DNA of 64,000 bases from Ramlibacter sp. (GTDB taxonomy: Bacteria > Pseudomonadota > Gammaproteobacteria > Burkholderiales > Burkholderiaceae_C). The first letter of the stretch is position 1. Each line of letters begins with the position of its first letter. Location of the stretch: contig JAUYOG010000043.1 in NCBI GenBank assembly GCA_030695945.1, positions 1 through 64,000 on the forward strand, given 5' to 3'. The position numbers were made by a program, and so were the translations under genes. Positions 1-64,000 of this stretch are shown piece after piece. A model generated the notes under the pieces. That model made no database searches. It saw nothing but the letters and a program-made list of their open reading frames with translations, and was not told where the DNA came from.

Positions 1-245
1 AAGAGCGTGCGCAGCACGCGCATCGAGCCGTGCGTACGTTTCTGGCTCGCGAAACTTGTTTGAGCCGTAGCAGAGCGTAGGCGAGTGGTTTCGCGCGGGT
101 CGCGGACTCGCCCGGCGCAAGGAATTCGGTGTCGCTGCGAAGCAGCCACACCGAACGCCGTAGCCATCGCGCCGCAGCCCGCCCACGCGCAGCTTTGCCG
201 CGAGGAATCGGCCCGGCGTGGTCCCGAGTACGCTCACATACTGTG
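1..245. repeat. Gene-free stretch with a degenerate relative of the intergenic inverted-repeat element
   Basis: I see no convincing gene here. Positions 173-204 resemble the right arm of the inverted-repeat element found at about 38.12 and 45.94 kb: they share a CAGCCC-CCC core followed by an ACGCG and GCTTTGC block, with small differences. The stretch at 70-90 also resembles the gtagcggagcggagtc segment of those copies. The motifs are in a different order from the two good copies, so this may be a rearranged or separate element, and its left part lies outside the window. Like the other copies it sits beyond the 3' end of a minus-strand gene. Confidence 0.35.
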
Positions 246-281
246 AACACGCCCCGGTCGTGGCTCCTCGTTCGCACTTCC

Positions 282-1370
282 CTAGAACAGCGCGCCCTGC
301 CCCGTCGCGCCGGGCCGGCGGAACGCACCGGTATCCAGCGTCACCCTTTCGCGATTGAATCCCAGCCGCGCGGCGGCCTTCGCGAAGCGCTGGCCGATCA
401 GCTCGGCCCAGGGCCCGCTGCCTTTCATGCGCGTGGCGAAATCGCTGTCGTAGTCCTTGCCGCCGCGCATGTCGTGGATGCGCGCCATGATGCGGGCCGC
501 GCGCTGCGGGTAATGCACTTCCAGCCATTGCCGGAACAGCGGGCTCACCTCCCAGGGCAACCGGATCACGTGGTAGAAGGCGCTGCGCGCACCGGCATCC
601 CACGCCGCTTCCATCACCTGCTCCATGTCGTCGGTGAGGAAAGGGATCTGCGGCGCCAGGCTCACCCCGCATGGCACGCCGTTCTCGGCCAGGGTGCGCA
701 GCGTGCGCAGCCGCCGATGCGGCGCGGCCGCCCGCGGCTCGAGCTTGCGCGTGAGTTCCGCGTCCAGCGTGGTGATGGTGACATTGACCGCGACAAGGCC
801 TTGAGCCGCCATGGGTGCGATGAGGTCCAGGTCGCGCTCCACGCCGCTGGACTTCGTGACGAGGCCGAAGGCGTGCCGCGTCTCGTGCATCAACTCGATG
901 ACGGCGCGCGTGAGGCGCAACTCGCGCTCCACGGGCTGGTAGCAGTCGGTCGCGGTGCCGATGGCGATCAGGCGCGGCTCGTAGTTGCGGCGGGAGAGCT
1001 CGTGTCGCAGCAGCGCCGCGATGTTGCGCTTGGCGATGATCTTCGTCTCGAAATCCAGTCCCGGCGACAGGTTGAGGTAACTGTGCGTCGGCCGCGCGTA
1101 GCAGTAGATGCAGCCATGCTCGCAGCCGCGGTAGGGGTTGATGGACCGGTCGAAATAGACGTCGGGCGAATCGTTGCTGCTGATGATGCTGCGCGCCTCT
1201 TCCCAGATCACCTCGGTGGGGGGCGGGGCATGCGGTTGCGCCAGCCCTTCGTCCAGCGTGGACCAGCCGTCGTCGAAAGCGTGCCGCGCGTCGGGCGCGA
1301 AGCGGTGCGCGAGCCGCGAGGCGGCACCGCGGCCCTTGAGCGCCTCCAGGGGGACGCGCACTTCATCCAT
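282..1370 (-). CDS. PA0069-family radical SAM protein (SplB-like)
   Basis: The 362-residue protein has the radical SAM iron-sulfur motif C-x3-C-x2-C at Cys83, Cys87 and Cys90 (GCEHGCIYC), preceded by NPYRG, a typical lead-in of the PA0069/spore-photoproduct-lyase-related group (COG1533). It should bind a [4Fe-4S] cluster and cleave S-adenosylmethionine to start radical chemistry. The substrate of this subfamily is not known to me, although its relatives include DNA photoproduct lyases. The ATG at 1370 was chosen because the protein starts with the usual MDEVRVPLEALKGRG N-terminus and length fits the family. A LexA-type box lies 19 bases upstream (1389-1408), which suggests SOS control. The gene is monocistronic: its 3' end faces a repeat-like gene-free stretch and its 5' end faces a divergent signalling operon. 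Confidence 0.85.
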   Translation of the reverse strand: MDEVRVPLEALKGRGAASRLAHRFAPDARHAFDDGWSTLDEGLAQPHAPPPTEVIWEEARSIISSNDSPDVYFDRSINPYRGCEHGCIYCYARPTHSYLNLSPGLDFETKIIAKRNIAALLRHELSRRNYEPRLIAIGTATDCYQPVERELRLTRAVIELMHETRHAFGLVTKSSGVERDLDLIAPMAAQGLVAVNVTITTLDAELTRKLEPRAAAPHRRLRTLRTLAENGVPCGVSLAPQIPFLTDDMEQVMEAAWDAGARSAFYHVIRLPWEVSPLFRQWLEVHYPQRAARIMARIHDMRGGKDYDSDFATRMKGSGPWAELIGQRFAKAAARLGFNRERVTLDTGAFRRPGATGQGALF

Positions 1371-1388
1371 GGAAAAGGTCTGCGTAAA

Positions 1389-1408
1389 TACTGTTCATGC
1401 ATACAGTA
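1389..1408 (-). promoter_or_regulatory. LexA (SOS) box upstream of the radical SAM gene
   Basis: The sequence TACTGTTCATGCATACAGTA matches the gammaproteobacterial/betaproteobacterial LexA consensus CTGT-N8-ACAG with the flanking TA on both sides. It ends 19 bases before the radical SAM start codon at 1370 and lies 184 bases from the divergent gene at 1592, so the minus-strand gene is the likelier target. Confidence 0.7.
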
Positions 1409-1591
1409 TCCACCAAGGCGGCCCGCGCGTGCAAGCGTCCATCCGGGGCCGGAAACACCTAACACTTTTGGCGCAGGGCAAATTGCCTAGGGCACGCGAG
1501 GATTTTTCGTATCTGAACGTGACGCCCGGATGTTTTCATTTGCCTGTCGCCGCGACGTCGTTCGGTGGCGAATTACCTGAAAGGCAGCGTA

Positions 1592-2800
1592 ATGGACACA
1601 AGCAAGCCCATGGGCACGAAAGCGCGGATCCTGGTGGTCGACGACACGCCCGACAACGTCTACCTGATGAGTGCCCTGCTCGAGGACCACTACGACGTGG
1701 CCACCGCGGGGGGCGGCGCCCAGGCGCTCGAGATCGCCCACTCCGACACGCCGCCGGAGTTGATCTTGCTGGACATCATGATGCCGGAGATGGACGGCTA
1801 CGAGGTGATGCGCCGGCTGCGGCAAAACCCCTCGACGGCCTGCATCCCCGTCATCTTCCTCACGGCCCTCACCAGCATCGAGGAGGAGCAGTTCGGCCTG
1901 GACCTGGGCGCCGTGGACTACATCACCAAGCCGATCAGCCCACCCGTGGTGCTGGCCCGCGTGCACGCGCACCTGGAGCGCAGCAGCAACGCGCGCCGGC
2001 TGCAGGCGCTTTCCGAAAAGCTGGGCCGCTACCTCGCGCCCCAGGTCTACAAGTCGCTGTTCGACGGCTCCCGCGACGCCGAGATCCGCACCCAGCGCAA
2101 GAAGCTCACGGTCTTCTTCTCCGACATCAAGGATTTCACGGCGTCCACCGCCAAATGGCAGCCGGAGGACATCACCTTCCTGCTCAACAGCTACTTCTCC
2201 GAGATGTCCAAGATCGCCCTGGAATACGGCGGCACCCTGGACAAGTTCATCGGCGACGCCATGGTGATCTTCTTCGGCGACCCGGACACGTCCGGCGTGA
2301 AGGAAGACGCCCTGCGCTGCGTCCGGATGGCGCTGGCCATGCAGCGGCGCATGTCGGAGCTGCAGATCCTGTGGCGGGAGATGGGCTCCGAGAAAACCTT
2401 CCAGGTGCGCATGGGCATCAACACCGGCTACTGCGACGTGGGCAACTTCGGCAGCGACCTGCGCATGGACTACACGATCATCGGGTCGGAGGTGAACCTC
2501 GCGGCCCGCCTCGAACAATCGGCCGACCCCGGCGGCATCGTGATCTCCCGGGAAACGTGGAGCATGGTGCGCGACGAGATCGTCGCCGACGAGCTCGAGC
2601 CGCTGGTGGCCAAGGGATTCGCCGAGCCGGTGCCGGTCTATTCCGTTCGCGGCGAGGCGAAGCAGCAGACCGGCGCGCGCAAGGTATTCCAATGGGAGCG
2701 CCTGGGCATGCGGGTGCTCATCGACCTGGACAGGCTGCCGTCCGCCGAGCGCGCCGCGGCCGCGGTCGAGCTGCGCGAGATGGCCGACCGCCTGCATTGA
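1592..2800 (+). CDS. Response regulator with class III adenylate/guanylate cyclase output domain
   Basis: The 402-residue protein has two parts. Residues 10-130 are a receiver domain with the acidic pair Asp17/Asp18, phospho-acceptor Asp61 (LLDIMMPEMDG) and Lys113. After a short helical linker, residues 170-340 form a class III nucleotide cyclase domain with metal-binding Asp178 (FFSDIKDFT) and Asp222 (FIGDAM). Lys218 and the Thr of DYTIIG occupy purine-selecting positions usual in bacterial adenylyl cyclases, so cAMP is the likelier product, but this is inference. The ATG at 1592 has an AAGGCAG ribosome site; an in-frame GTG at 1565 is less likely. It is followed 11 bases later by a hybrid histidine kinase, which suggests that the kinase controls the cyclase by phosphotransfer. 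No membrane segment is seen, so it should be cytosolic. Confidence 0.88.
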   Translation: MDTSKPMGTKARILVVDDTPDNVYLMSALLEDHYDVATAGGGAQALEIAHSDTPPELILLDIMMPEMDGYEVMRRLRQNPSTACIPVIFLTALTSIEEEQFGLDLGAVDYITKPISPPVVLARVHAHLERSSNARRLQALSEKLGRYLAPQVYKSLFDGSRDAEIRTQRKKLTVFFSDIKDFTASTAKWQPEDITFLLNSYFSEMSKIALEYGGTLDKFIGDAMVIFFGDPDTSGVKEDALRCVRMALAMQRRMSELQILWREMGSEKTFQVRMGINTGYCDVGNFGSDLRMDYTIIGSEVNLAARLEQSADPGGIVISRETWSMVRDEIVADELEPLVAKGFAEPVPVYSVRGEAKQQTGARKVFQWERLGMRVLIDLDRLPSAERAAAAVELREMADRLH

Positions 2801-2811
2801 CGGCGGCACGA

Positions 2812-5800
2812 GTGGACCTGGACCTCGACCTGCAAGCCCTGGCCGCGATGGGAGAGCCACCGGTCGCCGACGGCGCGGGGGCCGACACCGAATCGCTGCG
2901 CGAGGAGTTGCGCATCGCGCGGCGGCAGCTGGAACGCATGGGCGAGAACCTGACGGAACAGCGGTCGTCGATGGCGCTGCTGTTCGCCACGCTGGACGCG
3001 ACGGACGACGGGATCATGGCGTTCCAGTTCGCCGACGGCAAGCTTTTCTACAACACCGCATTCGTGACGATGTGGCGGATTCCCGAGGACATGCTGGCCG
3101 GGCTCGGCCAGCAGGAACTGCTGGCGCTGCAGTGTGCGCAGGTGAAGCACCCCGACGAGATGGAAGAGGAGTCGAGCCGGTTCGACCCCGAAGCCGAGGA
3201 CTTCAACGTCGTCGAGCTCAAGGACGGCCGGATCTTCGAGCGCCACGCGAGGCCGCAGCTCGTTCATGGCCGCAGCGTCGGCCGGGTGGTCGTGTTTCGC
3301 GACGTCACCCAGCGCGTGCATTTCGAGCAGAAGATGATGTTCAACCAGGTGGTGGTCGAGAATTCGGGCCCCATCCTCTGGTTCGACTACAAGAGCGCGC
3401 GGGTGACCTACGCCAACCTGGCCGCCTGCGAGCTGCTGGGCTACCGCATCGACCAGTTGGTCGGCCTGCACATCAGCGAGCTGGACCCTTCCTACTGCGC
3501 CGAAACCTTCCGGCCGCTCGAACAGGCGCTGCGCACCCACGGCAAGCCGTCCGTCTTTCGCACGCTGTACCGGCACAGCAGCGGATCCATGCTCACCATC
3601 GACGCCACTGCTTCGATCGCGGACCAGGGCGAGTGCGAGATCTTCGTGATCAGCTTCAAGGACATCACGGAGCAAAGGGCCGCGGCGCGCGAGCAAAAAC
3701 GCCAACAGGCGCTGATGAACGCGCTGTTCAACTCCATCCCCGACCTGATCGTCTACAAGGACACGCGAGGCGTCTACCTGGGCGTGAACGACGCGTTCGC
3801 CCGCGTGGCACGCCGGCCGGCGGCGGACATCGAGGGGCGCACGGCCTGGGAGCTGTTCCGGCCGGACCGGGCGGAGGTCATCTGCCGCCTCGACGAAGCC
3901 GCATTCCAGTCGGAGGGCGTGTCGCTGGTCGAGGAACACATCACCCGGCCGGACGGCGCCGAGATGGTCCTCGAGACCGCGCGCAACCCCATGCGCGACC
4001 ACGAGGGCAAGCTGATGGGCATCCTGGCCATCGGGCGAGACGTCACCCAGCGCAAGAAGGAGGAACAGGAGATCCGCGTTGCGAAGGAACTGGCCGAGGA
4101 AGCGACGCGCATGAAGACGGACTTCCTCGCCAACATGAGCCACGAGATCCGCACGCCGATGAACGCGATCATCGGCATGTCCCACCTGGCGCTGAAGACC
4201 GACCTGACGCCGCGGCAGCGCGACTACATCGGCAAGGTCCAGAGCTCGGGCCAGCACCTGCTGGGCATCATCAACGACATTCTCGATTTCTCGAAGGTCG
4301 AAGCGGGCAAGCTCACGATCGAGCATACCGAATTCGGGCTGGAGAAGCTCCTGGACAACGTGGCCAACCTGATCACGCAGAAAAGCAGCGCGAAGGGGCT
4401 GGAGCTGGTGTTCGACGTTGGCCCGGACGTGCCGCGGCAGCTCGTGGGCGACTCGCTGCGCCTCGGCCAGATCCTGATCAATTACGCCAACAACGCCGTG
4501 AAATACACGGACCGGGGCGAGATCCTCGTCGCGGTACGGATGCTGGATCGCGGCGCCAACGACGTGCTGCTGCACTTTTCCGTCACGGACACGGGCATCG
4601 GCCTCACCGAGGAACAGCAGGGACGCCTGTTCCAGAGCTTCCAGCAGGCCGACTCCTCCACCACCCGCAAGTACGGCGGCACGGGCCTCGGGCTCGCGAT
4701 CTCCAAGAACCTGGCACAGCTCATGGGCGGCGAAGTCGGCGTGGAGAGCCGGTTCGGCCACGGAAGCACCTTCTGGTTCACCGTGCGCACGGGCATCGGC
4801 CATGCGAGCCCACGCGAGCTCGTGCCGGTGCCGGACCTGCGGCATCGCCGCGCGCTGGTCGTTGACGACAGCGACAGCGCGCGCGCCATGCTGGCCGACA
4901 TGCTGCACGGGATGACGTTCGAAGTGGTGGAAGCGTCTTCCGGCAGCGCAGCGATCCAGGCCGTGCAGGCTGCATCCGGGCGAGGCGAGCCCTTCGACAT
5001 CGTGTACCTGGACTGGCGCATGCCGGAGATGGACGGCATCGAGACCGCGCGGCGGCTGAAGGCGCTGGAGCTGCGGCATGCACCATTCATCGTCATGGCC
5101 ACTGCGCACGGGCGCGAGGAGGTCCTGAAGCATGCCGAATCGGTGGGCATCGAGGACGTGCTGATCAAGCCCATCAACGCCTCCATGCTGTTCGACACCA
5201 CGGTGAGCGCGCTCAGCGGGCAGCTCGCCGAATCCCGCCAGGAGGGCACGCAGGCGCGGCAGGTGGACGACCGGCTGGCGGGCGTGAAGGGTGCGCGCAT
5301 CCTCCTGGTGGAGGACAACGACATCAACCAGCTCGTGGCTTGCGAGATCCTGCGCGACGCCGGCTTCGAGGTGGACGTGGCGGAGAACGGGCGGGTGTGC
5401 CTGGACATGGTGCAACCCGGCCGGTATGGCGCCGTGCTGATGGACATGCAGATGCCTGTCATGGATGGCGTCACGGCCACCCTCGAGCTGCGCAAGGACC
5501 CGCGGCTCGAGGCGCTGCCGATCGTGGCGATGACCGCGAACGCCATGCAGAGGGACCGGGACAAGTGCCTGGCCGCCGGCATGAACGACTTCGTCACCAA
5601 GCCGATCGACCCCGCGGCGCTCTGCGATGTCCTGATCAGGTGGCTCACCATGCCCGGCGTCGGCGACGCCTCCGTTGCCGGCCCGGCCGCGCAGGCGCAC
5701 GCTCCCGCCGTGGCCGATGCGCCCGCGCTCGCCTGCGTGCCGGGCCTGGACGTCGCCACCGGGCTGCGGCGCATGATGGGCAAGAAGCCGCTGTACCTGG

Positions 5801-6099
5801 CGATGCTCCGGCGCTACGTCGATGGGCAGCGCAGCTGCCCGGCCGAACTCAGGCACGCGCTCGACCGCGGCGACTGGCCCACGGCGGAGCGGCTCGCCCA
5901 CACGGCCAGGGGCGTCTCGGGCAACATCGGCGCGATCGGTGTACCCGGGCATGCGCAGGCACTGGAGCAGGCGATCCGCGACAAGCGCTCGCGAGATGAA
6001 GTGGAACAGCACCTGCACCGGTTCGAGGATTCCCTCGCCCTGCTGATCGGCTCGGTCGAGCAGACGCTGGCGCAGCCCGAGGCGTTGGCCGCGGCCTGA
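2812..6099 (+). CDS. Multi-PAS hybrid histidine kinase with two receivers and Hpt domain
   Basis: This is a soluble sensor kinase of about 1095 residues. Domain order: short N-terminal coiled coil (about 25-50), PAS domains at about 55-165, 178-290 and 302-415, HisKA with His444 (NMSHEIRTPMN), HATPase with N-box near 558-562 (NYANNAVKY) and G-boxes DTGIGL and GTGLGLAIS, receiver 1 with Asp734 (YLDWRMPEMDG), receiver 2 with Asp878 (LMDMQMPVMDG), and a C-terminal Hpt with His1030 (LAHTARGVSGNIG). This BarA/EvgS-like chain would relay phosphate from His444 through a receiver to His1030 and on to a partner, probably the adjacent receiver-cyclase. No transmembrane segment is visible. The start is uncertain: GTG 2812 is used, ATG 2848 is possible, and neither has a strong ribosome site. 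The open frame continues upstream inside the cyclase gene, but that part is a shadow. Confidence 0.88.
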   Translation: MDLDLDLQALAAMGEPPVADGAGADTESLREELRIARRQLERMGENLTEQRSSMALLFATLDATDDGIMAFQFADGKLFYNTAFVTMWRIPEDMLAGLGQQELLALQCAQVKHPDEMEEESSRFDPEAEDFNVVELKDGRIFERHARPQLVHGRSVGRVVVFRDVTQRVHFEQKMMFNQVVVENSGPILWFDYKSARVTYANLAACELLGYRIDQLVGLHISELDPSYCAETFRPLEQALRTHGKPSVFRTLYRHSSGSMLTIDATASIADQGECEIFVISFKDITEQRAAAREQKRQQALMNALFNSIPDLIVYKDTRGVYLGVNDAFARVARRPAADIEGRTAWELFRPDRAEVICRLDEAAFQSEGVSLVEEHITRPDGAEMVLETARNPMRDHEGKLMGILAIGRDVTQRKKEEQEIRVAKELAEEATRMKTDFLANMSHEIRTPMNAIIGMSHLALKTDLTPRQRDYIGKVQSSGQHLLGIINDILDFSKVEAGKLTIEHTEFGLEKLLDNVANLITQKSSAKGLELVFDVGPDVPRQLVGDSLRLGQILINYANNAVKYTDRGEILVAVRMLDRGANDVLLHFSVTDTGIGLTEEQQGRLFQSFQQADSSTTRKYGGTGLGLAISKNLAQLMGGEVGVESRFGHGSTFWFTVRTGIGHASPRELVPVPDLRHRRALVVDDSDSARAMLADMLHGMTFEVVEASSGSAAIQAVQAASGRGEPFDIVYLDWRMPEMDGIETARRLKALELRHAPFIVMATAHGREEVLKHAESVGIEDVLIKPINASMLFDTTVSALSGQLAESRQEGTQARQVDDRLAGVKGARILLVEDNDINQLVACEILRDAGFEVDVAENGRVCLDMVQPGRYGAVLMDMQMPVMDGVTATLELRKDPRLEALPIVAMTANAMQRDRDKCLAAGMNDFVTKPIDPAALCDVLIRWLTMPGVGDASVAGPAAQAHAPAVADAPALACVPGLDVATGLRRMMGKKPLYLAMLRRYVDGQRSCPAELRHALDRGDWPTAERLAHTARGVSGNIGAIGVPGHAQALEQAIRDKRSRDEVEQHLHRFEDSLALLIGSVEQTLAQPEALAAA

Positions 6100-6189
6100 C
6101 CGCGATCGCGCAATCCCGCGCCGCCACTGTTGAGTCATCCGGCCTGCCGCCCCCCTTCGCGGCGGGCGAGGCGGATAATCGCCGGTGAC

Positions 6190-7581
6190 ATGGACACCCT
6201 CCTGCTCTCGCGACTTCAGTTCGCCGCCAACATCAGCTTCCACATCCTCTTTCCCACGATCAATATCGCGCTGTGCTGGTTCCTCGTGTACTTTCGCATG
6301 CGCCACAGCGCGGCCAAGGGCACGGCCAGCGCGCAGGGCTGGGAGGAAGCGTATTACCTCTGGACCAAGGTCTTCGCGCTGACGTTCGCACTCGGCGTGG
6401 TCTCCGGCATCACCATGAGCTTCCAGTTCGGCACCAACTGGCCGGGCTACATGGAAAAGACCGGCAACATCGCCGGTCCGTTGCTGGGCTACGAGGTGCT
6501 CACGGCGTTCTTCCTCGAGGCGACCTTCCTGGGCATCATGCTGTTCGGGCGCAGCCGCGTCTCCGACCGCGCGCACCTCTTCGCCACGCTGATGGTGGCG
6601 GCCGGCACGACCTTGTCCGCGTTCTGGATCCTCAGCCTCAACTCCTGGATGCAGACGCCCACCGGCTACGAGATCATCGATGGCCGCTTCCATGCGACCA
6701 GCTGGCTGGAGGTGATCTTCAATCCCTCCTTCCCGTACCGCCTGGTGCACAAGCTGCTGGCGTCGACGCTCACGGCAGCCTTCCTCATCGCGGGCCTGTC
6801 GGCGTGGCAGCTGCTGCGCGGCACCGCAAATGGCGGCACCCGCCGCGCGCTCCGTGCCTCGGTCATCGCAGCGGCCGTCGCCATCCCGCTGCAGATCGTC
6901 GCGGGCGACCTGCACGGCCTCAACACACTGCAGCACCAACCGGCCAAGATCGCCGCGATCGAAGGAATCTGGCACACCGAAAAAGGCGCGGCGCTCACGC
7001 TGTTCGGCTGGCCCAACCAGAAGGAGCGCCGCACCGACTACGCGGTCCAGGTGCCCAAGCTGGGCAGCCTGATCCTCGCGCACGACGCCGACGCCGAGAT
7101 CAAGGGCCTGGATGAATTCCCCGGCGCGCACCCGCCGGTGGCGCCCGTGTTCTGGAGCTTCCGCGTGATGGTGGGCATGGGCGTGCTGATGCTGCTGGTG
7201 TCGTGGTGGGCGTCGTGGACGCTGTGGCGTGGCCGCGGGCAACCCGGGCGGGACGACACGGTGCCGTTCTCCCGCTGGCAGTTGCGGCTGCTGGCCGCCA
7301 TGACCTTTTCCGGCTGGGTCTCCACGCTCGCCGGCTGGTACGTCACGGAGATCGGCAGGCAACCCTTCATGGTGTACGGCTTGTTGCGCACCGCGGACGT
7401 GGTGGCCGACCACCCCGCCGGCATGGTGCTTTCCACCCTCATCGCCTACCTCGTCGTGTACGTCTTCCTGCTGGCGTCGTACATCCTGGTGCTCATGTAC
7501 ATGGCCAGCCATCCTGCCCAGCCGACGGCGCAGACACCGCAAAGCCCGAAGGCGGCCACGCCGATCCGCGGGCCGGCCTGA
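6190..7581 (+). CDS. cioA: Cytochrome bd-type quinol oxidase subunit I (CioA-like)
   Basis: This 463-residue integral membrane protein is the catalytic subunit that oxidises quinol and reduces oxygen to water at the haem b595/d site. His18 in NISFHILFP corresponds to the haem b595 ligand, His in FPYRLVHKLLAS and Met in FRVMVGMG to the haem b558 ligands, and GWYVTEIGRQPFMVYG is the family signature. The periplasmic Q-loop keeps QPAKIAAIEG but is short, as in the cyanide-insensitive (Cio) branch rather than the long E. coli CydA. The ATG at 6190 was chosen over the upstream in-frame 6130 start because MDTLLLSRLQFAANISFH is the standard N-terminus. It forms an operon with subunit II 13 bases downstream. 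No clear FNR or ArcA site was found in the 90 bases upstream. Confidence 0.93.
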   Translation: MDTLLLSRLQFAANISFHILFPTINIALCWFLVYFRMRHSAAKGTASAQGWEEAYYLWTKVFALTFALGVVSGITMSFQFGTNWPGYMEKTGNIAGPLLGYEVLTAFFLEATFLGIMLFGRSRVSDRAHLFATLMVAAGTTLSAFWILSLNSWMQTPTGYEIIDGRFHATSWLEVIFNPSFPYRLVHKLLASTLTAAFLIAGLSAWQLLRGTANGGTRRALRASVIAAAVAIPLQIVAGDLHGLNTLQHQPAKIAAIEGIWHTEKGAALTLFGWPNQKERRTDYAVQVPKLGSLILAHDADAEIKGLDEFPGAHPPVAPVFWSFRVMVGMGVLMLLVSWWASWTLWRGRGQPGRDDTVPFSRWQLRLLAAMTFSGWVSTLAGWYVTEIGRQPFMVYGLLRTADVVADHPAGMVLSTLIAYLVVYVFLLASYILVLMYMASHPAQPTAQTPQSPKAATPIRGPA

Positions 7582-7594
7582 AAGGAACGACGCG

Positions 7595-8608
7595 ATGACG
7601 TTCACCTGGGAATACATGTTGCCGCTGTTCTTCATGGCGGTGATGGGGCTGGCGCTGCTGGCCTACGTGGTGCTCGACGGCTACGACCTGGGCGTCGGCA
7701 TCCTGCTGCCCTTGGCGAACGACGGGCACAAGGACGTCATGGTGTCGAGCATCGGCCCTTTCTGGGACGCCAACGAAACGTGGCTGGTGCTGGGCATCGG
7801 CGTGCTGCTCGTGGCCTTCCCGCTGGCGCACGGCATTGTGCTGACGGCGCTGTACCTGCCGGTCGCCGTGATGTTGATCGGCCTGATCCTGCGCGGCGTG
7901 TCGTTCGATTTCCGCGTGAAAGCCCGCGCCGCGCACAAGCGCACGTGGAACAACCTGTTCGCGCTCGGCTCGCTGATGGCGGCGATGGCGCAGGGGTGGA
8001 TGCTGGGCAGCTACCTCACCGGCTTCGACCACGGCTGGAAGTCGTCGCTGTTCAGCCTGGGCATCGCGCTCACGCTGCCCACCGGATACGCCATGCTCGG
8101 CGCCGGCTGGCTGATCATGAAGACCGGCGACGAGCTGCAGGCCAGGGCCGTGGCCTGGGCGCGGCGGGTGCTGTGGCCGATGGGGCTGGCGCTGGTCGCC
8201 ATCTCGCTGGCGTCGCCGCTGGTGAGCCAGACGGTGTTCGACCGCTGGTTCGACATGCCGCAGTTCCTGGGGCTGCTGCCGATCCCGGTGGCCTGCGCCG
8301 TCGCGTTCTACGCGGCATTCCACGTCACCGCGCGCCCCAACGTGGTGGCCGCCGGTTACGGCTGGGTGGTGTTCGCGAGCACGGTGCTGATCTTCGTGAT
8401 GGCCTTCATCGGCCTCGCATACAGCCTCTACCCGTACATCGTGATCGACCGGCTCACCGTGTGGCAGGCCGCCAGCGCGACCAAGTCCCTGATCTTCATC
8501 TTCGTGGGCGTGGCGATCACGCTGCCCGCGATCATCGTGTACACGATCTTCATGTACCGGGTGTTCTGGGGCCGGGCGACCGAACTGACCTACGGTACAG
8601 GGCAATGA
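7595..8608 (+). CDS. cioB: Cytochrome bd-type quinol oxidase subunit II (CioB-like)
   Basis: The 337-residue, largely hydrophobic protein matches CydB/CioB throughout: N-terminal LAYVVLDGYDLGVGILLPL, then GPFWDANETWLVLGIGVLL and FRGVSFDFR-like segment LRGVSFDFRVK. It pairs with subunit I to form the bd oxidase in the cytoplasmic membrane. An AAAGGA ribosome site precedes the ATG. A very small third subunit (CydX/CydS type) is not evident: the gene is followed directly by a hairpin and a convergent gene. Confidence 0.93.
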   Translation: MTFTWEYMLPLFFMAVMGLALLAYVVLDGYDLGVGILLPLANDGHKDVMVSSIGPFWDANETWLVLGIGVLLVAFPLAHGIVLTALYLPVAVMLIGLILRGVSFDFRVKARAAHKRTWNNLFALGSLMAAMAQGWMLGSYLTGFDHGWKSSLFSLGIALTLPTGYAMLGAGWLIMKTGDELQARAVAWARRVLWPMGLALVAISLASPLVSQTVFDRWFDMPQFLGLLPIPVACAVAFYAAFHVTARPNVVAAGYGWVVFASTVLIFVMAFIGLAYSLYPYIVIDRLTVWQAASATKSLIFIFVGVAITLPAIIVYTIFMYRVFWGRATELTYGTGQ

Positions 8609-8630
8609 CGGTGGGCACAGGTGCCCACCG
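8609..8630. terminator. Perfect 10-bp hairpin between convergent genes
   Basis: CGGTGGGCAC and GTGCCCACCG form a perfect inverted repeat beginning at the base after the oxidase stop codon. It lies between the convergent oxidase and nitronate monooxygenase genes and lacks a T-run, so it may act as a bidirectional, weak or mRNA-stabilising terminator. Confidence 0.5.
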
Positions 8631-8635
8631 GGCGA

Positions 8636-9619
8636 TCACGCCACGACGAGCTCGGGCTGCGGCAGCAGGCGCTGCTGCGCCTCGCGGTATTCGCGCTTCA
8701 GGCGCGCCACCAGCTCGGCGGCGCTGACGACCGCGGTCACGGCGCCGATGCCCTGGCCGCAGCCCCAGATGTCCTTCCAGGCCTTGGACTTGCTGCCTTC
8801 GCCCCCGCCGAAGTTCATGGTCTTCACGTCGCCTTCGGGCAGGTTGTCCGGGTCCATGCCCGCGGCAACGATGGAGGGTTTCAGGTAGTTGCCGTGGACG
8901 CCGGTGAAGAGGCTGGAGTACACGATGTCGTCGGAGTTGCATTCGACGATAGCCTGCTTGTACGCGTCGCTGGCGCGCGCCTCGTGCGTCGCGATGAAGG
9001 CCGAGCCGATGTACGCGAAGTCCGCGCCCATGGCCTGCGCCGCGAGAACGGCGCCGCCGGTGGAGATGGAGCCCGACAGCGCGAGGGGGCCGTCGAACCA
9101 CTGGCGGATTTCCTGGATCAGCGCGAACGGGCTCTTCACGCCCGCATGGCCGCCCGCGCCGGCCGCCACCGCGATCAGGCCGTCGGCGCCCTTCTCGATC
9201 GCCTTGTGCGCGAAGGCGTTGTTGATGATGTCGTGCAGCACGATGCCGCCATAGCTGTGGATCGCATCGTTCACGTCGGTGCGCGCGCCCAGCGACGTGA
9301 TGATGATCGGCACCTTGTACTTGACGACCATTTCCATGTCGTGCTGCAGGCGGTCGTTGCTCTTGTGCACGATCTGGTTGATCGCGAACGGCGCCGCCGG
9401 CTTGTCCGGATGGGCCCTGTTGTAGGCCGCCAGCGTCTCGGTGATCTCGTGCAGCCATTCGTCCAGCTGCGCGGCCGGCCTGGCATTGAGCGCCGGCATG
9501 GAACCGACGATGCCGGCCTTGCACTGCTCGATCACCAGCTTGGGGTTGCTGATGATGAAGAGCGGCGAGCCGATCACGGGGATCGCGAGGTTCTGCAGGG
9601 CGCGGGGCAGCTTGGACAT
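8636..9619 (-). CDS. Nitronate monooxygenase (2-nitropropane dioxygenase family)
   Basis: The 327-residue protein is a flavin-dependent TIM-barrel enzyme of the NMO/NPD family that oxidises alkyl nitronates; some members reduce enoyl groups or quinones instead. Supporting motifs are the N-terminal PVIGSPLFIISNPKLV, the GADGLIAVAAGAGGHAG segment (flavin phosphate and catalytic His region) and LSGSISTGGAVLAAQAMGADFAYIGSAF near 210-235. It is cytosolic. It lies downstream of an acyl-CoA dehydrogenase and ETF genes on the same strand, 71 bases after the dehydrogenase and separated by a hairpin, so it may be partly independent. Its actual substrate cannot be read from sequence. Confidence 0.88.
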   Translation of the reverse strand: MSKLPRALQNLAIPVIGSPLFIISNPKLVIEQCKAGIVGSMPALNARPAAQLDEWLHEITETLAAYNRAHPDKPAAPFAINQIVHKSNDRLQHDMEMVVKYKVPIIITSLGARTDVNDAIHSYGGIVLHDIINNAFAHKAIEKGADGLIAVAAGAGGHAGVKSPFALIQEIRQWFDGPLALSGSISTGGAVLAAQAMGADFAYIGSAFIATHEARASDAYKQAIVECNSDDIVYSSLFTGVHGNYLKPSIVAAGMDPDNLPEGDVKTMNFGGGEGSKSKAWKDIWGCGQGIGAVTAVVSAAELVARLKREYREAQQRLLPQPELVVA

Positions 9620-9662
9620 GGGATTCCCGGAAAAGTGAGATTCGATTTTCGAGAAAGCGGAC

Positions 9663-9684
9663 CCCCGCGCCTGTCAACGCGGGG
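9663..9684 (-). terminator. GC-rich hairpin downstream of the acyl-CoA dehydrogenase
   Basis: CCCCGCG and CGCGGGG (7-bp stem, 8-base loop) start 7 bases after the dehydrogenase stop codon in the direction of transcription. Only a weak T-rich tail follows. It may reduce read-through into the nitronate monooxygenase gene. Confidence 0.4.
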
Positions 9685-9690
9685 ACAGCT

Positions 9691-11481
9691 TCAGAAGGCT
9701 TCGAGCGCCAGCGCCGTCACGCTGTCGGCCCCTTCGACGATCGCATCGCGGGTGCCCGGCGCCTTCGACAGGATGTGGTCGGCATAGAAGCGCGCGGTCG
9801 CGATCTTCGCCTGCATGAACGCGGTGTCCTCACCCTTGGCCACCAGGTCCTCGGCCACGAGCAGCGAGCGGGCCAGCTGCCAGCCCGCCATCACGTTGCC
9901 GGCAAGCATCAGGTAAGGCACCGAGCCGGCGAACACCGCGTTGGGCGACGTCCTGCCGTTGCCGGCCACGAACTCGACCGCGTCCACGAACGCCTGGCGC
10001 GCCGCGGATAGCCGCTTGAGCATCGCGCGTGCCTCGACACTGTCTCGCTTGGCCAGCTCGCCTTCCGTCTTCGCGATCTGCGCCGCGATGGCCTTGGCCG
10101 CCTGCCCGCCGTCGCGGCCCGTCTTGCGGCCCACGAGGTCATTGGCCTGGATTGCCGTCGTGCCCTCGTAGATGGTGAGGATCTTCGCATCGCGCAAGTA
10201 CTGCGCCGCGCCTGTTTCCTCGATGAAACCCATGCCGCCATGCACCTGCACGCCCAGCGAGGCTACTTCGAGGCTCATCTCCGTGCTGTAACCCTTGACC
10301 AGCGGCACCATGAATTCGTAGAAGGCCTGGTTCTGCTTGCGCACCTCCGCATCGGGATGGTGATGGGAAGCGTCGTACGCGGCGGCTGCCACCGTCGCCA
10401 TGGCGCGGCAGCCCTCGGTGTACGCGCGCATCGTCATCAACATGCGCTTGACGTCGGGGTGGTGGATGATGGGCGCGCTGGCGTTCATCGAGCCGTCCAC
10501 GGGCCGCGACTGGACACGGTCCCTGGCGTACGCGACGGCCTGCTGGTAGGAGCGCTCGGCGATCGCGACACCTTGCACGCCCACCGCGTAACGGGCGGCG
10601 TTCATCATGATGAACATGTACTCCAGGCCGCGGTTTTCCTGGCCGACGAGATAACCCACGGCCCCGCCGTGGTCCCCGAACTGGAGCACCGCCGTCGGCG
10701 AGGCCTTGATGCCCAGCTTGTGCTCGATGCTCACGCAATGCGCATCGTTGCGTGCGCCGATCGAGCCGTCCTTTCCGACCATGAACTTGGGCACCACGAA
10801 CAGGCTGATCCCCTTCACGCCTTCCGGCGCGCCCGTCACGCGGGCCAGGACCAGGTGCACGATGTTCTCCGCCATGTCGTGCTCGCCGTAGGTGATGAAG
10901 ATCTTCGTGCCGAAGATCTTGTACGTACCGTCCGGCTGCGGTTCCGCGCGCGTGCGCACCAGCGCGAGGTCCGAGCCGGCCTGCGGCTCGGTCAGGTTCA
11001 TGGTGCCGGTCCATTGGCCGCTCACCAGCTTTTCCAGATAGGTCGCCTTGAGCTCGTCGGAGCCCGCCGTCAGCAGCGCCTCGATCGCGCCGTCGGTGAG
11101 CAGCGGGCATAGCGCGAAGCTCATGTTCGCGGAGTTCAGCATCTCGCTGCAGGCCGCGCCGATGGTCTTGGGCAGGCCCTGCCCGCCGAAGTCCTGCGGG
11201 TGCTGCAGTCCCTGCCAGCCACCTTCGGCGTACTGCCTGAACGCTTCCTTGAAGCCCGGCGTGGTGGTGACCACGCCATCCTTCCAGCTCGAAGGGTTGC
11301 GGTCGCCTGCCACGTTCAGCGGCGCGACCACGCCTTCGTTGAACCGTGCGCATTCCTCGAGCACGGCCTGCGCCGTGTCGAAGCCGGCTTCCTCGAAGCC
11401 GGGCAGCTTCGCGATCTCGTCGATGCCGGCGAGATGGCGCATGTCGAACAACATGTCTTTGACGGGGGCGGTGTATGCCAT
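9691..11481 (-). CDS. Acyl-CoA dehydrogenase (DmdC/AcdA-like, about 600 residues)
   Basis: The 596-residue FAD enzyme belongs to the long acyl-CoA dehydrogenase branch that includes 3-methylmercaptopropionyl-CoA dehydrogenases. It would form the 2,3-double bond in an acyl-CoA and pass electrons to ETF, encoded just upstream in etfA/etfB. Evidence: N-terminal MLFDMRHLAGIDEIAKLPGF typical of this branch, MNLTEPQAGSDL (substrate and flavin contact), the QVHGGMGFIEETGAAQ region and YEGTTAIQANDLVGRK near 410-450. The ATG at 11481 has a GGAG ribosome site; the open frame upstream of it is made by a palindromic repeat. Chain-length preference is unknown. The same-strand order etfB-etfA-acd argues for one acyl-CoA oxidation unit. 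Confidence 0.9.
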   Translation of the reverse strand: MAYTAPVKDMLFDMRHLAGIDEIAKLPGFEEAGFDTAQAVLEECARFNEGVVAPLNVAGDRNPSSWKDGVVTTTPGFKEAFRQYAEGGWQGLQHPQDFGGQGLPKTIGAACSEMLNSANMSFALCPLLTDGAIEALLTAGSDELKATYLEKLVSGQWTGTMNLTEPQAGSDLALVRTRAEPQPDGTYKIFGTKIFITYGEHDMAENIVHLVLARVTGAPEGVKGISLFVVPKFMVGKDGSIGARNDAHCVSIEHKLGIKASPTAVLQFGDHGGAVGYLVGQENRGLEYMFIMMNAARYAVGVQGVAIAERSYQQAVAYARDRVQSRPVDGSMNASAPIIHHPDVKRMLMTMRAYTEGCRAMATVAAAAYDASHHHPDAEVRKQNQAFYEFMVPLVKGYSTEMSLEVASLGVQVHGGMGFIEETGAAQYLRDAKILTIYEGTTAIQANDLVGRKTGRDGGQAAKAIAAQIAKTEGELAKRDSVEARAMLKRLSAARQAFVDAVEFVAGNGRTSPNAVFAGSVPYLMLAGNVMAGWQLARSLLVAEDLVAKGEDTAFMQAKIATARFYADHILSKAPGTRDAIVEGADSVTALALEAF

Positions 11482-11500
11482 GGGGTCTCCTGTCTTTTCT

Positions 11501-11585
11501 CCTTCCCCCTCCGGGGGAAGGTTGGGATGGGGGCACGCTGGCATGCGTTGCCCCCACCCCTGCCCGCCCCCGGAGGGGGAGGGGG
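11501..11585. repeat. GC-rich palindromic (REP-like) intergenic repeat
   Basis: Two C/G palindromes (11501-11521 and about 11563-11585) flank GGGATGGGGGCA / TGCCCCCACCCC arms, so the whole 85 bases can fold back on itself. The same family recurs at 33952-34029, inside comEC, and in shortened form at 51165-51196. Elements like this are common in Burkholderiales and related groups. Here it sits between acyl-CoA dehydrogenase and etfA and may separate their expression. Confidence 0.65.
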
Positions 11586-11594
11586 TGAACTACA

Positions 11595-12527
11595 TCAAAG
11601 TGCGGCGATCAGTTCCGGGATCGCGGTGAACAAATCGGCTTCCAGCCCGTAATCCGCCACGCTGAAGATCGGCGCTTCCGGGTCCTTGTTGATCGCCACG
11701 ATCACCTTGGAATCCTTCATGCCGGCCAGGTGCTGGATGGCCCCGGAGATGCCGGCGGCGATGTACAGCTGCGGCGCGACGATCTTGCCGGTCTGGCCGA
11801 CCTGCCAGTCGTTGGGCGCGTAGCCCGCGTCCACGGCGGCGCGGCTGGCGCCCAGGGCCGCGCCCAGCTTGTCGGCCAGCGGCGTCATCACTTCGTTGAA
11901 CTTCTCGGCCGAGCCCAGCGCGCGGCCGCCCGAGACGATGACCTTGGCGGCCGTCAGCTCGGGGCGGTCGTTCTTGGCGATCTCGTTGCCCTCGAACTTG
12001 CTCTTGCCGGTGTCGGCCACGGCCGTGGCCGTTTCGACTGCGGCGCTGCCGCCGGTGGCCGCGGCCGGGTCGAACCCGGTCGTGCGCACGGTGATCACCT
12101 TCTTCTCGTCCAGGCTCTGCACGATCGAGATCGCGTTGCCGGCGTAGATCGGGCGCTCGAAGGTATCGGGGCTGTCGACCTTGGTGACGTCGCTGATCTG
12201 GCCCACGTCCAGCTTGGCGGCCACGCGCGGCGCGATGTTCTTGCCGCTGGCGGTGGCCGGGAACAGGATATGGCTGTACGCGCCGGCAATCGCCAGCACC
12301 TGCGCGGCCATGTTCTCGGCCAGGCCGTGGGCGAAGTGCTCGCCGTCGGCATGGATCACCTTGCTCACGCCGGCGATCTGGGCGGCCTGCTTGGCGGCTT
12401 CAGCGGCGTTGTGGCCGGCCACCAGCACATGCACGTCGCCGCCGCACTGGGCAGCCGCCGTGACGGTGTTGAAGGTCGCGCCCTTGATGGAGGCGTTGTC
12501 GTGTTCGGCAATAACAAGTGCGGTCAT
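11595..12527 (-). CDS. etfA: Electron transfer flavoprotein alpha subunit
   Basis: The 310-residue protein carries the C-terminal FAD-binding ETF-alpha domain: [15 protein letters not shown], the [23 protein letters not shown] signature at about 230-260, and [22 protein letters not shown]. It accepts electrons from acyl-CoA dehydrogenases and passes them to ETF-quinone oxidoreductase. Its ATG follows the etfB stop by one base with an AAGGTGA ribosome site, so translation is probably coupled. The next gene in the same direction is an acyl-CoA dehydrogenase. Confidence 0.96.
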
Positions 12528-12528
12528 G

Positions 12529-13278
12529 TCAGATCACCTTCGCTTCGTTCTTCAGCTTGGCCACCAGCGTGGCGACGTCGGGCACCTTGATGCCGGCGCT
12601 GCGCTTGGGCGGCTCGGTCACTTTGAGGGTCTTCAGGTGCGGCTTGATCTCCACGCCCAGGTCGGCGGGCTTGAAGGTGTCCAGCTGCTTTTTCTTGGCC
12701 TTCATGATGTTGGGCAGGGTCACGTAGCGCGGCTCGTTCAGCCGCAGGTCCGCGGTGATGATGGCCGGCAGGCTCACCGAAACGGTTTCCAGGCCGCCGT
12801 CGACTTCACGCGTGACACGGGCCTTGCCGTCGGCGATCTCGACCTTGCTGGCGAAGGTGGCCTGCGGCAGGTCGCACAGGGCGGCGAGCATCTGGCCGGT
12901 CTGGTTGGCGTCGTCGTCGATGGCCTGCTTGCCCAGGATCACCAGGCCGGGCTGCTCCTTGTCCACGATGGCCTTGAGCAGCTTGGCCACCGACAGGGGC
13001 TGCAGTTCTTCCGTGGTTTCCACCAGGATGGCGCGATCGGCGCCGATGGCCATCGCGGTGCGCAGGGTTTCCTGGCACTGCGCGACGCCGCAGGACACGG
13101 CAATGACTTCCGTCACCACGCCCTTTTCCTTCAGGCGCACGGCCTCTTCGACGGCGATCTCGTCGAACGGGTTCATGCTCATTTTGACGTTGGCGATGTC
13201 GACGCCCGTGTTGTCCGACTTGACCCGGACTTTCACGTTGTAGTCGACCACCCGTTTGACCGGTACCAGGACCTTCAT
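12529..13278 (-). CDS. etfB: Electron transfer flavoprotein beta subunit
   Basis: The 249-residue protein matches ETF-beta from end to end: N-terminal [37 protein letters not shown], the [20 protein letters not shown] nucleotide-binding signature and the C-terminal helix rich in lysine that contacts partner dehydrogenases. It binds AMP and forms the heterodimer with EtfA. It is the first gene of the etfBA-acd unit; GGAG precedes the ATG. Two operator-like palindromes upstream (13310-13321 and 13390-13404) suggest regulation by fatty-acid or branched-chain amino acid catabolism regulators. Confidence 0.96.
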
Positions 13279-13309
13279 GCTCGCGGCTCCTAAGAGTTTT
13301 GGAATTGAC

Positions 13310-13321
13310 GTTTACGTAAAC
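13310..13321 (-). promoter_or_regulatory. Perfect palindrome GTTTACGTAAAC, candidate LiuR-type operator
   Basis: The 12-base perfect palindrome sits 32 bases upstream of etfB and is preceded by TTGAC. As I recall, MerR-family LiuR sites in proteobacteria contain a similar TTTACGTAAA core and control branched-chain acyl-CoA genes including etf. The match is by eye and from memory, so the regulator assignment is tentative. Confidence 0.45.
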
Positions 13322-13389
13322 TGGAATTCTATGGGGCACTGCACCCCGGGGTGTTCTCAGGTTGGTGCTGAATGACGTGCGACAAAAAA

Positions 13390-13404
13390 GAACGACCGTT
13401 CGTT
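13390..13404. promoter_or_regulatory. Overlapping dyads GAACG-AC-CGTTC and AACGA-CCGT-TCGTT, candidate TetR-type operator
   Basis: The dyad lies in the etfB-TRAP divergent spacer (13279-13571). A TATAAT hexamer reads on the minus strand at 13415-13410 and would place an etfB transcription start within the dyad, as expected for a repressor site. No convincing -35 was found. The rest of the 293-base spacer shows nothing further that I can name. Confidence 0.4.
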
Positions 13405-13571
13405 TTTGGATTATAGGCGCGAGCATCGGCCCATTGAGTGTCCGGAGTCAAAAGGTGTCCGCCCCAAGACAATTCGCCGACCGTCTGGTCGGCGAATTCG
13501 GGTAAGTCTGGACCACTCCCGGCACTGGCCAAGTTTACAGTCGACGCCAACGCACACAAGGAGCCCCGCGC

Positions 13572-14588
13572 ATGAAACGACACTTTTTTCTCCTGGCCGC
13601 CGCCGCGCTGGCCGGCCCCGCCGCCGCCCAGACCGTCCTTACTGTGTCGAGCTGGCTGCCACCGACCCACTCCCTGAGCGTGGCCCAGAAGGAATGGTGC
13701 GACCTGCTCGAGAAGAACACGGCCGCCAAGATGAAGTGCAACATCCTGCCCCGGGGGGTCGCTCCGGCACCCGGGACCCTGGACGCCGTCAAGAATGGCC
13801 TGGCCGACATTTCCTTCACCGTGCACGGCTACACGCCCGGCCGGTTCGTGCTGACCCAGATGGCCGAACTCCCGTTCCTGGGCGACAAGGCCGAGCCGCT
13901 GTCCGTGTCCTTCAACCGGATCGCCAGCAAACATCCCGAATTCAATGCCGAGCACCAGAAGCAGGGCGTCAAGCCGCTGGCGTACTTCACCCACGGCCCG
14001 GGCATCGTGTTCAACACCAAGCGCCCGATCACCAAGGTCGAGGACCTCGGCGGCCTCAAGTTCCGCGTGGGCGGCGGCATGGTGAACGAGATTTCCAAGA
14101 CGCTGGGCATGAACGTCACGTTGAAGCCCGCACCAGACTCCTATGAGCTGCTGTCCTCCGGCGTCATGGACGGCACGCTGTTCCCCGCCGAATCCACCGA
14201 TTCCTTCAAGATCGACAAGATCATCAAGCACGCCACCGTCTTCCCGGGCGGGCTGTACAACACCAGCTTCGTGTTCATGATGAATCCGGCCCGGTACGAC
14301 AAGCTCACCGCCGACGAGAAGAAGGCAGTCGACGCCATCTCGGGCGAAACCGCCGCGCGCATCTTCGGCAAAGGCTGGGACGTGGTGGACGCCAAGGCCA
14401 CCGAGAACATGCAGAAGAACGGCGTCGCCATCGTCAGGGCCAGCCCGGCCCTGGTGAGCGAGGTCACCATCCGCATCAACCGGCTCGAGCGCGACTGGGC
14501 CCAGGCCGCCGAGACCAAGGGCGGCCTGAAGAACGCAGCCGCCGTGCTGGCGGAATTCCGCGCCGAAACGGCGAAGCTGCAAAAGTAA
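13572..14588 (+). CDS. dctP: TRAP transporter substrate-binding protein (DctP family)
   Basis: The 338-residue secreted protein has a signal peptide (MKRHFFLLAAAALAGPAAAQ, cleavage near residue 20) and the DctP fold: VTSSWLPP-like start, GVAPAPGTLDAVKNGLADISF, LPFLGDKAEPLS, the LGGLKFRVGGGMVNEISKTLGM segment with the carboxylate-binding Arg near residue 158, and LLSSGVMDGTLFPAESTDSFK. It captures an organic acid or similar anion in the periplasm and delivers it to DctQ/DctM. A strong AGGAG ribosome site precedes the ATG. The substrate cannot be predicted. A hairpin separates it from dctQ, which often lets the binding protein be made in excess. Confidence 0.92.
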   Translation: MKRHFFLLAAAALAGPAAAQTVLTVSSWLPPTHSLSVAQKEWCDLLEKNTAAKMKCNILPRGVAPAPGTLDAVKNGLADISFTVHGYTPGRFVLTQMAELPFLGDKAEPLSVSFNRIASKHPEFNAEHQKQGVKPLAYFTHGPGIVFNTKRPITKVEDLGGLKFRVGGGMVNEISKTLGMNVTLKPAPDSYELLSSGVMDGTLFPAESTDSFKIDKIIKHATVFPGGLYNTSFVFMMNPARYDKLTADEKKAVDAISGETAARIFGKGWDVVDAKATENMQKNGVAIVRASPALVSEVTIRINRLERDWAQAAETKGGLKNAAAVLAEFRAETAKLQK

Positions 14589-14623
14589 ACTGGACCCCAC
14601 CCGGGCAATACGCGCCGGGTCCC

Positions 14624-14654
14624 GGGCGGCACGCCGCATGCGCGGGTGCCGCCC
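14624..14654 (+). promoter_or_regulatory. Hairpin between dctP and dctQ
   Basis: GGGCGGCAC and GTGCCGCCC form a 9-bp stem with a 13-base loop, followed by a TTCCTTTTCC tract. It probably acts as a partial terminator or mRNA 3'-end stabiliser that sets the ratio of binding protein to permeases. It also argues against the ATG at 14638, which would lie in the loop. Confidence 0.45.
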
Positions 14655-14679
14655 TTCCTTTTCCTCCCGAGGCCCGGAC

Positions 14680-15165
14680 TTGAAAAGAATCATAGAAAGC
14701 GCTTGCGGCGTCACGGCTGCCGTGGCGCTGTTCGCGATCATGGCGCTCACTTTCTTCGATGTGGGCGGCCGCAAGCTCCTGTCCAATTCGATCCCCGGCT
14801 CGCTCGAACTGACGGAGTTGCTGATGGTGGCCGTGATCTTCGCGGCGCTGCCCCTGGTGTCGCTGCGCGGCGAGCATGTTGTGTTCGACTCGCTGGACTC
14901 GAAGCTGCCGCCGGCGTTTCGCACGGTCCAGCGCGGGATCGTCCACTTGCTGTGCGCCGTCGCCATGCTGGGCCTGGCCTGGCTGATGTGGCGAACCGGT
15001 AACGACTTCAGGGCCTCCGGCGAAACCACGGCCCAGCTGGGCATTCCCAAGCACCCGTTCATCTATGGCATGAGCGTGCTTTGCGGCCTGGCGGGCGTGA
15101 TCCACCTGATCCTGCTGGGCCGGCCCGATGCCGGTCGCCATGAGCACGAGGGCCCCGTGCTGTGA
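14680..15165 (+). CDS. dctQ: TRAP transporter small permease (DctQ family)
   Basis: The protein of about 161 residues has four predicted membrane helices and the DctQ core: ALTFFDVGGRKLLSNSIPGSLELTELLM, with the conserved polar residues of the family, then ALPLVSLRGEHVVFD. It forms the membrane complex with DctM. I prefer the TTG at 14680, which has GAGG seven bases upstream and gives a usual DctQ N-terminus (LKRIIESACGVTA). The in-frame ATG at 14638 lies inside the intercistronic hairpin. The stop codon overlaps the GTG start of dctM. Confidence 0.85.
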   Translation: MKRIIESACGVTAAVALFAIMALTFFDVGGRKLLSNSIPGSLELTELLMVAVIFAALPLVSLRGEHVVFDSLDSKLPPAFRTVQRGIVHLLCAVAMLGLAWLMWRTGNDFRASGETTAQLGIPKHPFIYGMSVLCGLAGVIHLILLGRPDAGRHEHEGPVL

Positions 15166-16454
15166 TCGAGGCGCTGCTGGGCTTCCTGGCCATCTTCGCC
15201 CTGGCCCTGCTGCGTGTGCCGCTGGCGTTCGCGATGGGGCTGGTCGGCGTGGCGGGGATCGGCCTGACCCGCGGCTGGCTGCCGGCGTTCGCGAGCGCCG
15301 CCCAGGTCGTGCACGAGACCGGCTTCGCCTACACCCTGTCGGTCATCCCGCTGTTCGTCCTGATGGGCAACTTCGTCGCGCGGGCCGGCCTGGCCCACGA
15401 GCTGTTCCACGCCGCGTACACCTTGATCGGCCACCGCCGCGGGGGCCTGGCACACGCCACGATCGCCGCCTGCGCCGGCTTCGGCGCCATCTGCGGCTCG
15501 TCGATCGCGACGGCGGCCACCATGAGCAAGGTGGCTTACCCGTCGATGAAGAGGCTGGGCTACAGCGATTCGCTGTCCACGGGCGTGATCGCCGCGGGCG
15601 GCACGCTGGGCATCATGATCCCGCCGTCCACGATCATGGTGATCTACGGCATCGTGACCGAGACGCACATCGGCAAGCTGTTCGCCGCGGGCGTGCTGCC
15701 CGGCCTGCTCACCGCGGTCCTGCTGATGGCCGCCGTGGTCATCGTGACCTCCCGTGATCCGGAACATGCGCCCGCTGGCGAAGCTTTTACCTGGGCGCAG
15801 CGGCTGCAGGCGCTGCGCGGGATCTGGGGCGTGCTCGTGCTCGTGGTGGTGGTGCTGGGCGGCATCTACGGCGGCGTCTTCACCGCCACCGAGGGCGCGG
15901 GCATCGGCGCGGCGGGTGCGTTCTTCTTCGCCCTCGGGCGCGGGACGCTCACCTGGAAAGTCCTGTCCGGCATCCTGGTCGAATCGGCGCGGACCACGGC
16001 CATGCTGTTCACGCTGCTGATCGCAGCCACCATCTTCGCCAACTTCGTCAACTTCACGTCGATGCCGATGCAGCTGACCCAGACCATCACCACGATGGGC
16101 CTGTCGCCCATCATGATCGTCGCCGCGATGATGCTGATCTACGTGATCCTGGGCACGGTGATGGAGGAACTGACGATGGTGCTGCTCACCATCCCCCTCT
16201 TTTTCCCCATCGTGACGCAGCTCGGGTTCGACCCCGTCTGGTTCGGCGTGCTGATCGTGATGGTGATCCAGATCGGGCTGATCTCCCCGCCGGTGGGCAT
16301 GAACCTGTTCGTGCTCAACACCCTGCTGCCCAGGGTGGGCCTGGTCACCATCTTCCGGGGGGTCTGGCCCTACGTGCTGGTCCAGATCATCACGCTGGGC
16401 ATCCTGCTCGCCTTCCCGCAGATCAGCCTGTGGCTGCCGTCGATGATGAAGTGA
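15162..16454 (+). CDS. dctM: TRAP transporter large permease (DctM family)
   Basis: The 430-residue protein is the ion-coupled transport subunit with about 12-13 membrane segments. Family signatures: PLAFAMGLVGVAGIG near the start, IPLFVLMGNFVARAG, GAICGSSIATAATMSKVAYPSMK at about 108-130, GVIAAGGTLGIMIPPSTIMVIYG, and VMVIQIGLISPPVGMNLFV near 375. It starts with GTG in a GTGA overlap with dctQ, so translation is coupled. Its last 32 bases overlap the end of the convergent mscS-like gene. Confidence 0.94.
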   Translation: MIEALLGFLAIFALALLRVPLAFAMGLVGVAGIGLTRGWLPAFASAAQVVHETGFAYTLSVIPLFVLMGNFVARAGLAHELFHAAYTLIGHRRGGLAHATIAACAGFGAICGSSIATAATMSKVAYPSMKRLGYSDSLSTGVIAAGGTLGIMIPPSTIMVIYGIVTETHIGKLFAAGVLPGLLTAVLLMAAVVIVTSRDPEHAPAGEAFTWAQRLQALRGIWGVLVLVVVVLGGIYGGVFTATEGAGIGAAGAFFFALGRGTLTWKVLSGILVESARTTAMLFTLLIAATIFANFVNFTSMPMQLTQTITTMGLSPIMIVAAMMLIYVILGTVMEELTMVLLTIPLFFPIVTQLGFDPVWFGVLIVMVIQIGLISPPVGMNLFVLNTLLPRVGLVTIFRGVWPYVLVQIITLGILLAFPQISLWLPSMMK

Positions 16455-17694
16455 CGCCGCCGGGCTTGAGGTGCACCACCCGCTGCGGGAAGGGAATCTC
16501 GATCCCCGCCTCGCGCAGCGACTTGAGGATGTGCAGGTTGACGTCGGAGCGCACGTTCATCTGCCCGTTCTGCGGATCGCCGATCCAGAACTGCAGCGTG
16601 AACTCCAGTCCGTCCGCGCCGAACTTCACCAGCCGCGCCGCCGGTTCCGGATCGGCGATGACCCTGTCCGATGTGCGCGCGGCGTCCAGCAGGATGCGTT
16701 GCACCAGGTCTACGTCGCTGTCGTAGCCCACGGTGATGTCGGTCGACAGCAGGATGCGCGGGTCGGCCAGCGAGAGGTTCTCGATGCGCTCGGTGATCAG
16801 TTTTTCGTTGGGCACGATCGATTCGCGGCCGCTCAGCGACCGGATCAGCGTGTAGCGCGTCTTGATGTCGGCGACGACGCCTTCGAAGTTGTCCACGCGC
16901 ACCGTGTCGCCGATGCGCAGGCTGCGCTCGAACAGGATCACGAAGCCGCTGACGTAGTTGGCAGCGAGCTTCTGCAGGCCGAAGCCGAGGCCGACACCGA
17001 GCGCGCCGCCGAGCACCGACAGCGCCGTCAGGTCCACGCCGACGGCCGACAGCGCGAACAGGATGCCCACCAGCATCAGCACGCCGCGGATGGCGCTGGC
17101 CGCCACCTTGCGCAGCGACAGGTCGGCCACAGCGTCGCGCAGCACCTTGCGCTCCAGCACCGCGGAAATCCATAGCGCCACCACCAGAACGGCGCCGGAA
17201 GATAAAACCCCTTGCACGACGGCCAGCAGGCTGACGCGGGATTTGCCGAAGGCGAAATGGATGGCGTCCATCTCGTCCATCACGGCGGGCAGCAGGCCCA
17301 CGATCCACAGCACCGCCGCGATCCACGCCATCCACGAGAACAGGCGCTCGATCAGCCGCGCGAGGCCCGAGCGCGGGAAGACGACGGTGAACACCCGCGC
17401 CAGGAAGCGGATGCCCGCCAGCGAGACCAGGATCGGCAACGCGAGCTTGAGCAGCGCCACTTTCTGCAGCGGCGCGAGGACCAGCGTCGCGCTGTACGTG
17501 AACACCAGGGCGAGCAGGGGAAACAGCAGGCCGTCGACAATGGCGCGCCCGAACCAGACCGACTCGGGCGGCTGGCGCCTGCCGACCAGCCAGCAGATAC
17601 CGAAGGCCACCGCGAGGCAACCCAACAGCACGCCGATTTCCAACGGCACGCCCGGATGGCCCAGGTCCTGGACCAGCTTGTCGATGTCGATCAT
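16423..17694 (-). CDS. MscS-family mechanosensitive ion channel
   Basis: The 423-residue membrane protein has several N-terminal helices, the pore-lining TM3 region (ALSVLGGALGVGLGFGLQKLAANYVSG at about 235-262) and the beta domain (LRIGDTVRVDNFEGVVADIKTRYTLIR). The cytosolic vestibule contains IVPNEKLITERIENLS. It should release ions and solutes on hypo-osmotic shock. The length (longer than E. coli MscS) is due to extra N-terminal helices. The gene ends inside the convergent dctM gene (32-base overlap) and follows an enoyl-CoA hydratase gene by 7 bases, so it may be co-transcribed with it. Confidence 0.9.
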   Translation of the reverse strand: MIDIDKLVQDLGHPGVPLEIGVLLGCLAVAFGICWLVGRRQPPESVWFGRAIVDGLLFPLLALVFTYSATLVLAPLQKVALLKLALPILVSLAGIRFLARVFTVVFPRSGLARLIERLFSWMAWIAAVLWIVGLLPAVMDEMDAIHFAFGKSRVSLLAVVQGVLSSGAVLVVALWISAVLERKVLRDAVADLSLRKVAASAIRGVLMLVGILFALSAVGVDLTALSVLGGALGVGLGFGLQKLAANYVSGFVILFERSLRIGDTVRVDNFEGVVADIKTRYTLIRSLSGRESIVPNEKLITERIENLSLADPRILLSTDITVGYDSDVDLVQRILLDAARTSDRVIADPEPAARLVKFGADGLEFTLQFWIGDPQNGQMNVRSDVNLHILKSLREAGIEIPFPQRVVHLKPGGVTSSSTAATG

Positions 17695-17701
17695 GAAGGG
17701 A

Positions 17702-18496
17702 TCAAGGCTTCCAGGATGGCTTGCGCTTCTCGGTGAAAGCGGTGAAGCCCTCCTGCGCGCAGCCGTCCATCATGTTGACGGCCATGGTCTGGTTGGCCAG
17801 CTGGTAGGCCGCCTCGATGCCCATCTCGCGCTGGCGGTAGAACAACTCCTTGCCCATGGCAATCGCCGTCCGGGGCTTTTGCAGGATGCTCGCGACCAGG
17901 CTTTCCACTTCGGCGTCGAGCTGGTCGGGCGGAACGGCGCGATTCACCAGGCCGCGTTCCATTGCCTGCTGCGCGCTGATGAAATCGCCCGTGAGCAGCA
18001 TTTCCATCGCCTGCTTGGGCGCGATGTTGCGCAGCAGCGGCACGCTGGGCGTGGAGCAGAACAATCCGTAGTTCACCCCGCTGACGGCAAAGCGGGCTTC
18101 CGTGGATGCCACCGCCAGGTCGCACTGGGCCACCAGCTGGCAGCCGGCCGCGGTGGCGATGCCGTGCACGCGCGCGATCACCGGCACGGGCAGTTTCAGG
18201 ATCGAGAGCATCACGCGGCTGCACTGCGCGAAGAGCTGCTGGTAATACTCCAGCGACGGCTTCTCGATCATTTCCTTGAGGTTGTGGCCCGGGCAGAAAG
18301 CCTTGCCGGCCCCGGCGATCACGACCACCCGCGCCGCCTCGTCCGCGGCCACGCGGTCCAGCGCGCCCTGCAGGGCGGCCAGCATCTCCTCGCTGAGCGC
18401 GTTGAAGTTGGCCGGCCGGTTCATCGTGAGCGTGACGACGCCCCGCCCGTCCTTTTCGTACAGCACCGCGTCAGTTGTGGAAGCTTCGCTTGTCAT
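17702..18496 (-). CDS. Enoyl-CoA hydratase/isomerase family protein
   Basis: The 264-residue protein has the crotonase fold: VVTLTMNRPANFNALSEEML at the start, oxyanion-hole segment VIAGAGKAFCPGHNLKEM, and GIATAAGCQLVAQCDLAVAS with the second oxyanion residues. The glutamate at the usual catalytic position (VSGVNYGLFCSTP region) is not obvious, so it may act as an isomerase, thioesterase-like or other crotonase rather than a classic hydratase. The ATG at 18496 has a GGAGAA ribosome site; longer upstream frames overlap the deacetylase gene and are not coding. It sits between the deacetylase-like gene and the MscS gene on the same strand. Confidence 0.88.
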   Translation of the reverse strand: MTSEASTTDAVLYEKDGRGVVTLTMNRPANFNALSEEMLAALQGALDRVAADEAARVVVIAGAGKAFCPGHNLKEMIEKPSLEYYQQLFAQCSRVMLSILKLPVPVIARVHGIATAAGCQLVAQCDLAVASTEARFAVSGVNYGLFCSTPSVPLLRNIAPKQAMEMLLTGDFISAQQAMERGLVNRAVPPDQLDAEVESLVASILQKPRTAIAMGKELFYRQREMGIEAAYQLANQTMAVNMMDGCAQEGFTAFTEKRKPSWKP

Positions 18497-18521
18497 TTCG
18501 ATTTCTCCATGCCGGGGTGGT

Positions 18522-19475
18522 TCACAGATCCGCAAGGACGCGAATATGAGCCTCGACGCTGCGCCCCAGGGCATCGAGGTTGTAGCCGCCTTCCAGGGCC
18601 GAGACGATCCGCCCCTTCGAATGCTTCTTCGCGATTTCCTTGACCTTCCAGGTGATCCATTGGTAGTCCGATTCCACCAGGCCAAGCTGGCCGAGATCGT
18701 CTTCGCGGTGGGCGTCGAAGCCAGCGCTGATGAAGATCATCTCGGGCCGGAAGGCTTCGAGCCGCGGCAGCCATGCGTACTCGATCATCTCGCGGATCTC
18801 CATGCCGCGCGTGTACGCCGGCACGGGCAGGTTCACCATGTTCGCCGAGTGCGGCTTGTCGCCGCTGTAGGGATAGAAGGGGTGCTGGAAGAAACTCACC
18901 ATCAGCACGCGGTCGTCGCCCGCCAGGATGTCCTCCGTGCCGTTGCCGTGGTGCACGTCGAAATCGACGATGGCCACGCGCTGGAGGCCATGCCGGTCCA
19001 GCGCGTATCGGGCCGCGATCGCGATGTTGTTGAAGAAGCAGAAACCCATCGCGTGGTCGCGGCAGGCATGGTGGCCGGGCGGGCGCACGGCGCAGAAGGC
19101 GTTTTCGAGCTCGCCGGCCAGCACGGCGTCGGTGGCGGCGAGCGTCGCGCCGGCAGCGCGCAGCGCGGCGTCCCAGGTGTGGACGTTCATCGTGGTGTCG
19201 GGGTCGATGCGCGCATAGCCGCCGCCGCCGGCGTCGATCTGGTCGGGCAGCCCCTCGGCCATGCCGCGCAGCGACATCACGTGCATGCGCGTGTGCGCCA
19301 GCTCGATGTCGCCCAGCGAAGCCTGCGGCGCGTCCCGGTGATCCAGGAAGTCGCGGATGCCGGAAGCGAGCAGCCTGTCGTCGATCGCGTCGAGGCGTTC
19401 GGGGCACTCGGGATGGCCCGGCCCCATTTCATGTTTCCTGAAATCGGGGTGCGTGAAATACCCGGTTTTATTCAC
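18522..19475 (-). CDS. Histone deacetylase-like amidohydrolase (AcuC/AphA family)
   Basis: The 317-residue protein carries the full zinc-dependent deacetylase active site: RPPGHHA (catalytic His pair), DFDVHHGNGT (metal-binding Asp and His), SAGFDAH (second metal Asp) and LEGGYN near the C-terminus. Bacterial members deacetylate acetylpolyamines or acetylated proteins. The start is a GTG at 19475, giving the usual TGYFTHPDFRKHEMGPGHPECPERL. It is divergent from the MoxR operon with only about 45 bases between, so promoters must overlap. The neighbouring crotonase gene on the same strand suggests an acyl-metabolism role. Confidence 0.92.
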   Translation of the reverse strand: MNKTGYFTHPDFRKHEMGPGHPECPERLDAIDDRLLASGIRDFLDHRDAPQASLGDIELAHTRMHVMSLRGMAEGLPDQIDAGGGGYARIDPDTTMNVHTWDAALRAAGATLAATDAVLAGELENAFCAVRPPGHHACRDHAMGFCFFNNIAIAARYALDRHGLQRVAIVDFDVHHGNGTEDILAGDDRVLMVSFFQHPFYPYSGDKPHSANMVNLPVPAYTRGMEIREMIEYAWLPRLEAFRPEMIFISAGFDAHREDDLGQLGLVESDYQWITWKVKEIAKKHSKGRIVSALEGGYNLDALGRSVEAHIRVLADL

Positions 19476-19521
19476 TTGCGATGCTCTTCGGTAGCCGATT
19501 TCGGATAACGTCGTGCCTCAT

Positions 19522-20442
<921 letters not shown>

Positions 20443-20446
20443 CGCG

Positions 20447-21424
20447 ATGGATCCCGCCGTCCTCAACCCCGTCGGCTTCGCCCGCCGGCGCTTCCGCCAA
20501 TGGTGGCAGGCGCGCCTGCCGCTCGCGGACACGATGACGCTGACCCAGCGCAACGTGTACATCCTGCCCACACGCCCCGGCTTGATGCTGGCGCTGACGA
20601 TGCTGCTGCTGCTGGTCGCCTCCATCAACTACCAGCTGAACCTCGGCTACCTGCTCACGTTCCTGCTGGCCGGCAGCGCCGTGGTCGGCATGCACGTGTG
20701 CCACGCCACCCTGCGCGGCCTCACCATGAACCTCATGGCGCCCGAGGCGCAGTTTGCCGGGACCAGCGCCACGCTGTCCGTGGTATTGACCAACGAGCGG
20801 GCCGCCACGCGCTACGGCATCGGCCTGGCGGTGCTGGACGCCACCCACGAGGACCGCTGGGTCTGGGCCGATGTGCCGCCGCAGGCCATGGCCACGGTGC
20901 ATGTCGCATTCAGGCCCGGGCGCCGCGGGCTGCACCGGGTGCCGCCGCTCACGGCGGAAACGCGCTTCCCGCTCGGCACGTTCCGGGTATGGACGGTGTG
21001 GCGTCCGGCCGCGCAGGTGCTCGTGTACCCCGCGCCCGAGGCTTTCCCGCCGCCCCTGCCGCCCGGGGAGCCGCGCTCCGGCGGCGCCTCGGCGACGCGG
21101 GTGACCACGAGCGGCGAGTTCGACGGCGTGCGAGCCTACCGCCGCGGCGACCCGCTCAAACTGGTCGTCTGGAAGAAGGCGGCGAAGAACGACGAGCTGG
21201 TGAGCCGCGACACCCAGCAGGCCCAGCGCCATGAGCTCTGGCTGGACTTCGCCCAGGCCGGGCACCTGGACATCGAGGGAAAGCTCTCGCGCCTGGCCGC
21301 CTGGGTGCTGCAGGCGGACCGCCTGGGCCTGGACTACGGGCTGCGCCTGCCAGGCCACGACGTCAAGCCCTCCACCGGCGAGGCGCACAAGCGCCGTTGC
21401 CTGCAAGCCCTGGCTTTATGTTGA
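20447..21424 (+). CDS. DUF58 domain-containing protein
   Basis: The 325-residue protein has two adjacent N-terminal membrane helices (about 35-85) followed by a beta-rich region and the DUF58 core with GEFDGVRAYRRGDPLKLVVWKKAAKNDELVSR at about 215-245. DUF58 proteins are regularly encoded between MoxR ATPases and TgpA-type transglutaminases, and are thought to work with them at the membrane; the biochemical role is unknown. It begins 4 bases after moxR. Confidence 0.9.
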   Translation: MDPAVLNPVGFARRRFRQWWQARLPLADTMTLTQRNVYILPTRPGLMLALTMLLLLVASINYQLNLGYLLTFLLAGSAVVGMHVCHATLRGLTMNLMAPEAQFAGTSATLSVVLTNERAATRYGIGLAVLDATHEDRWVWADVPPQAMATVHVAFRPGRRGLHRVPPLTAETRFPLGTFRVWTVWRPAAQVLVYPAPEAFPPPLPPGEPRSGGASATRVTTSGEFDGVRAYRRGDPLKLVVWKKAAKNDELVSRDTQQAQRHELWLDFAQAGHLDIEGKLSRLAAWVLQADRLGLDYGLRLPGHDVKPSTGEAHKRRCLQALALC

Positions 21425-21491
21425 TGCCCCCAACGGCAACGCCGTACCCCCCAAGGGGGCGCCGCGGCCTTGAGGCGGCTCGGCGGCCGCT
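21425..21491 (+). repeat. Short GC-rich hairpin spacer
   Basis: This 67-base spacer contains nested complementary tracts, such as CCCCCC-AA-GGGGGC followed by GCCGCGGCC. It resembles intergenic hairpins frequent in Comamonadaceae. No gene is seen; it may modulate read-through between the DUF58 and transglutaminase genes. Confidence 0.4.
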
Positions 21492-23501
21492 ATGCTGACC
21501 CGCCTGAACGCCCTCCCCCGTGACGCCCGCGACACGCTGTTCCTGCTGCTGGTGATCGGCTGGGTGATCCTGCCCCAGATCGCCAACCTGCCGTGGTGGG
21601 CCAGCGCGCTGGCGGGCGGGGTGCTGCTGTGGCGCGGCTGGATCGCCGTGGCCGGCCATCCGCTGCCAAGCTCATGGTGGGTGCTGGTCCTGCTGGCCGT
21701 GACGCTGGCGGGAACCTACGCGACGCACCGGACGCTGCTGGGGCGCGACGCCGGCGTCACGCTGATCGTGGCGCTGCTGGCGCTCAAGACGCTGGAGCTG
21801 CGGGCGCGGCGGGACGCCTTCGTCATCTTCTTCCTGGGCTTCTTCACGATGCTCACGAACTTCTTCTTCTCGCAGTCGCTCGCGACGGCGGCCGCCATGC
21901 TGCTGGCGCTGCTGGGCCTGCTCACAGCGCTGGTCAACGCCCACATGCCCGTGGGCCGGCCGCCGCTGGCACAGGCCGCGCGCACGGCGGCGTGGATGGC
22001 GCTGATGGGCGCACCGATCATGGCGGTGCTCTTCATGCTCTTTCCGCGCTTCGCGCCTCTGTGGGGAATCCCGAGCGACGCCATGTCGGGACGCAGCGGC
22101 CTGTCGGCCAGCATGCAGGTGGGCAACATCGCCAGCCTCGCGCTGGACGAAACCATCGCCATGCGCGTCAGGTTCGAGGGCGCCGTGCCCCCGCAAAACG
22201 ACCTCTATTTCCGCGGGCCGGTGCTGTCCACCTTCGACGGGCGCGAATGGCGGCCGCTGCAGCCGCGCCTGGGATCGCGCTTTGCCCCCGTCATCCCGGG
22301 CAACGCCCAGCTGCAGGTGCTCGGCTCGCCGGTGCGCTACGAAGTGACCATGGAGCCCAACAACCGGCCGTGGATCATCGTGCTGGACGCCGCCGCGAAG
22401 CGCCCCGAGGTGCCCGGTTTCGAGGCCGCGATGACGAGCGAGCTCCAGTGGGTCGCGAACCGGCCGGTCACCGACTTGCTGCGCTATCGCGTCGAAAGCC
22501 ACCCCGACTTCCGGCATGGCCCCCGCACCTCCGCCGCCGCCGTGCTGCCGCAATACACGGAGCTGCCCGACGGCTTCAACCCGCGCACCCTGGCCCTGGC
22601 CGCGGAAATCCGGGGCGACCCCAAGCTGGCGGGCGCCGGATCGGCGGCACTGGTGCAGGCCGCGCTGAACCGGCTTCGCACCGGCAATTACTACTACACG
22701 CTGGACCCCGGTGTTTACGGCGCGCATACGGCCGACGAATTCTGGTTCGACCGCAAGGAGGGCTTTTGCGAGCACATCGCGTCGGCGTTCGCCGTGTTGA
22801 TGCGCGCCATGGACATCCCCGCCCGGGTGGTGACGGGCTACCAGGGCGGCGAGCGCAACCCGGTGGACGGTTTCTGGGTCGTGCGGCAGAGCGACGCGCA
22901 TGCGTGGACCGAGGTGTGGCTGTCCGGCCAGGGCTGGGTGCGGGTGGACCCGACCTCGGCCGTCGCCCCCGGCCGCACCGGCGCGTTCGAGCGGCTGCAG
23001 CCTCCGCGGGGCGCGATCGCCACGGCCATCGGCGCCGTGACGCCGAACCTGGCCGCCCACCTGCGCTCCGCTTGGGAGGCCCTGAACAACGGCTGGAACC
23101 AGTGGGTGCTGAACTACACGCAAAGCAGGCAGCTCGACCTGCTCAAGAACCTGGGCTTCGAATCGCCAAGCTGGGAGGACCTGACCCTCGTCCTGCTGGG
23201 CCTGCTCATCTTCGTCGCGCTGTGCGGCGCGGCCTGGACGCTGTGGGAGCGCCGTCAGCACGACCCCTGGCTGCGCCTGCTCGCCCGCACGCGCAAGCGC
23301 CTGCGCGAGGCCGGCCTGGAACTGCCGCCGGCAGCGCCACCGCGCCGGATCGCCACCCTTGTCACAGGGCGTTTCGGCGACCAGGCCCAAGCGCTGGCAG
23401 ACTGGCTGCTGAAGCTGGAAATGCTGCGCTATGCCCCCGCGCCGGGCGCAAGCCTGGCCGCGCTCCAGCGCGAATTCAAACACCTTCCCTGGCCTTCCTG
23501 A
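21492..23501 (+). CDS. TgpA-family membrane transglutaminase-like protein (DUF3488)
   Basis: The 669-residue protein has six or so N-terminal membrane helices (1-190, DUF3488), a periplasmic transglutaminase-like domain (about 400-500), another membrane helix near 560-585 and a C-terminal DUF4129-like segment. The Cys-His-Asp triad is visible as KEGFCEHIASAF, SDAHAWTEVWL and RVDPTSAVAP. In Pseudomonas, TgpA is essential and co-encoded with MoxR and DUF58, as here. It probably acts on a periplasmic peptide or cell-wall substrate. The stop codon overlaps the ATG of the mltB-like gene. Confidence 0.92.
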   Translation: MLTRLNALPRDARDTLFLLLVIGWVILPQIANLPWWASALAGGVLLWRGWIAVAGHPLPSSWWVLVLLAVTLAGTYATHRTLLGRDAGVTLIVALLALKTLELRARRDAFVIFFLGFFTMLTNFFFSQSLATAAAMLLALLGLLTALVNAHMPVGRPPLAQAARTAAWMALMGAPIMAVLFMLFPRFAPLWGIPSDAMSGRSGLSASMQVGNIASLALDETIAMRVRFEGAVPPQNDLYFRGPVLSTFDGREWRPLQPRLGSRFAPVIPGNAQLQVLGSPVRYEVTMEPNNRPWIIVLDAAAKRPEVPGFEAAMTSELQWVANRPVTDLLRYRVESHPDFRHGPRTSAAAVLPQYTELPDGFNPRTLALAAEIRGDPKLAGAGSAALVQAALNRLRTGNYYYTLDPGVYGAHTADEFWFDRKEGFCEHIASAFAVLMRAMDIPARVVTGYQGGERNPVDGFWVVRQSDAHAWTEVWLSGQGWVRVDPTSAVAPGRTGAFERLQPPRGAIATAIGAVTPNLAAHLRSAWEALNNGWNQWVLNYTQSRQLDLLKNLGFESPSWEDLTLVLLGLLIFVALCGAAWTLWERRQHDPWLRLLARTRKRLREAGLELPPAAPPRRIATLVTGRFGDQAQALADWLLKLEMLRYAPAPGASLAALQREFKHLPWPS

Positions 23502-24586
23502 TGTCCCGAATATTCCTCGCCGCCACCCTCCTGCTTGCCGCCGCCGTGCTCGTGGCCCCGGCCACCGCCCAGTCCGCGCGCAAGCGTGCCGTAGCCGAGC
23601 GCAACGGCCAGCGCGGCGTGCCCTACGCCGGCCACGAGGAAGCCATGCGCTGGGCCGATGAGGTGGCATTGCGCCTGGACCTCGACCGCGACTGGGTCCG
23701 CCAGGCCGTCGGCCGCGCCCAGTTCCTGCCCCTCGTCAGCAAACTGGTGCAGCCGCCGCCGGTGGGCACGCCCAAGAACTGGCGCGTGTACCGCAGCCGC
23801 TTCATCGACCCGGTGCGCATCCGCGCCGGGGTGAAGTTCTGGCAAGACAACCAGGCCCTGCTCGAACGCGCCGAGCACGAATACGGCGTGCCGCCGGAGA
23901 TCATCGTGGGCATCATCGGCGTGGAGACGATCTACGGCCAGCAGACCGGCAACTTCCGGGTGATCGACGCGCTGGCCACGCTTGCCTTCAACTTTCCCCA
24001 GGCGCATCCGCGCGCCGCCGAGCGCAGCGAGTATTTCCGCAGGGAGCTCGAGGCCTTCCTCGTCATGCAGAACAAGGCGGGCGCCGACCCGCTCCAGCCC
24101 CTGGGCAGCTATGCCGGCGCGACGGGCTTGCCGCAATTCATGCCGAGCAGCATCGCGCGGTGGGCCGTGGATTTCGACAGCGACGGCCGGATCGACCTGG
24201 CGGGCAGCCCGGCCGACGTGATAGGCTCCGTGGCCAATTACTTCAAGAGCTACGGCTGGCAAAACGGCATGCCCACCCACTACCCGGTGACCTTCGATGC
24301 GGAGAAGCTCGACAAGGACGCGCTGCTGGCGCCGGACATCCTGCCCACCTTCAGCGTCGCGAGCTTCACCGCGAAGGGCGCGGTGCTGGAGGGACCGGCG
24401 CTGGAACACACCGGCCCGCTTGCGCTGGTCGAGCTGCAGAACGGCGAAGCCGAGCCCCAGTACGTCGCCGGCACCGAGAACTTCTATGTCATCACCCGCT
24501 ACAACTGGTCGAGCTACTACGCCATGTCCGTGATCGAGCTGGGACGCGAGGTGAAGGAAGCGTTGGCCACGGCGCGGCCATCATGA
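23501..24586 (+). CDS. mltB: Membrane-bound lytic murein transglycosylase B family
   Basis: The 361-residue exported enzyme has a signal peptide ending near ATAQ (residue 23) and the MltB (SLT 3) domain: the catalytic Glu lies in VGIIGVETIYGQQTGNFRV, followed by ATGLPQFMPSSIARWAVDFDSDGRIDL and the NFYVITRYNWSSYYAMSVIEL end block. It cleaves peptidoglycan glycan strands to 1,6-anhydro products. No lipobox Cys is seen in the signal, so it may be the soluble form. The ATG overlaps the tgpA stop (TGATG), and its own stop overlaps the next ATG. Upstream in-frame extension through tgpA is a shadow. Confidence 0.93.
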   Translation: MSRIFLAATLLLAAAVLVAPATAQSARKRAVAERNGQRGVPYAGHEEAMRWADEVALRLDLDRDWVRQAVGRAQFLPLVSKLVQPPPVGTPKNWRVYRSRFIDPVRIRAGVKFWQDNQALLERAEHEYGVPPEIIVGIIGVETIYGQQTGNFRVIDALATLAFNFPQAHPRAAERSEYFRRELEAFLVMQNKAGADPLQPLGSYAGATGLPQFMPSSIARWAVDFDSDGRIDLAGSPADVIGSVANYFKSYGWQNGMPTHYPVTFDAEKLDKDALLAPDILPTFSVASFTAKGAVLEGPALEHTGPLALVELQNGEAEPQYVAGTENFYVITRYNWSSYYAMSVIELGREVKEALATARPS

Positions 24587-25200
24587 GGCTGGACGGCTGG
24601 CGGCGCAGCTGGCGGGAGATCGGGCAGCCCGCCGCCGACGAAGAGCTGTTCCGCCGACTCGTGTCGTGCTGGGGCGAAGCGCATCGCCGTTATCACACGC
24701 TGCAGCACCTCTACGAGTGCCTCGACCTGTTCGAACAGGTTCGCGGCACCGCGCGCCGGCCCGGCGAGATCGAGCTCGCGCTGTGGTTCCACGATGCCTT
24801 CTACGACCCGACGCGCGACGACAACGAGGAACGCAGCGCGCACTGGGCGCGAGACAGCGTGCTCCAGGCCCGGCTGCCGGCCGAAACCGCCGACCGGCTG
24901 CATGCGCTGGTCATGGCCACGCGCCATGAGGCCGTGCCCGAGGACGAGGATGCGCAGCTGCTGGTGGACGTGGACTTGGCGATCCTGGGCAGCGAGCCCG
25001 CACGTTTCGACGAATCCGACGATCAGATCCGGTTCGAATATGCGCACGTGCCCGAGGATGATTTCCGCGCCGGCCGGCGCCGCGTGCTCGGCGAATTCCT
25101 CGCCCGGCCGCGGCTGTACAGCACGGAGTATTTCCATTCGCGCTACGAGCGGCCGGCCCGCGAGAACCTGGCGCGCGCGCTCGCGCGGCTGGGCGGCTGA
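24583..25200 (+). CDS. HD-superfamily metal-dependent phosphohydrolase (COG4339-like)
   Basis: The 205-residue cytosolic protein has an HD-type arrangement: RRYHTLQHLYECL, WFHDAFYDP (the HD pair), then MATRHEA and DVDLAILGS as later metal ligands. COG4339 proteins are predicted phosphohydrolases of unknown substrate. The ATG lies in an ATGA overlap with the mltB stop, making it the last gene of the moxR run. Confidence 0.85.
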   Translation: MRLDGWRRSWREIGQPAADEELFRRLVSCWGEAHRRYHTLQHLYECLDLFEQVRGTARRPGEIELALWFHDAFYDPTRDDNEERSAHWARDSVLQARLPAETADRLHALVMATRHEAVPEDEDAQLLVDVDLAILGSEPARFDESDDQIRFEYAHVPEDDFRAGRRRVLGEFLARPRLYSTEYFHSRYERPARENLARALARLGG

Positions 25201-25216
25201 CGGCCGACGGCCGGCG

Positions 25217-26083
25217 TCAGGCCGCGGGCCGCTTCGCGAGGATCCGCTCGATGAAACCCGCCCACACTTCGTCGGGTTCCCACAGGCTGTCCATCACGTC
25301 GAAGGCCTTGTCGCGGGCCCAGCCCTGCCGGAGCACCCGGTAGAGGCCGAGGAACACGGACGCGCGCATGTTGGCGGCGCAATGGACCCAGACCTTCTCG
25401 CCGCGGTGGGCATCCATCGCGGCGAAGAACGCGAGCAGGTCGCCTTCCGTCGGCGCCGCGAACTGCACCGGGATGTGCTCGTAGGCCATCCCGAGTTCAC
25501 GCACGGCGCCCGCCTCGTCGGCCAGCGAGTACCGGGCATCGTCATGCAGCGCGAGGTTGATCACGGTGGTGAAGCCCGCCCCGGCGATCGTGCCTAGCTG
25601 CTCCATCGTGGGCTGGCCGGAGGTGGCCAGCGACTCGTCCACCGGCCGCCAGTTGTGGATCGCGGCGAGCGAGCCGGCGTCCATGGGCTCGAAATCCTCC
25701 TGGAGCTGCGGGAGGCCGTCGGCGATCTCGTACCACGGCGCCTTGGAGCCGGCGTACAAATGCCACTGCGGCCGTACACCGGGGTCATCGTCCAGCGAAC
25801 CCATCGCCAGGCCGTAGTTGTCCGGCTCCACCGTCCAGAAGTTCACCATCGGCGAGCCGCAGCGGCGGCAGAACGTGCGTACGGTGTTACCCGAGGAGAT
25901 GTAGCGCGTGAGCAGGTCCTCGCCCTGCGTGAACCGGAACGAGGTTTTCGGCACCGCCAGCCGCGCGCGGAACGCCGAGCCGTGCGCCTTGCGGCACATC
26001 GAGCAGTGACAGTACAGCGCGTGACCGACCGGGCCGTCGATCTCGTAACGCACTCCGCCGCAAAGACATCCACCACGCAACAT
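25217..26083 (-). CDS. GFA-domain / phosphatase-like fusion protein
   Basis: The 288-residue protein joins two families. Residues 1-125 are a GFA (glutathione-dependent formaldehyde-activating-like) zinc domain with CLCGGVRY, CHCSMCRKAHGSAF and FCRRCGSP cysteine groups. Residues 145-285 resemble the tyrosine-phosphatase-like/BLH family: a LGTIAGAGFTTVINLAL start and the loop VHCAANMRAS. That loop has four residues between Cys and Arg rather than the five of classical phosphatases, as in a known divergent subgroup, so activity is uncertain. A GAAGGG ribosome site precedes the ATG. It is cytosolic, convergent with the HD gene, and next to a TPR protein on the same strand. Confidence 0.82.
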   Translation of the reverse strand: MLRGGCLCGGVRYEIDGPVGHALYCHCSMCRKAHGSAFRARLAVPKTSFRFTQGEDLLTRYISSGNTVRTFCRRCGSPMVNFWTVEPDNYGLAMGSLDDDPGVRPQWHLYAGSKAPWYEIADGLPQLQEDFEPMDAGSLAAIHNWRPVDESLATSGQPTMEQLGTIAGAGFTTVINLALHDDARYSLADEAGAVRELGMAYEHIPVQFAAPTEGDLLAFFAAMDAHRGEKVWVHCAANMRASVFLGLYRVLRQGWARDKAFDVMDSLWEPDEVWAGFIERILAKRPAA

Positions 26084-26107
26084 CGCTGGCCCTTCCGATG
26101 GCCGACG

Positions 26108-26986
26108 CTACTTGCTGGCGCCGCGCAGCTTCGCAGCGTACGCTTCGGCCCGCGCGGTGTCGCCGGTCGCGCGGTACAGGTGCTCCAGCTCCTCGAAGAC
26201 GTACGGGTCCGGCTCGCCGGCCTCGGCCCACTCGCGCTCCAGGCGCAGCTGGATGGCGATGGCGTCGTCGAACTTGCGCTGGGCCCGCAGCGTCCACGCG
26301 ATCATCCAGTGGGCGATCCGGACGTTGCGCGGCCGCCCGGCGCGCTCGTGCGCCGCCAGCGACAGCCTGAACTGGCGCAACGCCTCGTCGTACTCGCCCA
26401 GCAGGTGCCTGGCGTAGCCGACGTTGTTGCGCAGGGAGGCCTCCCACTTCTTCGCGTCCGGCTGGCTGGAGCCCTCCAGGTAGGCCAGCGCTTTCAGGTC
26501 CCAGCCGAGCTGGGCATTCGGCTCGACGTCCACCGATGCCATCATGTGCAGCGCGTCGATGGCGAGGTTGTCGAGGCGGGCCTTCTGCGCGACATCGAAC
26601 GCCTGCATGTACAGGGAACGTGCCCGTTCCCGCTCCGCGGGCGTGATTTGCGCCTGCGCATGGGCGGTCGATGCGTACGTGCGGCCCAGCTCCAGGAAGT
26701 AGCGCACCTGAACCTCGGGCGGCCCGGCCTTCGCCTGTGGCTCGACCGCGGCGAGGATTTCGCGCGCGCGGCCGAAGTCCTTGCGGATGCCGTGGGTGCG
26801 CGCGATCTGCGTCTGCAGCAGCAGGGCCTCGCCGCTGTCCGCCGACTTCAGCGCTTCCCGGAACCGCTGCTCGCTCACTTCCGGCTTCGAGTGATCCCAC
26901 AGGGCCGCGATGTCCACCGCCATTGCATTGCCTCCGAGTAAGAGAAGTAGCGCCGCGCATCTTAAACGCCGCGCGAGCCGGCTCAT
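26108..26986 (-). CDS. Exported TPR-like repeat protein of unknown function
   Basis: The 292-residue protein begins with a clear signal peptide (MSRLARRLRCAALLLLLGG, cleavage near AMA) and is then almost entirely helical with tetratricopeptide-like pairs, for example EALRQFRLSLAAHERAG and ELEHLYRATGDTARAEAYAAK. It probably scaffolds protein contacts in the periplasm. Its ATG overlaps the stop of the upstream GNAT gene, so the two are translationally coupled. I do not recognise a named family. Confidence 0.78.
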   Translation of the reverse strand: MSRLARRLRCAALLLLLGGNAMAVDIAALWDHSKPEVSEQRFREALKSADSGEALLLQTQIARTHGIRKDFGRAREILAAVEPQAKAGPPEVQVRYFLELGRTYASTAHAQAQITPAERERARSLYMQAFDVAQKARLDNLAIDALHMMASVDVEPNAQLGWDLKALAYLEGSSQPDAKKWEASLRNNVGYARHLLGEYDEALRQFRLSLAAHERAGRPRNVRIAHWMIAWTLRAQRKFDDAIAIQLRLEREWAEAGEPDPYVFEELEHLYRATGDTARAEAYAAKLRGASK

Positions 26987-27471
26987 CACAGCACCGCCTC
27001 CTGGAGCGAAACGGCCTTGGCGGCGTAGGCGACGTCCTGCCGCCCCACTTCCGTGAAACCGAATTTCCCGTGGAAGCGCGCCGACACCGGGTTGGGCGGC
27101 TGGATGTCGAATTCGCACGTGACACGCGGCGCCCCGGTGCTTCTCGCGAAGGCGAACAGGTCTTCGTACAGCAGCGTTCCGAGCCGACGCGACTGGAAAG
27201 CGACGTCCACCACGACCCGGTCGATGTAGAGGAATTGCGGATAACGGGCGGCGAACCAGAGGTAGTTCACGCTGTCGTACGCCGCGCCTTCACGAAAGGC
27301 GAGCAGGAACGCCGCCACGGCGCCGTCCACGCAAGCCACCCGGTGGTACGCGGCCCCGGCATGCAACCGTTGCAGCTTCTGTTCGGCAAGCGGGCTCAGG
27401 AAGTGCTCGGACTCGGCATTGAGCCGCAGGATGGCCCCGAAGTCCGACGATGTTGCGTCACGGATGATCAT
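26986..27471 (-). CDS. GNAT family N-acetyltransferase
   Basis: The 161-residue protein has GNAT features: MIIRDATSSDFGAILRLNAESEHFLSPL at the start, the beta4-loop FLYIDRVVVDVAFQSRRLGTLLYEDLF corresponding to the acetyl-CoA-binding motif A (R-x2-G-x-G/L variant SRRLGTLL), and a C-terminal SARFHGKFGFTEVGRQ. The substrate is unknown. It lies 12 bases downstream of the TPR/glycosyltransferase gene and overlaps the next gene, so it is probably in one operon with them. Confidence 0.88.
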   Translation of the reverse strand: MIIRDATSSDFGAILRLNAESEHFLSPLAEQKLQRLHAGAAYHRVACVDGAVAAFLLAFREGAAYDSVNYLWFAARYPQFLYIDRVVVDVAFQSRRLGTLLYEDLFAFARSTGAPRVTCEFDIQPPNPVSARFHGKFGFTEVGRQDVAYAAKAVSLQEAVL

Positions 27472-27483
27472 TCCCCGCTCCCT

Positions 27484-29160
27484 TCACCCGCGCATGTGCT
27501 GCTGCAGCGCGCCCAGCACCCGCTCGACCTGCGGCGCCCTTGCCTCGCCATGGACCCGCCGGAACAACCGCATCGTCGGGTACCACGGCGAATCCTCGCG
27601 CCGCAGCAGCCAGCGCCAGTCGGCGTTCGGCCCGAGTATCACCCACACGGGACGGCCCATCGCCCCGGCCAGGTGCGCGACGGCGGTATCGACGCTGATG
27701 ACGAGGTCGAGGTTCTGCAGCATCGCGGCGCTGTCGGTGAAGTCGGCCCATTCGGCGGTGAGGTCGACCAACTGCCCGGGCGCGGGCGCGACGTCGGTGA
27801 ACGGCCCCGCGCCGCCCTTTTGCAGGCTGAAGCATTGCACGCCCTGCGCGCAGAGCAGCTGCGCCAGGTCCGACAGGCGCAGCGCACGGTTGTTGTTGTT
27901 CACCTGCTGCAGCGATCCCGACCACGCCAGGCCCACCTTGAACCGGCCCTGCCAGGGCGCGAGCCGCTCGCGCCACAGCGCGGCCTTGTCCGGCGGCGCC
28001 ATGAGGTAGGGCACCTGCGCGGGCACGTTCGCGAGCGTGGTGCCGCAGTGCATCGGCAGGTCCAGCAGGGCCACGTGGTAATCGGCGCGCACGTCGTGCG
28101 GCCCGCCCCCGCACCGGACGCCCGGCAGGCTGTGCTCCACCAGCGGGGCCAGCTCGGGATGGACCACGGCCGATACGGTGGCGCCCTGGCGCTGCAGCAA
28201 GGGCGCGTAGCGGATGAACTGGATCACGTCGCCCACTCCCTGCTCCGCATAGACGACGATGTGGGCGCCTTGCGGCGGCTGCTCCCGAGGACCCCGCCAC
28301 TCCGTTTCGGCGCGGAAGAACGCGGGCCGCTCCATGCGATCCGTGTCGCGCCAGCGGCGCGCGTACATCGCCCAGCCCTCTTCGAGCTTTCCGGCGAGCA
28401 GGAGCGTCAAAGCCAGGTCCATTTCCGCCAGCGCGAACCCGGGCTGCAATTCCAGCGCCCGGCGCAGCTGCGCCTCGGCTTCCTCGAGGCGGTTCAGGTT
28501 CAGCAGCGCCGTTCCCAGGATGCGCACGGCATAGGGGTGGTCCGGCGCCAGTTCCACGGCCCTGCGCGCGTGAGCCATGGCGCCGTCGAAGTCTTCGAGG
28601 CGCCACAGGACGCCCGAGAGGTCGACGTGCGCCTCGAGGAAGGAAGGGTCCAGCGCGACGGCCTCGCGATAGCGCGCCACCGCCTGCTCCACCGCGCCGG
28701 TCTGCTCCAGGCAAAAGCCGTAGTGCAGCAGCGTCGCGCGATCGCGCGGCTGCAAGGCGTACAGCCGCTCATAGGGCGCCAGCGCCTGCGCGTAAAGCCT
28801 GGCGCGAAGATACAGCTCGGCCTGCGCATTCAGCAGCGGAACGTGCTGCGGGTGCAGGGCCAGGGCCACCCGCAGCAGCGGCTCGATTTCGCTCTCGCGT
28901 TGCTGCTGCGTGAGGACATTCACGAGTTCCAGCCAGAGTTCGGCGCGTTGCGGCGCAACGCGGCACGCGTCGCTCAACCACGCCGAGGCGGCCCAGCCGT
29001 CGCCGATGCCCTGGCAGGCCTGCGACAGGCCGACCCGCGGCTCCGCCGCGAGCGGCTGCTGCCGCGCGGCCAGGCCGAACTGCTGCAAGGCCTCGTGAAA
29101 CCGGCCTCCGCCCAGCAGGGCCACGCCCTGTTCCATGGCGGTCGGGGTCGCGGCGCTCAC
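27484..29160 (-). CDS. TPR-repeat protein with glycosyltransferase-9-like C-terminal domain
   Basis: The protein of about 558 residues has seven to eight TPR units in its first 300 residues, then a GT-B-like domain: GAHIVVYAEQGVGDVIQFIRYAPLLQ, KVGLAWSGSLQQVNNNNRAL, and LVISVDTAVAHLAGAMGRPVWVIL, the donor-site signature of heptosyltransferase/OGT-like bacterial proteins. It may add a sugar to a protein or surface substrate; the acceptor is unknown. A GTG at 29160 overlaps the alpha-E stop codon (GTGA), and ATG 29136 is an alternative. The coupling to alpha-E and ATP-grasp genes is unusual and may indicate a shared pathway. Confidence 0.82.
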   Translation of the reverse strand: MSAATPTAMEQGVALLGGGRFHEALQQFGLAARQQPLAAEPRVGLSQACQGIGDGWAASAWLSDACRVAPQRAELWLELVNVLTQQQRESEIEPLLRVALALHPQHVPLLNAQAELYLRARLYAQALAPYERLYALQPRDRATLLHYGFCLEQTGAVEQAVARYREAVALDPSFLEAHVDLSGVLWRLEDFDGAMAHARRAVELAPDHPYAVRILGTALLNLNRLEEAEAQLRRALELQPGFALAEMDLALTLLLAGKLEEGWAMYARRWRDTDRMERPAFFRAETEWRGPREQPPQGAHIVVYAEQGVGDVIQFIRYAPLLQRQGATVSAVVHPELAPLVEHSLPGVRCGGGPHDVRADYHVALLDLPMHCGTTLANVPAQVPYLMAPPDKAALWRERLAPWQGRFKVGLAWSGSLQQVNNNNRALRLSDLAQLLCAQGVQCFSLQKGGAGPFTDVAPAPGQLVDLTAEWADFTDSAAMLQNLDLVISVDTAVAHLAGAMGRPVWVILGPNADWRWLLRREDSPWYPTMRLFRRVHGEARAPQVERVLGALQQHMRG

Positions 29161-30116
29161 GCCTTGGCGGGGATGAGGAAGTCGCGGCTGATGCGAACGC
29201 CCAGCTCGTTCACCCGGTCGAGAAACTGGGTGAGGAAGGCGTGCAGGCCGGTGGCGAGGATCTCGTCGATGTCGCCGTACTGCAGGTCCGCGCGCAGCTT
29301 GCCGGCTCGGCGCTGGGTTTCGGACGACTGGTCGTTGGCGACCATCGCGAGGTTGCTGACGACCTCGTTCAGGCTGGCATGCAGGGAGCGCGGCATGTCG
29401 GCCCGCAGGATCAGCAGGTCGGCCACCCGCTCGGGCTTGATCACGTCGCGGTACACCTTGCGGTAGATCTCGAAGCCCGAAACGCTGCGCAGGATCGCGC
29501 TCCAGTGGTAGAAGTCGTACTCCTGGTCCTTCTCGCTGGCCGCGCCGAAGAAGTCGCTTTGCACGGCATGGAACTTCACGTCTACGAGCCGCGCGGTGTT
29601 GTCCGCGCGCTCCAGGAAGGTCCCCAGCCGCATGAAATGCAGCGCCTCGTCCATCAGCATGGTGCCCACGGTGACGCCGCGCGACAGGTGCGAGCGGAAC
29701 TTCACCCACTCGAAGAACTGGCCCGGGTCGCGCTCGAACTCGCGCTCCCTGATCATGCGGTTGACCTCCAGCCAGGTCTGGTTCTGCGTTTCCCAGACTT
29801 CCGTCGTGAGCGATCCGCGCACGGCCCGCGCGTTCTCTCGCGCGGCCTTCAGGCACGACACGATGGACGACGGGTTGCTCTCGTCCTTGACCATGAACTC
29901 CATCACCCGCTGCGGGTCGATGTCGCCGTGCTTGGCGGCGTAAGCGGGCAGCAGTTCGCTGATCGACAGCAAGCCTTGCCATCCGACCTGCGCCACGGCG
30001 GCCGACTGCGGCAGGAGCGACGTCTGGTAATTGACATCGAGCATGCGCGCGGTGTTCTCCGCGCGCTCGGTGTAGCGGGACATCCAGAAGAGGTGGTCTG
30101 CGGTTCTCGACAACAT
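29157..30116 (-). CDS. Alpha-E domain-containing protein
   Basis: The 319-residue, almost wholly helical protein matches the alpha-E family: MLSRTADHLFWMSRYTERAENTARMLDV at the start, a second repeat with MRLGTFLERADNTARLVDVK and DADVLLILRADMPRSLHASLNEV-like LLILRADMPRS. Comparative genomics places alpha-E proteins with circularly permuted ATP-grasp ligases and transglutaminase-like peptidases in a predicted peptide synthesis or modification system. It starts 2 bases after the ATP-grasp stop codon, so the pair is an operon. The biochemical activity is unproven. Confidence 0.9.
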   Translation of the reverse strand: MLSRTADHLFWMSRYTERAENTARMLDVNYQTSLLPQSAAVAQVGWQGLLSISELLPAYAAKHGDIDPQRVMEFMVKDESNPSSIVSCLKAARENARAVRGSLTTEVWETQNQTWLEVNRMIREREFERDPGQFFEWVKFRSHLSRGVTVGTMLMDEALHFMRLGTFLERADNTARLVDVKFHAVQSDFFGAASEKDQEYDFYHWSAILRSVSGFEIYRKVYRDVIKPERVADLLILRADMPRSLHASLNEVVSNLAMVANDQSSETQRRAGKLRADLQYGDIDEILATGLHAFLTQFLDRVNELGVRISRDFLIPAKA

Positions 30117-30118
30117 GG

Positions 30119-31615
30119 TCAGACCTCCAGTATCCAGGTGTCCTTGGTGCCGCCACCCTGGGATGAATTGACGACCAGCGAACCCTCCTTCAGCGCCACG
30201 CGCGTGAGGCCGCCGGGCACCATCTGCACCTCCTTGCCGGAAAGCACGAAGGGCCGCAGGTCGATGTGGCGCGGCGCGACGCCGCTTTCCACGAAGGTCG
30301 GGCAGCTCGACAGCGAGAGCGTCGGCTGCGCGATGTAGCCGGCCGGGTTCGCCTCGATGCCCAAGCGGAAGTCCTCGATCTCCTGCTTCGTGGCGGCCGG
30401 CCCGACCAGCATGCCGTAGCCGCCGGCGCCGTGCACTTCCTTCACCACCAGGTCCTTCAAATTGGCCAGCGTGTATTGCAGGTCGTCCGGGTTGCGGCAC
30501 ATCCACGTGGGCACGTTGTTCAGGATCGGCTTCTCGCCCAGGTAGAACTCGATCATCTTCGGCACGTACGGGTAGATCGACTTGTCGTCCGCCACGCCGG
30601 TGCCGATGGCGTTGCAGATGCTGACGTTGCCCGAGCGGTAAGCGTCCACCAGGCCTTCGCAGCCCAGCGTCGAAGTCGGCCGGAACACCGACGGGTCGAG
30701 GAAGTCGTCGTCCACCCGCCGGTAGATCACGTCCACGCGCTTCGGGCCGCGGGTGGTGCGCATGTAGACGAAGCGGTCCTTCACGAACAGGTCCTGGCCT
30801 TCGACCAGCTCCACGCCCATCTGCTGCGCGAGGAAGGCGTGTTCGAAGTACGCGCTGTTGTACATGCCGGGCGTGAGCACCACCACCGTGGGGTCGGGCG
30901 CGCCCGGCTGCGCGGAGGCGCGAAGCGTCTCCAGCAGCAGGTCCGGGTAATGCATCACCGGCGCGACGCGGTGCGAGCTGAACAGGTCCGGGAACAGCCG
31001 CATCATCATCTTGCGGTCTTCCAGCATATAGCTGACGCCGCTGGGCACGCGCAGGTTGTCCTCGAGCACGTAATATTCGCCCTCGCCTTTCGCGTTCGGC
31101 GCGCGCACGATGTCGATGCCCGAGATGTGCGAGTAGATGCGGTGCGGCACGTAAACGCCCATCATCTCCTTGCGGAACTGGGCGTTGTGCAGGATCTGGT
31201 CGGCCGGAATGATGCCGGCCCGGATGATTTCCTGCTCGTGGTACACGTCGTGCAGAAAGCGGTTCAGCGCCGTGACCCGCTGCACCAGGCCTTTTTCCAT
31301 GCTCGCCCATTCATCGGCGGGGATGATGCGAGGGATCAGGTCGAACGGGATCAGCCGCTCGGTGCCCGCGCCGTCCTCGTCCTTGGCGCCGTAGACGGCA
31401 AAGGTGATGCCGACGCGGCGGAAGATCATCTCCGCCTCCTCGCGGCGGGCGCGCATCGCCTCCTGCGGCTGGCGCGCCAGCCACAGCGCGTAGTTGCGGT
31501 AATGCTCGCGCACGCCCTGCACCTGGACCTGGCTTTGCCCACCTTGAGACTGGCCCTGGAACTGGAACTGGCCGTTGCCGGGCAGCTGCGAGAACATCTC
31601 GTCGAATTTGTACAT
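30119..31615 (-). CDS. Circularly permuted type 2 ATP-grasp protein
   Basis: The 498-residue protein belongs to the circularly permuted ATP-grasp family (former DUF404/DUF407): IPFDLIPRIIPADEW, ISGIDIVRAPNAKGEGEYYVLEDNLRVPSG, VVVLTPGMYNSAYFEHAFLAQQMGVELVEG, RVDVIYRRVDDDFLDP and KEVHGAGGYGMLVGP, which together provide the ATP and metal sites. It is predicted to form amide or peptide bonds. A Gln-rich stretch near residues 18-35 precedes the core. GGAG lies before the ATG at 31615. A paralogue fused to an alpha-E domain is at 47130. Confidence 0.92.
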   Translation of the reverse strand: MYKFDEMFSQLPGNGQFQFQGQSQGGQSQVQVQGVREHYRNYALWLARQPQEAMRARREEAEMIFRRVGITFAVYGAKDEDGAGTERLIPFDLIPRIIPADEWASMEKGLVQRVTALNRFLHDVYHEQEIIRAGIIPADQILHNAQFRKEMMGVYVPHRIYSHISGIDIVRAPNAKGEGEYYVLEDNLRVPSGVSYMLEDRKMMMRLFPDLFSSHRVAPVMHYPDLLLETLRASAQPGAPDPTVVVLTPGMYNSAYFEHAFLAQQMGVELVEGQDLFVKDRFVYMRTTRGPKRVDVIYRRVDDDFLDPSVFRPTSTLGCEGLVDAYRSGNVSICNAIGTGVADDKSIYPYVPKMIEFYLGEKPILNNVPTWMCRNPDDLQYTLANLKDLVVKEVHGAGGYGMLVGPAATKQEIEDFRLGIEANPAGYIAQPTLSLSSCPTFVESGVAPRHIDLRPFVLSGKEVQMVPGGLTRVALKEGSLVVNSSQGGGTKDTWILEV

Positions 31616-31684
31616 GAGGCGAATCTCCAGGCCACAGGATAGCAATATCCGGGCCGTGTCACGCCCCGTGGTGGCCCGTTCGCG

Positions 31685-34183
31685 CTACGGAAAGCGATGG
31701 TGCCAGTAGCGCGGCGCCTGATCGCGCTGGCAGGCCACCGGGCCGGGATCCGCCGATCGCCATAGCGCCGCCCCGCAACGCGGCGACTCCACGACGGTCA
31801 CGCCCCTCTGGCGGTATCGCTCCATGACCGGCGCCGCCGGATGGCCGAAGCGGTTGCGGTAGCCCACCTGCACGAGGGCGAGGGACGGGCTCACGGCGGC
31901 GAGGAACACCTCGCTGGACGACGTCTTGCTGCCGTGATGGGGCACCAGCAGCACGTCCGCGCGCAGCAGCGGCGGCGGGCGCACTCCCGTCGCGGTGAAG
32001 GTCTGGACCTGGGCCGCCAGCGCAGCCTCCTGCGCCTGCTCGATGTCGCCCGCCAGGAGCGCCGCGCGCGTGCCGTTGGAGATGCGCAGGACGCAGCTGA
32101 GCGCGTTCGGCTTGCGGCGATCGGCGTAATCCGGCGCGGCCGGGTGCATGATGTCGAACGTCACGCCATCCCACTCCCAGCGCTGTCCCGCCAGGCAGCG
32201 CTGCGACGGGCGCAGGGCCTGCAGCTCGTGCCCCTCCTCGATGGAACTCAGCAGCGCCGCCCGCGGCTGCATGGCGAGCACCGCCGCCGCGCCGCCGGTG
32301 TGGTCGATGTCCCGATGGCTCAGCACCAGCGTATCGACCCGCTCGTCCAGCGCCCGCAGCAGCGGCACCAGCACGCGATGGCCGGCGTCGCTCTCCGCGC
32401 TGTAGCGCGGGCCGGCGTCGTAGACCAGCGTATGGCCCGCCGTGCGCACGATGACGCCGTTGCCCTGCCCGATGTCGGCCGCGAGCAATTCGAACTGTCC
32501 GGGCGCCGGCCGCGCCACCTGCCAGAGCACCACCGGCAGCAGCAGGGGCACGCCGAGCGCCCGCAGGTGCCAGGGCAGCCGCATGGCGAGCAGGACCCCG
32601 CCGATCACGCCGGCGGCGCCTGCCCACATCGGCGGTGCGGGCGCGGAGACCGTGGCGAAGGGCAGCGCCGCGAGCCACCCCAGATAGGCGGCCAGCGCCT
32701 GCAATGCCCAGGCGGCGCCGCTCCACAGTTCCGGCACGGCGACACCCGCCAGGGCGAGGGGTGTCACCACCAGCGTCACCCACGGGATGGCCAGCGCATT
32801 GGCCAGGAGCCCCACCACCGATACCTGCCCGAAGAGGAGCAGCGTCAATGGCGCCAAGGCCAGCGTGATCACCCATTGTTCGCGGAATGCGGCGCCCACG
32901 CTTGCCCGCACGCGGGCCGCAGCGCTCAAATCGCGCTCGACATGGGTCCTGGAATCGGAGGCGAACAGCACGCCGACGGCCACGAAGCTCAACCAGAAAC
33001 CGGCCTGCAGCAGCGCCCACGGATCGATCGTCACGACGACCGCGCAAGCCAGCAGCCAGACCTGGGTCCAGGGCCAGCGGCGGCCCGACAGCCGCAGCAG
33101 GCCCACGGCCGCCAGCATCCACACCGTCCGCTGCGCCGGCACGCAACAGCCGCTGAACAACGCATAGGCCGCGGCCAGGGCGATGCCGCCCACCAGCGCC
33201 GCATGCTGCGCAGGCCATGCCAGGCACAGGCGGACGCTGCGGCGCCACAGCGCGCCCACCAGCAACGCGGCAGCCCAGGCGAACATGGTGATGTGCAGGC
33301 CCGAGATGCTCATGAGGTGGGCCACGCCCGTCGCGCGGAAGATGTCCCAGTCGGTGCGGTCGATGGCGTTCTGGTCGCCGACGATCAGCGCGGCCAGCAG
33401 GCCTGCCGCTTTCCGGTCGGCGACCTGCGCGAACACCGCGTCGCGCACGTCCTGCCGCGCCCGCTCCACCGGGTGCCGCCAGGTCGCGGCAATGCGCTGC
33501 GGCGGGGTGTCCCGCGGCCCCGCGCGGACGTATCCGGTGGCCTGCAGGCCCTGCTCCCACAGCCAGAGTTCGTAGTCGAAACCGTGGGGATTGCTGTTGC
33601 CGTGCGGCGCCTTCAGGCGCACCGTCATCTGCCAGCGCTCGCCGGCGTGGAGTTCCGCGGCCTGCCGCTGCAACTCCAGGACGCCGTTGCCATCCGGCAG
33701 GGCCCCGCCGTACCAGCCCAGGTAGAGGCGCGGCGGCACCTTGGCGCGGGCGCCGGCCAGCGTCGCCGATTCGACGTCGAGCCGGAACCGGATGCCGGTA
33801 TCGTTGCGCTGGGGCATGGCGGCGACCACGCCGGTGACTGCGATGTCCCGCCCTTCGAGTTGCGGGTCGAGGCTGTTGGAGGCGAAGTGAATCGCGCGCA
33901 GCCCGCAGAAGGCGAAGGCGAGCGAGGCGACGGCGAGTACGGTCACCACTGCCCCCACCCCACCCCTCCCCCGGAGGGGGAGGGAGTTGACTCCTGCGCC
34001 CTCCCCCTCCGGGGGAGGGCGGGGGTGGGTGCTGCGCGCAACGACTGGCAACACCACCGCGAAGGCGGCCACCAGCACGTACGCCCCCCATCCCCACAAC
34101 TGCGCCTGCTGGACCTGCAACGCGGGCCCGAGCACCGCACCCAGCAGCGCCGGTGTCATCCACCCTCGGTTGTTGTTCGGCAT
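31685..34183 (-). CDS. comEC: ComEC/Rec2 DNA internalisation protein
   Basis: The 832-residue inner-membrane protein has the DUF4131 N-terminal part (about 1-200), the competence helix bundle with GVAHLMSISGLHITMFAW and NALAIPWVTLVVTPLAL, and a C-terminal metallo-beta-lactamase-like domain (LLAADIGQGNGVIVRTAGHTLVYDAGP, LVLSHRDIDHTGG, LLVPHHGSKTSS). It should move single-stranded DNA into the cytoplasm in natural transformation. A GC-rich palindromic repeat (33952-34029) lies in frame near residues 52-77, adding a Pro/Gly/Arg-rich insert between early membrane helices. ATG 34183 is used; ATG 34192 is equally possible. The long open frame upstream is a shadow of the divergent gene. Confidence 0.93.
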   Translation of the reverse strand: MPNNNRGWMTPALLGAVLGPALQVQQAQLWGWGAYVLVAAFAVVLPVVARSTHPRPPPEGEGAGVNSLPLRGRGGVGAVVTVLAVASLAFAFCGLRAIHFASNSLDPQLEGRDIAVTGVVAAMPQRNDTGIRFRLDVESATLAGARAKVPPRLYLGWYGGALPDGNGVLELQRQAAELHAGERWQMTVRLKAPHGNSNPHGFDYELWLWEQGLQATGYVRAGPRDTPPQRIAATWRHPVERARQDVRDAVFAQVADRKAAGLLAALIVGDQNAIDRTDWDIFRATGVAHLMSISGLHITMFAWAAALLVGALWRRSVRLCLAWPAQHAALVGGIALAAAYALFSGCCVPAQRTVWMLAAVGLLRLSGRRWPWTQVWLLACAVVVTIDPWALLQAGFWLSFVAVGVLFASDSRTHVERDLSAAARVRASVGAAFREQWVITLALAPLTLLLFGQVSVVGLLANALAIPWVTLVVTPLALAGVAVPELWSGAAWALQALAAYLGWLAALPFATVSAPAPPMWAGAAGVIGGVLLAMRLPWHLRALGVPLLLPVVLWQVARPAPGQFELLAADIGQGNGVIVRTAGHTLVYDAGPRYSAESDAGHRVLVPLLRALDERVDTLVLSHRDIDHTGGAAAVLAMQPRAALLSSIEEGHELQALRPSQRCLAGQRWEWDGVTFDIMHPAAPDYADRRKPNALSCVLRISNGTRAALLAGDIEQAQEAALAAQVQTFTATGVRPPPLLRADVLLVPHHGSKTSSSEVFLAAVSPSLALVQVGYRNRFGHPAAPVMERYRQRGVTVVESPRCGAALWRSADPGPVACQRDQAPRYWHHRFP
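33952..34029. repeat. GC-rich palindromic repeat inside the comEC coding sequence
   Basis: Two C/G palindromes (about 33964-33984 and 34000-34020) with outer CCCCCACCC / GGGGGTGGG arms repeat the family seen at 11501-11585. Here the element is translated, giving a PRPPPEGEG...LPLRGRGGVG-like insert in the N-terminal membrane domain of ComEC, without breaking the frame. Confidence 0.7.
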
Positions 34184-34282
34184 GTCGCCCATCTCAACGG
34201 GGCATGCGCACTTCCCGCCGACACGCGGGCTGCGCGCAGAAATCACCTCAATGCAGGCCCCGGACTTGCTAGTATCGACCGC

Positions 34283-37200
34283 ATGTCCATCCATGCCGCA
34301 CTGAACCACGTCACCCATTACCGGTATGACCGCCCGGTTCAGTTGGGGCCGCAGGTGGTACGGCTTCGTCCGGCGCCGCATTCGCGCAGCACCATCGTTT
34401 CGTACTCGCTGAAGGTCGAGCCCGCCAATCACTTCATCAACTGGCAGCAGGACCCTTTCGCCAACTACCAGGCGCGGCTCGTGTTTCCCGAGAAGGCCAC
34501 GGAATTCAAGGTCACGGTGGACCTCGTGGTCGAAATGGCGGTGTACAACCCGTTCGATTTCTTCCTGGAACCGAGCGCGGAGAACTTCCCCTTCAAGTAC
34601 GAGCCGCTGGTGGCGCAGGAGCTCGCGCCCTACCTCGCCCTCGAGCCCGCCACGCCGCTGCTGGAGGCCTACCTCGCGCAGGTCGACCGCCAGCCGCGGC
34701 GCACCATCGACTTCCTGGTGGGGATCAACCAGAAGCTGCAGCATGACATCAAATACCTGATCCGCATGGAGCCGGGCGTGCAGACGCCGGAGCAGACGTT
34801 GCAGAACGCCAGCGGCTCCTGCCGCGACACCGGCTGGCTGCTGGTGCAGCTGCTGCGCCGCTGCGGGCTGGCCGCGCGCTTCGTCTCCGGCTACCTGATC
34901 CAGCTCACGCCCGATGTGAAGGCGCTGGACGGCCCGAGCGGCACGACCGTCGACTTCACCGACCTGCATGCGTGGTGCGAGGTGTACCTGCCCGGCGCCG
35001 GCTGGATCGGGCTCGACCCGACGTCGGGCCTGCTCGCGGGCGAAGGCCACATCCCGCTGGCGTGCACGCCGCAGCCGTCGGGCGCCGCGCCGATCGAAGG
35101 GCTGGTGGACGACGCCGAAGTGGAATTCGCCCACCACATGCAGGTCACGCGCATCCATGAATCGCCGCGCGTGACCAAGCCCTACACCGAGGACCAGTGG
35201 ACGAAGGTGCTCGCGCTCGGCGACGCGGTGGATGCCGAACTGCAAGCCGGCGATGTGCGCCTGACCATGGGCGGCGAGCCGACCTTCGTCGCAGTGAGCG
35301 ACCGCGATGCACCGGAATGGAACACCGACGCGCTGGGCCCGACCAAGCGCGCCTATGCCACCGAGCTGGTGCACAAGCTGCGAGACGAGTACGGACGCGG
35401 CGGCTTCCTGCACTTCGGCCAGGGCAAGTGGTACCCCGGCGAGCAGCTGCCGCGTTGGGCGCTGTCGATCTGCTGGCGCGCCGACGGCCAGCCGGCGTGG
35501 GAGAACCCGGCGCTTTTCGCCGACGAACGCCAGCCGGCGCAATACACGAGCGAGGATGCCCGGCGCTTCGTGCATGCACTGGCCGGCCGGCTCGCAATCA
35601 CCGACCAGTTCATCAAGCCGGGCTACGAAGACGTCTATTACTACCTGTGGCGCGAGCGGCGGCTGCCCGTCAACGTCGATCCCTTCGATTCGCGGCTGGA
35701 CGACGAGATGGAACGCGTGCGCCTGCGCCGCGTGTTCGAGCAAAAGCTCGACACCGTGGTGGGCTACGTGCTGCCCTTGAACGCGCAGGAGCACGAGAAC
35801 CCGAACCTCACCGGCCCGCGCTGGACGACCGGCCCCTGGTTCCTGCGCGACGAGCGCATGTACCTGATCCCCGGCGATTCGCCGATGGGCTACCGCCTGC
35901 CGCTCGATGCCCTGCCCTGGGCCAGCAAGACCGACCTGCCGTACCTGGTCGAACAGGACCCGATGGCGCCGCGTGCCCCGCTGCCTGCGCCCGACGCGAA
36001 GCGCAGCGCCGTGCCCTACCTCTCGGGCACCGGCCCGCAGGCCGAGGCGCCCTGGCGGATGCAAGGCGCCGGCGGCGAGGGTGAAACGGGCACCCACGCC
36101 GGCACGGAGTCCATCGAATTCGCGCAGGCGCCCGCGTTGCACGAGTCGGCCAAGGACCTGAGCCGCACGGCACTGTGCGTGGAAGCACGCGACCCGCGCC
36201 GCGCCAACGGCCCCAAGGCGGAAACGGTGGGCACGAAGAGCGGCATGCTCTACGTCTTCATGCCGCCGCTGGCGAAGCTGGAGGACTACCTCGACCTGCT
36301 GACGGCCGTCGAAGCCACCGCTGAAGGACTGGGCGTGAAGGTCGTGCTGGAGGGCTACCCGCCGCCGCGCGACCAGCGCCTCAAGGTCCTGCAGGTCACG
36401 CCCGACCCCGGCGTCATCGAAGTCAACATCCACCCGGCGCACAGCTGGGGCGAGCTGGTGGCCCATACCGAGTTCCTCTACCACGCAGCGTGGGAGACGC
36501 GCCTGTCGGCCGAGAAGTTCATGACCGACGGCCGCCACACCGGCACCGGCGGCGGCAACCACTTCGTGATGGGCGGCGCCACACCGGCCGACTCGCCGTT
36601 CCTGCGCCGGCCCGAGCTGCTGGCCAGCCTGCTCTTGTACTGGCACAACCACCCTTCGCTGAGCTACCTCTTCTCGGGGATGTTCATCGGCCCGACCAGT
36701 CAGGCACCGCGCGTGGACGAGGCGCGCAACGACCAGCTGTACGAGCTGGAAATCGCGCTGCGCGAGATTGCGCGCGCCCGCCGCGTTCACGGCGAAGACA
36801 TGCCGCCATGGATGGTGGACCGAACGCTGCGCAACATCCTGGTCGACGTCACCGGCAACACGCACCGCAGCGAGTTCTGCATCGACAAGATGTACTCGCC
36901 CGACAGCAGCACCGGCCGGCTCGGCCTGCTGGAGTTGCGGGCTTTCGAGATGCCGCCGCACGCGCGCATGAGCGTCGTGCAGCAGCTATTGATCCGCGCA
37001 CTGGTGGCCCGCTTCTGGAAGGAGCCCTATCGCGCGCCCGTCACGCGTTGGGGCACCGAGCTGCACGACCGCTTCCTGCTGCCGACCTTCGTGCAAATGG
37101 ACCTGGGCGACGTGCTGGCCGAGATGCGCGCGGCGGGCTATCCATTCGAGGCCGACTGGTTCGCGCCGCACTTCGAGTTCCGCTTCCCGCTGGTGGGCCA

Positions 37201-37741
37201 GGTGCAATCCACCGGCATCGAGCTCACGCTGCGCAACGCGCTGGAACCGTGGCACGTGATGGGCGAGGAAGGCTCCGCCGGCGGCACCGTGCGCTATGTC
37301 GATTCGTCGCTGGAGCGCATCGAGGTGCGCGCCACCGGGTTGAACGAGAGCCGCTACGCGATCACGGTGAACGGCAGGGCCCTGCCGATGCAGTCCTCGG
37401 GCACGGCGGGCGAGTTCGTCGCCGGCGTGCGCTACAAGGCCTGGGCGCCGCCCTCGGCGCTGCACCCGACGATCCCCGTGCACGTGCCGCTGGTGTTCGA
37501 CATCGTGGACACGTGGATGAAGCGCTCGCTCGGCGGCTGCCAATACCACGTCGCGCATCCGGGCGGGCGCAACTACGACACGTTTCCGGTCAATTCGTAT
37601 GAGGCCGAGAGCCGCCGACTCGCGCGCTTCTTCCGCATGGGCCACACGCCGGGCACGCTGCAGGTGCCCCCCGCTACCATCAATGTGGCCGGCAGTAAAG
37701 AGTTTCCTTTCACACTGGACCTGCGCAAACCGCCGGGGTGA
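34283..37741 (+). CDS. Transglutaminase N-terminal / DUF2126 fusion protein
   Basis: The 1152-residue protein begins with a transglutaminase-like domain: [30 protein letters not shown], catalytic Cys in [17 protein letters not shown], His in [16 protein letters not shown] and Asp in GLDPTSG. From about 330 on it is DUF2126: [29 protein letters not shown], the [21 protein letters not shown] block near 760 and a C-terminal [25 protein letters not shown]. In genomes this protein accompanies alpha-E and ATP-grasp genes, here on the opposite strand beyond comEC. It is probably a peptidase or amide-forming member of the same system. ATG 34283 is chosen because [16 protein letters not shown] is the standard start. 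Confidence 0.92.
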   Translation: [1152 protein letters not shown]

Positions 37742-37762
37742 TATCCACCGCCGCTGTGGATA
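37742..37762 (+). terminator. Small hairpin after the DUF2126 gene (contains a DnaA-box-like 9-mer)
   Basis: TATCCAC and GTGGATA form a 7-bp stem starting directly after the stop codon. The right arm extends to TGTGGATAA, the complement of a perfect DnaA box, but it is isolated. A weak terminator or mRNA-end structure is the simpler reading. From here to 37902 I see no gene. Confidence 0.35.
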
Positions 37763-37902
37763 ACCCTGTTGGTTACTGGCGCGACGACTGCCGTAACGCA
37801 GCATTCACGCGGGTTGCGCTCTTGGTGCACGCGAAACGGGCATGAGGGGTCTCCCTGCTCACTTTGGTGCATTCAGGCGGACGGCTGACGCGCATAGTTG
37901 GT

Positions 37903-38149
37903 CGCGTGCAAATCCGCGCACGGGTGGGCTGTGTCGCGCGACAAGGCGGTCGGCTTCGCCGACTGAACCTGCGATGGCCGGTTTTGCGGTCGCATTGCGG
38001 AACTCACTGCGCGCCCTAAGGCCGCTTCGTTCGAACAGCCGCGATGAGAATGTTGACGAAGCGCTTCGCGCCGACCGCAAAACCGGCCCTCGCAGGCGCC
38101 TTGCCTGATTGCGCGACACAGCCCACCCGCACGCGGATTTGCAGGCGCA
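37903..38149. repeat. Inverted-repeat element copy 1, module A
   Basis: About 37 bases at the left end (37903-37938) are repeated inverted at the right end (about 38111-38149), with cores CGGGTGGGCTGTGTCGCGC and GCGCGACACAGCCCACCCG. Inner arms CCTGCGA-GGCCGGTTTTGCGG and its complement extend the foldback, so the whole module can form one long hairpin. Imperfect 12-base direct repeats (GCGCATAGTTGG at 37890 and GCGCACTGTTGG at 38145) flank it. No ORF of interest lies inside. Confidence 0.75.
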
Positions 38150-38190
38150 CTGTTGGCGCGCCACCGGTGGCGTGCCCATAGGTCACCTGA

Positions 38191-38423
38191 GCGTCAGGCG
38201 GTACCCGGCAGCGGCGATTTCTGTGGCGGCGCAGCGGCTCGGCCTGGGGACGGGCGCGCTTTAGCGCGCTACGTTTCATGCTCGCCGCACCTGTCTGAGC
38301 AGAGCGGCCTTAGGCGCTCTGCGAGTTGTGCGGCGCCGGCCCCAGGCCGAGGGTAGCGGAGCGGAGTCGTCGCGATAGCGTCGACCGTCACAGTATGAGC
38401 CGCTGCCGGGCACCGCCTGACGC
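38191..38423. repeat. Inverted-repeat element copy 1, module B
   Basis: The module is bounded by 25-base inverted repeats (38191-38215 and 38399-38423) that match at 24 of 25 positions; the left one begins GCGTCAGGCGGTACCCGG. A second nested pair, CTCGGCCTGGGG and CCCCAGGCCGAG, lies inside. It ends 18 bases before the stop codon of the HtrA gene. Between genes from 37742 to 38441 nothing else was found. Confidence 0.75.
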
Positions 38424-38441
38424 GACGCGATTCAGTCGAGC

Positions 38442-39920
38442 CTACCCGATCCGCACCGGCACGAAGATCTTGTCCTCTCCGCGCTGGATCAACAGCGCGA
38501 CGGACTTGTCGGACTTCGCGATCGCGGAGCGCGCCTGCTCGACGCTCTTCGCGGGCGTGCCGTTGATCGCCAGCACCACGTCGCCGGGTTCCACACCCGC
38601 GCGCGCGGCGGCCCCGCTCACGTCTTCCACCAGCAGGCCTTCCTTGATGCCGGACTGGCGCTTCTCACCTTCCTGCAGCGGGCGCAAGGCCAGGCCGAGC
38701 TTGCCGCCGGCGGCGGCGGCCTGTTCGCGTGGCTCGGCCTTCGCCACCTTCTCGGAGGCGCTGGCCAGCTGCGCGGTCAGGTCCACCTTGCGGCCCTGCC
38801 GCCACACCTCCAGCTGCAGGCGCGAGCCCGGCGTGGAGAGGCTGACCAGCGCCGGAAGGTCGCCGGACGCGACGATCGCCTGGCCGTTGGCCTTGCGGAT
38901 CACGTCGCCCGGCTGCAAGCCCGCCTTCTCGGCGGGGCTGCCCTTCTCCACGCTGGCCACCAGCGCGCCTTCGGGGCGATCGAGCTTGAACGAGTCGGCA
39001 AGCGCCTGGTTCACCTCCTGCACCGTCACGCCGAGCCGTGCGTGCTGCACCTTGCCGGTGGCGACGATCTGGTCCTTCACGCGGGTGGCGACATCGATCG
39101 GGATCGCGAACGACACGCCTTGGTAGCCGCCGGAGCGGCTGTAGATCTGCGAGTTCATGCCGATCACCTCGCCTCGCCCGTTGAACAGCGGGCCGCCGGA
39201 GTTACCCGGGTTCACCGCGACGTCGGTCTGGATGAAAGGCACCGCGCTTTCGTCCGGCAGCGAGCGGCCCTTGGCGCTCACCACGCCGGCAGTCACCGTG
39301 TTCTCGAAGCCGAACGGCGAGCCGATCGCCAGCACCCATTCGCCCGGGCGCAGCTCCTTGCTGTTGCCCAGCGTGACGACGGGCAGGTTGCGCGCCTCGA
39401 TCTTGAGCACGGCCACGTCGGTCTTGGGGTCGGTGCCCAGCACCTTCGCGCGGTACTCGCGCCGGTCGGTGAGCTTCACCGTCACTTCGCTCGCATCCTT
39501 CACCACGTGGGCGTTGGTGAGGATGATGCCGTCGGCACTGATGATGAAGCCCGAACCCATGCCGCGCACGGGCACGTCGCGCGGCACACCGCGGCCCTGC
39601 CCCTGCTGGAAGCGGCGGAAAAGCTCGAACGGGTCGCTGGCGTCCTCCGGGTCGATGCCCATCGCCTTGCGCGTGCCGGACACGCTGATGTTGACGACGG
39701 CGGGCCCGTAGCGCTCGGTGATCCGCGGGAAGTCCGGCAGCGTGGCGGCCGCCAGCGCGGGGGCCACCGGGGCGGGCGCCGCGACGGTGGCCGGCGCAGC
39801 CACCGCCGCTGGCGCCGCGTTGACGCGGCTGTGCAGGGCTTCGACGCCCGCCCCACCGATCACGCCGGCGCCCAATAACGCCAGCACGAGCGGTGCTGCC
39901 TTGATCCGAGACTGTGCCAT
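38442..39920 (-). CDS. degP: Do/DegP-type periplasmic serine protease (HtrA family)
   Basis: The 492-residue protein has an N-terminal membrane/signal segment (about 7-28), an Ala/Pro-rich linker (35-60), a trypsin-like domain with the triad His138 (LTNAHVV), Asp168 (KTDVAVL) and Ser241 (NPGNSGGPL), and two PDZ domains (about 290-380 and 405-490). It should degrade or refold damaged envelope proteins. A strong GGAGG ribosome site precedes ATG 39920. The signal segment could also serve as a membrane anchor. The 3' end abuts module B of the inverted-repeat element. Confidence 0.93.
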   Translation of the reverse strand: MAQSRIKAAPLVLALLGAGVIGGAGVEALHSRVNAAPAAVAAPATVAAPAPVAPALAAATLPDFPRITERYGPAVVNISVSGTRKAMGIDPEDASDPFELFRRFQQGQGRGVPRDVPVRGMGSGFIISADGIILTNAHVVKDASEVTVKLTDRREYRAKVLGTDPKTDVAVLKIEARNLPVVTLGNSKELRPGEWVLAIGSPFGFENTVTAGVVSAKGRSLPDESAVPFIQTDVAVNPGNSGGPLFNGRGEVIGMNSQIYSRSGGYQGVSFAIPIDVATRVKDQIVATGKVQHARLGVTVQEVNQALADSFKLDRPEGALVASVEKGSPAEKAGLQPGDVIRKANGQAIVASGDLPALVSLSTPGSRLQLEVWRQGRKVDLTAQLASASEKVAKAEPREQAAAAGGKLGLALRPLQEGEKRQSGIKEGLLVEDVSGAAARAGVEPGDVVLAINGTPAKSVEQARSAIAKSDKSVALLIQRGEDKIFVPVRIG

Positions 39921-40071
39921 GGATGTGTTCCTCCGAAACATTGCGGTTGCAGGTGCTGAGATGCGGCCGGGTGCCCCGAAGTTCAAGGCGCGGCCGACTC
40001 TGTCGGAAATGGCCTACGCGACGCCCGCCGCCGAGCCTGCATAGTCAGGGGATTTGCGCAAAACTCATCAC

Positions 40072-41901
40072 ATGACCGGCAAGCTCGCGAGCGCCCTGGG
40101 CGTGGCCGCCCTGCTGTGGCTCGCCCCCGGGCCCGCGTCCGCACAGGCACAGCCCGCGGAGGATGCGCCCGGCGGCATCGACGCCGCGGCACGACCGTCG
40201 TTCGACCTGGACATCCGCGCGCCGCAGCCGCTGCGCGGCGTGCTGGAGCGCCACCTGGATTTGCGCCGCTACCGTGAAGTGAGCGACCTCGACGACGCGG
40301 AACTCGCGCGACTGATCAGGATGGCGGACGGGGAAGTGCGGGAACTGGCCGCGACACTCGGCTACTTCAACCCCGAAGTGCGGATCACGCGGGAGCCCGG
40401 AACCCGGCCCACCCTCGTCGTCACGGTGGAACCGGGCCAGCCCACGGCAGTCAACGAGGTGGCGATCGAGTTCGAGGGCGACATCGCGCGCAGCGAAGAG
40501 CCGGATGCGATGCGCCAGCGCGAAGGCATCCGCGGCGACTGGCGCCTGCCGGTGGGCCAACCCTTCACGCAGTCGGCGTGGGACGACGCCAAGGCCGCTT
40601 CCGTGCAGCAGCTGCTGGCGCGCCGCTACCCTGCCGGCCGGATCAGTTACAGCCTTGCGGACATCGACGCGACAGCGCACCGCGCGCGGCTGGGCCTGCG
40701 GCTCGACTCCGGCCCGCTGTTCCGGCTCGGCCCGATGCAGGTAAGCGGCGTGGAGCGGTACAACCCGGTGCTCGTGCCCCGCATCGCGCGGCTGCCGGTC
40801 GGCTCGATCTACGACCGCGAGCGCATCCTGCAGGCGCAGCTGCGCCTGGCCGGCAGCGGCTACTTCGACTCCGCGTTCATCCTGGTCGACCCGCAAAGCG
40901 ACCCACAGGCCGCGCCCGTGCAGGTGACGGTGCGCGAAGCGCCGCTGCAGAAGGTGGTGCTGGGCGTCGGCCTGACCACCGACAGCGGGCCGCGCGTGTC
41001 GATCGAGCACATCCACAACCGCGTGCCCGGCATCGGCTGGCGCGCGGTCAGCAAGCTGCAGCTGGATCGCAAGACGCCATTCGCGCAGACCGAGCTCATG
41101 GCGATCCCCGACGAAAGCGGCTGGCGGTGGGCGGGACTCGCGCGCGCCGAGCGCCTCGACGACGGCAACCTGGTGACGCACGGCCAGCGGCTGCGCTTCG
41201 GGCGCCTGCGCAGCGAGGAGCGGATCGACCGCAACGTGTACGTCCAGTACGACCGCGCCACGGTGCAGACGACCGCGGGCGCGCCCGTGACGTCGTCGGA
41301 CAGCGGTGCGGGCTCGGCGCTGAGCGCGAACTACGTGTGGACCGGCCGCTACTTCGACAGCCTGACGTTCCCCACGCGCGGTCACGGCCTCGGCCTCGAG
41401 CTGGGCGGTGGCGTGACGCTGGGCGGCGAGCGCAGCGTGTTCCAGCGCACCGTGTTCCGCGGCCTGTTCCTGCGTCCGTTGACGCAGGGCCGCCTGCAGC
41501 TGCGCGCCGAAGCCGGCGCCGTTCTCGCGCGCTCCGGGGCGCAGGTGCCCGGCACGCAGCTGTTTCGCACCGGCGGCGACAACACGGTGCGCGGATACGG
41601 ATACCGGGAGCTCGGCGTCGCGCTGCCGGGCGGGCAGACCGGGCCGGGCCGCCTGCTCGCGGTGGGCAGCGTCGAGTGGCAACGGCCGATCCGCTGGGGC
41701 GGTCGGCCGACGGAGTTCGAGAGCGTGCTGTTCGTGGACACGGGCGGGGTGGCGGACCGGGTCGGCGACCTGCGCCTGTCGACCGGCATCGGCACGGGCG
41801 TTCGCTGGAAGAGCCCGGTCGGACCGGTGCAGGCGGACATCGCGTACGGCATCAAGAGCAAGAGCGTGCGGCTGCACATGAGCGTGGGGTTCGTGTTTTG
41901 A
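40072..41901 (+). CDS. tamA: Outer-membrane translocation and assembly module TamA
   Basis: The protein of about 609 residues is a BamA/Omp85-superfamily member. It has a signal peptide (to about residue 25, ASAQAQ), POTRA domains (about 60-270, for example VAIEFEGDIARS and GPLFRLGPMQVSGVERYNP), and a 16-strand barrel domain ending in aromatic residues (MSVGFVF), the classic outer-membrane C-terminus. The GRLLAVGSVEWQRPI segment is typical. It works with TamB, encoded 2 bases downstream, in autotransporter or lipid/protein transport to the outer membrane. The start could be ATG 40072 or TTG 40054; the former gives a better signal peptide. Confidence 0.9.
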   Translation: MTGKLASALGVAALLWLAPGPASAQAQPAEDAPGGIDAAARPSFDLDIRAPQPLRGVLERHLDLRRYREVSDLDDAELARLIRMADGEVRELAATLGYFNPEVRITREPGTRPTLVVTVEPGQPTAVNEVAIEFEGDIARSEEPDAMRQREGIRGDWRLPVGQPFTQSAWDDAKAASVQQLLARRYPAGRISYSLADIDATAHRARLGLRLDSGPLFRLGPMQVSGVERYNPVLVPRIARLPVGSIYDRERILQAQLRLAGSGYFDSAFILVDPQSDPQAAPVQVTVREAPLQKVVLGVGLTTDSGPRVSIEHIHNRVPGIGWRAVSKLQLDRKTPFAQTELMAIPDESGWRWAGLARAERLDDGNLVTHGQRLRFGRLRSEERIDRNVYVQYDRATVQTTAGAPVTSSDSGAGSALSANYVWTGRYFDSLTFPTRGHGLGLELGGGVTLGGERSVFQRTVFRGLFLRPLTQGRLQLRAEAGAVLARSGAQVPGTQLFRTGGDNTVRGYGYRELGVALPGGQTGPGRLLAVGSVEWQRPIRWGGRPTEFESVLFVDTGGVADRVGDLRLSTGIGTGVRWKSPVGPVQADIAYGIKSKSVRLHMSVGFVF

Positions 41902-41903
41902 GG

Positions 41904-44900
41904 ATGCGGCTCGTCAGGCGTGACTGGCAACTCATCCCGACGCTGCTGCTGGCGGTGATCGTGATCGTGCTGTCCGCCGCTGCCGGCCTGTGGTGGTGGG
42001 CCGGCACCGAGAGCTCGCTCGAGTGGGCGCTGCGCCGCGTCGCGCAATCGCAGCCGCTCACCGCCGAGGGCATGAGCGGGACGCTGCGCACCGGCCTGAA
42101 CGTGCGCCGCCTCGCGTGGGAGCACGAGGGGCTGAAGATCGAGGCCGACGACGTGGAACTCGCCTGGCGGCCGCTCTTCCTGCTCGGCGGCACCGTGAAG
42201 CTGGATCGCGTGCATGCATCGGCCTTGCGCATCACCGACCGCCGCCCGCCGGCCAAGGAGCCGTGGAAGCTGCCCGACGCGCTGGTGATCCGGCCCGAGC
42301 TGGAGCTGGACGACCTGCGGATCGGCCAGGTGGAATGGATCACCGCCAACACGGTTCGCGCGGACGACCTTTCCGGCCGCTATTGGTACGACGGCGCCTC
42401 CCACGTGCTGCGGCTGGACAACGTGCGCTGGGCAGGCGGCACCTATCGCGCCACGGCGAACCTGGGCGCTCGCGGGCCGCTGCTCCTGGACGCGACGGTC
42501 TCCGGCAAGGCCGACGCGCCGGTGCCCGGGGGCGGCAAGCTGCCGGTGGAGTTCACAGCCACGTTGCGCGGGCCGCTGGCCGACCTGCAGGCGGCCGCCG
42601 AGGTGAAAAGCACGGCGGCCGGGGCGCAAGCGACGCAGGCCACGGCCAGCGCGCGCGTGACGCTGTGGGCTGAGCAACCGATACCGCAGGCGCAGGCGAA
42701 ACTGGACGGGCTCGACCTCGCGGCACTGTGGCCCGAGGCCCCGCAGACCCAGCTGGCCGGCGAGGTGCGCCTGGCCCCGGCCGGCGCCGGCACCTGGCAG
42801 GTCGACGCGGACCTGCGCAACGGCGTCCCGGGCCCGTGGGACGAGCGCAAACTGCCGGTGTCGCAACTGAAGGCGCAGGGCCAGTGGCGCAAGGGCATGG
42901 CGCTGGTAAAGGACCTCGACGCGCAACTCGGGGGCGGCCGCATGAAGGCCAGCGGCCAATGGAAGCCCGGCGATGCCGGCTGGACCTTGCGCGGCGACCT
43001 GGTGGACGTCGACCCGGCGGCGCTGCACACGCGGTTGGCCGCAGCGCCGGTCGGCGGGCGGGTGGACGTGCGGCAGGACGGCGGCGCGATCGCATTCGAC
43101 CTGGGACTCAAGGGCAGCGGCCGCAAAGCCAAGGCGCCCGGAAAGCGCGGTGCGCGCGCGAAGCAGGCGCCCGCCCGGCTCGAGATCCTGCAGGTCAAGG
43201 CCAACGGTCGCTGGGCCGGCGGCCACCTGTCAGTGCCCATCTTCGCGCTGGTGGCCAGCGACGCGACCCTGCACGGATCGATCGAGGCGCAAATCCCCTC
43301 GCGTTCGGGCAGCGGGCGCCTGTCGTTGCAGGCGCCCGGCCTGCGCGCCACGGCCAACGGCGAACTGTCCGAGACGGCGGGCCGCGGCAACGCGCAGGTC
43401 GATGGCGCCGACCTCGCATCGGCCCAGCGCTGGCTGCAGCGCCTGCCGGGCCTGGACGCCGTGCGCAATGCGCCGCCCGTCGCCGGCCGTGCGGCCATGG
43501 CACTGGCCTGGCAGGGCGGCTGGAGCGACCCGACGGTGCAGGCGCGCGTGTCGTCGCCATCGCTGGCGCTGGGCTCGCGCGAGCCCACGCAGGCCGCGCC
43601 ATCGTGGGCGGCCACGGACGTGCTGCTCACGTTGAACGGCCGCCTCAGCGACGCGACGCTGGCCGCGCAGGCGCGCGCCCGCCAGGGCCAGCGCCAGGTG
43701 GACTTGCAGCTCGCGGGCCGCGGCGGGCGTGCACCGCTGCGCCGGGGCGCCCCCGCGCAATGGCGCGGCAACATCGCGAACCTCGACGTGGCGGTGCTGG
43801 ACCCCGCGATCAGCAGCGGCGCCTGGCGGCTTGCGCTCCAACGGCCCGTTGACTTGCGGTGGTCGCCCGCGGGCAGCGAGCTGGACCTGACCGCCGGGCA
43901 GGCAACGCTCTCCGCCCCGGCCGTGAAGGGCGCCGCGCCGCCGTCGCAGGCGCTGCTCGCGTGGGACCCGGTGCGCTGGCGCGCCGGCGAACTGCGCACC
44001 GCCGGCCGGCTCACGGGCCTGCCGCTGGGATGGATCGAACTCGTAGGCGGGCAGCAACTCGCGGGGTCGGCGCTGTCCGGCGACATGGTTTTCGACGCGC
44101 AGTGGAACGCCAGCCTCGGCCGCGAGCTGAAGCTCGACGCATCGCTCGCGCGCAGCCGCGGCGACATCACGGTGCTCGCGGAAACCGCGCCCGGGGTTTC
44201 CTCTCGCGTCGCCGCGGGCGTGCGCGACGCGCGCCTCACGCTCGCGAGCCAGGGCGAGCAGGCCACGGTGACACTACGCTGGGACAGCGAGCGTGCCGGG
44301 GTGGCGGAAGGCCGGCTGGCGACACGCCTGTCGCGCGGCGGCCCGGCCGGCTGGCAGTGGCCTGAACAGGCGCCGATCTCCGGAACATTGCGTGCGCAAT
44401 TGCCGCGCATCGGCGTGTGGTCGCTGCTCGCGCCGCCGGGCTGGCGGTTGCGCGGCTCGCTCGCGGCCGACGTGAAGGCCGCGGGCACGCGCGCCGATCC
44501 GCAGCTCTCCGGCACCATCGCCGCGGACGACCTCGCGCTGCGGTCGGTGGTGGATGGCATCGAGTTGCGCGACGGGCGGATGCGCGCCCGTCTCGAAGGC
44601 GACCGCCTGCAGCTGACCGAGTTCACCCTCCATGGCGGCGGCGCGCAGGGCAGCGGCGGAACGCTGTCCGCAACCGGTGAAGCGGCCTGGGCAGGCGGCA
44701 GCCCACGCCTGCAGGCACAAGCGCAGCTGACGCGGCTGCGCGCCAGCATCCGGTCCGACCGGCAGCTCACCGTGTCGGGCCGCCTCGAAGCGCGCGTGGA
44801 GCCGACGGCCACCCAGGTGCGAGGCAACCTCAAGGTGGACCAGGCCCGCATCACGCTGCCCGAAGAGACCGAGCCCAGGCTGGGCGACGACGTCGTGGTG

Positions 44901-45686
44901 CGCAACGCAACGTCCCTCGGCACGACCGCGCGCGAGCGCAACGCCCCGGCGCAGCAGACCGCGGGCGCGCCCGCCGCGCCCGCGAAGCGGCCGCTCGACG
45001 TGGCGGTGAACCTGGACCTCGGCGACGACTTCCAGGTGCAGGGGCGCGGCCTGCGGACGCGCCTGCGCGGGACGCTCGCCCTGTCGGGCCAGTCGCTCGC
45101 CGCGCCGCAGCTGGCCGGCACCATCACCACGGTGCGTGGCGAGTACCGCGCGTACAACCAGCGCCTGGACGTGGAGCGCGGCGTCCTGCGCTTCACGGGC
45201 CGCATCGACAACCCGTCGCTCGACATCCTCGCGGTGCGGCCGAACATCTCCCAGCGCGTCGGCGTGCTGATCACCGGCAATGCGCAGGCCCCCTTCGTGC
45301 GCCTGTATTCGGAGCCTGAATTGCCGGACGCCGAGAAGCTCGCCTGGCTGGTGACCGGGCGGCCGGTGCCCAGCACCGGCGCCGAAGCCGCGCTCGTCCA
45401 GCAGGCGGCGCTGGCGCTCCTGTCCAGCCGCAGGCCGGGCGCGACCAGTTTCGCGTCCCGCGTCGGCCTCGATGAACTGTCGGTACGGCGCAGCGGCAGC
45501 GAAGGCGCCGTCGTCTCGCTGGGCAAGCGCTTCGCGGACAACTTCTATGCGTCGTACGAGCGCAGCCTTTCAGGCGCCCTGGGCACGCTCTTCATCTTCT
45601 ACGACGTCTCGCGCCGCCTCACCGTCCGCGCCGAAGCCGGCGAACGCGCGGGGGTGGACCTGATCTTCACGTTTGCGTTCGATTGA
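41904..45686 (+). CDS. tamB: Translocation and assembly module TamB (AsmA/bridge-like)
   Basis: The 1260-residue protein has an N-terminal membrane anchor (about residues 12-34), a very long periplasmic beta-rich region and the C-terminal DUF490/TamB domain, with GTITTVRGEYRAYNQRLDVERGVLRFTGRIDNPSLDILAVR near 1075-1115 and a terminal FIFYDVSRRLTVRAEAG...DLIFTFAFD. It spans the periplasm as a groove and pairs with TamA; current work links it to phospholipid transport as well. The ATG at 41904 follows the tamA stop by 2 bases. Frames extending upstream within tamA are shadows. Confidence 0.9.
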   Translation: MRLVRRDWQLIPTLLLAVIVIVLSAAAGLWWWAGTESSLEWALRRVAQSQPLTAEGMSGTLRTGLNVRRLAWEHEGLKIEADDVELAWRPLFLLGGTVKLDRVHASALRITDRRPPAKEPWKLPDALVIRPELELDDLRIGQVEWITANTVRADDLSGRYWYDGASHVLRLDNVRWAGGTYRATANLGARGPLLLDATVSGKADAPVPGGGKLPVEFTATLRGPLADLQAAAEVKSTAAGAQATQATASARVTLWAEQPIPQAQAKLDGLDLAALWPEAPQTQLAGEVRLAPAGAGTWQVDADLRNGVPGPWDERKLPVSQLKAQGQWRKGMALVKDLDAQLGGGRMKASGQWKPGDAGWTLRGDLVDVDPAALHTRLAAAPVGGRVDVRQDGGAIAFDLGLKGSGRKAKAPGKRGARAKQAPARLEILQVKANGRWAGGHLSVPIFALVASDATLHGSIEAQIPSRSGSGRLSLQAPGLRATANGELSETAGRGNAQVDGADLASAQRWLQRLPGLDAVRNAPPVAGRAAMALAWQGGWSDPTVQARVSSPSLALGSREPTQAAPSWAATDVLLTLNGRLSDATLAAQARARQGQRQVDLQLAGRGGRAPLRRGAPAQWRGNIANLDVAVLDPAISSGAWRLALQRPVDLRWSPAGSELDLTAGQATLSAPAVKGAAPPSQALLAWDPVRWRAGELRTAGRLTGLPLGWIELVGGQQLAGSALSGDMVFDAQWNASLGRELKLDASLARSRGDITVLAETAPGVSSRVAAGVRDARLTLASQGEQATVTLRWDSERAGVAEGRLATRLSRGGPAGWQWPEQAPISGTLRAQLPRIGVWSLLAPPGWRLRGSLAADVKAAGTRADPQLSGTIAADDLALRSVVDGIELRDGRMRARLEGDRLQLTEFTLHGGGAQGSGGTLSATGEAAWAGGSPRLQAQAQLTRLRASIRSDRQLTVSGRLEARVEPTATQVRGNLKVDQARITLPEETEPRLGDDVVVRNATSLGTTARERNAPAQQTAGAPAAPAKRPLDVAVNLDLGDDFQVQGRGLRTRLRGTLALSGQSLAAPQLAGTITTVRGEYRAYNQRLDVERGVLRFTGRIDNPSLDILAVRPNISQRVGVLITGNAQAPFVRLYSEPELPDAEKLAWLVTGRPVPSTGAEAALVQQAALALLSSRRPGATSFASRVGLDELSVRRSGSEGAVVSLGKRFADNFYASYERSLSGALGTLFIFYDVSRRLTVRAEAGERAGVDLIFTFAFD

Positions 45687-45722
45687 TGGTGCCTTGCCCA
45701 CTGTTCATTCGACTTCCTCGCG

Positions 45723-45960
45723 GCAAAGCCGCATGCGGGTGGGCTGTGCCGCGCGACAAGGCGGTCGGCTGCGCCGACTGAACCTGCGCTGCCCGGTTTT
45801 GCGGCCGCGTCGCACAACTCGCTTCGCGCCCTAAGGCCGCTGCGCTCGGACAGGTGCGACGAGCCAGTTCACGAAGCGCGCAAGCGCGCCGTCCGCAAAA
45901 CCGGTCATCGCAGGCGCCTCGTCTGATTGCGCGGAACAGCCCACCCGCACGCGGCTTTGC
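45723..45960. repeat. Inverted-repeat element copy 2, module A
   Basis: It is homologous to 37903-38149, with terminal arms GGCAAAGCCGC-TGCGGGTGGGCTGT and the complement at about 45933-45960. Relative to copy 1 both arms carry paired changes (AAATCCGCG/CGCGGATTT in copy 1, AAAGCCGC/GCGGCTTT in copy 2), so base pairing is kept. It lies between the convergent tamB and trypsin-like protease genes. Confidence 0.75.
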
Positions 45961-46008
45961 TGGGACGCTGTTGGCGCGCACCTGTTCAAATGCCCACCCG
46001 CTCGTTGA

Positions 46009-46242
46009 GCGTCAGGCGGTGCCCGGTGGCGGCGATTTCTGTGGCGGCGCAGCGGCTCGGCCTGGGGACGGGCGCGCGCAGCGCGCTTCGTTTCATGCTC
46101 GCCGCAAGTGTTTGAACGGAGCGCCCTTCGGGGCGCGAAGTGAGTTTTGCGGCGCCGGCCCCAGGCCGAGGGTAGCGGAGCGGAGTCGGCGCAGAAGCGA
46201 CGACCGTCACAGTATGAGCCGCTGCCGGGTACCGCCTGACGC
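46009..46242. repeat. Inverted-repeat element copy 2, module B
   Basis: The 25-base ends (46009-46033 and 46218-46242) match those of copy 1, and two internal blocks of about 40-47 bases are identical between copies. The intervening hairpin arms differ. Beyond the modules, nothing else was found in 45687-46285. Confidence 0.75.
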
Positions 46243-46285
46243 GACGCGAACACGAAACAAGCATGACGCGACGCGCAACCCCCGA

Positions 46286-47080
46286 TCAATCCTTCGTGAG
46301 TGTGAGCAGGATGTCCGCGTACCACGCGCAATTGAGGCCGAGCGCCTCGTCGAGCTTGAGGTCGCGCGTGCCCACGTCCATGCGCGACGAATGGATGCCC
46401 AGCAGCGTCCACGGCAAGTCGCCCTGCGCCAACGCGCCAGTGCGCGAGCGCATCACCACCGGCGCGCCGCTGGTGCCGCGATGCGTGCGCGCATCCGTGA
46501 GGAAGTAGCCCTTGCCCTGGAAGCGCAGGCCGAACGGCGACGCGTTGACCGCGTGCCGCACCACGGGCAAGTGGTGCAATGCGTCGTGGAAGCCGAGCGG
46601 AAAACCCACCACCAACAGGGTGGAGCCGACTTCCACGGCGTGCGGCGGCTGGTGCAGGTGATCGGGCGTGAAGGCGCGGTAGACGGCCGTCTTCGGCAGC
46701 GCGCCGCGCTCGATCTCCAGCACGGCCACGTCGACGTCGCCGCCGGTGTCGCGGCCCTGCCGCCACACGCTCTTGCCGTCGCGGTACAGCGGCATGGAAA
46801 AACCGGTGGATTGCGCCATGTTGCGGCCGTCCGTGTGCAGCTCGATCTCCACGCGGTCCGGGTAATGCTTGCTCGGCTCGTCGATCATCACGTGCCGGCT
46901 CGTCACCAGGAACAGGCGCTCGCCACGCTGGAAGAAAAAGCCGCTGGCGTTCGTGAGGATGCGCTGCCGGTCGAAAGTCACCACGCGCGCGGCGGCCAGC
47001 AGCAGCGCGTCGATGGGTGGGGCGTCGGCGGGAGCGGCGGGGGCAGGAGTCGCCGGCGGGGGCGCGTTGTCGTCTTGCAT
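46286..47080 (-). CDS. Trypsin-like serine protease, apparently cytosolic
   Basis: The 264-residue protein has a chymotrypsin-fold triad: His in FLVTSRHVMID, Asp in GGDVDVAVLEIE and Ser in HRGTSGAPVVM. The N-terminus is Pro/Ala-rich (MQDDNAPPPATPAPAAPADAP) with no signal peptide or membrane helix, so it should stay in the cytosol; no PDZ domain is present. A processing or regulatory role for a neighbouring system is possible but not shown. It is divergent from the ATP-grasp/alpha-E fusion gene (49 bases apart), and its 3' end faces the repeat element. Confidence 0.87.
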   Translation of the reverse strand: MQDDNAPPPATPAPAAPADAPPIDALLLAAARVVTFDRQRILTNASGFFFQRGERLFLVTSRHVMIDEPSKHYPDRVEIELHTDGRNMAQSTGFSMPLYRDGKSVWRQGRDTGGDVDVAVLEIERGALPKTAVYRAFTPDHLHQPPHAVEVGSTLLVVGFPLGFHDALHHLPVVRHAVNASPFGLRFQGKGYFLTDARTHRGTSGAPVVMRSRTGALAQGDLPWTLLGIHSSRMDVGTRDLKLDEALGLNCAWYADILLTLTKD

Positions 47081-47129
47081 GGCTCATTGTCTGTCACCCC
47101 AGGCTCCTGCGGTGTGACAATACCGCCCA

Positions 47130-49751
47130 GTGGACAAACACAACGACCCGGCTCAGTCGCTCTTCGGGGCCGACGCCCAGGAAGCGCCGGCGGCGCTTGC
47201 CGCCGCGCTGGCGGCGCCCGCCTCCCTCGGCCACTTCGACGAGTTGCGCGGGGGCGTGTCGGCGCCGCCCGAAGATGGTGCGCCAGCCGGCGCGGTCGCG
47301 CCCCACGCCCTGCCCTGCGCGCCCTGGGCGCGCTTTTTCGAGAACCTCGGCCGCGAGGGCTTCGCCGACCTGAACCGCCGCACGGTGAACCTGCAGCGCC
47401 AGGTGCGCGACAACGGCATCACGTACAACGTGTACGCGGATACCGACGGCCCGCAGCGCCCGTGGTCGCTCGACCTTTTCCCGCTGATCGTCTCGCCGCA
47501 AAGCTGGCAGCAGATCGAGGCCGGCGTGCTGCAGCGCGTGAAGCTGCTCGACCGCATCATGGCCGACGTGTACGGGCCGCAGCAGCTGCTGCGCAAGAAC
47601 CTGCTGCCGCCCGCCCTGGTGCACGGCCATCCGGGCTACCTGCGCGCCATGCACGGCGTGGCGCCGGCCGGCGGCGGCCACCTGCACATCGCCGCCTTCG
47701 ACCTGGCGCGCGACCCGGCCGGCGATTGGTGGGTGGTGTCGCAGCGCACGCAGGCCCCTTCGGGGCTGGGCTACCTGCTGGAGAACCGGCTCGTCACCTC
47801 GCGCCTGTTCCCCGAGGCGTTCCGCGACCTGAAGGTGCAACGCCTGGCCGCCACCTACCGCGCGCTGGTCGAGGGCCTGCGCAACATGTGCCCCACCACC
47901 GACGACCCGCGCATCGTCCTGCTCACGCCGGGGCCCTACAACGAAACCTATTTCGAGCACGCGTACCTGGCGCGCTACCTGGGGCTGACGCTCGTCGAGG
48001 GCAGCGACCTCACGGTGCGCGAGGAGCGGCTCTACCTCAAGACGCTGCAGGGGCTGGAGCCCGTGCATGGCATCCTCAAGCGGCTCGACGACGAATTCCT
48101 GGACCCGCTGGAGCTGCGGGCCGATTCGCGCCTGGGCGTGCCGGGCCTGCTGCAGGCGATCCGCGCCGGCAACGTGCTGGTGGCCAACGCGCCGGGCTCG
48201 GCCTTCCTGGAGTCCACCGCGCTGCTCGGCTTCCTGCCGGCGATCTCGCGGCACCTGCTGGGCGAGGAGCTGGCACTGCCCTCGCTCGCCACCTGGTGGT
48301 GCGGCGAGCGTGCGGCGATGGAGGCCGTGCTGCCGCAACTGGCCACGAGCGTGATCAAGCCCACCTACGGCGGCCCGGGGTCGGGCGCGACGCTGGGCAA
48401 GTCGCTGTCGCGGCGGGAGCTGGACGAATGGGCGGGGCGGATCGTACGCGGCGCCGAGGAGCACACCGTGCAGGCGTACCTGCCGCTGTCGCAGATGCCT
48501 ACGTGGAATCACGGGCGGGACGGCGACCGCATCCTGCCGCGTTCACTGATGCTGCGCGTGTTCGCGGTATCGGACGGCGTGCAGTCGTGGCGCGTGCTGC
48601 CCGGCGGCCTGACGCGCATCGCGAGCGCCGCGCTGGAGATCACATCGATGCAGCGCGGCGGCAGCAGTGCCGACACCTGGGTGCTGACCGAAGGCGAAGT
48701 GGACGCCACCAGCCTGCTGCACCACGACCAGCCGGCCGTGGAGATCGGGCACCGCAGCCGCAGCGCCTCCAGCCGCGCCGCCGAGAACCTCTTCTGGCTG
48801 GGCCGCTACACCGAGCGCACCGAAAATACGGCGCGGCTGGCGCGCCTGACCCTGGAAAGCCTCAACGGCGAGGACCAGACTTCGCAGCCCCTGCTCGCAT
48901 GGCTCACCGAAGTGGCCGTGGCCAATTCCCTGGTGCTGCCCGCCGTACCCCCGGCGACGCAGGCCCGCCGCGTCTTCGAGCGCTCGCTGGTCGCGGGCCT
49001 GGCCGATACCGAGAACGCCAGAAGCGTCGGCTACAACCTGATGGCGCTGCGCGGCGCGGCTTCCGCCGTGCGCGAGCGCCTGTCGCAGGAGCAGTGGAAC
49101 GTGATCGTCCGCGCCCAGCGCGAATTCCTGCGCGGTTGTGCGCTGGTCACCGAAGACGGCGACTATTCGTCGGTCGAAGCCCTGCGCGTGCTGGAGACGC
49201 TGTCCGGCCACACCGCCGCCATGACGGGCGCGCAGACGGACCGCATGACGCGCGACGACGGCTGGCGGCTGCTCTCGAGCGGCCGGCACCTGGAGCGCCT
49301 GGGCTTCCTGGCCTCCGCTCTGGGCTGGGCCATCGAGACGGAGGCGTTGTTCGACGAGGGTGGGTTCGAAGCCGTGGTGGCGCTGTTCGACAGCACGATC
49401 ACCTTCCACGCGCAGTACCAGCAGCGGCACGACATCCCCGCCCTGCTGGACCTGCTGGTGCTCGACCGGGACAACCCGCGCTCGCTGGGCTGGGTCGCGC
49501 AGACCCTGCGCGGGCGCCTGGCCAAGCTCGCGGGCAGCGCGCCCGGCGAGGTGCCCGCCATCGCGCTCACGGTGCCGGACCCGCAGCAATGGTCTCTGCA
49601 GGCCATGTGCGAGCGCGATGCCGACGGCCGCTACACCGTGCTGCTGGACCTGCTGCAGCTGTGCACGGACGCGGCGTACAAGCTCTCCGATGACCTGGGC
49701 GCGCGCTACTTCACGCATTCGGGCGACGCGCGCCATAGCGTCGGCGCCTGA
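47130..49751 (+). CDS. ATP-grasp / alpha-E fusion protein
   Basis: The 873-residue protein is a natural fusion of the two proteins encoded separately at 30119-31615 and 29157-30116. Residues about 90-500 are the circularly permuted ATP-grasp domain (GITYNVYADTDGPQRPWSLDLFPLIV, VLLTPGPYNETYFEHAYLARYLGLTLVEG, KRLDDEFLDPLEL, VIKPTYGGPGSGATLGKSL, RVLPGGLTRIA). Residues about 545-860 are alpha-E (AAENLFWLGRYTERTENTARLARL, RHLERLGFLASALGWAIE). It should ligate peptides or amines in the predicted system. The start is GTG 47130 with no clear ribosome site. A transglutaminase-like gene follows 15 bases later. Confidence 0.9.
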   Translation: MDKHNDPAQSLFGADAQEAPAALAAALAAPASLGHFDELRGGVSAPPEDGAPAGAVAPHALPCAPWARFFENLGREGFADLNRRTVNLQRQVRDNGITYNVYADTDGPQRPWSLDLFPLIVSPQSWQQIEAGVLQRVKLLDRIMADVYGPQQLLRKNLLPPALVHGHPGYLRAMHGVAPAGGGHLHIAAFDLARDPAGDWWVVSQRTQAPSGLGYLLENRLVTSRLFPEAFRDLKVQRLAATYRALVEGLRNMCPTTDDPRIVLLTPGPYNETYFEHAYLARYLGLTLVEGSDLTVREERLYLKTLQGLEPVHGILKRLDDEFLDPLELRADSRLGVPGLLQAIRAGNVLVANAPGSAFLESTALLGFLPAISRHLLGEELALPSLATWWCGERAAMEAVLPQLATSVIKPTYGGPGSGATLGKSLSRRELDEWAGRIVRGAEEHTVQAYLPLSQMPTWNHGRDGDRILPRSLMLRVFAVSDGVQSWRVLPGGLTRIASAALEITSMQRGGSSADTWVLTEGEVDATSLLHHDQPAVEIGHRSRSASSRAAENLFWLGRYTERTENTARLARLTLESLNGEDQTSQPLLAWLTEVAVANSLVLPAVPPATQARRVFERSLVAGLADTENARSVGYNLMALRGAASAVRERLSQEQWNVIVRAQREFLRGCALVTEDGDYSSVEALRVLETLSGHTAAMTGAQTDRMTRDDGWRLLSSGRHLERLGFLASALGWAIETEALFDEGGFEAVVALFDSTITFHAQYQQRHDIPALLDLLVLDRDNPRSLGWVAQTLRGRLAKLAGSAPGEVPAIALTVPDPQQWSLQAMCERDADGRYTVLLDLLQLCTDAAYKLSDDLGARYFTHSGDARHSVGA

Positions 49752-49766
49752 ACCCCGTTTCCCGCC

Positions 49767-50651
49767 ATGCTGCTCCACGTCGTCCACGAAACGCACTACG
49801 ACTATTCGCCGGCCGTGAAGACGGCGCAGCACATGGCGCACCTCAAGCCGGCGAACACGGGCGGGCAGCGGCTGCTCGAGCACGAGCTCACGATCGATCC
49901 CGCGCCGGCGCACCGGGGCGAGGCGGTGGACGTGTACGGCAACACGGGCGCCTTCTTCAGCCTGCGCACGCGCCACGACGAGCTCAAGGTCGTCGCGGAA
50001 AGCACCGTTTCGACTTCCGCGCCGGTGGCGCGGCACAGCAGGATGCCGTGGGAAGAAGTGCGCGAGCTGATGCGCTATCACCGCGGCGCCGCATACGACC
50101 CGGCCGCGGAATTCGTCTTCCCCTCGCATTACGTGCCGCGGCACGAGGACTTCGTGGCGTACGCGCGGCCGAGCTTCATGCCGGGGCGGCCGCTGCTGGA
50201 GGCCGCGCGCGAGCTGATGGAGCGGGTCCACGCCGACTTCGAGTACGACCCCGAGGTCACCGACGTGAGCACGCCGGTGCTGGAGGCGCTGGAGCTGCGC
50301 CACGGCGTGTGCCAGGACTTCGCGCACGTGATGATCGCGTGCCTGCGCAGCCTGGGCCTGCCGGCGCGCTATGTCAGCGGCTACCTGCTCACGTCGCCGC
50401 CGCCGGGCCGGCCGCGCCTGGTGGGCAGCGACGCGTCGCACGCCTGGGCATCCATCTACCTGCCCGGCAACGACGAGCACGGCGAGTGGGCCGACCTGGA
50501 CCCGACCAACAACCGCGCGCCCGGCGAGGATTACGTGACGCTCGCGACCGGCCGCGACTACTCGGACGTCGCGCCGCTGCGCGGCGTGCTGCACGGCGGT
50601 GCCCACCACGAGCTGCGCGTGGCCGTCACTGTCACCCCGGTCGATGAGTAG
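49767..50651 (+). CDS. Transglutaminase-like cysteine peptidase family protein
   Basis: The 294-residue protein has the bacterial transglutaminase N-terminal beta domain (LLHVVHETHYDYSPAVKTAQHMAHLKP) and the catalytic core: Cys in LELRHGVCQDFAHVMIACLRSLGLPARYVSGY, His in DASHAWASIYLPG and Asp in WADLDPTNN. It is a smaller relative of the N-terminal part of the 1152-residue protein. It is encoded directly after the ATP-grasp/alpha-E fusion, probably as an operon, and may hydrolyse or transfer the peptide bonds formed there. No signal peptide is seen. Confidence 0.92.
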   Translation: MLLHVVHETHYDYSPAVKTAQHMAHLKPANTGGQRLLEHELTIDPAPAHRGEAVDVYGNTGAFFSLRTRHDELKVVAESTVSTSAPVARHSRMPWEEVRELMRYHRGAAYDPAAEFVFPSHYVPRHEDFVAYARPSFMPGRPLLEAARELMERVHADFEYDPEVTDVSTPVLEALELRHGVCQDFAHVMIACLRSLGLPARYVSGYLLTSPPPGRPRLVGSDASHAWASIYLPGNDEHGEWADLDPTNNRAPGEDYVTLATGRDYSDVAPLRGVLHGGAHHELRVAVTVTPVDE

Positions 50652-50674
50652 GGTGGGCCAGGCGCCCACCCTAC
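50648..50674 (+). terminator. 11-bp perfect hairpin after the transglutaminase gene
   Basis: GTAGGGTGGGC and GCCCACCCTAC form a perfect stem with a 5-base loop. Its left arm includes the TAG stop codon. No T-run follows, so it may be a REP-like terminator or stabiliser; RidA starts 29 bases later. Confidence 0.5.
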
Positions 50675-50703
50675 AATCGCCTCATCCAAAGCAGGAGCTT
50701 CAC

Positions 50704-51156
50704 ATGAGCGTTTACGACAAGCTGAAAGAACTCGGCATCACCCTGCCGCCGGTGGCCACGCCCGCCGCGGCTTACGTGCCCTTCGTGCGCACCGGCAACC
50801 TGGTCTTCCTCTCCGGCCACATCGCCAAGAAAGATGGCAAGCCGTGGGTGGGCCAGCTCGGCAGGAACATGACGACCGAAGAAGGCAAGGCGGCCGCACG
50901 CGCCGTGGCCGTGGACCTGATGGGCACGCTGCACGCGGCCGTGGGCGACCTGAACAGCGTCAAGCGCATCGTCAAGCTGTTAAGCCTGGTCAATTCCACC
51001 GGCGAGTTCACCGAGCACCACCTGGTGACAAACGGCGCGAGCGAGCTGCTCGGCCAGGTTTTCGGGGACAAGGGCGCGCATGCCCGCGCCGCTTTCGGCG
51101 TGGCGCAGATCCCGACGGGCGCCTGCGTCGAGATCGAGCTGATCGCGGAAGTCTGA
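50704..51156 (+). CDS. RidA family protein (YjgF/YER057c/UK114)
   Basis: The 150-residue protein belongs to the longer RidA subgroup: VRTGNLVFLSGHIAKKDGKPWVGQLGRNMTTEEGKAAAR, VKRIVKLLSLVNSTGEF and HARAAFGVAQIPTGACVEIELIAEV. The Arg in ARAAFGV aligns with the catalytic arginine of RidA enamine/imine deaminases. It probably removes reactive enamines or acts on a related imine. An AGGAG ribosome site precedes ATG 50704; the upstream in-frame extension is spurious. It is encoded between the ATP-grasp cluster and a convergent acyl-CoA synthetase. Confidence 0.9.
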   Translation: MSVYDKLKELGITLPPVATPAAAYVPFVRTGNLVFLSGHIAKKDGKPWVGQLGRNMTTEEGKAAARAVAVDLMGTLHAAVGDLNSVKRIVKLLSLVNSTGEFTEHHLVTNGASELLGQVFGDKGAHARAAFGVAQIPTGACVEIELIAEV

Positions 51157-51164
51157 CCCCCTGT

Positions 51165-51196
51165 CCCCTCCCCCTCCGGGAGGGCTAGGGTGGGGG
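51165..51196. repeat. Short GC-rich palindrome of the same REP-like family
   Basis: CCCCTCCCCCTCCGGGAGGG followed by GGGTGGGGGCG repeats half of the elements at 11501 and 33952. It sits between convergent genes, and the last codons and TAG stop of the acyl-CoA synthetase gene lie within it. Confidence 0.55.
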
Positions 51197-52729
51197 CGTC
51201 CTCCAGTTTTCCCGCAACTCCCGCTTGAGCACCTTGCCGATCTCACTGCGCGGCAATTCATCGACGTAGCGCACATCGGCCAGCCGCTGGGTCTTGCCCA
51301 GTTGCGCATTGGCCCAGGCGCGCAGTTCATCCGCCGCGGGCGCGTCATCGCGCGGCACCACGAAGGCCACCGGCGTCTCGCCCCACTCCTGCGACGGCAC
51401 GCCCACGACGGCCGCATCGGCCACGCCTTCGTGCCTGCGCAGCACGGCCTCGAGGTCGCTCGGGTAGATATTGAAGCCGCCCGAGATCACCATGTCCTTG
51501 CGGCGGTCCATGAGCGTCAGGAATCCGTCCTCGTCGAAGCGCCCGACGTCGCCCGTTCGGATGAATCGGTTGCCCTGCGCGTCGTACCACTCGGCCTCGC
51601 GCGTCTTGCCCGGCTGGTTGTGGTAGCGCACCATCATCGAGGCCGAGCGCCCCACCACCTCGCCGATCTCGCCCACGGGCAACTCGCGCTCCTCCTCGTC
51701 GATCACGCGCATGTCGTGCCCCTCGGCGGGTTTGCCCACCGTGTGCAGCTTGTGCGGGAAGTTGTGCGCCTCCAGCATGCAGGAGCCGCCGCCTTCCGTC
51801 ATGCCGTAGAACTCCACCAGGCCGCCCGTCCAGCGCTGCAGGATGTCGGCCTTGAGGTCGGCATGGAACGGCGCACTGGTGCAGAACTTCATGCGGAAGG
51901 ATTCGAGGTCGAAGCCGTCGAACTCCGGCAGCGCCATGATGCGCCGGTACTGCACCGGCACCAGCATCGTGTGCGTGGCCCTCACCTCCTCGGCCAGCGC
52001 GAGGTAGGTGGCCGCATCGAACTTCGGCGGCGCCAGCACCACGCAGCCTCCCTTGGCGATGGTGGGAAAAAAGCACACGAGCGTCGTGTTGGAACACAGC
52101 GACGTGGCGATCAAGGTGATCGAATCGGGTCCGTAGCCGTAGTTCTCCGCCCGCGAGACATGTTGCCAGCGCATGCCGTGCGGCTGCACGATGCCCTTGG
52201 GCGTGCCGGTAGTGCCCGACGAATAGATGATGTTGAAAGGCCAGTCCGGCTGCACGGAGACAGGCACCGGCCGCGAACCGGCGGGCGCCAGCCACTGCTC
52301 GAACGACGGCTGCGCCGAGGCGTCGAGGTAGATGCGCCGCGCCGGGCTGTCGAAAGCAGGCACGCCGCGATCGACGAAGAAGTGGCTTGCACCGCTGTCG
52401 GCGAGCATGCCCGCCAGCTGGGCGGGTGACGACTGGATCGCCAGCGGCGCGGCGGCCACGCCGGCGCGCAGCGCGCCGAGGAACACGGCCACGTACTCCA
52501 GCGAATTGGCCGAGCAGATGGCAATGCTCTGGCGCGGTTTCACGCCGTCGCGCTGCAGCGATGCGGCTACGCGATCGGCCATCGCATCCACCTGCGCCCA
52601 GGTGACACGGCGCTCCCCCTGCACCAGCGCGCGCTGGTGGGGGCGGTTGCGCGCGTGCTCGCGCACGAGGTCGGCGATGGCGCGGAAAGGAGGTGACGCC
52701 AGGGTGGGGGAAGGCATGGGGGTCGGCAT
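51185..52729 (-). CDS. AMP-dependent acyl-CoA synthetase/ligase
   Basis: The 514-residue protein is an ANL-superfamily enzyme that activates a carboxylate as acyl-AMP and transfers it to CoA. The P-loop is IIYSSGTTGTPKGIVQPHG, followed by VEFYGMTEGGGSC, RTGDVGRFDEDGFLTLMDRRKDMVISGGFNIYP and the catalytic lysine in LPRSEIGKVLKRELRE near the C-terminus. The substrate is unknown; the sequence resembles fatty-acid or aryl-acid ligases. Start choices are ATG 52729 or 52717. The end lies in a palindromic repeat. It is divergent from the isochorismatase-like gene, about 80 bases apart. Confidence 0.92.
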   Translation of the reverse strand: MPTPMPSPTLASPPFRAIADLVREHARNRPHQRALVQGERRVTWAQVDAMADRVAASLQRDGVKPRQSIAICSANSLEYVAVFLGALRAGVAAAPLAIQSSPAQLAGMLADSGASHFFVDRGVPAFDSPARRIYLDASAQPSFEQWLAPAGSRPVPVSVQPDWPFNIIYSSGTTGTPKGIVQPHGMRWQHVSRAENYGYGPDSITLIATSLCSNTTLVCFFPTIAKGGCVVLAPPKFDAATYLALAEEVRATHTMLVPVQYRRIMALPEFDGFDLESFRMKFCTSAPFHADLKADILQRWTGGLVEFYGMTEGGGSCMLEAHNFPHKLHTVGKPAEGHDMRVIDEEERELPVGEIGEVVGRSASMMVRYHNQPGKTREAEWYDAQGNRFIRTGDVGRFDEDGFLTLMDRRKDMVISGGFNIYPSDLEAVLRRHEGVADAAVVGVPSQEWGETPVAFVVPRDDAPAADELRAWANAQLGKTQRLADVRYVDELPRSEIGKVLKRELRENWRTPPP

Positions 52730-52809
52730 GCGGGTTATCTTAAGACCACGCGGCCCGGGCCCACGGGGCCGGTGGTATCGTTGCCCGTTCAATTTCGGAG
52801 GTGGCGGCA

Positions 52810-53397
52810 ATGGCAACGATCCGTGAAGGCGACAAGGGCGTGCTGCTCGTCGTCGACATGCAAGTCCGCGTGGTCAAGGACGCCTGGGATGCGCCGCGCA
52901 TCATCGGGAACGTCGCCAGCGCCGTCGCGCGCGCCCGTGCCGAGGGCGTGCCCGTGATCTGGGTGCAGCATTCCGACGGCGAACTGCCCCATGGCAGCCC
53001 CGCATGGCAATGGGCGCCGCCGCTAGCGCCGGCCGAAGGCGAAGTGCGGATCGACAAGCGTTTCAACTCATCGTTCGAGCAGACGCCGCTGGAAGGCGAA
53101 TTGGCAAGACTCGGCGCGAGCCACATCACCCTGGCCGGCGCGGCCACCAACTGGTGCATCCGCGCCACCGCGTATGGCGCGCTGGAGCGCGGCTACGACC
53201 TGACGCTGGTGAAGGACGCGCACACCACCGGCACGATGGCGCTGGACGACGGAACGAAGATCGAAGCCGAGAACGTCATCCGCGAATTGAACATCGCGAT
53301 GACGTGGCTGGAATACCCCGGCCGGGCCAACACCGCAGCCGCAGCGGCGGAACTGACCTTCAAGCCGCCCGTCCGGCCCGCTTCGGCTTCCGCCTGA
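52810..53397 (+). CDS. Isochorismatase-like cysteine hydrolase
   Basis: The 195-residue protein has the isochorismatase fold with the cysteine-hydrolase triad: Asp in LLVVDMQVRVV, Lys in RIDKRFNSSF and Cys in LAGAATNWCIRATAYGA. Such enzymes hydrolyse amides such as nicotinamide, carbamoyl compounds or similar molecules. GGAGG precedes ATG 52810; the GTG at 52801 is less likely. It is the last typical high-GC gene before the low-GC cassette-like stretch. Confidence 0.87.
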   Translation: MATIREGDKGVLLVVDMQVRVVKDAWDAPRIIGNVASAVARARAEGVPVIWVQHSDGELPHGSPAWQWAPPLAPAEGEVRIDKRFNSSFEQTPLEGELARLGASHITLAGAATNWCIRATAYGALERGYDLTLVKDAHTTGTMALDDGTKIEAENVIRELNIAMTWLEYPGRANTAAAAAELTFKPPVRPASASA

Positions 53398-53708
53398 ACC
53401 TGACCAGGGCCGGCCCCAAAAAACAGTTGCCGGGTTTGCGCGCGTACTAATACACTATAAAACCAAATCGCCGCCGAAGCACCCAGCATCCGCGCGGCCC
53501 AGGGGAAAGAGGCAGCTTATCCCGCAGATATATACCGCAGATACCGCAGGCGGCCCAGCAGCCCACAACGCCGGGTTTGCACGCGACGGATTGATGCGCG
53601 AGGCGGGGCCGAAATGATGCTGCGACAAGGTCCGGCTGCGCGGGGCGGAATGATGAATGCAGTCCGATATATGCCGCAGTGGGTGCGGTTTACATTACGT
53701 TAGCCATC
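53398..53708. other. Gene-free, lower-GC spacer with two paired direct repeats and an attC-like 3' half
   Basis: No ORF is convincing here. Two direct repeats are spaced almost equally: CCGGGTTTGC[A/G]CGCG at 53430 and 53571 (141 bases apart) and GATATAT[A/G]CCGCAG at 53527 and 53666 (139 bases apart). A TACTAATACACTATAAAAC stretch at 53445-53463 has -10-like hexamers. At 53683-53705, GTGCGGTTT-ACATT-ACGTTAGCC resembles the 3' half of an attC site and ends three bases before the next ATG; no matching 5' half was found. Confidence 0.4.
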
Positions 53709-54299
53709 ATGTCGCCTGAGGACGAAGCCGCCATCTACCAGGCCATGCGCGCGGCGCGCGAAGCGGCGCGCGGATATGCAGACTTTTTCGGCTGGGCGAC
53801 GGATCGGGATCTTGAAGAGCAAAACGTCACTGGCTTACTAGCCGAGTCACTCCATGCCGCGGGAGCTTTGTTCTTCGCGAAGATCAAGCGCAGGGGCAGA
53901 GGAAACGACCCGCCGGACCTAGAGGCGCTCGACACTGCGGGCGAGCGCGTCGCCATCGAGGTCACCGAGCTTGTAGACGGTCGGGCGATCCAGGCATTCA
54001 AAGCTGGGCGGCCATATGATTGGGCGGAATGGGATAAGGTCAAATTTCTCTCCTCCGTGTCCGGACTCTTAAAAGCCAAAAACGTTCGATTCCCGAAGCT
54101 GAAAGATGGTCCCTACCCTGGTGGGTATATTGTTCTTACATTCACAGACGAGCCTGAACTCTCCCGGAGCACAGTTGAGAGCTACCTTTCGGGCCACGTA
54201 TTCACCGGTTGCGAGAATGTCAAGCGCGCTTTCCTTCTGCTCTCATATGATCCCGCCGTTGGGCGGTGTCCTTATTTCGAGCTTGTGAAGAGTGGCTAA
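53709..54299 (+). CDS. Hypothetical protein, possible nuclease-fold cassette gene
   Basis: The 196-residue protein is not a family I recognise. The segment NDPPDLEALDTAGERVAIEVTELVD resembles the D-x(n)-E-x-[K/T] core of PD-(D/E)xK nucleases, with the usual Lys replaced by Thr, but this is only a pattern match. Nearby sequence is lower in GC (roughly mid-50s percent) than neighbours, which suggests transfer. ATG 53709 follows an ACGTTAGCC end, and its TAA lies in the 5' end of an attC-like site, the arrangement of an integron gene cassette. An in-frame GTG at 53679 is an unlikely start. Confidence 0.65.
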   Translation: MSPEDEAAIYQAMRAAREAARGYADFFGWATDRDLEEQNVTGLLAESLHAAGALFFAKIKRRGRGNDPPDLEALDTAGERVAIEVTELVDGRAIQAFKAGRPYDWAEWDKVKFLSSVSGLLKAKNVRFPKLKDGPYPGGYIVLTFTDEPELSRSTVESYLSGHVFTGCENVKRAFLLLSYDPAVGRCPYFELVKSG

Positions 54300-54382
54300 C
54301 TAGTCCGTCAACACGGACGCCAAGGGCGTTCGCGCCTTCGGCACCCCAGTTCCTTGAGCGACGCTTACGTCCGACGTTAACA
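54294..54382 (+). other. attC-like (59-base element) recombination site
   Basis: The site has the attC layout: 5' GGCTAAC-TAGTC-CGTCAACACGG, a central GGCG-TTCG-CGCC stem, and 3' CGACGCTTAC-GTCCG-ACGTTAAC. GTCAA pairs with TTAC leaving one unpaired C, as in classic attC L''/L' boxes, and the spacers are five bases on both sides. The R' box GTTAACA departs from the GTTRRRY consensus at one position, so the site may be decayed. The next ORF starts 11 bases later. Confidence 0.55.
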
Positions 54383-54392
54383 CCTGACAACC

Positions 54393-54860
54393 ATGTCCTT
54401 CCTACCCCGAGAGTTCCAAGTTCCAGCCATCGTCGAAACCGCGCGCTTCAGGATGCGCTCGATCACGATTCACGATGCATTCAAGAACTACGACGCGGTC
54501 ATGTCCAGTCGTGAACACCTCTGGAGCCGCTTCGGTGAGATCTGGGGTTGGCCTACGGAAGGCATGACCATAGAACACAACATCGTTGACCTCGGATGGC
54601 ACCAGAAGGAGTTTCAGCTGCGCTCATCCTTCGACTACGCTGTCATGTCGTTGGACGAGAAGCGCTTGCTGGGCTGCGTCTACGTAGACCCGCCTCACCA
54701 GGACGGCACCGATGCGGACATCTGGTTCTGGGCCAGGCAGAGCGAACTGGCAAGCGGGCTGGAGTCTGAACTGCAGGCGTTCCTGCTGCCCTGGCTCGCA
54801 GACAACTGGCCATTCCGCACAGTAACGCTCAACGGCGCGGTTACGCAACTGGGTGGCTGA
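54393..54860 (+). CDS. GNAT-like small protein (cassette gene)
   Basis: The 155-residue protein resembles GNAT acetyltransferase-type sequences in its start (REFQVPAIVETARFRMRSITIHDAFKNYDAVMSSREHLW), but I see no clear R/Q-x-x-G-x-G/A acetyl-CoA motif, so it may be a degenerate or distant member. Its GC content is lower than its neighbours. The ATG follows an attC-like site by 11 bases. After the stop codon, GTGGCTGACCCGTCCG (54853-54868) resembles the first part of that site (GTGGCTAACTAGTCCG), which suggests a truncated second attC. From 54861 to 54944 there is nothing else. Confidence 0.6.
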   Translation: MSFLPREFQVPAIVETARFRMRSITIHDAFKNYDAVMSSREHLWSRFGEIWGWPTEGMTIEHNIVDLGWHQKEFQLRSSFDYAVMSLDEKRLLGCVYVDPPHQDGTDADIWFWARQSELASGLESELQAFLLPWLADNWPFRTVTLNGAVTQLGG

Positions 54861-54944
54861 CCCGTCCGCGATGGCAGGTCGCCGCGTTCAGGATGGCCTT
54901 GCGCGCCTCAATCAGCAATTCAATGAGAAGGCGGAGGACCTGGC

Positions 54945-55235
54945 TTGCTCAATCGACTCATTAGCTTTTTGATCGTTGCCGGTCTTGGCTGGTACGGCTA
55001 CACCCAATACCAGGGCGGGCGGCACACCAGGCAAGCCGAATCGGTTGCGTCGCCCGTCGATGTGTCGCCGAAGGCAGTGACTCCAACGCCGGCGGCATAC
55101 AGCTGCGACGGGCGAAAGTATTGCTCCCAGATGACTTCATGTGCCGAGGCGACATACTTCTTGAAGAACTGCCCCGGGGTCAAGATGGATGGCAACAATG
55201 ACGGTGTTCCCTGCGAGCAGCAGTGGTGCAATTGA
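54945..55235 (+). CDS. Excalibur calcium-binding domain protein, membrane-anchored
   Basis: The 96-residue protein has one N-terminal membrane segment (LNRLISFLIVAGLGWYGY) and a C-terminal Cys-rich excalibur domain: YSCDGRKYCSQMTSCAEATYFLKNC followed by KMDGNNDGVPCEQQWC, with the calcium-binding D-N-N-D-G-P-C loop. It should sit in the periplasm and bind calcium. The start is TTG 54945 with GGAGG upstream. These domains are often fused to nucleases but occur alone in small membrane proteins like this one. Confidence 0.82.
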   Translation: MLNRLISFLIVAGLGWYGYTQYQGGRHTRQAESVASPVDVSPKAVTPTPAAYSCDGRKYCSQMTSCAEATYFLKNCPGVKMDGNNDGVPCEQQWCN

Positions 55236-55297
55236 TTTCGGCCGGGCGCTTACCTCACCCACCGCGTTAGTCCAGCTCCGGTGGGACCGGTGTTCTC

Positions 55298-55342
55298 CGG
55301 GCTTCACTGTTTTTTGACCTGTGTCAATGAAAAAAAAGCCCG
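55298..55342. terminator. Possible intrinsic terminator hairpin
   Basis: CGGGCTT and AAGCCCG (55298-55304 and 55336-55342) enclose TTTTTTGA and TCAATGAAAAAA, which also partly pair. The long stem with internal loops and A/T tracts resembles a bidirectional terminator between the excalibur and lipoprotein genes. Confidence 0.35.
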
Positions 55343-55385
55343 TGCGGCGCAACGTGAATCCTCCCAATAACAACGGAGGCTCGAA

Positions 55386-55901
55386 ATGAAAGCAATGCCG
55401 ATCGCTCGCCGGCGCCTCGGGTGGGTCCCACTGATGTTCGCGTTGCTCGGCTCCGGCTGCGCGTCGACGGCGCCATCGGGAGCCCCCACGGCGGCCAGTC
55501 CGCTTCTGGGGACATGGCGGCTGGTTTCATTCGAGATGGAGGCGCAGGGTACTGCCGGCAAGCTCTCCCCGATGGGCAAGGCGCCGGCCGGTTATCTCAG
55601 TTTCCTCCCGGACGGCCGCATGGCCGTGGTGATCACGGCTGAAGGCAGGAAGCCGGGAACGTCCGAGCAGGAGCGTGCCGCGCTCTACAGTTCGCTGGTG
55701 GCCTATACGGGCCGATTCCGGGTGGAAGGCGACAAGTGGGTGACGGCCGTCGACGCTTCGGCCAACCCGGCCTGGGTGGGCACGGAGCAGCCGCGATTCT
55801 TCACCATTTCCGGCGACACGCTGCAGGAACAGACACCCTGGTTTCCCCGCGCCGACAAGACCATGGTGCGCGTGGCCAACGTTTACACCAAAGTGAAGTA
55901 G
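55386..55901 (+). CDS. Lipocalin-like domain lipoprotein
   Basis: The 171-residue protein has a lipoprotein signal with lipobox LLGSGC (Cys at about residue 25), then a domain of the lipocalin-like 4 type: PLLGTWRLVSFEMEAQGTAGKLSPMGKAPAGYLSFLPDGRMAVVITAEGR and YTGRFRVEGDKWVTAVDAS. It should be anchored to a membrane and may bind a small hydrophobic ligand. GGAGG lies 9 bases upstream of the ATG. Confidence 0.82.
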   Translation: MKAMPIARRRLGWVPLMFALLGSGCASTAPSGAPTAASPLLGTWRLVSFEMEAQGTAGKLSPMGKAPAGYLSFLPDGRMAVVITAEGRKPGTSEQERAALYSSLVAYTGRFRVEGDKWVTAVDASANPAWVGTEQPRFFTISGDTLQEQTPWFPRADKTMVRVANVYTKVK

Positions 55902-55972
55902 GCGCGTCGGCGCAAGCTCTTCCATGAGGCGGGGCGCCCCCGCCTCCCGCCGTTCCATGTCACGATGCGCGG

Positions 55973-56476
55973 ATGAAAGCTATCCAGCGCCTCTTTCGCA
56001 CTGTCCATGGGCTGATGGCATTCCTGTTTGCCTGCGCCGCCCTGATGCTCATCGCCATTGCCACTCGCATGGGGTGGTTGGCCTTCGCGGGCAGCCTGGA
56101 CGGGGCGGCGGCGCAGGCCATCATCGAGGCGGTGGGGTTGCTGGCCGCCGCCGTCGTTGCTCTGCAGATTGCCGAGACGATCCTGGAAGAAGAGGTCGTT
56201 CGCGACGCCGACATCAGCGCGCCGACCCGCGTGCGCCGGTTCCTTTCCAGATTCTTCGTGGTGATCGTGGTCGCTCTGGCGTTCGAAGGCCTGGTGGCGA
56301 CTTTCAAGGCCCTGCACGAAGATCCAACTCAACTCGTCTATGCGGCGAGCATTCTGGCGGCCGTCGCGCTGCTCCTGATCGCGTGGGGCGTGTTCGTCTA
56401 TCTCAACCGCTTCGCGGAGGAGTTGGAGCCGGAGGCCATGGCGGACGCGAAACGGGAGGACAAGAAGCTCAAGTGA
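55973..56476 (+). CDS. Integral membrane protein of unknown function
   Basis: The 167-residue protein has about four membrane helices (about residues 12-32, 42-62, 88-108 and 115-140) and a highly charged C-terminus (EELEPEAMADAKREDKKLK). I do not recognise the family. It lies 28 bases upstream of the reductase gene, so they may be co-transcribed. Confidence 0.7.
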   Translation: MKAIQRLFRTVHGLMAFLFACAALMLIAIATRMGWLAFAGSLDGAAAQAIIEAVGLLAAAVVALQIAETILEEEVVRDADISAPTRVRRFLSRFFVVIVVALAFEGLVATFKALHEDPTQLVYAASILAAVALLLIAWGVFVYLNRFAEELEPEAMADAKREDKKLK

Positions 56477-56503
56477 ATCTTCGATGACCAGGAGGCATAG
56501 ATC

Positions 56504-57457
56504 ATGCGTATCGCATTCATGGGCTCGGGCGGGTTGGGCGGCTACTTCGGTGCTCGCCTGTGCAAAGGGGGTGCGGACGTGCACTTCATCGCACGCGGCA
56601 AGCATCTCCAGGCCATGCGAAGCGACGGACTGCGCGTCGAAGGTCCCGAACCCATCCACATTGCCCGAGTCAATGCGACCGACGATCCGGCGGAAGTTGG
56701 CGTTGCCGATTTCGTCATGCTGTGCGTCAAGCTATGGGACACCGAGGCGGCCCTGCAGCAGATGCGTCCCATGGTGGGCGCAGGCACGACGATCATTTCG
56801 TTCCAGAACGGCGTCCTGAAGGACCAATACCTGCGATCGGCGTACGACGAATCCCACATCATGGGCGGCGTCGGCTACGTCGCAACGACGATCGACCGGC
56901 CCGGGGTCATACGCCAGACCGGGCCCATGCAGAGGCTGCTGTTCGGCGAGTTCGACGGCTCGCGATCCTTGCGTGGGCAGGCGCTTCTCGAGGCGTGCCT
57001 CGCGGGCGGCATCAAGGCGGAATTCTCCGAGCACATCCTTCGCGAAATCTGGCAGAAGTACGTGTTCCTGGTGGGGCTGTCGGGAACCACGACGACGATT
57101 CGCAAGCCTATCGGCCCGATCCGTGAGAACCCTCAGACGCGCGCCTTCCTGTTGGACGTGATGCGCGAGGTTGTCGCAGTGGGCAGGGCCCAGGGCGTGG
57201 ACCTGCCGGAAGATTACGCCGAGGTGCGCCTGCGGCTCGCCGATGACGTCGCCTACGACATGACCTCCTCCATGCACCACGATCTCGAGCGCGGAAATCC
57301 TTTGGAGGTGCGATGGCTCTCGGGCGGCGTCGTCGAGCTGGGACGGCGCAAGGACGTGCCGACGCCGCTGAACCGCGCCATCGCCGACATCCTGGAACTC
57401 CACGCGGCTGGAGCTCCGCGGGACCTCACTCCACCCGCTCGACCCCCGTCGGCTTGA
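56504..57457 (+). CDS. Ketopantoate reductase family protein (PanE/ApbA)
   Basis: The 317-residue NADPH-dependent oxidoreductase has the Rossmann start [31 protein letters not shown], the [23 protein letters not shown] loop, FQNGVLKDQ, and a C-terminal helical domain with the catalytic Lys near WQKYVFL. It resembles PanE, which makes pantoate for CoA, but many bacteria have several paralogues of other function, so panE is not assigned. Its final 32 bases overlap the end of convergent parC. Confidence 0.88.
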
Positions 57458-59780
57458 ACCCCAAGTCCGCGACTTTCCCCTTCTTGCCGCGATGGAACCG
57501 CGCGTTGTTCAGCGAGCGGATTTCCAGCGTCTCCTCGCGCTCCTTGCCGCCGCGGCCGATGCCCACGATCTTCACGCTGCGCGTGTAGGCCGCCGCGCCC
57601 GCCAGCGTGTCTTTCGCGTCCAGGTCGATCAGCATCAGCCCGCGCCCGCCGTTGGCCATGGGCTTGAGCTCGGTGATCTCGAACGTGAGGATGCGGCCGG
57701 CCGTCGAAGCGCAGGTCACATGCGTTGCAGGCGCCTGCGGCGGCACATTGGCCGGCGAGGGCCGGCACACCGTCTCGCCTTCGCCGCAGCTGATGAAGGC
57801 CTTGCCGCCCTTCAGGCGCGACATCATGTTCTCCACCGTCGCCAGGAAGCCGTACCCGCCCGACCCGGAGAGCAGCAGCCACGCCGTGGGCGCGCCGGCG
57901 AAGTAGTGCAGCAGGTGCGTGCCCGGCTCCAGCTCGATCAAGGTGGTGACAGGTTGCCCGTCGCCCCGGCCGCCCGGCAGCATGGCCACCGGGACGGTGT
58001 ACACGCGGCCGTTGCTGCCGAAGGCCAGCAACGTATCCACCGTGCGGCATTCAAAGGTGCCGTAAAAGCCGTCGCCGGCCTTGAAGGTGTAGTCGGGCGG
58101 CGCACCGCCCGCCGCGACGCGCTCGCTGGCCCAGCCCTTCTGCGCGCGCACCCAGCCCTTTTGCGAGACGACCACCGTCACCGGCTCGTCGATCACGCGG
58201 ATCTCGGCCACCGCCTTCTTCTCGGCCTGGATCAGCGTGCGGCGCGCATCGGCAAACTGCTTCGCGTCCTGCTCGATTTCCTTGACCATCAGCCGGCGCA
58301 GTGAGGCGGGGCTGCCGAGGATTTCTTCGAGCTTCTTCTGCTCTTCGCGCAGTTCCTTCAGCTCCTGCTCGATCTTGATCGCCTCCAGCCGCGCCAGCTG
58401 GCGCAGCCGGATCTCGAGGATGTCCTCGGCCTGCCGGTCGCTCAGCTTGAAACGCGCGATCAGCGCGGCCTTGGGCTCGTCGCTCTTGCGGATGATCGCG
58501 ATCACCTCGTCGATGTTCAGCAGCACCAGCTGCCGGCCCTCGAGGATGTGGATGCGGTCCAGCACCTTGCCCAGGCGGTGGCGCGAGCGGCGCTCGATCG
58601 TGGCCTGGCGGAACTCGATCCACTCCGTCAGCATCAGCCGCAGCGATTTCTGCACCGGCTTGCCGTCCAGGCCCACCATCGTGAGGTTGACCGGCGACGA
58701 AGTCTCGAGGCTGGTGTGCGCGAGCAGCGTGGTGATCAGCTCGCTTTGCTCGATGCGGCTGGTCTTGGGCTCGAACACGATGCGCACCGCCGAATCCTTG
58801 CTCGATTCGTCGCGCACCGTGTCCAGCACGGCCAGCACCGTCTGCTTCAACTGCACCTGCTCCTGGCTCAGGGCCTTCTTGCCGGCCCTGACCTTGGGGT
58901 TGGTGAGCTCCTCGATTTCTTCCAGCACGCGCTGCGTGCTGACACCGGGCGGCAATTCGGTGACGACCAGCTGCCACTGGCCGCGCGCGAGCTCTTCGAT
59001 CTTCCAGCGCGCGCGTACCTTCAGCGAGCCACGGCCCGTGCGGTAGGCCTCGGCGATGTCCGAGGCCGGGCTGATGATCTGGCCGCCGCCCGGGTAATCC
59101 GGGCCAGGCACCAGCGCGAACAGCTCGTCGTCGGAGAGCTTGGGCGTCTTGATCAGCGCCACGCAGGCGTCGGCGATCTCGCGCAGGTTGTGGCTGGGGA
59201 TTTCGGTGGCCAGGCCGACGGCGATGCCGCTCGCGCCGTTGAGCAAGGTGAATGGCAGCCGCGCGGGAAGCTGCTGCGGCTCCAGCGTGCTGCCGTCGTA
59301 GTTGGGGATGAAGGCGACGGTGCCTTCGTCGATCTCGTCGAGCAGCAGGTTGGTGATGCGCGCGAGGCGTGCCTCGGTGTAACGCATCGCCGCGGCGCCG
59401 TCGCCGTCGCGGCTGCCGAAGTTGCCGTGGCCGTCGATCAGCGGGTAGCGCTGCGAGAAATCCTGCGCCATGCGCACCAGCGCGTCGTACGCGGCTTGGT
59501 CGCCATGCGGGTGGAAGCGGCCCAGCACGTCGCCGACCACGCGCGCGCTCTTGACCGGACGCGCGCCCGCGGTGCCGGTATAGCCCAGGCCCATGCGCGC
59601 CATCGAATAGAGGATGCGGCGCTGCACGGGCTTCTGGCCGTCGCAGACGTCGGGCAGCGCACGCCCCTTCACGACGCTGAGCGCGTACTCGAGGTAGGCG
59701 CGCTGGGCGTAGGTGGCCAGGTCCAGCTCGGTGTCGTCGCCACCGTCGCCGCTGTTGAAGGAAATCAGTTCTTGCTCCAT
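57426..59780 (-). CDS. parC: DNA topoisomerase IV subunit A
   Basis: The 784-residue protein is the breakage-reunion subunit. The catalytic tyrosine is Tyr134 in [11 protein letters not shown], the QRDR is [16 protein letters not shown] (positions aligned to E. coli Ser80/Glu84 are Gln95/Asp99), and the C-terminal half has the beta-pinwheel repeats such as [19 protein letters not shown]. It pairs with ParE, encoded about 2.7 kb further on the same strand. The N-terminus ([37 protein letters not shown]) is standard. The final 32 bases overlap the convergent reductase gene. Confidence 0.96.
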
Positions 59781-59817
59781 GGAATCAGGCAGGGAAAGAT
59801 CGAGAGTTGAAGTTGTT

Positions 59818-60960
59818 CTAGGGCAGCAGCTCGTCGGCCGCCACGGTGACGATACGCCGCTCGCTGGGGTTCTTGAGCTGCTCGTCCATCCGCGCGGCCA
59901 GGCGCTGCATCAGCGACTTGGCCGGCACGTCGTCCACCGGGACGAGCGCCAGCACGATGCGAAAGTGCAGGAACTCCGTGGGCGCCGCGGGCAGGGGCTC
60001 CTTGAGGCCTGCCACCAGGATGCGGCTGGCAATGTTGGCCGTCCCCTCCGCCAGGGACATCCCCTCGGCCAGCACGCCGATGCGCGAGTGCGAGAGCCGG
60101 GCCGCCACGTCGCCGTCGCGCAGCGACTGGCGGATGCGGTTGGCCGCCGCCAGCAGCGCCGATTCGGCGGCTTCGGGCCCGAATTCCGCCGACAGCTGCG
60201 GCAGGTTCTCGATGTGCACGAGCAGCACCACGCTCGGATGGCCGTAACGCATGATGAGGTTGCGCACGGCGCGCACCCGCTCGTAGAAGATCAGCGGCGT
60301 GGACAGGCCGGTGAGAGGGTCCACCGTGTTGCGCGCGTCGATGCGCACGCGCGTCTCGCTGAAGATGCGGCTGCGCCAGCTGCAGGCGAGGAAGCCGCAC
60401 GCGGCCCACAGTGTCAGCAAGCCGGCCAGCGGCAGCGCGGGATCGGGAACGGCGTCCAGCGAGCGCCAGCCCAGCCACACGGCGCCCACGCCCAGGGCGA
60501 GCTGACCCGCCACCAGCCAGCGCGCCCAGGGCTGGCTCTGCGGCCAGGCCCGAAGCATGATCACGACGACGACAGCGAGCCAGGCCGCGACCCCGGCCAA
60601 CAGCAGGTGCCAACGGCCGAGCGCGGTGGCCGCCGCCAACAACGGCAGCACCCCCACGCTGAGCGCCACCAGCCAGCGCCGCGGCTGGCGCAACGCCCCG
60701 GCGTGGCTCACCAGCTCGCGCAATTGCATGCCGTCGATGGCCATCACGGCCAGCAGCGCGCCCTGCGCGAGGAAGGGATGGCCGCCGACCAGTGTCTGCA
60801 CCGCGAGCACCGCCATCATCGTGGCCGCGCCGTGCAGCAGCAGCGCGCGCTCCCGGTAGGTATTGGCGACGATCACGCTGAAGCAGACGATCAGCACCTG
60901 CGCGCCGGCAAACGCGCCCAGCGCGACGAGTTGGTCGGGCCCTGCCGCCGGCAGCATCAT
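59818..60960 (-). CDS. Membrane protein with degenerate GGDEF domain
   Basis: The 380-residue protein has about six N-terminal membrane helices (to residue 190) followed by a GGDEF-fold domain: [19 protein letters not shown] and [34 protein letters not shown]. The active-site GGDEF motif is replaced by SHSRI, so diguanylate cyclase activity is not expected; it may bind c-di-GMP or GTP or act as a sensor scaffold. It lies between parC and a lytic transglycosylase gene, all minus strand. The start is ATG 60960 or 60957. Confidence 0.85.
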
Positions 60961-61014
60961 TCGCCGCCTCCCTGGGGGGCGCCGCGAGGTACTGCGCGGT
61001 AGGGACCGGCAGCG

Positions 61015-61866
61015 TCAGTCACGCTCGTTGCGCAGGTCGGGCAGCGTCACGGCGGCCACGGGCACGCCCGTCGCATCCGGCGCGACAGCCGGAAGGTTGC
61101 CGCGGCCGATGGCACCGCCCACGGGCAGCTCCATGCGGATGCGGCCGGGGGAGCGGAGATTGGAAGGAGGCTTGAGCATCCCGTAGAGCTGCATCACCGT
61201 CTTCACGTAGTTCTGCGTTTCGGGATAGTTCGGAACGCGGTTGCCCGCGCGCTGCACCGCGCCCTCGCCGGCGTTGTATGCCGCGAGAGCCAGCTCCAGG
61301 CGGCCGGGGAACAGGTCCAGCAGGTACCGCAGGTAGCGTGTGCCGGTCTTGATGTTGGTACGCGGGTCGGCGAGCTTCTTGCCCACGGGCGTGCGGGTGT
61401 CGCCCGTGACGCCGTAGCGCTCGGCCGTGGCCGGCATGATCTGCATCAAGCCCACCGCGCCCTTGGGCGACACGGCCCTGGCGTCGAAGCCCGACTCCGT
61501 GGCGATCAGGGCCTTGAGCAGTTCGTAGTCGATCCCCTGGTCTTTCGAGGCTTCGCGCAGGTGGTGCTTGACCTGCTTGTAGCTGGGCGACACGTCGAAG
61601 AAGGCGAGCAGTTTCGCAGGTGCGGTGGGCACGGCCACGGCGCGAGCCGTCCCGACACTCCCGCGGGGCGCCTTGCCCGCGCGCGACGTGTCGAAACTCT
61701 CGTCGCCGCGAAAGAAAATCTCGTAGCGCTCGTCGAGTTTCTCGGTGGAAAAATGGGCGACACCCTTGGCGTCCACGTAGCCCCACACCTCCGCCTGCGC
61801 CGGCGCGGCGAGCAGCAGGGCCAGTAAAGCGCCCGCGAGGCAGGATCGGAGGGCGCGAACGTTCAT
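61015..61866 (-). CDS. SLT-domain lytic transglycosylase
   Basis: The 283-residue secreted enzyme has a signal peptide (cleavage near AQAEV), a short DUF4124-like WGYVDAKGVAHFSTEKLDERYE segment and the SLT catalytic domain: LLKALIATESGFDARAVSPKGAVGLMQIMPATAERYGV, with the catalytic Glu in ATESGFD, NIKTGTRYLRYLL and LALAAYNAGEGAVQRAG. It cuts peptidoglycan in the periplasm. Its ATG overlaps the stop codon of the GNAT gene upstream, so it is translationally coupled. Confidence 0.92.
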   Translation of the reverse strand: MNVRALRSCLAGALLALLLAAPAQAEVWGYVDAKGVAHFSTEKLDERYEIFFRGDESFDTSRAGKAPRGSVGTARAVAVPTAPAKLLAFFDVSPSYKQVKHHLREASKDQGIDYELLKALIATESGFDARAVSPKGAVGLMQIMPATAERYGVTGDTRTPVGKKLADPRTNIKTGTRYLRYLLDLFPGRLELALAAYNAGEGAVQRAGNRVPNYPETQNYVKTVMQLYGMLKPPSNLRSPGRIRMELPVGGAIGRGNLPAVAPDATGVPVAAVTLPDLRNERD

Positions 61867-62423
61867 GCGTGCACCTCCAGCCCGAGGCTGCGGCGGCCCG
61901 TAAATTCAGGCCGCAGCATCGACATGACGATGAGGGATTCGAAGCCGCCTTCGACCTTCAGCGCCTCGCGCAGCTCGCCTTCGACCACGAAGCCCTCGCT
62001 GTCGTAGAGCGCCTTGGCGCGGCTGTTGCGGGCCTTCACGTCCAGCCAGAAGCGGTGCGCCCCCAGGTCGTCGAAAGCCACCTTCTTGGCCACGCGCAGC
62101 GCCGCACGGCCGAAGCCGGAGCCCTTGGCCTGTACCACCATGCGCTTGAGCTCCAGCGACTGGTTCTGGCTGCGGCAGCCGATGAGGATGAGGAAGCCGA
62201 CGGCGTTGAGCGCCTGGCCGCCTTCGATGATGAAGTGGCGAAAATCCGGGAAGCGGATGGCGGCCTCGTGCTGGGTGCGTTCCCAGGGCGTGATGAAGGC
62301 GAGGTTCTCCTGATCCTGTTCGAGAGACAGCACGAATTCGAGATCGCTCGTCATCGTCGGCCGCAGCCGCACCCGGGCCGTGGTACGGTCCGGTCGGGTG
62401 GCGGCGGAGTTGGCGGCAGTCAT
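61863..62423 (-). CDS. GNAT family N-acetyltransferase (RimI/RimJ-like)
   Basis: The 186-residue protein has the GNAT core VRLRPTMTSDLEFVLSLEQDQEN, the ELKRMVVQAKGSGFGRAALRVAKKVAF acetyl-CoA motif (Q-A-K-G-S-G-F-G-R) and a terminal NSRAKALYDSEGFVVEGELR, typical of the RimJ/RimL type. Its target, a ribosomal protein N-terminus or small molecule, is unknown. It lies 13 bases downstream of parE and overlaps the lytic transglycosylase start, so it is probably in the parE operon. Confidence 0.88.
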   Translation of the reverse strand: MTAANSAATRPDRTTARVRLRPTMTSDLEFVLSLEQDQENLAFITPWERTQHEAAIRFPDFRHFIIEGGQALNAVGFLILIGCRSQNQSLELKRMVVQAKGSGFGRAALRVAKKVAFDDLGAHRFWLDVKARNSRAKALYDSEGFVVEGELREALKVEGGFESLIVMSMLRPEFTGRRSLGLEVHA

Positions 62424-62436
62424 GAAAGACGTGTGG

Positions 62437-64000
<1,564 letters not shown>

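Follow-up and report, generated by a model that had tools for sequence, protein, structure and literature searches.

The two intergenic repeats at the centre of this analysis are copies of a non-coding element of ~520 bases, built of two mirror-image folded modules around a small third hairpin, and the element is in all likelihood mobile. Its dispersal, the differences between species in the sites that it occupies, its recurrence as a pair and the selection acting on its fold are all observed, and speak for mobility. The element was located in a 64,000-nucleotide stretch of a Ramlibacter sp. contig (hereafter, the window), where a preliminary description had recorded two homologous intergenic repeats; by DNA search, these copies are ~84% identical across the whole element (E 3e-161).

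Anatomy of the window copies

The element and its parts were delimited as follows, with the ends TCGCG...CGCGA read by eye from an alignment of eight genomic copies, and with the structured strand of copy 1 module A taken to be minus:

37902-38430, unstranded: copy 1, whole element, ends TCGCG...CGCGA (alignment of 8 genomic copies)
37903-38147, minus: copy 1 module A (arm search, folding, A-versus-B alignment)
37903-37947/38103-38147: copy 1 module A outer arms, 45 nt, 87% complementary
37968-37992/38072-38096: copy 1 module A inner arms, 96% complementary
37985-38079, minus: copy 1 module A, conserved covarying core (locus L001:1586-1680:-)
38148-38190, unstranded: copy 1 spacer, the small third hairpin (arm search and folding)
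38191-38423, plus: copy 1 module B (arm search, folding, A-versus-B alignment)
38191-38229/38385-38423: copy 1 module B outer arms, 39 nt, 85% complementary
38238-38253/38336-38351: copy 1 module B nested arms, 94% complementary
38246-38343, plus: copy 1 module B, conserved covarying core (covariance model R1, 94.2 bits, E 8e-19)
45718-46249, unstranded: copy 2, whole element (arms, DNA search, alignment of 8 genomic copies)
45718-45965, minus: copy 2 module A (arm search, folding)
45718-45763/45920-45965: copy 2 module A outer arms, 83% complementary
45783-45807/45890-45914: copy 2 module A inner arms, 88% complementary
45800-45897, minus: copy 2 module A core (R1, 103.1 bits, E 6e-21)
45966-46008, unstranded: copy 2 spacer, in which the hairpin looks degraded by eye
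46009-46242, plus: copy 2 module B (arm search, folding)
46009-46047/46204-46242: copy 2 module B outer arms, 79% complementary
46056-46090/46136-46170: copy 2 module B nested arms, 74% complementary
46064-46162, plus: copy 2 module B core (R1, 101.7 bits, E 1e-20)

Inverted-repeat modules A and B with inner or nested arms, as first proposed, were located in both copies by arm search, the arms reaching 46 nt at most, and single-strand folding turns each copy into two long, branched stem-loops. In alignment, the reverse complement of module A is homologous to module B in the distal core, while the basal arms have diverged, and the unit can thus be written as module (reverse), spacer hairpin, module (forward). 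This homology, the spacer hairpin of copy 1 and the slightly longer outward reach of the element (37902-38430 and 45718-46249) were absent from the preliminary description. The paired change that it reported between copies (AAATCCGCG/CGCGGATTT versus AAAGCCGC/GCGGCTTT) is present in the sequence, and the longest identical stretches measure 49, 41 and 29 nt, near the 40-47 claimed. It had also found no fitting reading frame; likewise, a simple ORF finder that relies on codon usage and was trained on six genes of the window calls no gene within either copy, and the ORFs listed across the element look like out-of-frame or antisense readings of the neighbours, or short chance frames.

Mirror pairing and selection on the core fold

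Covariation in the core was counted in an alignment of 32 diverse Ramlibacter cores (a redundancy filter kept 35 of 84 modules, and three of the 35 were then left out), using a hand-written structure of P1, a P2 hairpin, a joining region, P3, an internal loop and P4. In this alignment 86.9% of cells pair, and 19 of 30 pairs have two-sided changes. The covariation score of 0.352, from a structure written from the same 32 sequences, compares with 0.119 (sd 0.009) after shuffling and was reached in none of 500 shuffles; slid versions of the structure scored at most 0.103, and RNAalifold, unaided, returned 15 pairs from the same alignment, 10 of them with two-sided changes. The model of the 99-nt core, R1, collected a further 92 cores from 50 non-Ramlibacter loci (one a viral-collection contig), in which 96.6% of cells pair and 29 of 30 pairs have two-sided changes. 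For the 90 distinct cores the covariation score, which is favoured by the fitting of this alignment to R1, is 0.655 against 0.163 (sd 0.007) shuffled, and slid versions stay at or below 0.097. Across genera, conservation is about 90% or higher for the TCGT of the joining region and for the letters TGT..GA, CG.AG and CG.AG.GAGTT that surround the internal loops. With covariation this strong and mismatched loops fixed, the core fold is under selection, and evolution preserves the shape of the modules more than their sequence.

The variation among copies keeps pairing, and thus bears out the fold selection first suspected from the two window copies. A local duplication without selection, in which paired changes arise by palindrome correction (template switching or arm conversion), would produce two-sided changes with few intermediates such as those of helix 3, but it does not account for copies dispersed over genomes and genera. 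Because such correction would erase internal mismatches, whereas the TGT..GA, CG.AG and GAGTT loop letters are held at ~90% or above, the mismatches that are kept indicate a selected fold, and we regard this neutral explanation as highly improbable.

The strand on which the fold acts was approached through its wobble pairs. In 48 non-redundant modules, 65 pairs are predicted for both strands; at these, the outward strand carries 114 G.U against 50 A.C, with 38 pairs leaning toward G.U, 10 toward A.C and 17 tied (p 6e-5, a value that treats pairs as independent, which is not quite true). Pairs predicted on one strand only lean toward that strand, and in the fitted non-Ramlibacter alignment the outward strand has 47 G.U against 3 A.C. 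This excess points to a single strand, either RNA or single-stranded DNA, rather than to a symmetric DNA cruciform alone.

The recurrence of the element as a pair is equally regular. In the nine other genomes with listed matches, 166 of the 206 listed cores form 83 close pairs, all 83 of which are -/+ mirror pairs, so that two inverted structured units form one doublet as in REPINs and BIMEs; the remaining 40 listed cores have no close partner. Only one of 42 adjacent core pairs is direct (--), and the tandem direct arrays of the ~90-bp betaproteobacterial repeat BRE were thus not found here.

The outer arms vary. The copies here carry arms of the TCGCGGCA type, which provide terminal inverted repeats as in MITEs, and 12 of 35 other-genus pairs, judged by eye, carry another type, CTTTCTTT...AAAGAAAG together with GCCGGG...CCCGGC; the part shared between the types is the core. 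Outer TCAT...ATCCA hairpins were considered as the true ends and rejected, as 61 of 75 listed loci (a few of which overlap) have none within 150 bp by one regular expression. Beside the 35 other-genus pairs, T runs of at least five were inward-reading in six cases and outward-reading in none (0/35), a pattern that is suggestive only with regard to the idea of terminator insertion.

Distribution, empty sites and the search for a mobilising enzyme

In its own Ramlibacter genome the element occurs at 18 places scoring at least 248 bits (40 of 96 candidates scored), in an assembly of 73 contigs that is 79% complete. Six of these strong places touch a contig end (one stops a base before it), so two of them could in some cases belong to the same copy; the element may therefore break assemblies. 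This genome also holds weaker copies of a second type, as well as partial copies (L009-L013, L016) that are read as full pairs from which one module was lost, and the idea that the modules are independent units was rejected for this genome on that reading.

A DNA search of 61 genomes (10 candidates scored in each) gave matches in 19 including the source genome, all within the genus (19 of 37 congeners and 0 of 24 others). The R1 model reached further, matching at least 106 of 250 Comamonadaceae genomes, in at least 64 of 141 genera, with 16 candidates scored per genome under strict filters. In a class-wide sample of 369 genomes (11 candidates scored in each) it found three matches, namely the source genome, one member of the same family and a single marginal match outside it (E 6e-6). 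The element is accordingly a common genome component across one large bacterial family, and its many copies, in its own genome and in other genera, set aside the duplication confined to two copies that the preliminary description had named as the alternative to dispersal. Searches by blastn found no match among plasmids and, with the copy from genome G223 as query, none among phages; an exact-pattern scan of IMG/VR returned three contigs, which gives little sign of phage carriage.

Occupancy differs between related genomes. Both window sites are empty in G003, which among the relatives searched is the nearest (DNA identity of 88% at tamB; degP protein, 93%): 24 bp separate the stops at the tamB-trypsin site, versus 599 in the source genome, and 162 bp separate those behind DUF2126, versus 700. 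This 162-bp spacer contains an apparent native hairpin and T6. Another relative, G020, carries a diverged paired element (a diverged subfamily) at both window sites, which may reflect a hot spot or old insertions; since both are occupied there, the history of these two sites could also be one of old insertion, loss in G003 and homogenisation. At a third site, L204, in another genus, the flanks (90% and 88% identical) lie 28 bp apart in G107 and 597 bp apart in its sister G223. The latter genome has eight close core pairs, and the former gave no element match in the L204 search and is outside the 106 R1-positive genomes. Presence and absence at orthologous positions were thus observed at three sites, the two window loci and L204, with intergenic flanks at the empty sites too diverged for an exact junction. 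No target duplication was seen at four correctly bounded copies, nor, by eye, at two more.

If mobile, the element calls for a mobilising enzyme other than RAYT. REPINs and BIMEs, doublets of REP units moved by RAYT (a Y1 transposase), are built likewise, from a pair of folded units in inverted orientation with a spacer between them, lie outside genes and lack an ORF (PMC3116915). This explanation is contradicted, however, by the distribution of Y1_Tnp, which was searched in 37 relatives and then in 250 family genomes. The domain is present in 167 of the 250, without co-occurrence (71 of 106 element-bearing versus 96 of 144 element-free genomes; odds 1.01, p 1.0), and 35 of the 106 element-bearing genomes have no match to it. 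Furthermore, none of 60 Y1 loci has a core within the locus, the element gave only weak, short blastn matches against the first 30 of them, and the inverted repeat on either side of the source genome's Y1 gene, 22 nt long, is unlike the element. RAYT/Y1 was on these grounds rejected as the mobiliser, and there is very little probability that the element is a REPIN or BIME.

A small tyrosine recombinase, found inside one of the G142 pairs, was also considered. It occurs in 52 of the 250 genomes, 30 of them shared with the element (p 0.018, a weak association), and several of the listed copies have internal stops. Only one of 30 recombinase loci has a core, the one of origin, and the gene is therefore treated as cargo. 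No related autonomous transposon was seen in seven enlarged pairs or in the own-genome loci inspected. That neither Y1_Tnp nor the recombinase emerged as a mobilising gene, and that no target duplication was seen, counts against the mobile reading.

On balance, we consider it somewhat probable that this is a non-autonomous mobile element whose folded core is recognised as a single strand by a trans-acting factor. A trans-acting protein would bind the folded core in single-stranded DNA and would itself copy or move the ~520-bp unit (longer in some other genera); genes caught between two modules could travel as passengers, and at its sites the element may be tolerated or be mildly useful as a 3'-end structure. 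Models for such recognition are offered by IntI, which recognises attC hairpins, and by Y1 transposases, which recognise REP hairpins.

Gene context, enclosed genes and relation to known systems

All four neighbours of the window copies have their 3' ends toward the element:

34283-37741, plus: transglutaminase / DUF2126, left of copy 1
38442-39986, minus: trypsin-PDZ, DegP-like, right of copy 1
41904-45686, plus: TamB, left of copy 2
46286-47080, minus: Trypsin_2, right of copy 2

The same arrangement is frequent elsewhere, with copies placed downstream of gene 3' ends and, in many cases, flanked by convergent genes. Neighbours were in view on both sides at 51 of 74 element loci examined with the same ORF finder, and were convergent at 32, tandem at 19 and divergent at none; the distance to a gene 3' end was at most 60 nt at 33 of the 51 and at most 100 nt at 45. 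Across 40 of 50 other-genus loci (five with far-spaced cores, four too short and one incomplete being left out), 15 were convergent, 22 tandem and three divergent. Background counts were 7, 31 and 7 for the 45 neighbour pairs of the window, including the two element sites, and 4, 24 and 3 for 31 other pairs from the other genera, giving Fisher p values for convergent versus the rest of 3e-6 (51 loci) and 0.03 (40 loci).

This context is central to the main rival explanation, under which the pair works as a 3'-end element in both directions, read-through transcripts end in a functionally oriented module (acting as a barrier, terminator, stabiliser or regulatory RNA) and the mobility by which the element spread is secondary. 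The outward orientation of both cores, the closeness to gene 3' ends and convergent excess just described, the excess of G.U over A.C, and the branched core with its well-conserved joining region are all in keeping with an RNA; indeed, the excess of G.U is as compatible with RNA as with single-stranded DNA and, with the three divergent other-genus loci, counts against the mobile-element reading. However, the copy 1 region (37700-38500) has no intrinsic-terminator-like site (GC stem and T run) and no sigma-70-like site. The window has no Rfam match at or above gathering, and the four obtained at 37700-38600 with E allowed up to 10 (E 4.9-8.3) all fall far below it. A cis RNA role alone also leaves the changes in occupancy between species unexplained. 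We hold an RNA role to be possible, with the probability on the lower side; if it is correct, the element is a missing RNA family. The preliminary description had offered a non-autonomous mobile element or a structured RNA family, and as a disjunction this was right.

Seven pairs examined enclose far more DNA than the usual spacer, some of it with genes (handles denote locus and genome):

L109 (G020): MAPEG, a HicB-like partner (DUF7387 match below cut-off), HicA and one ORF without Pfam match
L112 (G035): RiboL-PSP HEPN protein
L202 and L199 (G177): small ORFs without Pfam match
L201 (G300): a possible 91-aa ORF, otherwise no clear gene
L203 (G142): about 400 bp between cores
L249 (G142): addiction-module antidote, Phage_integrase-type recombinase and AraC regulator (Pfam), in 5.4 kb, with two further ORFs resembling SDR dehydrogenases by eye

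The L109 cargo has GTTAGGC/GCCTAAC-like borders, which resemble the attC motif. We infer that genes between modules may travel as passengers; such gene-enclosing pairs, if mobile, would represent an unrecognised route of gene movement. A more ambitious and rather unlikely reading is that of a cassette system shared across the family and distinct from both integrons and RAYT-REPIN, whose large, mirror-paired sites, folded in a single strand, would be used by a host or mobile recombinase. That enzyme would copy the empty unit and occasionally units that carry a gene or several (toxin-antitoxin, HEPN, recombinase and metabolic genes), delivered mostly behind transcription units.

Among known systems, MITEs and mobile insertion cassettes are likewise non-autonomous, with inverted ends and, in some, passenger genes. 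The term MITE-like, first applied here, holds for the inverted ends, but the element differs in that no target duplication was seen, no parent transposon was found and its internal fold is selected. Integron attC sites likewise fold as a single strand in which unpaired bases are conserved, but the modules of the element are larger, stand in mirror pairs and have no linked integrase. Neisserial NEMIS/Correia, ERIC, BOX and bcr1 have other hosts, other sequences and smaller plans. All are repeats, often with mobile-element traits, for which roles in mRNA stability, termination and promoter activity are given in the text of PMC3110155. REPINs and BIMEs share the multicopy, extragenic, non-coding doublet, in which a spacer separates two structured units of inverted orientation, but the element has modules of ~240 nt and a branched 99-nt core compared with a REP unit of 20-40 bp (PMC3733652), shows no RAYT dependence, and its pairs can enclose genes. 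Because defining features that were tested were not found, the element is not classed as a REPIN or a MITE.

The closest known repeat by description is BRE, a mostly intergenic, G+C-rich repeat of ~90 bp from Bordetella and Comamonadaceae, located for example at 3605317-3605401 in B. pertussis Tohama I and present in 29 copies in Polaromonas sp. JS666 and 13 in Delftia acidovorans, according to the text of PMC3110155. The 99-nt core is similar in size, G+C content, host families and intergenic setting, and could itself be BRE, although we find this improbable: multi-copy BRE loci are described as tandem arrays whose repeats abut or lie only a few nucleotides apart, without a paired-module unit (PMC3110155), whereas all 83 close pairs here are inverted. 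This comparison is one of description, not of sequence, and the two core motifs searched for are absent from the text of PMC3110155, which omits the BRE sequence. Searches of openly available papers, taken without their supplements, turned up no account of an element with paired modules in Comamonadaceae; the earlier statement that the element was not previously named therefore holds within that literature, with BRE as a possible partial overlap. We place the element with the non-autonomous, structured, intergenic mobile repeats.

Repeats adjoining the element

Some copies of the element have beside them a short repeat that forms a hairpin, TCAT...ATCCA; it lies within 150 bp of the element at 14 of 75 listed loci (a single regular expression; a few of the loci overlap) and is oriented towards the element in most cases. 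This hairpin is probably a distinct 3'-end repeat, separate from the element. Immediately outside the right end of several copies, GACGCGACGCGA or a near variant recurs.

TCAT...ATCCA hairpin: flanks of loci L004, L006, L010, L013, L016, L109, L112, L124 and L125
GACGCGACGCGA or near variant: window 46240-46276; right ends of L003, L010 and L018

Outer arms and copies in other genomes

By eye, a second outer-arm type surrounds the same core (the conserved, covarying 99-nt part of each module), with two hairpins lying outside it: an additional one of the form CTTTCTTT...AAAGAAAG and one of the form GCCGGG...CCCGGC.

Second outer-arm type (by eye): L191, L212, L213, L221, L227, L233, L251, L252, L256, L257, L260 and L263

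Another Ramlibacter species (G020) has a diverged paired element at both window sites (L145, L175), which may be either insertion hot spots or the sites of ancient copies. Contigs of JAUYNO01, named as a Stagnimonas MAG, bear at their ends copies resembling those of the source Ramlibacter genome (L129, 95% over 460 bp; L133, 98% over 213 bp; and L142), and either transfer or mis-binning could account for them.

Inverted repeat at the Y1 transposase gene

In the source genome, a 22-nt inverted repeat with perfectly matching arms, TAATTGGGGTCAGATTCCAATT, lies on either side of the sole Y1_Tnp gene, and a stretch resembling this repeat is contained in the L123 spacer. The repeat is perhaps the transposase's own target.

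Y1 transposase locus, with the bracketing TAATTGGGGTCAGATTCCAATT repeat: L094 1082-1918 (contig G000:C52)
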